From the NCBI GenBank assembly GCA_902533445.1, contig CACALX010000011.1, positions 1 to 32,908 of the forward strand: 32,908 nt of DNA. Reading direction: 5' to 3'. Shown piece after piece: positions 1 through 32,908 of the stretch. The notes under the pieces were generated by a model, which saw only the letters and a list, made by a program, of their open reading frames with translations, was not told the origin of the DNA and made no database searches. The position numbers and the translations under genes are program-made. Source of the DNA: an uncultured Pelagibacteraceae bacterium (GTDB lineage: Bacteria; Pseudomonadota; Alphaproteobacteria; Pelagibacterales; Pelagibacteraceae). Every line of letters begins with the position of its first letter. Positions within the stretch are counted from its first letter, which is position 1.

Positions 1-298
1 GTGTTCCAGAACCTGTTTGCCAGACTTTTAACGGGAAATTATCATCCAACTTACCTTTAATTACCTCATCTGAAGCTCTAACAATTGCTTTGGAAATTTT
101 GTTATCAATTAATTCGTCTTTTGCATGAACTATTGCTGCAGATCTTTTAATAATTGCAATAGATTTGATTATGGAAATATTTACTAAAATTTTGCCAATA
201 TTAAAAAATTTATTTGATCTTTGGGTAGATGCTCCCCATAATTTATCATTAGGAACATTGACACTTCCAATGCTATCGAATTCTTTTCTTAATTTCAT
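1..298 (-). CDS. fumC: Fumarate hydratase class II, N-terminal part (cut by window edge)
   Basis: This is the first 99 codons of a leftward gene that runs out of the window at base 1, starting at ATG 298. The protein begins MKLRKEFDSIG and contains the class II fumarase landmarks DKLWGASTQRS (about residues 18-28) and WQTGSGT at the cut end, with the internal ASDEV and DDNFPL stretches in the expected order. Fumarase interconverts fumarate and malate in the TCA cycle. Aspartase and argininosuccinate lyase share the superfamily, but the WGASTQRS and WQTGSGT spacing fits FumC best. It is divergent from the MazG-like gene at 366, with a 67-bp shared upstream region. Confidence 0.88.
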   Translation of the reverse strand, partial: MKLRKEFDSIGSVNVPNDKLWGASTQRSNKFFNIGKILVNISIIKSIAIIKRSAAIVHAKDELIDNKISKAIVRASDEVIKGKLDDNFPLKVWQTGSGT

Positions 299-365
299 TG
301 ATTAATTTCTAAGTTACAAATAATTATAAATATACAATAAATTATTAAAAACATACAGGAGCAAT

Positions 366-737
366 ATGTCGAATTTTAGCAAAGTAGGAACTTTCATGAA
401 AACTTTTGGCCAAGAAGTCAAAACAGAGCCTTCATTTAGTACAGACAAAATCAATAAATTAAGGATAGATCTTATTAAGGAGGAATTAGAAGAACTAACA
501 GATGCTATGAGTAAAAATGATTTATTAGAGGTAGCTGATGCTTTAACCGATATTTTGTATGTTACTTATGGGGCAGGGCACGCATTTGGAATTGACTTGG
601 ATAAATGTTTCGAAGAGGTTCAAAATTCAAACATGAGTAAATTAGACGAAAATGGAAAACCTATTTACAATGATGCAGGTAAAGTAATGAAAGGACCAAA
701 TTATTTCAAACCGGATCTTTCTAAATTTGTATCTTAA
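366..737 (+). CDS. MazG-like / PRA-PH-type nucleotide pyrophosphohydrolase
   Basis: This is a 123-aa all-alpha NTP pyrophosphohydrolase-like protein. The metal-binding signature is visible as EELEELTDA (about residues 39-47) followed by EVADALTDILYVTYGAG (about 55-71), the E-x2-E ... E-x2-D pattern of the MazG / phosphoribosyl-ATP pyrophosphohydrolase superfamily. The C-terminal tail NYFKPDLSKF resembles short stand-alone and phage MazG-like proteins. Members hydrolyse nucleoside triphosphates to monophosphates and PPi, usually as house-cleaning enzymes; the substrate cannot be read from sequence. AGGAG at 357-361 sits four bases before the ATG. The gene ends by overlapping the 3' end of convergent nadC by four bases. 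Confidence 0.75.
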   Translation: MSNFSKVGTFMKTFGQEVKTEPSFSTDKINKLRIDLIKEELEELTDAMSKNDLLEVADALTDILYVTYGAGHAFGIDLDKCFEEVQNSNMSKLDENGKPIYNDAGKVMKGPNYFKPDLSKFVS

Positions 738-1567
738 ATTTCTAATTTTAGATCAACTGCTTCAGCGCTATGAGTAATAGATCCAACTGAAATTCTATTT
801 ACACCCGTTGACGCAACAGATTTAACTGTTTTCAAACTTATGTTTCCTGAAGCCTCAGTTTCATATTGATTATTTGATATTTTGACTCCTTGTTTCAAAC
901 TTTTAATACTCATATTATCAAATAATACTGTATTAAACTTAAGCCCTAATATTAATTTTAGTTGATTGAGATTGTCTATTTCGACTGTAATTTTTCTACC
1001 TTTTTTATCTTTGATAGCTTTAGTGACTAAACTTCTTAGATCTGAACTTGCTATATGATTGTCTTTAATTAAATATTCATCACTTAAATTAAATCGATGA
1101 TTTGTTCCACCTCCTAACTTAACTGCATATTTTTGAATTACTCTCAAATTTGGAATTGTTTTTCGTGTACAACAAATTTTTGTTTTTTTTCCAGCTAGTG
1201 TACAAAATTGATTAGTTTTAGTCGCTATTCCAGATATGTGAGATAAAAAATTTAATGCAACTCTTTCAGCAATTAATATATTTTTTGCTTTTCCTTTAAT
1301 TAAAGCAATAAGAGAACCTCTTTTTACCTTTGAACCATCTTTTTTTTTAATTATAAACCTAATCTTATTGTCAATTAGTGCAAAAGCTTGTTTAGCAAAT
1401 AACAATCCACCAATAATTGCATTTTGATTTGATAAAAGTTTAACGGTTACAATTTTATCATTTTTAATTAAACCTGAAGTTATATCTCCAGAAGGATAGA
1501 GATCCTCATTTAACGCTAGTTTAACGGTATTGCGAATAAATTCTTTGCTAAGTTTAATTTTTGACAC
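734..1567 (-). CDS. nadC: Nicotinate-nucleotide pyrophosphorylase (carboxylating)
   Basis: This 277-aa protein has the length and motifs of quinolinate phosphoribosyltransferase, which turns quinolinate plus PRPP into nicotinate mononucleotide, CO2 and PPi. The active-site block CCTRKTIPNLRVIQKYAV followed by LGGGTNHRFNLSD and YLIKDNHI is plain, as are the C-terminal EASGNISL and GVNRISVGSITHSA phosphate-binding stretches. The first in-frame start is GTG at 1567, and no Met codon occurs nearby, so a GTG start is likely. It follows nadA with a three-base gap, so the two are probably one operon and translationally coupled. No nadB or aspartate dehydrogenase is visible in this window. Confidence 0.95.
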   Translation of the reverse strand: MSKIKLSKEFIRNTVKLALNEDLYPSGDITSGLIKNDKIVTVKLLSNQNAIIGGLLFAKQAFALIDNKIRFIIKKKDGSKVKRGSLIALIKGKAKNILIAERVALNFLSHISGIATKTNQFCTLAGKKTKICCTRKTIPNLRVIQKYAVKLGGGTNHRFNLSDEYLIKDNHIASSDLRSLVTKAIKDKKGRKITVEIDNLNQLKLILGLKFNTVLFDNMSIKSLKQGVKISNNQYETEASGNISLKTVKSVASTGVNRISVGSITHSAEAVDLKLEI

Positions 1568-1570
1568 TTA

Positions 1571-2560
1571 TTATCTGCCGATAGCTGCCATTTTCTCTAC
1601 TGAAATTCTTGCTTTATCGATTGTCTCTTTGTCCATAATTATTTCACCTGTTTCATTTTCTAAACAGTCTAAAATTTTTGGAAGAGTAATTTTTTTCATA
1701 TGAGGACACATGTTACATGGCTTGATAAATTCAACATTAGGATTTTCAACTTCAATGTTATCACTCATAGAGCATTCAGTAACCATCATAACTTTCTTAG
1801 GTTGATTATCTTTGACATAATTAATCATTCCAGAAGTAGATCCGGCAAAGTCACTTGCTTTAATAACATCCGGAGGACATTCAGGGTGCGCAATTATTTT
1901 TATTCCAGGATTATTTTTTCTAATATCGTGTATTTCTTGCTCATTAAATTGATCATGAACAATGCAAATACCTTTCCATGATATAATTTCAACATCAGTT
2001 TGTGAGGCAACATATTTTGCAAGATAATCATCAGGTAAAAATATTACTTTTTTAACTCCAAGTGATTTTACAATTTTAACAGCATTAGCTGATGTACAAC
2101 AAACATCAGTTTCTGCCTTAACTTCTGCAGAAGTGTTAACATATGAAACAACAGGAACGCCTGGGTATTTTTCTTTTAATAATCTCACATCCTTACCAGT
2201 TATTGATGAAGATAATGAACAACCTGCATCCATGTCAGGTAAAATTACTTTTTTTTCAGGACTCATTAATTTTGCAGTCTCTGCCATGAAATGAACTCCT
2301 GCCATCAAAATTATATCTGCTGAAGTTTTAGAAGCTTCAATTGCTAATGCCAAGGAGTCTGCAGAAAAATCAGCTACACCATGATATATTTCAGGTGTTT
2401 GATAATTATGAGCGAGAATAACTGCGTTCTTTTCTTTTTTCAGTTTATTAATTTTGTGAATATAAGGTGCATGAACTGACCACTCAATTTCAGGCATAAC
2501 CTTAGAAATTTTTTGATAAATTGGATCTGTTGCTTGCTTTACTTCTTGTGTAAATTCCAT
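1571..2560 (-). CDS. nadA: Quinolinate synthase A
   Basis: NadA condenses iminoaspartate with dihydroxyacetone phosphate to quinolinate using a [4Fe-4S] cluster. The three expected cluster cysteines appear in DAGCSLSS (C114), HPEC (C228) and PCNMCPHMKK (C285) when counted from the ATG at 2560. AHNYQTPEIYHGVADFSADSL near residues 50-70 is the N-terminal NadA signature. An upstream TTG at 2575 would add five residues (MVKIC). The ATG is preferred because it gives a normal start, and MEFTQEVKQATDPIY is a plausible N-terminus. At 329 aa the length fits the family. It heads the nadA-nadC operon and is transcribed away from tRNA-Leu. Confidence 0.94.
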   Translation of the reverse strand: MEFTQEVKQATDPIYQKISKVMPEIEWSVHAPYIHKINKLKKEKNAVILAHNYQTPEIYHGVADFSADSLALAIEASKTSADIILMAGVHFMAETAKLMSPEKKVILPDMDAGCSLSSSITGKDVRLLKEKYPGVPVVSYVNTSAEVKAETDVCCTSANAVKIVKSLGVKKVIFLPDDYLAKYVASQTDVEIISWKGICIVHDQFNEQEIHDIRKNNPGIKIIAHPECPPDVIKASDFAGSTSGMINYVKDNQPKKVMMVTECSMSDNIEVENPNVEFIKPCNMCPHMKKITLPKILDCLENETGEIIMDKETIDKARISVEKMAAIGR

Positions 2561-2616
2561 GCAGATTTTTACCAATTTGAAAGATAGTTGTCATTCATTT
2601 ATTATGGGACATATTG

Positions 2617-2701
2617 CGGTCGTGCTGAAATTGGTAGACAGGCACGGTTGAGGGCCGTGTGGACCTAGTCCATGAGAGTTCGAGTCTCTCCGACCGCACC
2701 A
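2617..2701 (+). tRNA. tRNA-Leu (GAG anticodon), CCA encoded
   Basis: The acceptor stem GCGGTCG (2617-2623) pairs with CGACCGC (2691-2697), followed by discriminator A and an encoded CCA. The D-loop region contains AATTGGTAGAC. The anticodon arm CACGG-TTGAGGG-CCGTG puts GAG at 2650-2652. A long class II variable arm (TGGACC-TA-GTCCA) and the T-arm GAGAG-TTCGAGT-CTCTC complete the leucine tRNA. It would read CUU/CUC codons. The last 34 bases, from within the variable arm to CCA, are duplicated at 4333-4366, which marks it as the attachment site of an integrated element. Confidence 0.97.
2668..2701 (+). repeat. attL-like site: 34-bp 3' end of tRNA-Leu, first copy
   Basis: These 34 bases are identical to 4333-4366; identity stops on both sides (CTA|GTCC versus AAT|GTCC, and ACCA|GAAT versus ACCA|ATTA). 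The copy covers half of the variable arm, the T-arm, the 3' acceptor strand and CCA. Tyrosine-recombinase elements typically use this segment of a tRNA gene and restore it on integration. Confidence 0.9.
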
Positions 2702-2751
2702 GAATGAAATTTTTATGGGAATTTTTTAGTCAAAAAATTCAAATTTTAAAG

Positions 2752-2777
2752 CTAAGTGTGCTCAGAGTGTGCTCGTT
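2752..2777 (+). repeat. Internal element repeat, left copy (putative recombinase arm site)
   Basis: CTAAGTGTGCTCAG followed by AGTGTGCTCGTT matches 4257-4282 in 25 of 26 positions. Each copy is itself a tandem of two GTGCTC units spaced ten to eleven bases apart. Both copies are in the same orientation and lie about 50 bp inside the element ends, as expected for integrase arm-type sites. The function is inferred from placement only. Confidence 0.6.
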
Positions 2778-2833
2778 TTTTTTCAATTTAAAACCATTTA
2801 GACTCAACGTTTAGTATTTGCTATTATCAAGCA

Positions 2834-3484
2834 ATGTACAAACTATTAAACTACAAAAATCCTAAGATAACAGAAAAAAATATTAATTTTAGAAATTGGG
2901 CTTTGTCACAAAAAAATTATTTAAGAATTAGAATATATTTTGGAAAAGAAAGCCCATTTTTTAAATTTGAAAAAGATTTTAATAGTCAAAGTATAAAAGC
3001 TGAGGGTGGTTTAATTTTTGAACCAATTTGCGAATTACCTAAGTTTGGATTTTTCAAAAATTTTTATTCACATGAATCAAATAGAATTGAATTGGACGTA
3101 TCAACTAAAACTGATATTGATTTAGATACTTATAACAATCTTTATAAAACAAATTATTTATTTAAAATGCCTGAAAGAAAAAAAATATATGGTTTTTTTA
3201 AACTTATCAAAGAAGAAAAAAACTTTGATTTTTTTTATGGAAATTTTATTTCAATAAATAATTCTTATGAAAATTATATAAATTCTTTGTATGAATTATT
3301 TAGAGACGATAAAAAATCTTTTGTGGTAAATGCTGTTATACAAAAAATTAATGAATGGGAATCATGGCCAATAATTAGCTTGGGATTTAATAGTGAGTAT
3401 AGCGAAATTATTAAAGATGAATATTTTGATTTCCCAAGTTTTCTTGAAAGACCGTATGAATCTGATATTTTGTATAAAAAATAA
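2834..3484 (+). CDS. Unrecognised 216-aa protein of the tRNA-Leu element
   Basis: I do not recognise this protein. It is 216 aa, rich in Phe, Tyr, Asn and Lys, with no obvious signal peptide, membrane segment or catalytic motif. The pattern looks like a soluble alpha/beta protein with aromatic-rich strands (for example FGFFKNFYSH and NFDFFYGNFI) and a C-terminal EWESWPIISLGF segment. It is the first gene inside the element, and its stop codon overlaps the next start as TAATG, so it is probably co-translated with the 56-aa gene. It could be cargo or an accessory gene of the element. A defence or regulatory role cannot be inferred from sequence alone. Confidence 0.65.
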   Translation: MYKLLNYKNPKITEKNINFRNWALSQKNYLRIRIYFGKESPFFKFEKDFNSQSIKAEGGLIFEPICELPKFGFFKNFYSHESNRIELDVSTKTDIDLDTYNNLYKTNYLFKMPERKKIYGFFKLIKEEKNFDFFYGNFISINNSYENYINSLYELFRDDKKSFVVNAVIQKINEWESWPIISLGFNSEYSEIIKDEYFDFPSFLERPYESDILYKK

Positions 3485-3654
3485 TGACCATAATTGAAAA
3501 AACTTTTGAGACCAAACCATCAGATAAAGAGTTAAGTTGTTTTATTGCAGACATGATTTTGATGAAGGGATATCATAATATGGATGTTGTATATGACGAA
3601 ATCAATTGTCCCGAGTATATCAAGTTTAAAATATATGATCAGAAAGAAGTTTAA
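3484..3654 (+). CDS. Small 56-aa protein coupled to the 216-aa gene
   Basis: The ATG at 3484 overlaps the preceding TAA by one base (TAATG), a common translational-coupling arrangement. The protein begins MTIIEKTFETKPSDKEL, is acidic to neutral, and contains MILMKGYHNMDVVYDEINCP in its middle. No family is recognised. The exact stop/start overlap and a composition unlike random A/T-rich sequence favour a real gene. Confidence 0.5.
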   Translation: MTIIEKTFETKPSDKELSCFIADMILMKGYHNMDVVYDEINCPEYIKFKIYDQKEV

Positions 3655-3671
3655 CAAAAAGAGTATATTTT

Positions 3672-3800
3672 ATGGATAAATATTTAATTGAAATTCTGAA
3701 TAACTATAAATTAAAAAAAACTAATATTAGATTTGAGAACACTTTTTTGTATAAGTTTCTAAAAAAATCTAAAAATGGCGAACTTAACAAAAAAACTTAA
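3672..3800 (+). CDS. Possible 42-aa basic peptide in the element
   Basis: This ATG-initiated frame encodes MDKYLIEILNNYKLKKTNIR and onward, 42 residues, strongly basic. It starts 17 bases after the 56-aa gene and overlaps the 149-aa gene out of frame by 26 bases. It has no convincing ribosome binding site and no known motif. It may be a real tiny gene in the run, or chance reading through A-rich DNA. Confidence 0.3.
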   Translation: MDKYLIEILNNYKLKKTNIRFENTFLYKFLKKSKNGELNKKT

Positions 3801-4224
3801 AGAAATAGAAAATAGAATTAATCTAGATCGATCAAAAAAAATAATTTTAACTAAAAAGGTTGAACAAAGAGAAAAGAAAATCCATTTAAATCATATTAAA
3901 AAGTGGAATTCTGGTATTTTAAACAATAAAACTTTTATTAATAATCTTAATACGATCCAAGAGAGATTTAGAAAAATTAATCCAAAAGATAGTAGATATT
4001 CATGGATGTTTTATGCTGCTGATATATCCAGTAGGGAAAAAGTTAAAGATCAGGTAGCATTTTATGTTAATAATCAGAAATTATATCTACAGCTTTGTTT
4101 AGATGGACTCTATTCAAGGGTAGAATTGTATAATGGACATGAATATAAAATAGATAAATTAAAAAAAGGAAAAGAAGAATTTTTAAATTTAATATTAAAA
4201 GTCTTCGAAGATCAAAATCATTAA
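3775..4224 (+). CDS. Unrecognised 149-aa Lys-rich protein of the element
   Basis: This 149-aa protein begins with a charged, probably helical or coiled-coil stretch (residues 1-50, KKLKEIENRINLDRSKK) and then has a more mixed region with SRYSWMFYAADISS and VAFYVNNQKLYLQLCLDG (about 75-115). There is no signal peptide or membrane segment, and no family is recognised. It is the last gene before the right-hand repeat and attR-like site. A basic N-terminus could suit nucleic-acid binding, but that is a guess. Confidence 0.6.
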   Translation: MANLTKKLKEIENRINLDRSKKIILTKKVEQREKKIHLNHIKKWNSGILNNKTFINNLNTIQERFRKINPKDSRYSWMFYAADISSREKVKDQVAFYVNNQKLYLQLCLDGLYSRVELYNGHEYKIDKLKKGKEEFLNLILKVFEDQNH

Positions 4225-4256
4225 TTAATCTTCATAATTTTGAATCTTTAATTTTT

Positions 4257-4282
4257 CTAAGTGTGCTCAGATTGTGCTCGTT
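4257..4282 (+). repeat. Internal element repeat, right copy (putative recombinase arm site)
   Basis: This differs from 2752-2777 only at one base (CAGATTGTG instead of CAGAGTGTG). It lies 50 bp before the 34-bp tRNA repeat at 4333, mirroring the 50-bp distance of the left copy from the tRNA end, though in direct rather than inverted orientation. Confidence 0.6.
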
Positions 4283-4332
4283 GAAAGTTGTATTTGCAAA
4301 ATTAGTAAGTTAATTAATATTAAATAGACAAT

Positions 4333-4366
4333 GTCCATGAGAGTTCGAGTCTCTCCGACCGCACCA
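4333..4366 (+). repeat. attR-like site: displaced 34-bp copy of tRNA-Leu 3' end
   Basis: This is a perfect copy of 2668-2701 (half variable arm, T-arm, 3' acceptor strand and CCA). No D-arm, anticodon arm or 5' acceptor strand lies upstream, so it is not a second tRNA gene. It marks the far junction of the inserted element, nine bases before the ygfZ stop codon at 4376. Confidence 0.9.
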
Positions 4367-4375
4367 ATTAATTAG

Positions 4376-5266
4376 TTATTTACCTATCCACTCAGGTTTT
4401 TTAATTTTGATTGATGCTTCTTTTGTTTTGAATTCAGCATTTTCATCAAAATTTTTATCTAGAAATTTTATTAGAGCAAAAGGATATTCATTATTTATAA
4501 GTACTTTTCCAATCTCATTTTCTTTATTAAAAATACCCTCACCCTCATGCAATTTCCCATCTATAATATTTATCGGTAATAATCTTTTTGTAAGTTTATT
4601 TTTAAGTTTTATCCTGGCTGTATTTTCCTGACCAACGTAACAACCCTTTTTAAAATCAATTCCATTAAGTTCATCATAATTACATTCAATTCCAAAAGCT
4701 TTGTTTTGTAATTGATTTAAGTTTTTTGGCACTATTCCAAGTTTGTGACTTAGTGAATAATATTCATTTATATCCGCATCATGTAATTCTAATTTTTTTA
4801 AAGATAAATATAGCTTCTCTAAATTGATAATTAATCTTGCACCTAATTTTTTGTTTCGAGGATCTAAAATTATTGGATCTTCCCTAAACTTCAAAGTAAA
4901 TCCGGGAACATCTTGTGCCTCACTAAAGGCCAAAAACTTTTCATAACTAAAAGCAGCAACCACAAACTCATTACTAAGATTTAAAATTTCAACTTTTGAT
5001 CTTAATTTGTAAACACTAAGTTGCTTATATAATTCATCCGCTTGAGATTTTTCGCAATCGATCAAGTAACCTGACTTATGCTTAACTATAATGAATTCAT
5101 ACAAAAACTTTCCTTGAGGAGATAGTAATGATGCAAAGCAACTGTAGGTTTCACTTACCTTGTTAATGTCATTACTAATTAGGTTTTGAAGAAAACTAAC
5201 AGCATCATCTCCATTTATATAAAGAATGGCCCTGTCTTCTAAAATGTAAACGTTTTTGATATTCAT
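4376..5266 (-). CDS. ygfZ: YgfZ/CAF17-family folate-binding Fe-S maintenance protein
   Basis: This 296-aa protein belongs to the aminomethyltransferase-like YgfZ family, which binds tetrahydrofolate and supports assembly or repair of certain Fe-S enzymes. The hallmark KGCYVGQE motif with its conserved Cys is at residues 207-214 (C209), followed by TARIKLKNKL. The N-terminal stretch INGDDAVSFLQNLISNDI is also typical. It is cytosolic, with no signal peptide. Its 3' end abuts the displaced tRNA-Leu repeat, so this is the host gene flanking the insertion. The next gene (dihydroorotase) is divergent. Confidence 0.88.
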   Translation of the reverse strand: MNIKNVYILEDRAILYINGDDAVSFLQNLISNDINKVSETYSCFASLLSPQGKFLYEFIIVKHKSGYLIDCEKSQADELYKQLSVYKLRSKVEILNLSNEFVVAAFSYEKFLAFSEAQDVPGFTLKFREDPIILDPRNKKLGARLIINLEKLYLSLKKLELHDADINEYYSLSHKLGIVPKNLNQLQNKAFGIECNYDELNGIDFKKGCYVGQENTARIKLKNKLTKRLLPINIIDGKLHEGEGIFNKENEIGKVLINNEYPFALIKFLDKNFDENAEFKTKEASIKIKKPEWIGK

Positions 5267-5309
5267 ATTTGATTAATTATAAGATGTAATATAATAACAT
5301 TTTCTTAAA

Positions 5310-6617
5310 ATGTTAGATCTTATAATTAAAAACGGCAAATGTTACATTGGTGGAGAGTTAAAGGAAGTAGATGTTGCTGTAAAAGACAAAAAAATTCTCC
5401 AGATTGGTCAAATTTCAGAAGAAGCTAAAGAAACCCTTGATGTAAGCGGCCATACAGTTTTACCAGGATGCATAGACACCCAAACCCATTTTAGAGAGCC
5501 CGGATCAACTGACACCGAAGATCTTCACTCTGGAAGTCGAGCAGCAATTGCAGGAGGGATCACTAGTGTTTTTGAAATGCCTAATACCAACCCACCAACT
5601 TCAAATAAAAAAGAGTTTCAAAGAAAATTAGATCTCGCTAAAAACAGAATGTATTGCAATTATGCATTTTACTTTGGTGCAACAGCTGATAACGCAGACG
5701 ATTTAGCAAGTTTAAAAGATTTAGAAGGTTGCTGTGGAATTAAACTTTTTGCAGGATCTTCAACTGGAAATTTATTAGTTGCTGAAGAGGATGATATCGA
5801 TAAAGTTTTTCAAAATGCTTCAAAAGTTGTTGCAGTCCACTCAGAAGATGAAGCTATACTAAAAGTAAATAAAAAACTAATTAAGCAAGGAGATGTTCAT
5901 ACACACCCCGTTTGGAGAAGTGCAGAGTGTGCAATCTCATCCACCAGAAGAATTGTAAGAATTGCTGAAAAATATAATAAAAAAGCTCATGTTCTTCATA
6001 TAACAACGAAAGAGGAAATTGACTTTTTATCTCAACATAAAGGAAACATTACCTTTGAGATTACCCCGCAACATCTAACTATTTATGCGCCAGATTGTTA
6101 TGACAAACTAGGAACTTATGCACAAATGAATCCACCTATCAGAGATAAATCTCATTACGATAGGTTATGGTATGGAGTGAGACACAATTTTAATGATACA
6201 ATTGGGTCTGATCATGCTCCGCATTTAAAAGAAAACAAAGACAAAGCGTATCCCAATTCTCCTTCTGGAATGCCTGGTGTTCAAACTTTAATGCCAGTGA
6301 TGTTAAATCATGTAAATGATGGAAAATTATCATTAACTCAATTAATCAATCTTGTTTGTGAAAATCCTGTTGAAATTTTTGGTATTCAAAATAAAGGATT
6401 TATTAAAGAGGGATACGATGCTGATTTTACAATAATTGACATGAATAAAACGATAGAAATTAAAAACGAAAATATTGAGAGTAAATGTGCATGGTCACCG
6501 TTTAATGGTTACAAATTTAAAGGTACACCTACTCACACAATTATTGCTGGTAATATTAAAATGCAAGATGGTAAAATATTAGGAGATCCTGAAGGAACTC
6601 CTTTAAAGTTTAGTTAA
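5310..6617 (+). CDS. pyrC: Dihydroorotase (PRK09060-like subgroup)
   Basis: This 435-aa amidohydrolase-superfamily enzyme is assigned to cyclisation of carbamoyl aspartate to dihydroorotate in pyrimidine synthesis. Visible motifs are DTQTHFREPG (55-65), FEMPNTNPPT (89-98), GIKLFAGSSTG (143-153, with K145 the likely carboxylated lysine), VHSED (H177), HVLHIT (H230) and GSDHAPH (D301). The first histidine of the usual HxH metal motif is replaced by glutamine (Q58). As I recall, the PRK09060-type dihydroorotases of alphaproteobacteria share this DSQVHFREPG variant, so it is a subfamily trait rather than damage. Allantoinase-like activity is an alternative. The 3' end overlaps the convergent SMR gene by eight bases. 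Confidence 0.85.
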   Translation: MLDLIIKNGKCYIGGELKEVDVAVKDKKILQIGQISEEAKETLDVSGHTVLPGCIDTQTHFREPGSTDTEDLHSGSRAAIAGGITSVFEMPNTNPPTSNKKEFQRKLDLAKNRMYCNYAFYFGATADNADDLASLKDLEGCCGIKLFAGSSTGNLLVAEEDDIDKVFQNASKVVAVHSEDEAILKVNKKLIKQGDVHTHPVWRSAECAISSTRRIVRIAEKYNKKAHVLHITTKEEIDFLSQHKGNITFEITPQHLTIYAPDCYDKLGTYAQMNPPIRDKSHYDRLWYGVRHNFNDTIGSDHAPHLKENKDKAYPNSPSGMPGVQTLMPVMLNHVNDGKLSLTQLINLVCENPVEIFGIQNKGFIKEGYDADFTIIDMNKTIEIKNENIESKCAWSPFNGYKFKGTPTHTIIAGNIKMQDGKILGDPEGTPLKFS

Positions 6618-6942
6618 GCTTAACTGTAAAGCTATTTACAAGAATTACACCAACTACAATTAAAAATAACCCCACTATAGCTTGCCAAGCTAAGGTTTGC
6701 TTGAAAAAGATGTAGCCTAATATCGCAATGGTAAAAATTCCAAGACCACTCCATGTAGCGTAAACAATTGCAATTGGGAGCTTGTTAACTACAAAAGTTA
6801 AAAGATAAAATGCGCAAAGATAAAATATTGACAGTGCAACAGTTGGAATAAGCTTTGTAAAATTTTGTGAAACTGGTAACAGCATAGTTCCAGCCACTTC
6901 ACAAAATATTGCGCCAACTAAAAAAATATAGGTTTTAACCAT
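6610..6942 (-). CDS. Small multidrug resistance (SMR) family transporter
   Basis: This 110-aa protein has four predicted membrane helices and the SMR signature: the essential glutamate in the first helix (AIFCEVAGT, E15) and VYATWSGLG in the third, equivalent to the AYAIWSGLG of EmrE. The family exports lipophilic cations, guanidinium or polyamines by proton antiport as dimers. The substrate cannot be decided here. The start overlaps the last eight bases of the upstream propionyl-CoA synthetase, so the two are probably co-transcribed. Confidence 0.88.
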   Translation of the reverse strand: MVKTYIFLVGAIFCEVAGTMLLPVSQNFTKLIPTVALSIFYLCAFYLLTFVVNKLPIAIVYATWSGLGIFTIAILGYIFFKQTLAWQAIVGLFLIVVGVILVNSFTVKLN

Positions 6943-8833
6943 TAAGAATTTTATTTCTGATTAAATCTTCTTTAATTTCACTTAATATTGCCGGATCATC
7001 GATGGTAGGAGGAACTTTGTATTCCACATTATCTGCAATTTTTCTAATTGTCCCCCTTAAAATTTTTCCTGATCTTGTTTTAGGAAGTCTCTTAATAACT
7101 ATTGCAACTTTAAATGCAGCAACAGGACCAATTTTAGCTCTAACCATTTGAATGCATTCTTTTGAAATTGTTTCATTATCTTTATCTACTCCAGATTTGA
7201 GAACTACTAAGCCAATTGGTAATTGACCTTTTAATTTATCTGCAATCCCTAACACAGCACACTCAGCAACTGATTGATGCTCAGATAAAACTTCCTCTAT
7301 TGCTCCAGTAGATAATCTGTGACCTGCAACATTTATAATGTCATCTGTTCGAGACATAATCCAAATGTAACCATCATCATCAATGTGTCCTGCATCGTAA
7401 GTTTGATAGTAACCTTCATAATTGGACAAGTAATTTTCTTTATATCTTTTGTCCGCATTCCATAGGGTAGGGAATGTTCCAGGAGGTAAAGGGAGTTTCA
7501 CAACAATGTCACCCATTTCATTTGGTTTCGCTAAAGTTTGATCTGGTTTGATGATTTTTACATCATAACCAGGAACAGCTTTACAAGCTGAGCCGTATTT
7601 AGTTTCCATCATCTCAATTCCAGTACAATTTGAACTAATTGCCCAACTCGTTTCAGTTTGCCACCAATGATCAATCACTGGAACTTTAAGTAAATTTTCA
7701 GCCCATTTTATCGTATCAGGATCAGCTCTTTCCCCTGCTAAAAATAAACTTTCAAAACTACTTAGTTCATACTTTGAAAAAAACTTACCATCAGGGTCTT
7801 CTTTCTTAATTGCTCTAAATGCAGTGGGAGCAGTAAACAAAGATTTAACATTGTAGTCTGAAATTATTTTCCAAAAGGCTCCAGCATCTGGAGTTCCAAC
7901 TGGCTTACCTTCAAATAAAACTGTTGTGCAGCCTTTAAACAGAGGTGCGTAAACAATATATGAGTGTCCAACAATCCATCCAATATCACTAGCTGACCAC
8001 CAGATATCATTGGTATCAATATTATAAATATTTTTCATGGTCCACTTCAAAGCAACAATATGACCACCAACATCTCTTACTATTCCCTTTGGAGTTCCAG
8101 TTGTACCTGAGGTATATAAAATATATGCAAACTCATTGGAGTTCATTTCAACACAATCAGCTGGTTCTGCAATGGACACTGCTTCATCCCAGCTAATTTC
8201 AAGAGGAGCATTTAATTTTACCTCATGACCTGGTCTTTGAAATAAAATCATCTTCTTTATTTTATGATTTGCTATTTTGATCGCTTCATCAACTAAAGGT
8301 TTATACTCAACTGTTCTTCCAGGTTCAAAACCACATGAAGCAGTCACTAACAGTTTTGCTTTACTATCATCAATTCTGCTTGCAAGTTCAGTAGATGCAA
8401 ATCCACCAAAGACTACAGAGTGTATTGCACCAATTCTTGCACACCCAAGCATTGCAATCACAGCCTCTGGGATCATTGGCATGTAAATAATTACTCGGTC
8501 ACCTTTATTTACTCCCTGATTTTTTAACGCTCCAGCAAATTTTCCAACTTTGGATCTAAGTTCCTCGTAGGTAAATTTGCTTTTGTTACCTGTAATGGGG
8601 CTATCATAGATAAGAGCAATGTTTTTTCCTCTACCTTGATCAATATGAATGTCTAAAGCGTTGTAACACGTGTTGGTTACTCCATCTTCGAACCATTTAT
8701 AGAAGGGAGGATTAGATTTATTCAAAATTTTTGTCGGTTTTTTAAACCAAAAGATGTCCTCAGCTGCTTCTTGCCAAAATTTTTCAGGATTTTTTATTGA
8801 ATGATCATAAATTTTATTGAATTTATCAGACAT
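6935..8833 (-). CDS. prpE: Propionyl-CoA synthetase (acetyl-CoA synthetase family)
   Basis: This 632-aa adenylate-forming enzyme activates a short acyl acid with ATP and CoA. The P-loop-like motif reads YTSGTTGTPKGIVRDVGGH. The RDVGG ending is typical of PrpE, whereas acetyl-CoA synthetases read LHTTGGY. The C-terminal catalytic lysine, a known acetylation target in this family, is in PKTRSGKILRG (K590). HWWQTETSW and YYQTYDAGHIDDDGYIWIMSRTDDIINVAGHRLSTGAIEE are intact adenylate-binding blocks. An acetate- or 3-hydroxypropionate-activating paralogue is possible. The SMR gene overlaps its end. The upstream 213-bp region is shared divergently with proteorhodopsin. Confidence 0.87.
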   Translation of the reverse strand: MSDKFNKIYDHSIKNPEKFWQEAAEDIFWFKKPTKILNKSNPPFYKWFEDGVTNTCYNALDIHIDQGRGKNIALIYDSPITGNKSKFTYEELRSKVGKFAGALKNQGVNKGDRVIIYMPMIPEAVIAMLGCARIGAIHSVVFGGFASTELASRIDDSKAKLLVTASCGFEPGRTVEYKPLVDEAIKIANHKIKKMILFQRPGHEVKLNAPLEISWDEAVSIAEPADCVEMNSNEFAYILYTSGTTGTPKGIVRDVGGHIVALKWTMKNIYNIDTNDIWWSASDIGWIVGHSYIVYAPLFKGCTTVLFEGKPVGTPDAGAFWKIISDYNVKSLFTAPTAFRAIKKEDPDGKFFSKYELSSFESLFLAGERADPDTIKWAENLLKVPVIDHWWQTETSWAISSNCTGIEMMETKYGSACKAVPGYDVKIIKPDQTLAKPNEMGDIVVKLPLPPGTFPTLWNADKRYKENYLSNYEGYYQTYDAGHIDDDGYIWIMSRTDDIINVAGHRLSTGAIEEVLSEHQSVAECAVLGIADKLKGQLPIGLVVLKSGVDKDNETISKECIQMVRAKIGPVAAFKVAIVIKRLPKTRSGKILRGTIRKIADNVEYKVPPTIDDPAILSEIKEDLIRNKILNG

Positions 8834-8975
8834 ATTTATTTGATTCGATTTTAGTAATTTTTTTGGTTTTTAACTTATAAATTGTATTTAATTTTAAAAA
8901 TTCAGTAAAATCAATGCAAATTAATGACAATTAAGTCTTCATAAAACTAATTTAATTTGCTATTTAACCTCAACT

Positions 8976-9013
8976 TTGACTTAGGGTTACTTAAGTCTAG
9001 TTTATATAAACTA
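8976..9013 (+). promoter_or_regulatory. Proteorhodopsin promoter region with nested palindromes
   Basis: TTGACT (8976-8981) is a good -35 candidate. Possible -10 elements are TAGTTT (8998-9003) or TATAAA (9005-9010). A perfect 16-bp palindrome TAGTTTATATAAACTA occupies 8998-9013. The -35 box lies in a second inverted repeat, GACTTA-N8-TAAGTC (8978-8997). These could form an operator or a 5'-UTR hairpin. Motifs are read by eye and no start site is mapped. Confidence 0.5.
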
Positions 9014-9031
9014 AATAAATAAAAACTAACG

Positions 9032-9038
9032 AAGAGGG
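9032..9038 (+). promoter_or_regulatory. Strong Shine-Dalgarno of proteorhodopsin
   Basis: AAGAGGG, eight bases before the ATG at 9047, is much stronger than the A/T-rich leaders of most genes here. The same AAGAGGG string precedes dctP (24798-24804). Confidence 0.6.
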
Positions 9039-9046
9039 AGTTTTTT

Positions 9047-9820
9047 ATGAAAAAACTTAAATTGTTTGCTCTAGCAGCTATGACCTTAATAGGTTTTTCA
9101 GGTGTAGCTATTGCAGCAGAAGCAACGATGTTGATGCAAGATGACTTCGTAGGAATATCATTCTGGGTTATCTCTATGGGAATGTTAGCAGCTACTGCTT
9201 TCTTTTTCATGGAAGCAGGCAATGTAGCATCAGGCTGGAGAACGTCTGTTATTGTTGCTGGTCTAGTAACTGGTATTGCATTCATACACTACATGTACAT
9301 GAGAGAAGTATGGATTGCTACGGGAGACTCGCCAACTGTATACAGATACATTGACTGGTTAATCACTGTGCCTTTACAGATGGTAGAATTCTATTTAATT
9401 CTAGCAGCTATCGGTAAAGCAAATTCTGGAATGTTCTGGAGATTGTTAATTGGTTCATTAGTAATGCTTATCGGTGGTTACTTAGGTGAAGCAGGATATA
9501 TTAATGCTACACTAGGTTTCATTATCGGAATGGCAGGTTGGGTATACATTCTTTATGAAGTATTCTCAGGTGAAGCTGGTAAAGCTGCAGCGAAGAGTGG
9601 TAACAAGGCTCTTGTAACTGCATTTGGAGCAATGAGAATGATTGTTACAGTAGGTTGGGCAATTTACCCATTAGGTTATGTATTTGGTTACTTAACTGGT
9701 GGAGTAGACGCTGACTCACTTAACGTTGTTTATAACTTAGCTGACTTCATTAACAAAATTGCATTCGGTCTAGTAATCTGGGCTGCTGCAACTAGTTCTG
9801 CGGGAAAAAGAGCTAAGTAA
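9047..9820 (+). CDS. Proteorhodopsin, blue-tuned light-driven proton pump
   Basis: This 257-aa seven-helix retinal protein starts with a cleavable-looking signal (residues 1-24, ending IAAEA). Key residues are in register with the classical proteorhodopsin at an offset of +6: H81 (H75) in IHYMYMR, R100, the Schiff-base proton acceptor D103 (D97) in YIDWLITVP, E114 (E108, the proton donor) and retinal lysine K237 (K231) in FINKIAFG. The spectral-tuning position (105) is Q111, the blue-absorbing state. The protein should pump protons outward in the inner membrane. No retinal-synthesis gene (blh, crt) is in the window. The gene has its own promoter region, a strong ribosome binding site and a strong terminator, so it is probably monocistronic and highly expressed. 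Confidence 0.98.
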   Translation: MKKLKLFALAAMTLIGFSGVAIAAEATMLMQDDFVGISFWVISMGMLAATAFFFMEAGNVASGWRTSVIVAGLVTGIAFIHYMYMREVWIATGDSPTVYRYIDWLITVPLQMVEFYLILAAIGKANSGMFWRLLIGSLVMLIGGYLGEAGYINATLGFIIGMAGWVYILYEVFSGEAGKAAAKSGNKALVTAFGAMRMIVTVGWAIYPLGYVFGYLTGGVDADSLNVVYNLADFINKIAFGLVIWAAATSSAGKRAK

Positions 9821-9843
9821 TAATTTTACTTAAAATTTAAATT

Positions 9844-9880
9844 AAGGGCAGGTACAATTTTGTACTTGCCCTTTTTTTTT
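9844..9880 (+). terminator. Rho-independent terminator of proteorhodopsin
   Basis: The 13-bp stem AAGGGCAGGTACA / TGTACTTGCCCTT (one G-U pair) with loop ATTT is followed by a run of nine T residues (9872-9880). It lies 24 bp after the stop codon and is the clearest terminator in the window. Confidence 0.93.
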
Positions 9881-9924
9881 GCCTTAGGTAAAATTATGTA
9901 TAGTTATAATACATATTTATAATT

Positions 9925-10926
9925 ATGGATGTAAAATTAGAAAAATGGCACAAATGCCAAGTTGATATAGAAGTTCTTAAAGAGCTTTCAAAAAAATCTG
10001 ACATCAAAGGACTTCAACATGTTTTTGTTTTTTTTGGATTGTTATTAGCGACAGGAGCTTTAGCATATATAACCTGGGGTACATGGTGGTCCGCTTTTTG
10101 GTTTTTGGTTTATGGGAACATTTATGGATTTTCAAATCCATTGTGGCATGAGACAGGTCATAAAACTGCTTTTAAATCAAAATCTTTAAATGAATTTTTT
10201 TACTACATCTCTTCTTATCTTTCTAATTTTGAACCATTAAGATGGAGATACACACACTTTGTTCATCATGGAAATACATATTCAACAGAAAATCCGTTCG
10301 ATCATGAAATTGAATATGGAAATAATTTAAAAGATACACCAAAAAATTTATTAATGAATTTAATTCCTTTTATGGAACTAATTTATTTTAAAAAAAGTAT
10401 TGCATATGAAATTATTCAACATGCATTCGGTGTAAAAACAAAAGTAATGCAAGATTGCATTCCTGAAAATGCACAATCAAAAGTTATTTTTAATTCTAGA
10501 ATTTTTGTTGGAATTTGGATTGTAATTATATTGTGGTCTTTAATTGCATCATCTTGGTTACCAGTTTTATTTTTTTTATTACCAAAATTTTATGGAAGAA
10601 CTTTACACAAATTAGTTTCTTTTACTCAACATGCAGGTTTAGCAAGAAATATTAAAGATCATAGATACACAACAAGAGAAATGTATTTAAATCCTATCTT
10701 AAGTTTTTTATATTGGAAAATGGAATATCATGTAACTCATCACATGTTTCCAACAGTTCCATCTTATAATTTAGATAAACTTCATCATCATATTAAAGAT
10801 CAGTTACCAAGGACGAATGATGGTTTAATTGATGCTTATAAAGAAATTTTACCAGCTATAATGAAACAAACAGAAGACACTAGTTACTTTTTTAAGAAGG
10901 AAGTACCAGAACCTCAGAACGCATAA
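9925..10926 (+). CDS. Membrane di-iron fatty acid desaturase/hydroxylase-like protein
   Basis: This 333-aa integral membrane enzyme has the three histidine boxes of the desaturase/hydroxylase superfamily: HETGH (75-79), HFVHH (111-115) and HVTHH (269-273), plus an extra QHAGLARNIKDHR block (235-247) that probably supplies another ligand. Hydrophobic helices flank the boxes (about 32-70 and 193-220). Such enzymes use O2 and electrons from ferredoxin to desaturate or hydroxylate lipids, hydrocarbons or small molecules. MocD-type oxygenases look similar to my eye. The next two genes encode the matching ferredoxin and reductase. The substrate is unknown; carotenoid or retinoid chemistry next to proteorhodopsin is only a speculation. 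Confidence 0.85.
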   Translation: MDVKLEKWHKCQVDIEVLKELSKKSDIKGLQHVFVFFGLLLATGALAYITWGTWWSAFWFLVYGNIYGFSNPLWHETGHKTAFKSKSLNEFFYYISSYLSNFEPLRWRYTHFVHHGNTYSTENPFDHEIEYGNNLKDTPKNLLMNLIPFMELIYFKKSIAYEIIQHAFGVKTKVMQDCIPENAQSKVIFNSRIFVGIWIVIILWSLIASSWLPVLFFLLPKFYGRTLHKLVSFTQHAGLARNIKDHRYTTREMYLNPILSFLYWKMEYHVTHHMFPTVPSYNLDKLHHHIKDQLPRTNDGLIDAYKEILPAIMKQTEDTSYFFKKEVPEPQNA

Positions 10927-10986
10927 ATATTGCTAAGTGTGTTTTTACTTACTTGCTCATTTTAGATAAAAAACTATATATAAAGC

Positions 10987-11307
10987 ATGGCAAAAATATC
11001 TTATCACACACATGATAGCAAAACCCATACTTTTGATATTCAAAATGGATTAACAGTAATGGAAGGTGCGGTACAAAATGATATTCCAGGAATTGATGCA
11101 GATTGTGGAGGTGGAATGGCGTGTGCTACTTGTCATGTTTATGTTAAAGAAGATTGGTTAGATAAACTTCCAACTAAAGAAGACGGTGAAGAGGATATGT
11201 TAGATATGGCTTATGAACCAAAACAGAACAGCAGATTAAGTTGCCAATTAATAGTTTCAGATGAATTAGACGGATTAGAAGTTACTATTCCAGAAAAGCA
11301 AGCTTAG
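10987..11307 (+). CDS. [2Fe-2S] ferredoxin, adrenodoxin/putidaredoxin type
   Basis: This 106-aa protein has the C-x5-C-x2-C ... C cluster pattern at C40, C46, C49 and C86 ([15 protein letters not shown] and SRLSCQ). That spacing is typical of ferredoxins feeding oxygenases and P450s rather than of plant-type photosynthetic ones. It sits between a di-iron membrane enzyme and a ferredoxin reductase, whose ATG follows this stop codon directly. It is therefore probably the electron carrier of that pair. Confidence 0.93.
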
Positions 11308-12324
11308 ATGAATAAAACAGATGTGTTAATTATTGGAGCAGGACCAACAGGATTGTTCTGTGCTCATCAACTTGGAATTATAGGTCTTCAATGTGAAATC
11401 GTAGATAATTTAGATAAAGCAGGTGGACAGTGTATCGAACTTTATCCTGACAAACCTATTTATGATATTCCAGCTGTGCCAGAATGTACTGGTGAAGAAT
11501 TGACAAACAATCTCCTTCAACAAATAAAACCTTTTAATGTAAAATTTCATTTAAATGAGAGAGTTGAGGAACTTAAAAAAAATGAAAATCGTTGGCATGT
11601 CAAAACGAGTGGAAACCAAAAGTTTGATATAGCTGCAATAATTATTGCTGGAGGAGTTGGGTCTTTTGAACCTAGAAAATTTCCAGTTAAAGAATGTGAA
11701 AAATTTGAAGGATCCTCATTATTTTACTCAATAAAAGATAAAACAATTTTTAAAGACAAAACCATCTCAATATTTGGTGGAGGAGACTCAGCTCTAGATT
11801 GGGCAATTGAATTATCAAACACTTCAAAAGTAAATTTAATTCACAGACGTGATGGATTTAGTGGAGCAGAGTCTAGTGTTCAAAAAGTTAAAGAATTAAA
11901 CGATCAGGGAAAATTAAATTTATACACCAAATATCAAATGGACTTTGTTGGCGGAGAAAATAATATTAGTTCAGTAAAAATAAAACATGACGAAGGAGAA
12001 TCAAAAGAATTACAAACTGATTATGTTCTTGGTTTTTTTGGTTTGATTATGCAGCTAGGACCTATTTTAAATTGGGGATTAAATATCAACAAAAAAACAG
12101 TTGAAGTAAATACTGAAAACTTTGAGACTAATGTTGATGGTATATTTGCAATTGGTGATATTTGTTCTTATCCAGGTAAATTAAAATTAATACTTTCAGG
12201 TTTTCATGAGGGAGCTCTTGCTGCAAGAGGTTGTTTTAAATATGCAAGACCAGATGAAAAATTAAGATTTGAATTCACAACTACATCAAAAGCTGCTCAA
12301 GAGAGACTTGGTGTAAAAAAATGA
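11308..12324 (+). CDS. Ferredoxin-NADP+ reductase, thioredoxin-reductase-like type
   Basis: This 338-aa flavoprotein has the N-terminal FAD motif GAGPTG (10-15), a second nucleotide-binding motif FGGGDSALDWA (about 155-165) and C-terminal FAIGDICSYPGKLKLILSGFHEGALAA for FAD. The CxxC redox pair of true thioredoxin reductase is absent (the position reads DSALDWA). The C-terminal extension after the FAD block fits the TrxR-like ferredoxin reductases of Bacillus YumC type. In SAR11 literature a homologue beside proteorhodopsin has been labelled thioredoxin reductase; on the residues seen here, ferredoxin reductase is better. Start and stop abut the ferredoxin gene and overlap the GST gene (ATGA). 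Confidence 0.9.
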   Translation: MNKTDVLIIGAGPTGLFCAHQLGIIGLQCEIVDNLDKAGGQCIELYPDKPIYDIPAVPECTGEELTNNLLQQIKPFNVKFHLNERVEELKKNENRWHVKTSGNQKFDIAAIIIAGGVGSFEPRKFPVKECEKFEGSSLFYSIKDKTIFKDKTISIFGGGDSALDWAIELSNTSKVNLIHRRDGFSGAESSVQKVKELNDQGKLNLYTKYQMDFVGGENNISSVKIKHDEGESKELQTDYVLGFFGLIMQLGPILNWGLNINKKTVEVNTENFETNVDGIFAIGDICSYPGKLKLILSGFHEGALAARGCFKYARPDEKLRFEFTTTSKAAQERLGVKK

Positions 12325-12947
12325 TAGAATTATTTTCTGCTAATACTCCTAATGGTTGGAAAATTAGTATTATGTTAGAGGAAATTGGTTACGAATATAA
12401 AGTAACCTCTGTTGATTTGGGTAAAGATGAACAATTTAAACAAGAATTTTTAAATATTAGTCCATTTGGAAAAATTCCAGCAATTATAGATCATGAAAAT
12501 AATGAAAGTATTTTCGAGTCTGGTGCAATTTTAACTTACTTAGCTGATAAAAGTGGAAAGCTTTTTAATAAAAAAGACAGACTTGTGATTAATCAATGGT
12601 TGATGGCACAAGTTGGAACTGTTGGTCCAATGTTTGGACAACATCATGTATTTCATCATTTTAATCCTGGAAAAAGTGAATTTGGAGAAGAAAGATATTT
12701 AAGTATTGCAAAAAGAATTTATGGAGAATTGGATACCAGATTAAAAGAAACAAAATTTCTTGCAGGATCAGATTATACAATTGCAGATATAGCAACTTGG
12801 CCATGGTTAGCAAGGCATGAGTGGCATGATGTTGGTTTAAAAAATTATCAAAACTTGTCTAGATGGTACCAGCAAATTTCTGAACGTGAGGCAGTTATAA
12901 AAGGATATGCCTTTATGGATAAAGAGGCAAAAATACCAAAACTTTGA
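12321..12947 (+). CDS. Glutathione S-transferase family, YfcG-like disulfide reductase
   Basis: This 208-aa protein has a thioredoxin-fold N-terminal domain starting MIELFSANTPNGWKI, where T9 and N11 occupy the glutathione-activating positions of YfcG/Nu-class GSTs. ISPFGKIPAI (the cis-proline) and ESGAILTYLADKSG (glutathione binding) follow. The helical C-terminal domain contains QWLMAQVGTVGPMFGQHHVF and the N-capping motif YTIADIATWPW. YfcG-type enzymes reduce disulfides with glutathione. It overlaps the ferredoxin reductase by ATGA, so it is translated with the redox cluster and may protect or assist it. Confidence 0.88.
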   Translation: MIELFSANTPNGWKISIMLEEIGYEYKVTSVDLGKDEQFKQEFLNISPFGKIPAIIDHENNESIFESGAILTYLADKSGKLFNKKDRLVINQWLMAQVGTVGPMFGQHHVFHHFNPGKSEFGEERYLSIAKRIYGELDTRLKETKFLAGSDYTIADIATWPWLARHEWHDVGLKNYQNLSRWYQQISEREAVIKGYAFMDKEAKIPKL

Positions 12948-12952
12948 AAACT

Positions 12953-13048
12953 TTATAAAAACAATTTGTAGAGTGTGCTTAGTATGCCGTAACCTGAGAA
13001 TTCAATAGCTACAATAATAATTATTATCAATATTAATTTTTTATTCAT
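12953..13048 (-). CDS. Possible 31-aa single-pass membrane peptide
   Basis: This ATG-initiated frame reads MNKKLILIIIIIVAIEF followed by SGYGILSTLYKLFL, then TAA. It has the positively charged start, uninterrupted hydrophobic helix and short tail of bacterial small membrane proteins. There is no good ribosome binding site. It lies in the otherwise empty 218-bp gap between the GST gene and dksA, downstream of dksA on the same strand. A chance reading of A/T-rich sequence is a real alternative. Confidence 0.3.
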   Translation of the reverse strand: MNKKLILIIIIIVAIEFSGYGILSTLYKLFL

Positions 13049-13106
13049 TTTAAAAATAAGTACAATAGTAGGATAACCCAGAAAAAAGGGTAATAAAAAT
13101 AAATAT

Positions 13107-13126
13107 ATTTCTTTGCGAAAAGAAAA
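13107..13126 (-). terminator. Weak A/T-rich hairpin after dksA
   Basis: On the minus strand TTTCTTT-TCGC-AAAGAAA forms a 7-bp stem (13108-13125) followed by the U-rich stretch TATATTTATTTTTATT. It lies about 40 bp after the dksA stop and could end that transcript. The stem is weak and was judged by eye. Confidence 0.35.
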
Positions 13127-13165
13127 GATATTGAATTTTGTTTAGAAGTTTTTTTTTTAATTTTT

Positions 13166-13681
13166 TTAGTCATCCGCATGAACTTTTTCGTCTTTTTCAT
13201 GTTTTTCCTGTGCAGCGATAGTGTATTTAGCAACTGGTCTTGCCATTAATCTTTTTAAACCAATTGGTTCGGCTGTATCTAAACAATACCCATAAGTATC
13301 ATCCATAATTCTTCTTAAAGCTTTATCAATTTCAGAAATTAATTTTATTTGTCTGTTAATTGCTTTCATTTCTACATTTTTATCGATGTATGAACTTGCC
13401 TGATCTACTAGATCTGCTGAAATGTTATTGTCATCCATGCTTCCATTGTATAGCGCTTCGTTATTTGCTTTAATTAATTCTTTCTTCCACTCATTTAATT
13501 TGATTCTGAAATATACTTTGTGCTTTTCACACATGTATTTTTCAGTTTCTTTTGGAACATAAGTTTTTGAAATTTTAATTGGTACTTTTTTAGCAGGAGA
13601 AGCCTTAGTTTTCTTTGGCTTAGTTGCAACTTTAGCTTTTGGTTTTGAAACTTTTTTCTTTGCTTTAGCAGTCTTTGGCAT
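13166..13681 (-). CDS. dksA: DksA-family RNA polymerase-binding regulator
   Basis: This 171-aa protein has the DksA coiled coil (about residues 60-125, containing NNISADLVDQASSYIDK and an RRIMDDTYGYC junction) and the C-terminal zinc-finger region YGYCLDTAEPIGLKRLMARPVAKYTIAAQEKHE. Only one cysteine of the classical four remains in the finger, as is common in alphaproteobacterial DksA. DksA works with ppGpp on rRNA and amino-acid promoters. Residues 1-40 form a Lys/Ala/Pro-rich tail (KAKKKVSKPKAKVATKPKK) like histone H1 tails, which is longer than the usual N-terminus and may bind nucleic acid. The gene stands alone on this strand. Confidence 0.88.
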   Translation of the reverse strand: MPKTAKAKKKVSKPKAKVATKPKKTKASPAKKVPIKISKTYVPKETEKYMCEKHKVYFRIKLNEWKKELIKANNEALYNGSMDDNNISADLVDQASSYIDKNVEMKAINRQIKLISEIDKALRRIMDDTYGYCLDTAEPIGLKRLMARPVAKYTIAAQEKHEKDEKVHADD

Positions 13682-13760
13682 AGGGTAATTTTGAATGGTC
13701 GGAGTATATTCAGCAAAATAGGGGTGTCAAGCAAGCTGAATTGTTATAAATATTTACTTA

Positions 13761-15080
13761 ATGACCATTAATAACAAAAATATAGATAATCTTTTTTTTA
13801 TTTTTGTTACATCTCATCTAATTTTTTGGATTTTGATTCCAACTCTCACAAATCACAATTTACCTTTAGATACAATTGAGGCTTTAGCTTGGGGAAGTAA
13901 TTTAGACTGGGGTTTTAATAAGCACCCTCCTATGAGTGCTTTTTTTCCTGAGGTTTTTTTTCTAATTTTTGGTTCACAGGACTGGGCTTATTACTTGCTA
14001 AGCCAAATTTTTGTAATTATTTCATTTTATTATATGTTTAAACTTTCTAACGAAATACTTAAAAACAAATTTTTTGGTTTAATTTCAGTTTTATTAATTG
14101 AAACTATTTATTTTTATAATTTTACCACACCTGAGTTTAACGTAAATGTATGCCAATTACCTTTTTGGTCTTTAACAGCTTATTATTCTTGGAAAATTTA
14201 TAGTATTAAAAATATTCAATTTTGGGATTGTTTTTTAATAGGTTTGTTTGGTGCGTTAGGATTTTTATCAAAATATTTATTCATTTACTTATTAGTATCT
14301 ATCGCGCTTTTATTTATTTATTTAATTCTTAAAAAAGAAAGAAAGTTTGATTTCAAATATTTAATAACAATAGAAGTATTTATAGTTACTTTAGTTCCCC
14401 ACTTAATTTGGCTAAATAATAATGAATTCATCACAATTACTTATGGACTTACAAGAACTGGTTTAGAGCAATCAAGTTTCATTGATCACATCAAATTTCC
14501 ATTAATATTTTTAGGCAAACAAATTGGTTTATTAATTCCATTTATAATTTTGACTTTGTTATTAGTTAAAAAGATGAAATTTAAAATAAATTTAAAAGAT
14601 AAAAATTTATTATTTTTGTTAGCAATTAATATTTTACCGATTGCTCTGATGTTTTTAACATCTTTTATAACAGGATCAAAAATTCGAACAATGTGGATGA
14701 CACCGTTTTATTTGTTCTTTGGAACATTAATTGTTTACTTATTTCAATCTCAAATAAATTTAAAAAAATTAAAACCTTTTATGGTTGGGTTTTTGTTCTT
14801 TTTCTTTTTATCACCTGTTCTGTACGCTTATGTTGCGGTGTCAAAAGATGACAAAAGAACAGATTATCCAGGAAAAGAAATTGCTATGAAAACTCAATAT
14901 GCTTGGGACCAACAATTTAGCTCTAAGATAAATGTTGTTCTTGGAGATGAGTGGAATGCAGGCAATTTATCTTATCATTTAAAATCTAGACCAGTTTGGG
15001 AAGGTGTAGTTGAAAGAGAGAAACTTGATCAATTGAAAGATTATATCTGTCTTGATAGTATCTGCGTTGGATCAAGATAA
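13761..15080 (+). CDS. GT39/ArnT-like membrane glycosyltransferase
   Basis: This 439-aa polytopic membrane protein has about ten hydrophobic helices and resembles the PMT/ArnT (GT-C) superfamily. The first periplasmic loop reads LPLDTIEALAWGSNLDWGFNKHPPMSAF, with the acidic residue and HPP motif expected of lipid-phosphate-sugar-dependent transferases. A soluble C-terminal part (about 350-439) contains YAWDQQFSSKINVVLGDEWNAGNLSYHL. It should move a sugar from a polyprenyl-phosphate donor to lipid A, glycan or protein. The next gene, four bases downstream, is a GT2 enzyme of the kind that makes such donors. The acceptor is unknown. Confidence 0.82.
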   Translation: MTINNKNIDNLFFIFVTSHLIFWILIPTLTNHNLPLDTIEALAWGSNLDWGFNKHPPMSAFFPEVFFLIFGSQDWAYYLLSQIFVIISFYYMFKLSNEILKNKFFGLISVLLIETIYFYNFTTPEFNVNVCQLPFWSLTAYYSWKIYSIKNIQFWDCFLIGLFGALGFLSKYLFIYLLVSIALLFIYLILKKERKFDFKYLITIEVFIVTLVPHLIWLNNNEFITITYGLTRTGLEQSSFIDHIKFPLIFLGKQIGLLIPFIILTLLLVKKMKFKINLKDKNLLFLLAINILPIALMFLTSFITGSKIRTMWMTPFYLFFGTLIVYLFQSQINLKKLKPFMVGFLFFFFLSPVLYAYVAVSKDDKRTDYPGKEIAMKTQYAWDQQFSSKINVVLGDEWNAGNLSYHLKSRPVWEGVVEREKLDQLKDYICLDSICVGSR

Positions 15081-15083
15081 TCT

Positions 15084-15953
15084 ATGAAATATGTCATTTT
15101 AGTACCTGTTTATAATGACCGTGAGTCTTTAAAGTTATTAATTGAAAATATTAATCATGAGATAAAAGATTTAAATTCTGAAATATCATTAGTGGTGATT
15201 AATGATGCCTCTTCACAACAAATTATTGATGAATATTCATATATTGAAAACTTTCACTCAATTGAAATAATCAACATGAAAGAAAACAGAGGTCATGCAA
15301 GATGTATTGCTTCTGGTTTAAAATATATCTATGAAAAAAAGGAGTTTGATTATGTTATTCCAATGGATGGCGATGGTGAGGATAGACCTGAAGAAATTAA
15401 AAACTTTATTGAATTGTCAAAGGAAGTTGGAGAAAGATCTATAATTGGTGAAAGGGTTAAAAGATCAGAAAACATGATATTTAAGTTATGTTACCAATTT
15501 CACAAATTTTTAACTTTAGCATTTACTGGGCAATCGATTAAATTTGGTAATTTTACGTGTCTTTCAAAAGCAACTGTAAAAAAAATGTTAGATGAAAAAT
15601 CTACTTGGAATAGTTTTTCAGGATCATTAAAAAAAATTGAAAAAGATTTAATTTCTTCCCCATCAATTAGGGGCAAAAGATATTCTGGTCCATCTCAAAT
15701 GAGTTTTTTTAAATTACTTAAACATTCTCTTTCAATAATAAGTGTATTTAGAAAAACAGTTTTAATTCGTTCAGCTTTATTTATTGTTTTTTACATTTTG
15801 TTAATCAAAAGTAATGCATCAATTGTTACTTCATTACCTTTAGTTTTGTTATTAATAATGATTTATTCAATTTCTAGTTTAGCTTTAAGAGAAAATATTG
15901 AAGAATTTAATAATTCTTTAACAAATATCCTCGATATTGATAAAATAAAGTAA
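15084..15953 (+). CDS. GT2 family glycosyltransferase with C-terminal membrane helices
   Basis: This 289-aa GT-A-fold enzyme begins MKYVILVPVYNDRESLKLL, with VVINDASS (about 37-44) for nucleotide binding, NRGHARCIASGL, and the DxD-like VIPMDGDGEDRPEEI (about 92-106). Two hydrophobic helices near the C-terminus (about 228-265) anchor it in the membrane. This layout fits polyprenyl-phosphate mannose/glucose synthases (DPM1/GtrB-like) that charge a lipid carrier. With the GT39 gene directly upstream, a two-step lipid-carrier glycosylation is likely. The sugar cannot be read. Confidence 0.83.
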   Translation: MKYVILVPVYNDRESLKLLIENINHEIKDLNSEISLVVINDASSQQIIDEYSYIENFHSIEIINMKENRGHARCIASGLKYIYEKKEFDYVIPMDGDGEDRPEEIKNFIELSKEVGERSIIGERVKRSENMIFKLCYQFHKFLTLAFTGQSIKFGNFTCLSKATVKKMLDEKSTWNSFSGSLKKIEKDLISSPSIRGKRYSGPSQMSFFKLLKHSLSIISVFRKTVLIRSALFIVFYILLIKSNASIVTSLPLVLLLIMIYSISSLALRENIEEFNNSLTNILDIDKIK

Positions 15954-15972
15954 TTTATTTATAATATTAATA

Positions 15973-17418
15973 ATGAAAAACTTTTTTAGAAAAGTTGCAT
16001 TTGGAATAGGTCCAAATGAAGAAGTTCCATCTGATCCATTAAATTGGGCTCTAAATCAAGTTGATGAAATTCCAGAATTTTCGTGGAAGGGAAAAATTCT
16101 TACAGAAAAAGAATTAAGAGGCTATTATAGAGACTGGGTTTATGGTGACAGAAAAGTTTTAAGAAAAAAATATAAAGATAATAAAACTCTCTATAAAACT
16201 CATAAAGATGAGCTAAGACATAAAACAGGACAAAAATTTTGGGAGTCTTTAGATATAGCTATCAGACACAACGAAGGAATTAATAGTAAAAATCCAGTGC
16301 TTGCAAAACTATGGATGTTTTGGGGTAATTTCTTTGCAATTAGTGAAAAAGATTTTTTAGCTAACTATTCTACAGGTCCTTATCAAAGAGAAATTATTTG
16401 GCCAAACTTAAATCAATCAATTGAAAAAATGGTTTATGACGTAACCACATCATGGGCCATGATTCATCATTTAGATAATAGTGAAAGCGCAGGACCTAAG
16501 AGTGCCACAGCTAGTGAGGAATGGAGGCGAAGAAAAAAAGAGCCCGCAACAATTAACGAAAACCATGGTAGAGAGCTCTTGGAATTACATACAGTTTCAC
16601 CAAAAGCTGGATACACACAAGAAGATGTTATTCAATTAGCATATATTATGACCGGTTGGCAACAAAGATGGAGCAAAAAAAATTTAGAAACAGGAAATAT
16701 TTGGTTTAATTCAGAATATCATCAAATAGGGAAAAAGAATGTTTTAGGCAAAGAATATAAAAAAGGAAAAAAAGCATTAGCTACTGTAATTAAAGATCTG
16801 GTTAATCATCCTAATTGTAGAGATTTTGTTGCTGAAAGACTGTGTAGATACTTAATCACTGATGAACCTACAAAAGAGATGAAGCAACCGATTATTGATG
16901 CATTTAAAAAATCAGATGGTCACATTCCTGAAATTCATAAGGCAGCTATAAAAGTTGCTTTTGAATACAACGATAAATATAAAAAATTTCAGACACCTGA
17001 AAATTGGTTTATTCAAGTTGCTAAAATTGCAGATTTAAAATGGCCTCCATCACCTGTAATAATGAATTCATATGTTCCTGGAGCTCGACCAACAAAGACG
17101 CAAAGAACACCAGAAAGATTATTAAAAAACCTTGGACACCATCCTTATAGAGCAAAACAACCAAATGGATGGTCAGACCACTCAGATGATTGGATGTCAC
17201 CAGAATTATTAATTAGAAGGTTAGTTTTCGCATCAAAAAGTCGTAAATTTATAAAATTAGAAAATGATAATGAGGAGTTTTATGAAAAAATAATAAATAA
17301 AAACTTTGATAATCCAGATAAAATTTTAAATTACACAAGAAAACAAACTTCTAAAATGAGAAGATTGAGAGATATGAACGTATTATTATTTAATCATCCG
17401 GAGTTTTTAAAAGCATGA
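15973..17418 (+). CDS. DUF1800 family protein
   Basis: This 481-aa protein matches the DUF1800 pattern, notably ENHGRELLELHTVSPKAGYTQEDVIQLAYIMTGW (about 196-230) and, later, HPNCRDFVAERLCRYLITDEP and the C-terminal NVLLFNHPEFLKA. In this family the gene is nearly always followed by a DUF1501 partner, as here, with an ATGA start/stop overlap. The biochemical role is not established. No clear signal peptide is seen at the N-terminus (MKNFFRKVAFGIGPNEEVP), so export may depend on its Tat-targeted partner, which is an inference. Confidence 0.85.
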   Translation: MKNFFRKVAFGIGPNEEVPSDPLNWALNQVDEIPEFSWKGKILTEKELRGYYRDWVYGDRKVLRKKYKDNKTLYKTHKDELRHKTGQKFWESLDIAIRHNEGINSKNPVLAKLWMFWGNFFAISEKDFLANYSTGPYQREIIWPNLNQSIEKMVYDVTTSWAMIHHLDNSESAGPKSATASEEWRRRKKEPATINENHGRELLELHTVSPKAGYTQEDVIQLAYIMTGWQQRWSKKNLETGNIWFNSEYHQIGKKNVLGKEYKKGKKALATVIKDLVNHPNCRDFVAERLCRYLITDEPTKEMKQPIIDAFKKSDGHIPEIHKAAIKVAFEYNDKYKKFQTPENWFIQVAKIADLKWPPSPVIMNSYVPGARPTKTQRTPERLLKNLGHHPYRAKQPNGWSDHSDDWMSPELLIRRLVFASKSRKFIKLENDNEEFYEKIINKNFDNPDKILNYTRKQTSKMRRLRDMNVLLFNHPEFLKA

Positions 17419-18566
17419 AAATAAATAGAAGAGATTTTTTAAAGACTACTGCTTTAACTTCACTTTACTTTGCAGGTTTTGGGGTCCCTACTTTAGCAAA
17501 TAATACTACAAAAAAGAATTTGGTCGTGATTATGCTTCGTGGTGGAATGGATGGATTATGTGCAATACCAATTAAATCTGATAAAAACTTCGAAAAGCTT
17601 AGAAGTAAAATTAATTTAGATAAAACTTTAGATTTAACATCTGATTTTGACCTTCATCCAGCATTAGAAACATTTAAAAAACTTTGGGATAAAAATCAAA
17701 GTGCTGCAGTTCATGCAACAAATATACCTTACACAGGTAGATCTCATTTTGACGGACAAAACTTAATGGAGTCCGGAGGAAAAATTCCTTATCAAGAAAA
17801 AACGGGTTGGCTTGGTAGAGGCATGAAAATAGCAGGATTAACTGGAAATGGACTTGCTTTATCATTGCCTATGCCATTATTGATAAGAGGCGTACCCATG
17901 AATAACAATTATTATCCGGTTGGGCAAAATTTACCTGGACCATCAACTCTTAAGATTATCCAAGAAGCTTTCGAAGAGCATGATGAAAAATTATTGAGCG
18001 AAAATTTAAAAATAGTTTTAACAAGAAAATTAAGAAATGATGCTAGCAGAGATAGTTGGGCACTTGCTTCAAGTGCTGGGTTTGAACTTTCTAAAGCAAA
18101 TGGACCTAGAGTTGCAGTATTTGAGGTAGATGGATTTGATACTCATGCTGCTCAAGGAGCAACGAATGGTGCTCATGCAGATTGCTTATCAGATTATGAT
18201 AATATTCTAAAAGCTTTAAAACAATCAATGACAGAAGAGTCTTTTAAAAATACTTTAGTTTTAACTTTAACTGAATTTGGAAGAACAATTAAACAAAACA
18301 GTAGTAATGGAACAGAGCATGGTTACGGTTCAGCTATTTTAATGGCTGGAGGATTGCTTAAACAAGCTCAAGTTCATACAGACTGGCCAGGGTTAAAAAG
18401 AAAAGAATTATTTGAAGGAAGAGATTTAAATTCTACAATAGATTCTAGAGCAATTTACGCGTCTGCATTGTCTACAGTCTTTGACGTAGATTTCAAAAAA
18501 ATTACTAAAGAAGTTTTTTGGGGTGAAGATTTACCAAATTTAACTGATAAACTTTTTAAAGCTTAA
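17415..18566 (+). CDS. DUF1501 family protein with Tat signal
   Basis: This 383-aa protein begins MKINRRDFLKTTALTSLYFA, a textbook twin-arginine (RRDFLK) signal peptide, cleaved probably after about residue 28 (PTLANN). The mature part has the alkaline-phosphatase/sulfatase-like DUF1501 landmarks: VIMLRGGMDGLCAIP (about 38-52), GRSHFDGQNLMESG, VFEVDGFDTHAAQG, LTEFGRTIKQNSSNGTEHGYGSAILMAGG. It should be exported folded, perhaps with a metal bound, to the periplasm. It is translationally coupled (ATGA) to the DUF1800 gene. The substrate and reaction are unknown. Confidence 0.88.
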   Translation: MKINRRDFLKTTALTSLYFAGFGVPTLANNTTKKNLVVIMLRGGMDGLCAIPIKSDKNFEKLRSKINLDKTLDLTSDFDLHPALETFKKLWDKNQSAAVHATNIPYTGRSHFDGQNLMESGGKIPYQEKTGWLGRGMKIAGLTGNGLALSLPMPLLIRGVPMNNNYYPVGQNLPGPSTLKIIQEAFEEHDEKLLSENLKIVLTRKLRNDASRDSWALASSAGFELSKANGPRVAVFEVDGFDTHAAQGATNGAHADCLSDYDNILKALKQSMTEESFKNTLVLTLTEFGRTIKQNSSNGTEHGYGSAILMAGGLLKQAQVHTDWPGLKRKELFEGRDLNSTIDSRAIYASALSTVFDVDFKKITKEVFWGEDLPNLTDKLFKA

Positions 18567-18574
18567 TTAAATAC

Positions 18575-18592
18575 TTATCCACAGGCTATAAT
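18575..18592 (+). promoter_or_regulatory. DnaA box TTATCCACA next to a TATAAT -10 before guaC
   Basis: A consensus DnaA box TTATCCACA (18575-18583) is followed four bases later by a perfect TATAAT (18587-18592), 42 bases before the guaC ATG. The 13-mer ATACTTATCCACA recurs inverted upstream of the VOC gene (30936-30948 region). A DnaA box inside a purine-gene promoter recalls DnaA control of guaB in E. coli, but a single box can occur by chance. Confidence 0.4.
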
Positions 18593-18634
18593 TTGAATTG
18601 AAATAGTATTTTAGAAATAATAGCATTTTAATTA

Positions 18635-19669
18635 ATGAGAATTGAAGGGGAGCTAAAACTAGATTATTCAGATGTCTTATTTAGACCAAAGAGAAGTACT
18701 TTAAAAAGCCGTAAAGACGTAAATCTTTTAAGAACTTACAGATTTAAACATAGTAAAAACGAGTGGTCAGGTATTCCTATAATGGCAGCCAATATGGATG
18801 GAGTTGGAGAATTAAGTGTTGCAGAGAAATTAAATAATCATCAAATGATCACATGTTTAACAAAACAACATGATGTTAAAAAAATAAAACAATATAAAAA
18901 TATAAAAAAACTCTATCCCAATATTGCCCTTAGTGTTGGTATAAAAAAAGAAGATTTAAAAAATTTAGAAAAGGTTTTAAAGGAGTTTAGTTTTTTTAAG
19001 TTTATTTGTATCGATGTTGCAAATGGATATACGGAACATTTTACTAATTTTATAAAGTCAGTTAGAGACAAATATCCTACAAAAACCATTATTGCAGGTA
19101 ATGTAGTTACTGCAGATATGACCCAAGAATTAGTTCTAAGTGGCGCTGATATAGTAAAAGTTGGAATAGGTCCTGGCAGTGTTTGCACAACAAGAATTCA
19201 AACTGGAGTAGGGTATCCACAGTTGAGTGCTGTTATTGAATGTGCTGATGCAGCTCATGGACTAGGCGCGCATGTTATTGCGGATGGAGGATGCACATGT
19301 CCTGGTGATGTTGCAAAAGGTTTTGGTGGTGGTGCAGACTTTGTAATGCTAGGTGGAATGTTAGCAGGTCATGATGAAGGAAAAGGAAAAATAATAAAAG
19401 TAAACGGATCTAAATATATTGAATTTTACGGATCCAGTTCTGAAGTTGCCAACAAAAAACATTATGGTGGTTTGGCAGATTATAGAAGTAGCGAAGGAAG
19501 AAAAGTTAGAGTTAAATATAGAGGTAAAATAAACGATACAGTATTAAATATTCTTGGTGGTGTTAGAAGTAGTTGTACTTATGTAGGGGCCCCATCATTA
19601 AAACAATTAAGTAAATGTACTACTTTTGTGAGAGTATCTAGTCAATTTAATGATACTTTTGTAAAGTAA
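18635..19669 (+). CDS. guaC: GMP reductase
   Basis: This 344-aa TIM-barrel enzyme of the IMPDH/GMPR family reductively deaminates GMP to IMP with NADPH. It starts MRIEGELKLDYSDVLFRPKRS, the N-terminus typical of GuaC, and lacks the CBS domain pair of IMP dehydrogenase. The catalytic loop is GIGPGSVCTTR (177-187) with C184, followed by GYPQLSAVIECADAAHGLG and VIADGGCTCPGD. The GGVRSSCTYVGA block near the C-terminus matches GMPR type 1. The length agrees with E. coli GuaC. It stands as the first gene after the DUF1501 gene with its own TATAAT. Confidence 0.94.
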   Translation: MRIEGELKLDYSDVLFRPKRSTLKSRKDVNLLRTYRFKHSKNEWSGIPIMAANMDGVGELSVAEKLNNHQMITCLTKQHDVKKIKQYKNIKKLYPNIALSVGIKKEDLKNLEKVLKEFSFFKFICIDVANGYTEHFTNFIKSVRDKYPTKTIIAGNVVTADMTQELVLSGADIVKVGIGPGSVCTTRIQTGVGYPQLSAVIECADAAHGLGAHVIADGGCTCPGDVAKGFGGGADFVMLGGMLAGHDEGKGKIIKVNGSKYIEFYGSSSEVANKKHYGGLADYRSSEGRKVRVKYRGKINDTVLNILGGVRSSCTYVGAPSLKQLSKCTTFVRVSSQFNDTFVK

Positions 19670-19698
19670 GATTTAAATTTGGGCCTTATAGAAATTAT

Positions 19699-19941
19699 AT
19701 GACAGATGCTACTGATCAAGGTTTAGAAATTAAAGATGCGGTCATTCGTTATTCTAATGTTGGAAAAGCAGATAAATGTGATGATTTATGGAGTGGATGT
19801 AATGAAATTATCAATCAACTAACTAACAACTCTCAAGTTCATGGAGCAATATCTGTTAGCATGTGTATTCCATCTGGTGACGGTGACAAACCAGCAACCT
19901 GTGAAAATCTTGGCTATCCGCAAAACCCTAGACCTTTTTAA
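19699..19941 (+). CDS. Small 80-aa hypothetical protein with four cysteines
   Basis: No family is recognised. The 80-aa sequence has cysteines at 27, 34, 56 and 68 (KCDDLWSGCNE, SMCIPSG, ATCENLG), no signal peptide and no membrane segment, and ends in a proline-rich tail YPQNPRPF. Its composition is less Lys/Ile-biased than random A/T-rich reading, and it fills the gap between guaC (29 bp) and the sulfatase-like gene (35 bp) on the same strand, which supports a real gene. Metal binding by the cysteines is possible but unproven. Confidence 0.6.
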   Translation: MTDATDQGLEIKDAVIRYSNVGKADKCDDLWSGCNEIINQLTNNSQVHGAISVSMCIPSGDGDKPATCENLGYPQNPRPF

Positions 19942-19976
19942 TTAGATTTAATTTTTATTAAGTATTATTATTTTTT

Positions 19977-21560
19977 ATGGGAAAAGTTAAAAATATACTT
20001 TTTATAATGGCTGATCAATTGAGATGGGATTATCTATCTTGTTATGGTCATCCTCATTTGAAAACTCCACATATAGATAGTTTAGCAAAAAAAGGAGTTC
20101 AGTTTGAATCTGCTTTTGTGCAATCACCAGTGTGTGGTCCATCACGAGCGTCTTATTATACTGGTAGAACTGTGTTTAGTCACGGTTCTACATGGAACCA
20201 GGTTCCACTTCCAATTGGAGAATTAACTATTGGAGACTATTTACGACAATCAGGAATAAGAACTGGTGTGGTTGGCAAAACACACATGAGACCAGATTTA
20301 GAAGGCATGAGCAGACTTGGTATTACTAAAGACACTGAAATAGGTTTGATTGTTAGTGAACCAGGATTTGATCCTTATGAAAGAGATGATGGTCTTCATC
20401 CAAATAATCAAATTAAAAATTCAAAAAAAACTTTATCTTATAATGAATGGTTAAATAAACTTGGATATGATGGGCCTAATCCATGGAATGATTGGGCAAA
20501 TTCTGCTGAGGGAGAAAATGGCGAAATACTAAGTGGTTGGCGATTAAGAAATTCGAATAAACCTGCAAGAATTCCAGAGGAACACTCCGAAACAGCTTTT
20601 ATGACTAATCGAGCAATGGAATTTATTGAAGAAAGTAAAAATAAACCATGGTTTTTACATTTATCTTATATCAAACCACATTGGCCTTATATGGCGCCAG
20701 CCCCTTATCACAATATGTTTTCTGCTAATGAATTTTATCCAGTTCATAGAAATGATGCTGAACGAACTAATGATCATCCAGTTTATAAAGCATTTATGGA
20801 AAATAGTATTTCCAAAACTTTTTCAAAAGACGAAGTAAGAAATACAGTTCTTGCAGGATATATGGGCTTAATAAAACAAATTGATGATAATTTAGGAAGG
20901 TTATTTAAATTCTTAGAAAGCTCAGGTCATATGGATGATACGATGATTATATTTACTTCAGATCATGGAGACTACCAAGGTGATCATTGGTTAGGAGAAA
21001 AAGAATTATTTCATGAGCAATCAGTTAGAGTTCCAATGATTATTTATGATCCAAGTGATTATGCAAATAAAACTCGAGGCACAAAAGAAGAAAGATTTAT
21101 AGAAGCCATTGATTTACTACCAACTTTTTTGGATGCAATAGAAAGTCCAGCGAGCAAACATAGATTAGAGGGAGATTCTTTAATGCCATTAATAAAGGGA
21201 GAAAGTACTAAATATTGGAAAGAATTTGTATTTAGTGAAATAGACTATGCATTTAATGAAGCTAGAAAAATACTTAACATAGGAGCCTCAGATGCAAGAG
21301 CTTTTATGATTAGGAATAGTAATTGGAAGTATATTTATTACAAAGGATTTGAACCACAATTGTTTGACTTAAAAAATGATCCTCAAGAATTTAATGATTT
21401 AGGAAAATCTGAAAAACATTCAAAGATTAGAGAAGAAATGAAAGAATTACTTCTGAAAAGAATTATAGATAGAAAAAATAGAGTTGCAGCTACCGATGAA
21501 TTTGTGACTAAAGAAAGAGATTACACTAAAGATGATGGTATCATGATTGGTGTCTGGTAA
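19977..21560 (+). CDS. Sulfatase-superfamily hydrolase (arylsulfatase / phosphonate monoesterase-like)
   Basis: This 527-aa enzyme has the formylglycine motif SPVCGPSRASYYTGR, with C53 the residue to be converted to formylglycine. The metal ligands are seen in LFIMADQLRWDYL (D13) and TSDHGDYQGDHWLGEKEL (about 325-340). It lacks an obvious signal peptide and so probably acts in the cytoplasm on an imported sulfate ester or phosphonate/phosphate ester. The substrate cannot be assigned; choline sulfatase and phosphonate monoester hydrolase are the closest named relatives by look. A formylglycine-generating enzyme would have to be encoded elsewhere. It ends seven bases from the convergent GFA gene. 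Confidence 0.85.
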   Translation: MGKVKNILFIMADQLRWDYLSCYGHPHLKTPHIDSLAKKGVQFESAFVQSPVCGPSRASYYTGRTVFSHGSTWNQVPLPIGELTIGDYLRQSGIRTGVVGKTHMRPDLEGMSRLGITKDTEIGLIVSEPGFDPYERDDGLHPNNQIKNSKKTLSYNEWLNKLGYDGPNPWNDWANSAEGENGEILSGWRLRNSNKPARIPEEHSETAFMTNRAMEFIEESKNKPWFLHLSYIKPHWPYMAPAPYHNMFSANEFYPVHRNDAERTNDHPVYKAFMENSISKTFSKDEVRNTVLAGYMGLIKQIDDNLGRLFKFLESSGHMDDTMIIFTSDHGDYQGDHWLGEKELFHEQSVRVPMIIYDPSDYANKTRGTKEERFIEAIDLLPTFLDAIESPASKHRLEGDSLMPLIKGESTKYWKEFVFSEIDYAFNEARKILNIGASDARAFMIRNSNWKYIYYKGFEPQLFDLKNDPQEFNDLGKSEKHSKIREEMKELLLKRIIDRKNRVAATDEFVTKERDYTKDDGIMIGVW

Positions 21561-21567
21561 TTAATTA

Positions 21568-22014
21568 TTAGTCATTTTCAATTTTCATTTTTTCACCAGT
21601 GTCATTCCAATAACCTTTTTTATAAACTTCAGAATTTTTTGAATAATTTACAAATTGAAGAGCTTCCTCTCCCCAAATATTACAATTAATATTTATGTTT
21701 TTTCTTTGATCTAATATACCAATAGAAAAGTGTTGTTGTTCCATACTATGAACTTTAATTCCTATAATAGTACCGCAAGTGGAACAAAAAATATTAGACA
21801 TTGGTCTTCCATGATCAGTTTTTGTATCTTTATAGAAAGTTGGCATTTCACTTTGATATTCAATGTCCTCTTCATTAAATAAAACAAATGATCTAAAAGC
21901 ACCACCACTTGTAGTTTGACACCAATTGCAGTTACAATTAACTTTCCATTTAGGTTCACCTTTAATTTTAAAAGTTATTTTTTCGCACTTGCAACGCCCA
22001 CTATATTTCTCCAT
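21568..22014 (-). CDS. GFA family zinc protein (CENP-V/formaldehyde-activating fold)
   Basis: This 148-aa protein carries the GFA zinc pattern: CKC (C8, C10), CNCNWC (C27, C29, C32) and CSTC (C77, C80). The family was named after glutathione-dependent formaldehyde-activating enzyme, but most members have no demonstrated reaction. The start has an unusually strong Shine-Dalgarno (AAGGAGG, 22020-22026 on the minus strand, five bases from ATG). It follows dctM by 32 bp on the same strand and may be part of the TRAP operon. A second, shorter GFA gene is at 31492. Confidence 0.85.
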   Translation of the reverse strand: MEKYSGRCKCEKITFKIKGEPKWKVNCNCNWCQTTSGGAFRSFVLFNEEDIEYQSEMPTFYKDTKTDHGRPMSNIFCSTCGTIIGIKVHSMEQQHFSIGILDQRKNININCNIWGEEALQFVNYSKNSEVYKKGYWNDTGEKMKIEND

Positions 22015-22019
22015 TATTT

Positions 22020-22026
22020 CCTCCTT
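22020..22026 (-). promoter_or_regulatory. Strong ribosome binding site of the GFA gene
   Basis: AAGGAGG on the minus strand, five bases before the ATG at 22014. It is the closest match to the anti-Shine-Dalgarno consensus in the window and supports independent, efficient translation of this distal gene. Confidence 0.65.
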
Positions 22027-22046
22027 ATTTATTAAATCAATTTATA

Positions 22047-23357
22047 TTAAGGTGTCATTAAACTTGGCAAATATAAACATATCGCAGGAAATGCAATAAT
22101 CAATACAAGTCTAATTACATCTGTAAGTAAAAAAGGAACAGTTCCAAACCAAATAGTTTGAAGAGGAGTATTTTGCATCACACCTTTGATTACAAATAAA
22201 TTCATTCCAACTGGAGGTGAAATTAAACCAAACTCAACAACTATAACTGCAAAAATACCAAACCATACAGGATCTATTCCTGCATCAACAATAACTGGAA
22301 AAAAAACTGGAATTGTTAAAAATAACATTGCTAAAGAGTCCATTACAGTTCCAAGGACCAGATAGATTGCACATATAACTAAAATAATTCCTAATGGTGT
22401 CAGTTCTAAATAATTTATAAAATCAACAACAGCAAAAGGTAATTGCGTAACTGTAATTAAGTAATTAAATATACTTGCCCCAATTACAATCAAATACAAG
22501 GATCCAACAGTTTTAATTGTTGTCCACAATGCTTCTTTTAATAAATTTAAAGTAAGTTGCCCTCGAGCAAAAATAAATATCAAAACCAAGATTACTCCAA
22601 CAGCAGCACTTTCCGTTGCTGTAAAGAAACCTAAATAAAGACCACCCATTATAATTGCAAAGATTAAAAAAATTGGGAATACTTTTGAAATTGCTGAAAT
22701 TCTCTCGTTAAGAGGCATCTTTTTTCCGTAACCTCCATGAGATGGATAGATTACGAGATAAACTCTTATCGCAATCATGTATAAAATTACTGCTATTAGA
22801 CCTGGAATTAATGCTGCAAAGAATAGTTCTTGAACTGATTGTTCAGTTAAATAAGCATAAATAACTAAAATAACACTTGGTGGGATTATAATTCCAAGAG
22901 TTCCTCCTGATGCAATAGATCCACTTATTAAAGCATCACTATATCCATGTCTTTTCATTTCTGGTCCTGCCATTTGGGACATCGTTGCAGCGGTTGCAAT
23001 AGATGATCCACAAATCATTCCAAAACCCGCACAAGCTCCAACAGTAGACATTGCTAAACCACCTTTGTAATGACCAACTACTGCATAAGCAGCATCATAT
23101 AAATTTCTTGATAAGTTTGCACTATTAGCAAGATTTCCCATTAAAACAAAAAGAGGAAGTACAGATAAAGTATATTTAGATACTGCATCAAAGGGTGCTG
23201 TCCCTAAAACAAAAATTGCAGGATCAAAACCTGATATTAATGCAAACCCAGTGAAACCAACGAGTAACATTGCAATCCCAATTGGGATATTTAAAACCAT
23301 GAGCACCAAGACTACAGCAAAAGCTATACCACCGTTAATTATTGGACCCATTTCCAT
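22047..23357 (-). CDS. dctM: TRAP transporter large permease (DctM)
   Basis: This 436-aa protein has about twelve membrane helices and the DctM signatures: FGMICGSSIATAATMSQMAGPEMKRHGY (about 112-140), ASGGTLGIIIPPSVILVIYAYLTEQS and ISPPVGMNLFVIKGV. It forms the sodium-coupled channel part of a tripartite TRAP importer with DctQ and the periplasmic binding protein. Its ATG shares one base with the dctQ stop codon (TAATG), so the two are translationally coupled. The binding protein is encoded divergently at 24812. Confidence 0.95.
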   Translation of the reverse strand: MEMGPIINGGIAFAVVLVLMVLNIPIGIAMLLVGFTGFALISGFDPAIFVLGTAPFDAVSKYTLSVLPLFVLMGNLANSANLSRNLYDAAYAVVGHYKGGLAMSTVGACAGFGMICGSSIATAATMSQMAGPEMKRHGYSDALISGSIASGGTLGIIIPPSVILVIYAYLTEQSVQELFFAALIPGLIAVILYMIAIRVYLVIYPSHGGYGKKMPLNERISAISKVFPIFLIFAIIMGGLYLGFFTATESAAVGVILVLIFIFARGQLTLNLLKEALWTTIKTVGSLYLIVIGASIFNYLITVTQLPFAVVDFINYLELTPLGIILVICAIYLVLGTVMDSLAMLFLTIPVFFPVIVDAGIDPVWFGIFAVIVVEFGLISPPVGMNLFVIKGVMQNTPLQTIWFGTVPFLLTDVIRLVLIIAFPAICLYLPSLMTP

Positions 23358-23836
23358 TAAAATTCCTTTGTTTTAGAATTTGTTTCAGACAATGCTTTAA
23401 TAAACCAAAATATAATAGCCAATACACTTAGCCACATTCCAAAAGCAGAAATAAAATAAAATGGATAGAAATATAGTTCTAGATCAATGGTAACTCTTTC
23501 ATTTGACATAAATTTCAAAGAAGTTTTAGTTGTTGCATAAGCCATTAAAGACATAATGATGATCATTAAAAAAAATTTAAGAATTATTAACCAAGTCTTA
23601 AAAACTCCTAAATTTAAATTGTTAATAAAATCAGCAGATACATTTGCATTTAAAAAAAAAGCTCTTGGCATAGCTAAGAATGCAACTAAAGCCATTCCAA
23701 TTTCAACTAATTCAATTGTTCCTGTAACAGGTGAGTTTAAAAATCTTCGGCCAAATACGTCACAAAAAGTTAGTATAGATAAAAATAAAAGTATCAAACC
23801 TGAGGCAATTGCCGAGTAGTCAAATATTTTATTCAT
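23357..23836 (-). CDS. dctQ: TRAP transporter small permease (DctQ)
   Basis: This 159-aa protein has four membrane helices and the DctQ-type motif TFCDVFGRRFLNSPVTGTIELVEIGMALVAFLAMPRAFF (about 23-61). It supports DctM in the TRAP importer. It is the first gene of the leftward dctQM unit; the 72-bp region to 23909 separates it from the divergent FAH-family gene and should contain both promoters. Confidence 0.93.
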   Translation of the reverse strand: MNKIFDYSAIASGLILLFLSILTFCDVFGRRFLNSPVTGTIELVEIGMALVAFLAMPRAFFLNANVSADFINNLNLGVFKTWLIILKFFLMIIIMSLMAYATTKTSLKFMSNERVTIDLELYFYPFYFISAFGMWLSVLAIIFWFIKALSETNSKTKEF

Positions 23837-23908
23837 ATTTTAAAAATCTATCTTCAAATATAAGAAACATTAGCATATAAGGTTGGTTTAAAACAGAAAG
23901 TATTATTT

Positions 23909-24760
23909 ATGAAATTTATTTCTTATTCACATAACGGTGAACATAAATTTGGTATTTTAGATAATGATTTAATTACAGATCTTACAGGAAAAATATCAGG
24001 TGCAACTTCTTTAAAAGATCTAATTTTAAAAAAAGGTATTGCTGAAGCAAAAAAATATGCTAGCACAAATCCTGGTGATTTAAGTGTTAACGATATTGAA
24101 TATTTGCCATTAATACCAAATCCTGGAAAAATTATTTGTGTTGGTTTGAATTATAGTGAGCATGTTAAGGAAACCAATCGAACAGTAGAAGAAAATCCTG
24201 TAATTTTTCATCGTTTCCCAGAAAGTCAAACTGCTCATTTACAATCAATACAAAGACCAATTGCCTCTGATAATTTAGACTTTGAAGGAGAGATGGCTGT
24301 AATTATGGGCGAAGCAGGCAAACATATAAAAACTGAAGATGCTTTAAAACATATAGTTGGTTATTCTTGTTATAATGAAAGCACCATTAGAGATTGGCAG
24401 AGACATACTAGACAATTTGGGATGGGAAAAAATTTTGAGAAGACAGGAAGCTTTGGACCACACATGGTTCTTGCTGAAGACATTAAAGATTACAAAGAGC
24501 TTACTCTTGAAACTAGATTAAACGGTGAAGTCATGCAAAATGCAAAATTAAGCCAATTAATTTTTGATATACCAATATTGATTTCTTATGTTTCAAAAGC
24601 AATGGCTTGGAGAGCTGGAGATGTGTTGGTTACAGGAACTCCTGGAGGTGTTGGATTTAAGAGAAATCCACCTATTTTCATGAAACCAGGAGATAAAGTC
24701 GAGGTGGAAGTGACCCAAATCGGTGTTTTATCTAACACAATAAAAGATGAAATAATCTAA
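23909..24760 (+). CDS. Fumarylacetoacetate hydrolase (FAH) family protein
   Basis: This 283-aa FAH-fold enzyme shows IICVGLNYSEHVKE (about 75-88) and the metal ligands DFEGEMAVIMG (E126, E128). The third ligand block, usually NDxSxRD, reads NESTIRDWQ, so Asp is replaced by Glu157. GDVLVTGTPGGVGFKRNPP near 210-260 is typical. The family includes acylpyruvate hydrolases, 2-keto-4-pentenoate hydratases and decarboxylases acting on ring-cleavage products. Placed with an extradiol dioxygenase and an MhpA-like hydroxylase, it is the best candidate to process the meta-cleavage product. The exact reaction is not fixed by sequence. Confidence 0.9.
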   Translation: MKFISYSHNGEHKFGILDNDLITDLTGKISGATSLKDLILKKGIAEAKKYASTNPGDLSVNDIEYLPLIPNPGKIICVGLNYSEHVKETNRTVEENPVIFHRFPESQTAHLQSIQRPIASDNLDFEGEMAVIMGEAGKHIKTEDALKHIVGYSCYNESTIRDWQRHTRQFGMGKNFEKTGSFGPHMVLAEDIKDYKELTLETRLNGEVMQNAKLSQLIFDIPILISYVSKAMAWRAGDVLVTGTPGGVGFKRNPPIFMKPGDKVEVEVTQIGVLSNTIKDEII

Positions 24761-24797
24761 ATTTCAAGTTACTATTTTAGATTAATTATAAACAACT

Positions 24798-24804
24798 AAG
24801 AGGG
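24798..24804 (+). promoter_or_regulatory. Strong Shine-Dalgarno of dctP
   Basis: AAGAGGG seven bases before the ATG at 24812, the same string as before proteorhodopsin. It fits the need for more binding protein than permease or enzymes. Confidence 0.55.
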
Positions 24805-24811
24805 GTGTTTT

Positions 24812-25822
24812 ATGAAAAAGAAACTTATTGGATTAGTAATTGGATTATTTTCTATAAGTATAGTCAGTGCATCTGCTGCAACTGAACTTAAGCTAGCAAC
24901 TTTTGAACCACCAAAAGCATTTATCGCTAGTAAAATTCTTGCTGGTTGGGCAAAAAAAGTTAATCAATGTTCGGGAACATTAAATGTAAAAATGTATGCT
25001 GGTGGAGTACTAGGAAGTCCTCCTAAGCAGTATGATATCGTAACATCAGGAGTTGCAGATATTTCTTGGACAGTTCTAGGTTATATTGGTGGTCAGTTTC
25101 CATTGAGTTCAGTAATTGAATTACCATTTCTTACAAAATCTTCAAAAGCTGGAACTACTGCTTTGAACACTTTGTTCAATGAAGGATATTTGGATAAAGA
25201 GATGGCAGGAATTAAAGTCATTGGATTACATTCTAATCCTGGATACCAAATACACATGAAAGAAAAAAAAGTGGTTAGACCAGCAGATTTCAAAGGTATG
25301 AAAATGAGAGTACCAAGCAAAATTGCTGGAACAATTTTAAAAACTTTAGGTGCAACAGGAGTTAAAGTTCCTGCTCCAGGAACATCTGAGGCATTAAGCA
25401 AAGGTGTAGTTGATGGAACTCCATTTCCGTATACTGCTGTTGGATCATTTAGATTATTTGACGTAACTAAATATCATACAGAAGTTAATCTAACCAATGC
25501 AACATTTGGTTTAATAATGAATGAAGATAAGTTCAATAGTTTATCAGCAGGAGATCAGGCTTGTATAAACAAATTTAGTGGACATGATTTCGGTGATTGG
25601 GCATCAAGCTTAATTGACAACCAAAATGCTAAGATGAAAACTGAAATCTCAAAAAGAGATGGCCATGAAATCATTATTGCATCAGATGATGTTATTGCTG
25701 AATATAAACAAATATTAGCACCGATTGAATCTGATTGGTTAAAAGAAATGAGTGGCAAAGGTCTTGACGGTGATGCTGTTCTTACAAGAGCAAGAGAGAT
25801 CATCACTTCAATTGAACGTTAA
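24812..25822 (+). CDS. dctP: TRAP transporter substrate-binding protein (DctP)
   Basis: This 336-aa periplasmic protein has an N-terminal signal peptide (MKKKLIGLVIGLFSISIVSASA, cleaved about residue 22). The mature part starts TELKLATFEPPKAFIASKIL and has the DctP features VKMYAGGVLGSPPKQYDIVTSGVADISW and DFKGMKMRVPSKIAG, with the conserved arginine of the ligand-binding MRVP motif that salt-bridges a carboxylate. The ligand is therefore probably an organic acid. Neighbouring genes suggest an aromatic or phenylpropanoid acid. The gene is followed by a strong hairpin at 25838. Confidence 0.95.
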   Translation: MKKKLIGLVIGLFSISIVSASAATELKLATFEPPKAFIASKILAGWAKKVNQCSGTLNVKMYAGGVLGSPPKQYDIVTSGVADISWTVLGYIGGQFPLSSVIELPFLTKSSKAGTTALNTLFNEGYLDKEMAGIKVIGLHSNPGYQIHMKEKKVVRPADFKGMKMRVPSKIAGTILKTLGATGVKVPAPGTSEALSKGVVDGTPFPYTAVGSFRLFDVTKYHTEVNLTNATFGLIMNEDKFNSLSAGDQACINKFSGHDFGDWASSLIDNQNAKMKTEISKRDGHEIIIASDDVIAEYKQILAPIESDWLKEMSGKGLDGDAVLTRAREIITSIER

Positions 25823-25837
25823 AAAGTAAATATTTTT

Positions 25838-25863
25838 ATGAGCCCACATTAGAGTGGGCTCAT
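25838..25863 (+). terminator. Strong hairpin after dctP without a U-tract
   Basis: The perfect 10-bp stem ATGAGCCCAC / GTGGGCTCAT with loop ATTAGA lies 15 bp after the dctP stop and 20 bp before the dioxygenase start. No run of T follows (GTAATTTAAGG), so it is more likely a 3'-end stabiliser or partial attenuator that raises dctP over downstream genes than a full terminator. Confidence 0.65.
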
Positions 25864-25883
25864 GTAATTTAAGGAATTTTCAA

Positions 25884-26858
25884 ATGGCCATAACAGCTCT
25901 AAGCTACATTGGAGTAAATTCAGATAAATTTGAAGACTGGTCTGACTACAGTCAAAAAAATTTAGGAATGCAGTTAGTTGATAGAGGTAAAGACATTCTG
26001 TCTTTTAGAATGGATGATCAAAAACAGCGTTTAACAATAACTGGAGATAAAGGTGATAATCTTGGATTTATGGGTTGGGAAGTTGAAAATAAAGAAGACT
26101 TGGAGTTGTTTGCAACAAAACTAGAAAAAAATAACATTGAGGTAAATCAAGGGAAAAATTCGTTTGCAGACAAGAGGTTTGTTGAAGATTTAATTTATTT
26201 TAATGACCCACAAGGTAATAGAGTTGAATTAGTTTATAAACCAATGAACGATACTGATCCATTCAAACCAGGTCGTCCAATTTCAGGATTTAAAACTGGT
26301 GCATTAGGGATGGGTCATGCAGTTATTCATGTAAAAAAAATTGATGACTTGATCCCATTTTATACTGAAGTTTTAGGTTTTAAAATTAGTGACTACAGCC
26401 ACACACCTATTTCTTTATGTTTTTTTCATGTTAATGGAAGACACCATAGTTTAGCATTATTCGGATCTGGTAGAACAGGATTTCATCATTTTATGGTTGA
26501 ATACAATAGCCTTGATGATGTTGGTCAAGGATACGATTTATTGCAATATGAAGATAATAAAATTGCTTACACTTTAGGTAGACATACTAATGATTATATG
26601 ACTTCATTTTATTCAATAACACCATCAGGTTTTTTTATTGAAAATGGATGGGGTGGAAGAATTATTGATCCAAAAACATGGAAACCTATTGAAACTTTTG
26701 AAGGACCAAGTTTTTGGGGCCATGAAAGACTATATTTGCCAGATGAAGAAAGAATGAAATTTAGAAACAAAAGATTAGAAACTGCTTCAGAAGGAAAACA
26801 AGCACCACTTTTTATTGATTGCCCTTGGTTATATTCAAATACTATAAACAAAAAATAA
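25884..26858 (+). CDS. Type I extradiol ring-cleavage dioxygenase (VOC superfamily)
   Basis: The start chosen is ATG 25884 (MAITALSYIG), with AAGGA nine bases upstream; a GTG at 25854 would begin inside the dctP hairpin. The 324-aa product has two VOC domains (about 1-120 and 140-265). The C-terminal domain has the iron ligands H145 (GMGHAVIHV), H202 (FHHFMVE) and E253 (FFIENGWGG), and the catalytic NGRHHSL (H188), GRHTND (H234) and SFY (Y243), matching BphC/HsaC-type catechol 2,3-dioxygenases. It should cleave a catechol beside the hydroxyls. It lies just before an MhpA-like hydroxylase that could make that catechol. Confidence 0.9.
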   Translation: MAITALSYIGVNSDKFEDWSDYSQKNLGMQLVDRGKDILSFRMDDQKQRLTITGDKGDNLGFMGWEVENKEDLELFATKLEKNNIEVNQGKNSFADKRFVEDLIYFNDPQGNRVELVYKPMNDTDPFKPGRPISGFKTGALGMGHAVIHVKKIDDLIPFYTEVLGFKISDYSHTPISLCFFHVNGRHHSLALFGSGRTGFHHFMVEYNSLDDVGQGYDLLQYEDNKIAYTLGRHTNDYMTSFYSITPSGFFIENGWGGRIIDPKTWKPIETFEGPSFWGHERLYLPDEERMKFRNKRLETASEGKQAPLFIDCPWLYSNTINKK

Positions 26859-26876
26859 CAGGATTATTATTTGTAA

Positions 26877-28181
26877 ATGAAAAAGTATGATGTTGTAATT
26901 GTAGGTTTTGGTCCAACTGGTGGAACTTTAGCAAATTTATTAGCTCTGCATGGTTTTTCAATTTTAGTTTTGGAAAAAGAAAAAAGTTTTTATCCATTAC
27001 CGAGAGCTGTGCATTTTGATGATGAAGTAATGAGAGTGTTTGAAACAATTGGTATAACAAATACTTTTTTAAAACACACAATAATTAATAGGGGAACAAA
27101 ATTTGTAGACAAAAAAAATAGAGTGATTTTAGATTGGCCAAGACCAAGAGAAATCACAGACAATGGATGGTATCCTAGTTATAGATTTAACCAACCTGAC
27201 TTAGAGAGAGAACTTAGAAAAAAACTAAAGTCTTACAAAAAAGTTGAAATTAAACAAAGTTCGAATGTTAAAAAAATCATAAATAAAAAAAATGAAGTAG
27301 GTATTGTATTTGAAGACATTAATTCAAAAAAAATATTTAATATAAAATCAAAATATTTAATTGGTTGTGATGGCGCTAATTCAATAACAAGATCACAAAT
27401 GAAATCAAAAATGAATAATCTTGGTTTTACTCAAAAATGGGCTGTAATAGATTTAATACTAACTAGAGAAAAGAAAAATTTACCAGATAGAACTATCCAA
27501 TATTCAAATCCTGCAAGACCCGCTACTTATTGTAGAAATGTAGGTAAAAGAAGAAGATGGGAGTTTGCAATTAAAAAAACTGAAAAAATAGAAACCATTC
27601 TTTCTGATAAGTATATTTGGAATTTTTTAAAACCCTGGCTTAAAAAAAATGAAGCTAAAATGGAAAGGAAAACTATTTATACATTCCAATCTGCATTAGC
27701 TAAAAGTTGGAAGAAAGGCAGAATTTTTTTAGCTGGAGATGCTGCTCATTTAATGCCACCATTTATGGGTCAAGGAATGTGTGCTGGTATCAGAGATGTT
27801 TCAAATCTTGCATGGAAGATTTCACATTGTTTAAAGAATGAACATAATGATAAGCTTTTAAATACCTACCAATCTGAAAGATCTTTAAATGTTAAAGAGT
27901 ACATAGAAACTACGATGCGTATGGGAGAATTTGTAAATGCAGTAGGAAAGTCCCCGATAACTAATAATATTTCTGCAGATAGCAAAGGTAGAAAAAGTAT
28001 GAAATCAATAAAACCTAGACTTGGACATGGCTTAGGCGATTTAAAAGATAAGTTTCGAGGAAAAATTTTTCCACAATTTATAATTAAGAAAAATAAAAAA
28101 TTAGATGAAAAGTTTTCTTTAAAACCTGCTTTAATTATATCTGATGAAATAAAAAAAATATATCTTCAAAAATTAAATTAA
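26877..28181 (+). CDS. MhpA-like FAD-dependent aromatic hydroxylase, main reading frame
   Basis: This 434-aa flavoprotein monooxygenase has the FAD Rossmann motif VIVGFGPTGGTLANLL (8-23), the aromatic-hydroxylase motif YLIGCDGANSITR (about 160-172) and the second FAD motif FLAGDAAHLMPPFMGQGMCAGIRDVSNLAWK (about 281-311). PRAVHFDDEVMRVFETIG near residue 42 is typical of 3-(3-hydroxyphenyl)propionate hydroxylase relatives. It would insert a hydroxyl ortho to an existing phenol group. The frame stops early: the family's C-terminal domain is found in the -1 frame to 28336 (about 486 aa in total if joined). The shift must lie within 28148-28178, where there is an A8 run. Confidence 0.87.
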   Translation: MKKYDVVIVGFGPTGGTLANLLALHGFSILVLEKEKSFYPLPRAVHFDDEVMRVFETIGITNTFLKHTIINRGTKFVDKKNRVILDWPRPREITDNGWYPSYRFNQPDLERELRKKLKSYKKVEIKQSSNVKKIINKKNEVGIVFEDINSKKIFNIKSKYLIGCDGANSITRSQMKSKMNNLGFTQKWAVIDLILTREKKNLPDRTIQYSNPARPATYCRNVGKRRRWEFAIKKTEKIETILSDKYIWNFLKPWLKKNEAKMERKTIYTFQSALAKSWKKGRIFLAGDAAHLMPPFMGQGMCAGIRDVSNLAWKISHCLKNEHNDKLLNTYQSERSLNVKEYIETTMRMGEFVNAVGKSPITNNISADSKGRKSMKSIKPRLGHGLGDLKDKFRGKIFPQFIIKKNKKLDEKFSLKPALIISDEIKKIYLQKLN

Positions 28182-28336
28182 TTAAATCAAAAAATATTAA
28201 AAACTTAGAACTCTTTTTTAAGGAACATAACTGTAAAGCTATTATAGTGAGACCAGATAGATTTATTCTCTCTTCATGTACATCGGTTAAAAATTTTAAT
28301 TCTTATTTAAATAAGAATTTATCTTTATTAGCTTAA
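28148..28336 (+). pseudogene. Frame-shifted C-terminus of the MhpA-like hydroxylase
   Basis: The -1 frame relative to 26877-28181 opens after TGA at 28145 and runs to TAA 28334-28336. It encodes KNLELFFKEHNCKAIIVRP followed by DRFILSSCTSV, the thioredoxin-like C-terminal block of FAD hydroxylases (family pattern VRPDRYVLG). No plausible start or ribosome binding site exists in this frame, so it is a displaced exon-like tail. It could arise by a lost A in the A8 run at 28151-28158, by a sequencing or assembly error, or be read by slippage at A-AAA-AAA. It overlaps the convergent BKACE gene by nine bases, a normal spacing for this genome. Confidence 0.8.
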
Positions 28337-29113
28337 TTTAAATAATTTATTTATTGCATCAACTTTCATATGATTATCAGATGCAATTTCACCATTAGGC
28401 ATGAATAATGAATTTTCAAATCCAACTCTAATTTTACCTCCAAGACTTACAGCTTTTTCTAGGCAGCTCATTTCTTCTTTTCCAAAGGCACATATTGACC
28501 AATCAAGTTTTATATTTTGCTCTTCCATTTTTTTTATAAATAAAGAAATATTTTCTGGATAACTTATTCTTCCGCTATAATGACCAATAACAAATAAACA
28601 CCAAGCACCATTAATTTGAATTTCTGCTTTATTAAATAAATTGATTAATAAATCTATATCTTCAGGCTGATAAAGTATGTGTTGAATTTTTGTACCTGCT
28701 TCAGTTAGATATTTATAAAGCTTAATATCTTCATTTTCTGGATTTCTTGAAGGGATTAATTCCGATGTTCCAATTGATGCCCCCGGTGGTGTTACATCAT
28801 ATGCAAGCTTTCTCATATCAGCCGGAGAGTATTTTCCAACTGCTTCAGTAGTAACTTGTATATGCATGTTTGGTACCTGATGCTCTAATTCGTTTAACGC
28901 TTCTTTATAAAGTCCAGCATCCAAAACGTGTTGTCCTTCCTTATCTCTAACATGCAAATGTATTGCACCAGCGCCAGCTTCGTAACAAGATTTTGCTGTT
29001 GCAACTGTCTCGCTAATTGTCAAAGGAACAGCTGGATGATCTTTTTTTATTTTTCTAGCACCATTTGGAGCTACCATTAACTTTGGTAATTTTTCTGGTT
29101 GATAAAAAGTCAT
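28328..29113 (-). CDS. Beta-keto acid cleavage enzyme (BKACE, DUF849)
   Basis: This 261-aa TIM-barrel protein has the BKACE zinc motif AIHLHVRDKEG (H52, H54) near the N-terminus, VTTEAVGKYSPADMR, PPGASIGTSELIPS and the C-terminal GGKIRVGFENSLF (zinc-ligand region). The family condenses a beta-keto acid with acetyl-CoA to give an acyl-CoA and acetoacetate, as first seen for 3-keto-5-aminohexanoate cleavage. The substrate cannot be read here. It faces the aromatic gene run and may process a downstream keto acid, or act in carnitine-like catabolism. Confidence 0.88.
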   Translation of the reverse strand: MTFYQPEKLPKLMVAPNGARKIKKDHPAVPLTISETVATAKSCYEAGAGAIHLHVRDKEGQHVLDAGLYKEALNELEHQVPNMHIQVTTEAVGKYSPADMRKLAYDVTPPGASIGTSELIPSRNPENEDIKLYKYLTEAGTKIQHILYQPEDIDLLINLFNKAEIQINGAWCLFVIGHYSGRISYPENISLFIKKMEEQNIKLDWSICAFGKEEMSCLEKAVSLGGKIRVGFENSLFMPNGEIASDNHMKVDAINKLFKLS

Positions 29114-29161
29114 TTTACAAAAACAGTTTATTGTAATTTTATTGTAAAAAAAATTTATTTT

Positions 29162-30439
29162 TTAAGCTCTAATCGTTGGTAAACAATAGAAATCAGCCGT
29201 ATCAATTTTAGAAGAATACTGTCTTCGCATATTCCACTTTTTATGAACACCTGCACTTGCAACACTTAAAGTTGATCTTCCATATCGATGATTAGTATTA
29301 TCAATTGATCTCATTAAGCTATTTATTTTTTCATCCTTTTCAGAAGTAAATAAATTTGTTTTATCACTTGCATTCGATAATCCTGTAAGCATGACACCTG
29401 CTTTTTGATAACGATATCCATTTTTAAATATACTCTCTAATATTGAAACTGCAGTTTTAACAATTTCAATACTATTGTTTGTTGCAATAGGAAAATCAAC
29501 TGTCTTTGCATTTGAATAATAACCAAAGTTTCTATGAAAAGGGCTAGTTCTAACAAACACTGTAATTGCTTTTGCAACCAAAGACTCTGATCTAATTTTT
29601 TCAGATGCGTTTAAACAATAATTTGCAACTGCTTCTTTTAATTCTTGAAACGTTTCAATTCTCTTTCCAAATGATCTTGAAACCACACAACTCTTTCTTT
29701 TAGTAGTAGTTGTTTCTAAATCAATACAAGGGATACCTCTAAGCTCCATTGCTGTTCTTGAACTTAAAACATTGGAACTTTTCTTAATCCATGTATTAGA
29801 TTTATTCTTAAGTTGCTTTGCATTATAAATTCCATGCTTTTGATAAAATTTAGTTAGTTGTCTTCCAACACCCCAGACATCATTAATTTCAACTTTTTCT
29901 AAAATAGGATCTAAATTATCTATTCCAATTAAATTTGTAACACCTGATTGTTTTTTCTTTGCAATATGATTTGCAACTTTACTTAATGTTTTTGTTTTTG
30001 CGATCCCAATACTAGTTGGAATACCAGTCCATTGCAAAACAGTTTCTCTAATTTCTTTTCCAACTTTTTCTATATCCTGATCTTTAAAGTTTGATAAATC
30101 TAAAAACGCTTCATCAATTGAGTAAACTTCTATTTCTGAATTAAATCTTTTAAGAGTTCGCATTACTCTTCTGGATAAATCTCCATATAAAGAATAGTTT
30201 GACGAAAAAACATTTACATTATTTTTAACAATAATATCTTTTGCTTTAAAATAAGGTTCTCCCATTTTAATTCCTAAGGCTTTTGCTTCATTGGATCTTG
30301 AAATGATACAGCCATCATTATTAGATAAAACGACAACAGGTTTTTTTCTTATTTTAGGATTGAATAATCTTTCACAAGAAACATAAAAAGAATTGCAATC
30401 AACCAGTGCTATTTTTTTAGTATACTGAGTGGATGACAT
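29162..30439 (-). CDS. umuC: DNA polymerase V catalytic subunit UmuC
   Basis: This 425-aa Y-family translesion polymerase has the palm motifs ALVDCNSFYVSCERL (D14) and EVYSIDEAFLDLS (D109, E110), NNDGCIISRSNEAKALGIKMG, and the helix-hairpin-helix ISVG-like region WTGIPTSIGIAKTKTLSKVANHIAK. A clamp-binding-like KTNLF is near residue 370. Length matches E. coli UmuC. It overlaps umuD by 23 bases and so is translated with it. Transcription should be SOS-induced from the LexA box at 30813. Confidence 0.96.
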   Translation of the reverse strand: MSSTQYTKKIALVDCNSFYVSCERLFNPKIRKKPVVVLSNNDGCIISRSNEAKALGIKMGEPYFKAKDIIVKNNVNVFSSNYSLYGDLSRRVMRTLKRFNSEIEVYSIDEAFLDLSNFKDQDIEKVGKEIRETVLQWTGIPTSIGIAKTKTLSKVANHIAKKKQSGVTNLIGIDNLDPILEKVEINDVWGVGRQLTKFYQKHGIYNAKQLKNKSNTWIKKSSNVLSSRTAMELRGIPCIDLETTTTKRKSCVVSRSFGKRIETFQELKEAVANYCLNASEKIRSESLVAKAITVFVRTSPFHRNFGYYSNAKTVDFPIATNNSIEIVKTAVSILESIFKNGYRYQKAGVMLTGLSNASDKTNLFTSEKDEKINSLMRSIDNTNHRYGRSTLSVASAGVHKKWNMRRQYSSKIDTADFYCLPTIRA

Positions 30440-30812
30440 AAGTAACTACTCCCCAAATAAAAACATCTTGTTCTTCATTAATTAAAATTCTGTCAGAAAA
30501 CTCTTTAGAACCAGAAGTTAAAAATTTTTTATCTCTTTCTTGAACTAAAGTTTTAACCACAAGCTCATCATGAACATTTGCAATCACAGTTGAAAAATTT
30601 TTTGGTTTTAAACTTTTATCGACAACTAATAAATCTCCATCATTAATCCCAACATCGACCATGGATTTACCTTGAACTCTGATGATGAAAGTAGCTGGAA
30701 CATTTCTTATTAAATGTATGTTTAGATCGATATCTTCTTCGATATAATCTGTTGCAGGAGAAGGAAAACCAGCGCCTGCTTTATGTAGATAATATGGGAT
30801 TGTTAGCTTCAT
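30417..30812 (-). CDS. umuD: SOS mutagenesis protein UmuD (S24 peptidase)
   Basis: This 131-aa LexA-like self-cleaving protein has AGAGFPSPATDYIEEDIDLN, with an Ala14-Gly15 pair at the place where E. coli UmuD is cut (Cys-Gly). The Ser-Lys dyad is S50 in VQGKSMVD and K87 in ELVVKTL. After RecA-stimulated cleavage UmuD' would join UmuC as Pol V. ATG 30812 is directly next to a LexA box, so the mRNA may be leaderless or nearly so. Confidence 0.94.
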   Translation of the reverse strand: MKLTIPYYLHKAGAGFPSPATDYIEEDIDLNIHLIRNVPATFIIRVQGKSMVDVGINDGDLLVVDKSLKPKNFSTVIANVHDELVVKTLVQERDKKFLTSGSKEFSDRILINEEQDVFIWGVVTYVIHSVY

Positions 30813-30827
30813 GTTCTTGTTTTGTTC
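30813..30827. promoter_or_regulatory. LexA (SOS) box GTTC-N7-GTTC of umuDC
   Basis: GTTCTTGTTTTGTTC is a perfect match to the alphaproteobacterial LexA consensus GTTC-N7-GTTC. It touches the umuD start codon, which places the repressor over the transcription start region. In gene direction it reads GAAC-N7-GAAC. It supports both SOS control and the alphaproteobacterial origin. Confidence 0.85.
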
Positions 30828-30935
30828 TAATTTATAGACTATTTATGAAATACACTCAAGAGGTTGTATTTTGAGTCCGTAATTGAATCAAAAAGGAATC
30901 AAAACGTGAACATCTATAAATAAATGAAGTGGACT

Positions 30936-30944
30936 TGTGGATAA
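30936..30944 (-). promoter_or_regulatory. DnaA-box-like TTATCCACA
   Basis: TGTGGATAA on the plus strand is the complement of the consensus DnaA box. With flanking bases it shares the 13-mer ATACTTATCCACA with the guaC promoter site (18571-18583). It sits in the 282-bp region between umuD and the VOC gene. That region otherwise shows short inverted repeats (ACTCAA/TTGAGT at 30854-30876) but no gene. Confidence 0.35.
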
Positions 30945-31094
30945 GTATCACTACATGTAGTTCAAATCTAAGAATTTATAAATTTGGTCATTATTAGATA
31001 TACTAGAAATTGTACTAGCTATTGCACTTAGAGTAGATGAAATAAGCAAAATAATAAAAAAAACGAAGATAAAAAATATTAAAATAAGAAAAGT

Positions 31095-31478
31095 ATGAGT
31101 ATTTTAGATTTTGTAATGGTTGGTTCTAATGATTATAAAAAATCAAGTGAAATGTATGATGCAGTTTTTGAACCTTTAAAATTGAAAAAAATACTAACAA
31201 CTGAAAAATACATTGGTTATGCACATTCAAGTAAACCTGAAAAAGTTATATTTTACATAACCAATCCAGTGAATGGTAAGCCAGCTACTTTTGGAAATGG
31301 GTCTCAAGTAACTTTGTTGGCAGATTCAAAAGAGGCAGTAGAGAAATTTTATGAGATTGCAATATCCAAGGGAGCAACTGATGAAGGGGGACCTGGAATA
31401 AGAAGTGATGGAAACTATTATGCTTACGTCAGAGATCTAGACGGAAATAAGATTGCAGCAAAAAATATTTTAACTTAA
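31095..31478 (+). CDS. VOC/glyoxalase-fold small protein
   Basis: This 127-aa single-domain VOC protein begins MSILDFVMVGSNDYKKSSEMYDAVFEPLKLKK, with SNDYKKSSEMYDAVF as the family's first helix and YYAYVRDLDGNKIAA as its last strand. It is usually a metal enzyme or a binding or resistance protein; the usual first His ligand position reads Met (FVMVG), so it may not be a classical glyoxalase. It is followed by a GFA gene 13 bp downstream, and the two are likely co-transcribed. Confidence 0.82.
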   Translation: MSILDFVMVGSNDYKKSSEMYDAVFEPLKLKKILTTEKYIGYAHSSKPEKVIFYITNPVNGKPATFGNGSQVTLLADSKEAVEKFYEIAISKGATDEGGPGIRSDGNYYAYVRDLDGNKIAAKNILT

Positions 31479-31491
31479 ATTAAGGAGATAT

Positions 31492-31854
31492 ATGAAATTA
31501 AGTTGTCATTGTGGATCTGTAGAAGCTGAAATTAACTCTACAGTTAATGAATTAGCAAAGATTGTTAGATGTAATTGTTCAATTTGCAAAAGAAAAAATG
31601 CAACAATGGGTATGGTTAAAAATGAAGATTTTAAGGTTACAAAAGGTGAAGGTAAATTAAAACTTTATCAATATCATACAAAAGTCGCTAATCATTATTT
31701 TTGTACTGAGTGTGGAATTTACACTCATCATAATCCAAGAAGCAATCCTGCAATGACAGGATTTAATTTAGGATGTGTTGATGAAGTTAAAGCTGAAGAT
31801 ATTAAAGATGTAGCCCAATTCGATGGTCTTAATCATCCTATGGACCAAAAATAA
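31492..31854 (+). CDS. GFA family zinc protein, short form
   Basis: This 120-aa protein has the GFA zinc pattern CHC (C5, C7), CNCSIC (C27, C29, C32) and CTEC (C71, C74) with the following GIYTHHNPRSNP. AAGGAG at 31482-31487 gives a good ribosome binding site. The enzymatic role of such proteins is generally unknown. It shares the fold, but little close sequence, with the 148-aa GFA protein at 21568. Confidence 0.86.
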   Translation: MKLSCHCGSVEAEINSTVNELAKIVRCNCSICKRKNATMGMVKNEDFKVTKGEGKLKLYQYHTKVANHYFCTECGIYTHHNPRSNPAMTGFNLGCVDEVKAEDIKDVAQFDGLNHPMDQK

Positions 31855-31871
31855 CAATAAGTACAAGTACA

Positions 31872-32798
31872 ATGAAATCTGCTGAACAGTGTTTTAAAAA
31901 AGTTAAAAGTGATTGTATAAAATTTATTAAATCACAAGAAACCTCAAAAGAAAAATTTAGCAACAAAGATAAGATGCTAAAAGTTTTTTTAATTCCAGTT
32001 TGTTTTTGGATTGCAAAAAAAGCAAATAATAAAAAACCTTATTTTGTTGGACTAGCTGGTGGACAAGGAACTGGAAAAACAACAATAAGTTCAATTATAA
32101 AAATTGTATTAGAAAAATATTTTAAACTTAAAGTATTTAAAATTTCTATAGATGATTTTTACAAAACAAGAGAAGAAAGATTTAATTTGTCAAAAAAAGT
32201 ACACCCAATGTTGATGACAAGGGGCGTACCAGGAACACATGATGTAAAAATTATGTTGGATTTCTTTAAAAAATCAAAAAGCAAAAACTTTAAATCAATA
32301 AAGCTACCGAGCTTTAATAAAGCAGTTGATGACCGATTTCCTAAAAAAAATTGGTATAATATTAAAGAGCAGCCAGATGTAATTATATTTGAAGGTTGGT
32401 GTGTTGGTGCAAGAGCGGAAATTAATAAAACTTTAACAAAACCTGTAAATTCTCTTGAAAGAACTAAAGACCAAAAACTTATTTGGAGAAAATATGTGAA
32501 TGAGCAATTAAAGACAAAATACAAAAAATTGTATTCACAGTTAAATTGTATGATTTATTTAAAAGCAAAAAACTTTAGTTTGCTTCAAAAGTGGAGACTA
32601 AAACAAGAGCATAAGTTGTGGTTAAATACAAAAAATAAATCTAGTCATAAAATAATGAGCAAAGGAGACGTTATTAACTTTATGCAAACTTACCAAAGAA
32701 TTACACAGAACATGTTTAAATTTGCACCAAAATATTCTACAATTATATTAAATTTAAATAGCAACCATCAAATTAAAACAATAAAATATAATAAATGA
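31872..32798 (+). CDS. D-glycerate 3-kinase-like P-loop kinase
   Basis: This 308-aa protein has a Walker A motif GGQGTGKTT (63-71) after FVGLAG, a sugar-kinase-like SIDDFYKTREER (about 95-106), TRGVPGTHDVK and DVIIFEGWCVGAR. This is the uridine-kinase/phosphoribulokinase-like fold of plant-type D-glycerate 3-kinases (GLYK/COG4240). It would phosphorylate glycerate to 3-phosphoglycerate, linking to photorespiration-like or serine metabolism. The last bases overlap the next gene as ATGA. Confidence 0.82.
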   Translation: MKSAEQCFKKVKSDCIKFIKSQETSKEKFSNKDKMLKVFLIPVCFWIAKKANNKKPYFVGLAGGQGTGKTTISSIIKIVLEKYFKLKVFKISIDDFYKTREERFNLSKKVHPMLMTRGVPGTHDVKIMLDFFKKSKSKNFKSIKLPSFNKAVDDRFPKKNWYNIKEQPDVIIFEGWCVGARAEINKTLTKPVNSLERTKDQKLIWRKYVNEQLKTKYKKLYSQLNCMIYLKAKNFSLLQKWRLKQEHKLWLNTKNKSSHKIMSKGDVINFMQTYQRITQNMFKFAPKYSTIILNLNSNHQIKTIKYNK

Positions 32799-32908
32799 AA
32801 AAATTTTTATTAATTATCTTTTGTATAATTATTTTTCCATTAAGTGCATTTTCAGCAACTTTAAAGGAAGCGCTAAAACAAACTTTTGATAACAATCTTG
32901 AGCTTCAA
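32795..32908 (+). CDS. TolC-family outer membrane protein, N-terminal fragment (cut by window edge)
   Basis: Only 38 codons are present. The sequence starts MKKFLLIIFCIIIFPLSAFS, a signal peptide, then ATLKEALKQTFDNNLELQ, the usual opening helix of TolC-type outer membrane efflux proteins (SLxEAxxxAxxNNPxL). The ATG overlaps the upstream kinase stop codon (ATGA), so the two are coupled. Confidence 0.75.
   Translation, partial: MKKFLLIIFCIIIFPLSAFSATLKEALKQTFDNNLELQ

Follow-up and report, generated by a model that had tools for sequence, protein, structure and literature searches.

Predicted integrase arm-type sites at both ends of apparently integrase-free tRNA-Leu(GAG) cassettes in SAR11 bacteria

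Described elements at tRNA genes and the locus in the window

Several kinds of described mobile DNA resemble the locus analysed here in part. Integron gene cassettes are small pieces of mobile cargo that depend for their movement on a recombinase encoded elsewhere, phage satellites of the PICI type have their own integrase, replication or packaging-interference genes, and tycheposons are tRNA-bordered cargo elements of a streamlined aquatic bacterium. The available part of their description gives tycheposons as 4–200 kb long, with a tRNA border and a tyrosine recombinase (PMC10872708). CIMEs, according to the available part of another source, keep attL and attR, lack integration and transfer genes, and arise by decay from an ICE or IME, with cis-mobilisation after tandem accretion (PMC5704250). 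In its working, the locus is like the attachment region of elements with lambda-type attP sites at tRNA genes. The pelagiphage HTVC011P, described in the accessible text of PMC8163748 as shown to integrate, is one of these: a tRNA-Leu(TAG) core lies just after its integrase gene, and an arm-like 12-bp tandem (period 12 bp) lies about 62 bp beyond the core, on one side of it. For one pelagiphage contig, an integrase and a match to tRNA-Leu of 46 bp are reported as well (PMC3861242, in the part available).

The window, i.e., the whole stretch of 32,908 nucleotides from an uncultured Pelagibacteraceae bacterium that was analysed, holds a cassette of 1,665 bp at the 3′ end of tRNA-Leu(GAG) (Table 1). 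Near each end stands a 26-bp repeat, CTAAGTGTGCTCAGAGTGTGCTCGTT on the left and CTAAGTGTGCTCAGATTGTGCTCGTT on the right, the two copies being direct and identical at 25 of 26 positions. Outside them lies a duplicated core of 34 bp, GTCCATGAGAGTTCGAGTCTCTCCGACCGCACCA, and the gaps between core and repeat (2702–2751 and 4283–4332) are exactly 50 bp at both ends. The heart of the repeat is TGTGCTS, four nucleotides and TGTGCTS again, with the units 11 bp apart, which is about one helical turn; in the window the unit is TGTGCTC in both copies. The first-pass annotation had pointed out the matched repeats with their single mismatch, the tandem inside each and the 50-bp distance to the core, and in all three respects it was right.

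Table 1. Positions of the cassette features and of the flanking genes in the window
Feature	Position	Strand	Basis
Chromosomal gene nadA, flanking	1571..2575	-	PF02445, E 7e-114
Target gene tRNA-Leu(GAG), intact, left element end	2616..2701	+	ARAGORN; empty site in relative G256
Core-type repeat, left copy (attL), the tRNA 3′ end	2668..2701	+	Direct repeat, 34/34 identical
Left arm-type site, putative	2752..2777	+	TGTGCTC units 2757-2763 and 2768-2774, period 11 bp
Leader, left arm to first cargo gene	2778..2833	+	Reading by eye, promoter scan
Cargo ORF, 216 aa	2834..3484	+	Family searches without match
Cargo ORF, 56 aa	3484..3654	+	Family searches without match
Cargo ORF, 149 aa	3775..4224	+	Weak matches below cut-off only, best E 0.016
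Right arm-type site, putative	4257..4282	+	TGTGCTC units 4262-4268 and 4273-4279
Core-type repeat, right copy (attR)	4333..4366	+	Followed by ATTAATTAGTTATTTACC, which in G256 directly adjoins the tRNA
Chromosomal gene, GCV_T-like folate-binding protein, flanking	4376..5266	-	PF01571, weak, E 8e-6

Judged by this arrangement, the 26-bp repeats are very likely docking (arm-type) sites for a DNA-integrating enzyme at the cassette ends. With good, though lesser, confidence we read them as the P and P′ arms of a tyrosine (lambda-type) integrase, bounding a non-autonomous cassette in the tRNA-Leu(GAG) 3′ end. No integrase or other integration or transfer gene was recognised among the three ORFs; none of them belongs to a PADLOC or NCBIfam family or to a Pfam or PHROG family above the cut-off or at E 0.01, and none has a tblastn match at E 0.01 among the loci fetched from relatives.

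With the lambda-type elements, HTVC011P included, the cassette shares a tRNA-derived core and short repeated arm units (P/P′), and it differs from them in having no recognised integrase gene. Like a tycheposon it is a tRNA-bordered cargo element in a streamlined aquatic bacterium, but cassettes of this kind measure 0.7–2.4 kb and have no recombinase gene that we could recognise, whereas the available description gives tycheposons a larger size and a recombinase of their own. Because neither recombinase nor satellite genes were found in the cassette, the cargo ORFs having no family match of the kind just listed, we assign it neither to the tycheposons nor to the phage satellites. Integron cassettes resemble it in their small cargo and in a recombinase that would come from elsewhere, but they have one attC where the present cassettes have two tRNA-type att ends with arm sites. 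We regard the cassettes as an apparently integrase-free, tRNA-targeted family with conserved core and arm sites.

Insertion, distribution and variation of the cassettes

The empty site is preserved in a relative (G256), where the tRNA is directly followed by the sequence that stands after the right core in the window, and where the joined flanks match at 95% over 1,462 bp. Insertion of the cassette is precise and duplicates the 34-bp core. Among the ten single-core genomes fetched, L369, L370 and L372 are also empty, with 19–20 bp before the GCV_T-like region, and the other six have about 203 bp (four), 1.2 kb (one) or 1.4 kb (one) at the site, with no arm- or core-like sequence there.

A direct 26-bp pair with at most one mismatch and at least eight G or C was obtained in none of 100 dinucleotide shuffles of the element, so a chance origin of the pair is rejected. 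In the window, GTGTGCTCNNANTGTGCTC with up to three mismatches has two sites only, against 0.07 expected, and two matches were reached in 1 of 100 shuffles of the whole window. With the same tolerance, no third copy of the 26-mer exists in the organism's own assembly (1.13 Mb, 87% complete), and in 300 genomes of the genus, its own included, the 26-mer occurs at 8 places in 7 genomes; the reversed pattern occurs in none of the 300. The scattering away from integration sites that the first-pass annotation had named as evidence against its reading was not seen, since all 8 places belong to tRNA-Leu(GAG) elements. Leaving the window aside, the tRNA is seen in five of the six loci concerned, and in the sixth (G061) the repeat is beside the second core, with the tRNA 2.3 kb off. 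A set of 58 genomes of the order (the organism's own, 20 more of the genus and 37 of other genera, some of them searched before) gave the window's two copies only.

Looser patterns are less selective. The motif TGTGCTSANANTGTGCTS is found at 19 places in 14 of 399 genomes, of which 11 are at tRNA-Leu(GAG) elements, one is at tRNA-Val and seven are read as coding; as att sites we discarded all of the last, namely six SAR11 matches, TGTGCTCAAATTGTGCTG, in near-identical context (Peptidase_M24 in the two scanned) and one in ribonucleotide reductase (G057, L027). The 18-bp arm pattern TGTGCTSABAKTGTGCTS gave 114 genome stretches and 93 viral ones, 207 loci together. Most of the 80 viral stretches checked for ORFs lie inside long ones (the one scanned, L154, is in ribonucleotide reductase and was rejected as an att site), as do many matches in genomes outside SAR11. 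Because the examined matches outside SAR11 are mostly inside long ORFs, the short arm pattern alone is unspecific.

The core can be searched for independently of the arms. Its exact pattern, GAGAGTTCGAGTCTCTCNNNCCGCACCA, is present in 198 of the 399 genomes, with two copies in four of them when the rows are read by eye (G000, G061, G115 and G251), and all four carry the arms. The remaining three arm carriers at this site each have a single core; G190 is rearranged, and G254 and G105 lie on contigs that stop shortly past the left end. An exact search of this kind would miss an altered right core, such as that of AG-337-D17, and it complements the arm motif, through which the 13 elements besides the window were found.

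Fourteen SAR11 genomes, counting the window and seven genomes added by a scan of genome contigs, have tRNA-Leu(GAG) elements, all in one locus between nadA and the GCV_T-like gene. Eight of the elements show both ends in normal order on one contig, with sizes of 678–2,444 bp. Both ends are also seen in G115, in permuted order; its element and those of G254 and G105 are cut by contig ends and are therefore seen in part only. A second core is absent from G190, AH-326-F07 and AH-287-G05, in the latter two even though the contigs continue into the GCV_T-like gene. Judging by the contig names, the assemblies are presumably single-cell ones, a kind that can contain chimeras.

The ends are built alike: core, about 50 bp, and two 7-bp units 11 bp apart, with both arms direct. 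From the left core to the first arm unit there are 55 bp in 11 of the 14 elements, 53 bp in one and 56 bp in one, G190 having no left arm, and from the last right-arm unit to the right core there are 50–53 bp in all nine right ends seen. Direct cores at both ends, one of them completing the target gene, and units inside the element on both sides at a near-fixed distance (53–56 bp in 13 of 14 on the left) are features of tyrosine-integrase att sites. The pairwise identity of the 7-bp units is 0.96/1.00 on the left (n = 13) and 0.94/0.91 on the right (n = 9), above that of the spacers to the core (0.73/0.47) and of the interior (0.39/0.37); arms were located with one substitution allowed, which favours arm identity somewhat, and 0 of 9 right ends were dropped. 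Both the near-constant distance to the core and the conservation of the arms, far better than that of the sequence on either side, speak for the arm-site reading of the first-pass annotation, the sites being predicted ones. In 9 of 9 elements the two core copies carry the same letters at the three variable positions of the acceptor stem, which would be expected of a tRNA that has to remain functional.

What the ends enclose is diverse. The cargo includes a glutaminase with ankyrin repeats (G061), a T5orf172 domain (G254), a DUF1330 protein in G105 that recurs as the same ORF in G190, AH-326-F07 and AH-287-G05, a 2OG-Fe(II) oxygenase (AG-337-D17), a DUF805 protein (AG-919-F09) and a trypsin-like protein (AG-333-A04), and the cargo of the remaining cassettes has no function assigned. 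No integrase was recognised in the seen parts of the 14 elements, where Pfam was run on 10 cargo proteins of eight elements and on the three of the window, and other ORFs were judged by translation or with other libraries. The first-pass annotation had predicted that the 26-mer would flank integrase-bearing elements of SAR11 beside tRNA-Leu. The flanking of tRNA-Leu elements was borne out; in the sequences searched the integrase in them was not, and integrases beside a TGTGCT-type tandem turned up in other bacteria and phages.

Some cassettes bear signs of movement. G254 and G251 have 722 bp of cargo in common at 99.2% identity, while their nadA regions are 83.6% identical; the genes before the common stretch differ, and the match stops at the contig end of G254. 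Because this stretch is cargo only and ends with the contig, homologous recombination could have moved it, and in other pairs of elements with a common stretch the contrast to the flanks is small or absent. The single arm of G190 has on its left a sequence like the right end of the AG-919-F09 cassette (95% of 120 bp) and on its right one like the left end of the G105 cassette (97.5% of 120 bp). Most simply read, G190 is a fusion, in which two cassettes once stood in tandem and the core between two arms was lost. The arm motif also appears at another target: in G365 it is 52 bp away from a duplicated stretch, the 5′ half of tRNA-Val(TAC), and bounds an element of about 1.8 kb with no integrase recognised among its ORFs. 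The other arm of this element is degenerate (TGTGCACAGAGTGTGCTT), lies about 97 bp from its core copy and may be due to chance.

Integrases associated with similar tandems

Viral contigs were searched for the predicted attP arrangement, two TGTGCT pairs 130–160 bp apart with the core unconstrained. Eight contigs have this geometry, and in seven of them a tyrosine integrase gene adjoins it, PF00589 being found in all four scanned; by eye, the seven also have tRNA-like sequence between or beside the arms. Contig L258 was rejected as an attP, being a simple repeat. The seven form three groups and thus count as at most three independent cases, and since identity to the SAR11 query is no more than about 20% for the integrases of L256, L257 and L259, the agreement in letters may be partly convergent. 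A recognised integrase was found at three of the 207 loci with the 18-bp pattern, none of them SAR11: in L063 (Sulfuritalea) and L101 (a Rhodospirillales MAG) a TGTGCTG tandem is located at the 5′ end of the integrase gene, and in L167 the integrase is 364 bp from the pattern. Another contig of the L101 MAG, L126, has the identical tandem 105 bp from tRNA-Ser(TGA).

A profile built from L063, L101 and one SAR11 integrase, here called A2, recovered family members in 20 of 399 SAR11 genomes. An exact 6-bp tandem with a period of 11 or 12 bp stands within the 90 bp upstream of the gene in 17 of the 18 integrases whose 5′ end is complete, whereas the controls gave 1.7% (3,600 shuffles) and 17 of 668 (2.5%; other windows taken from these loci); several of the 18 are closely related, and the roughly nine distinct units represent fewer independent cases. 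The units include TGTCACA, GGTCGCA and GTACTCA; that of the window, read toward the interior, is GAGCACA. These islands (L264–L281) are like the cassettes in their tRNA-derived core, some tens of bp and 11/12-bp tandem, and unlike them in encoding an integrase right after the arm and in their unit sequences. The start of the integrase gene is directly inside one arm in autonomous SAR11 elements. These upstream tandems, together with the tyrosine integrases retrieved by the attP geometry, lend further weight to the arm-site reading.

Related arrangements were seen beyond this group. Integrases with an Arm-DNA-bind_3 domain occur in 4 of 399 genomes, and three of these (G000, G039 and G096) have a similar tandem in other letters beside the target tRNA, an observation made with no control; in two of the three the tandem recurs farther off, where the other end may lie, and in the fourth, G196, tandems were seen and no tRNA. 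Viral relatives of A2 were sampled (80 of 241), and in 31 the upstream part is cut off. Among the 49 left, 36 have a 7-bp tandem with a period of 10–13 bp, many of them alike and again counted with no control, and the AGCACA unit is upstream of none of the 49. Two cultured phages with A2-like integrases were also screened by script: a tandem came up near the integrase in the Mannheimia phage and none in PAJU2.

Neither the eight cassette genomes among the 399 (54–87% complete) nor the viral contigs yielded an integrase with TGTGCTC (GAGCACA) arms at tRNA-Leu(GAG), and the eight are not among the 20 with an A2-family integrase. Where the upstream sequence of a SAR11 integrase was inspected, its unit letters were always other than those of the cassettes. 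The viral contigs gave 0 matches each to the exact 26-mer, the relaxed arm, the core and the arm-then-core patterns. As a helper, we considered the 451-aa integrase at tRNA-Thr in the organism's own genome and set it aside because its own tandem is TGTAGTC. A further search returned six matches, four of them contigs already in the integrase group and two (L364 and L365) that look like chance. HTVC019P (L035) lacks a TGTGCT tandem, and none of the 22 distinct SAR11 tRNAs tried gave a core in it; when INPHARED was compared with the right end of the window, the 12 matches listed of 667 records span the core and at most 11 bp beside it. In the literature searched, six exact 17- or 18-letter arm strings had no match, and we found no report of integrase-free tRNA cassettes of SAR11, which is not proof of their absence.

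Alternative readings, mechanism and meaning

Could the repeats be operators or promoters for a regulator of the cargo genes? The left arm does end 56 bp before the first of these genes, and the leader between them contains TTTAGACTC (2797–2805), present by eye in most related elements too, and one promoter-like match (2799–2827). Promoter-like matches in the region are no commoner than in shuffles, however, the right arm is placed past the cargo, toward the core, the spacing is fixed relative to the core, and the same geometry surrounds att cores in integrase-bearing contigs, all of which makes a regulatory role scarcely credible. Spread of the cassettes by ordinary recombination of the nadA and GCV_T-like flanks, with the arms hitchhiking, deserves slightly more credit and is still highly improbable. 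That all 14 tRNA-Leu elements share a locus, that the spacer by the left core is fairly similar, and that the stretch common to G254 and G251 is part of the element only would suit such an exchange, but it leaves unexplained the duplicated core, the precise empty sites and the arm motif at tRNA-Val(TAC) in G365.

The strongest of the rivals, though unlikely in our view, is that each cassette is a separately decayed, CIME-like remnant of an integrase-bearing island, with real arm sites that are no longer used. The window cassette has two of the three CIME features named in the part of the source available, as it keeps both att ends and has no recognised integration or transfer gene; on tandem accretion, part of the third, G190 points to two cassettes that once stood side by side. 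The failure to recognise an integrase in any element agrees with decay, as do the lost ends (the second core in AH-326-F07 and AH-287-G05, the left arm in G190) and the fact that the place just inside the arm, where autonomous SAR11 elements encode their integrase, is taken by other sequence in the cassettes. Against this, the arms are the best-conserved part of both ends while the neighbouring DNA diverged, loss would have to have been both clean and repeated to leave 14 elements in which no integrase remnant is recognised, and the nearly identical cargo of G254 and G251 sits in hosts with clearly diverged nadA regions. The cassettes differ from CIMEs also in forming a small family at a standing site with signs of recent cargo movement, and no parent ICE, IME or other element with these arms was found. 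The wording of the first-pass annotation, that the element kept its cis sites while having no integrase, suggests a single decayed island, which fits less well than a family of apparently integrase-free cassettes.

We thus return to arm sites of a tyrosine integrase on cassettes that are probably non-autonomous and mobilised in trans, the latter being what we infer because no cognate integrase was found. Precise insertion, core duplication, conserved paired arms and cargo common to different hosts can be read from the sequences directly. Binding, excision, circle formation and transfer would complete the cycle as follows. The integrase, provided in trans when a phage or island visits the cell, would set its N-terminal arm-binding domain on the arm units and its catalytic domain on the cores. 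The excised circle would then have the attP order right arm units, 53 bp, core, 55 bp, left arm units, and would be inserted at the tRNA-Leu of another cell, the tRNA being rebuilt each time. To all this the cassette itself would contribute ends and cargo only.

More tentatively, and with somewhat less than even confidence, we envisage a pool of integrase-free cassettes extending across the SAR11 population, each consisting of two standard ends and cargo, which integrases of phages or islands would move in trans. The same arm specificity would be reused at the tRNA-Leu 3′ end and the tRNA-Val 5′ half, and recombination between arms of tandem cassettes would fuse their cargos, as in G190.

SAR11 bacteria are among the most abundant in the ocean and are poor in plasmids and transposons, and the route by which their strains gain specific genes is debated. 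The findings suggest that SAR11 bacteria exchange genes as packages, which an enzyme of another source moves. Small cassettes with standard ends and a borrowed integrase would offer them a concrete and cheap way of gaining genes. The circle junction, the target and the binding site can all be predicted from the ends, and these also provide a rule for finding further elements and integrases: a direct pair of 7-bp units with a period of 11/12 bp, about 50 bp from a tRNA-derived core. If the wider reading is true, the pool would amount to integron-like two-component traffic made from lambda-type att sites, in a highly streamlined free-living bacterium.

The cassette arm motif at other tRNA genes

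The arm motif that marks the cassette ends at tRNA-Leu(GAG) also occurs at a different tRNA gene within SAR11: in an element of approximately 1.8 kb at tRNA-Val(TAC), in genome G365, 52 bp separate a TGTGCTC arm from a duplicated copy of the tRNA 5' half. The element shares the motif of the cassettes and differs in its tRNA. No integrase was recognised in this element. Outside SAR11, the TGTGCTC-4 nt-TGTGCTC tandem lies 80-103 bp from tRNA-Arg at loci L052, L107 (Massilia) and L147 (Herbaspirillum), and 92 bp from tRNA-Asn, on the opposite strand, in Spongiibacter (L110); at these four bacterial loci, too, no integrase was recognised.

Coordinates of the elements and sequence features discussed
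Feature	Locus	Positions	Genome and contig
Element at tRNA-Val(TAC)	L034	8410-10218	G365:C12
Single arm copy	L010	9553-9570	G190:C13
Element at tRNA-Thr(TGT)	L037	9567-16021	G000:C1
TTAGACTC	window	2797-2805	
Cassette cargo, PDC-S57 match	L009	2874-3461	G254

Atypical arrangements at tRNA-Leu(GAG)

The G190 locus has a single arm copy, and its sequence reads as two cassettes joined at that copy, with the intervening core lost. A single 11.9-kb contig of another genome (G115:C19, L011) holds both att ends, with approximately 10.7 kb of host genes in permuted order between them, and here nadA adjoins a gene for a 171-aa protein rather than nadC; this gene order may reflect a rearrangement, a circular molecule or an amplification chimera. 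The DUF1330 cassettes of AH-326-F07 (L065) and AH-287-G05 (L077) have the left end, no second core was found ahead of the GCV_T-like gene, and they are apparently locked in place. At four single-core loci (L367, L368, L373 and L375), approximately 203 bp containing a small ORF separate tRNA-Leu(GAG) from the GCV_T-like gene, and the first ~25 bp of this stretch are, by eye, similar to the cassette left end.

Integrase-bearing elements, left-end leader and cargo

The window's own genome carries an element at tRNA-Thr(TGT) that encodes a 451-aa integrase with an Arm-DNA-bind_3 domain and a 767-aa DUF5906 protein, and that has a tandem of its own, TGTAGTCGATTTGTAGTC. Two groups of SAR11 islands (L264-L267, four genomes; L270-L275, six genomes) have A2-family integrases adjacent to tRNA-derived sequence, and in G010 (L039) the integrase is followed by an ORF that by eye was named DNA methyltransferase-like.

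In the G254 cassette, the cargo matches PDC-S57, a candidate defence family, with E 1.4e-70. By eye, 11 of the 14 cassettes, the one in the window among them, have TTAGACTC after the left arm, a possible promoter or accessory-factor site.
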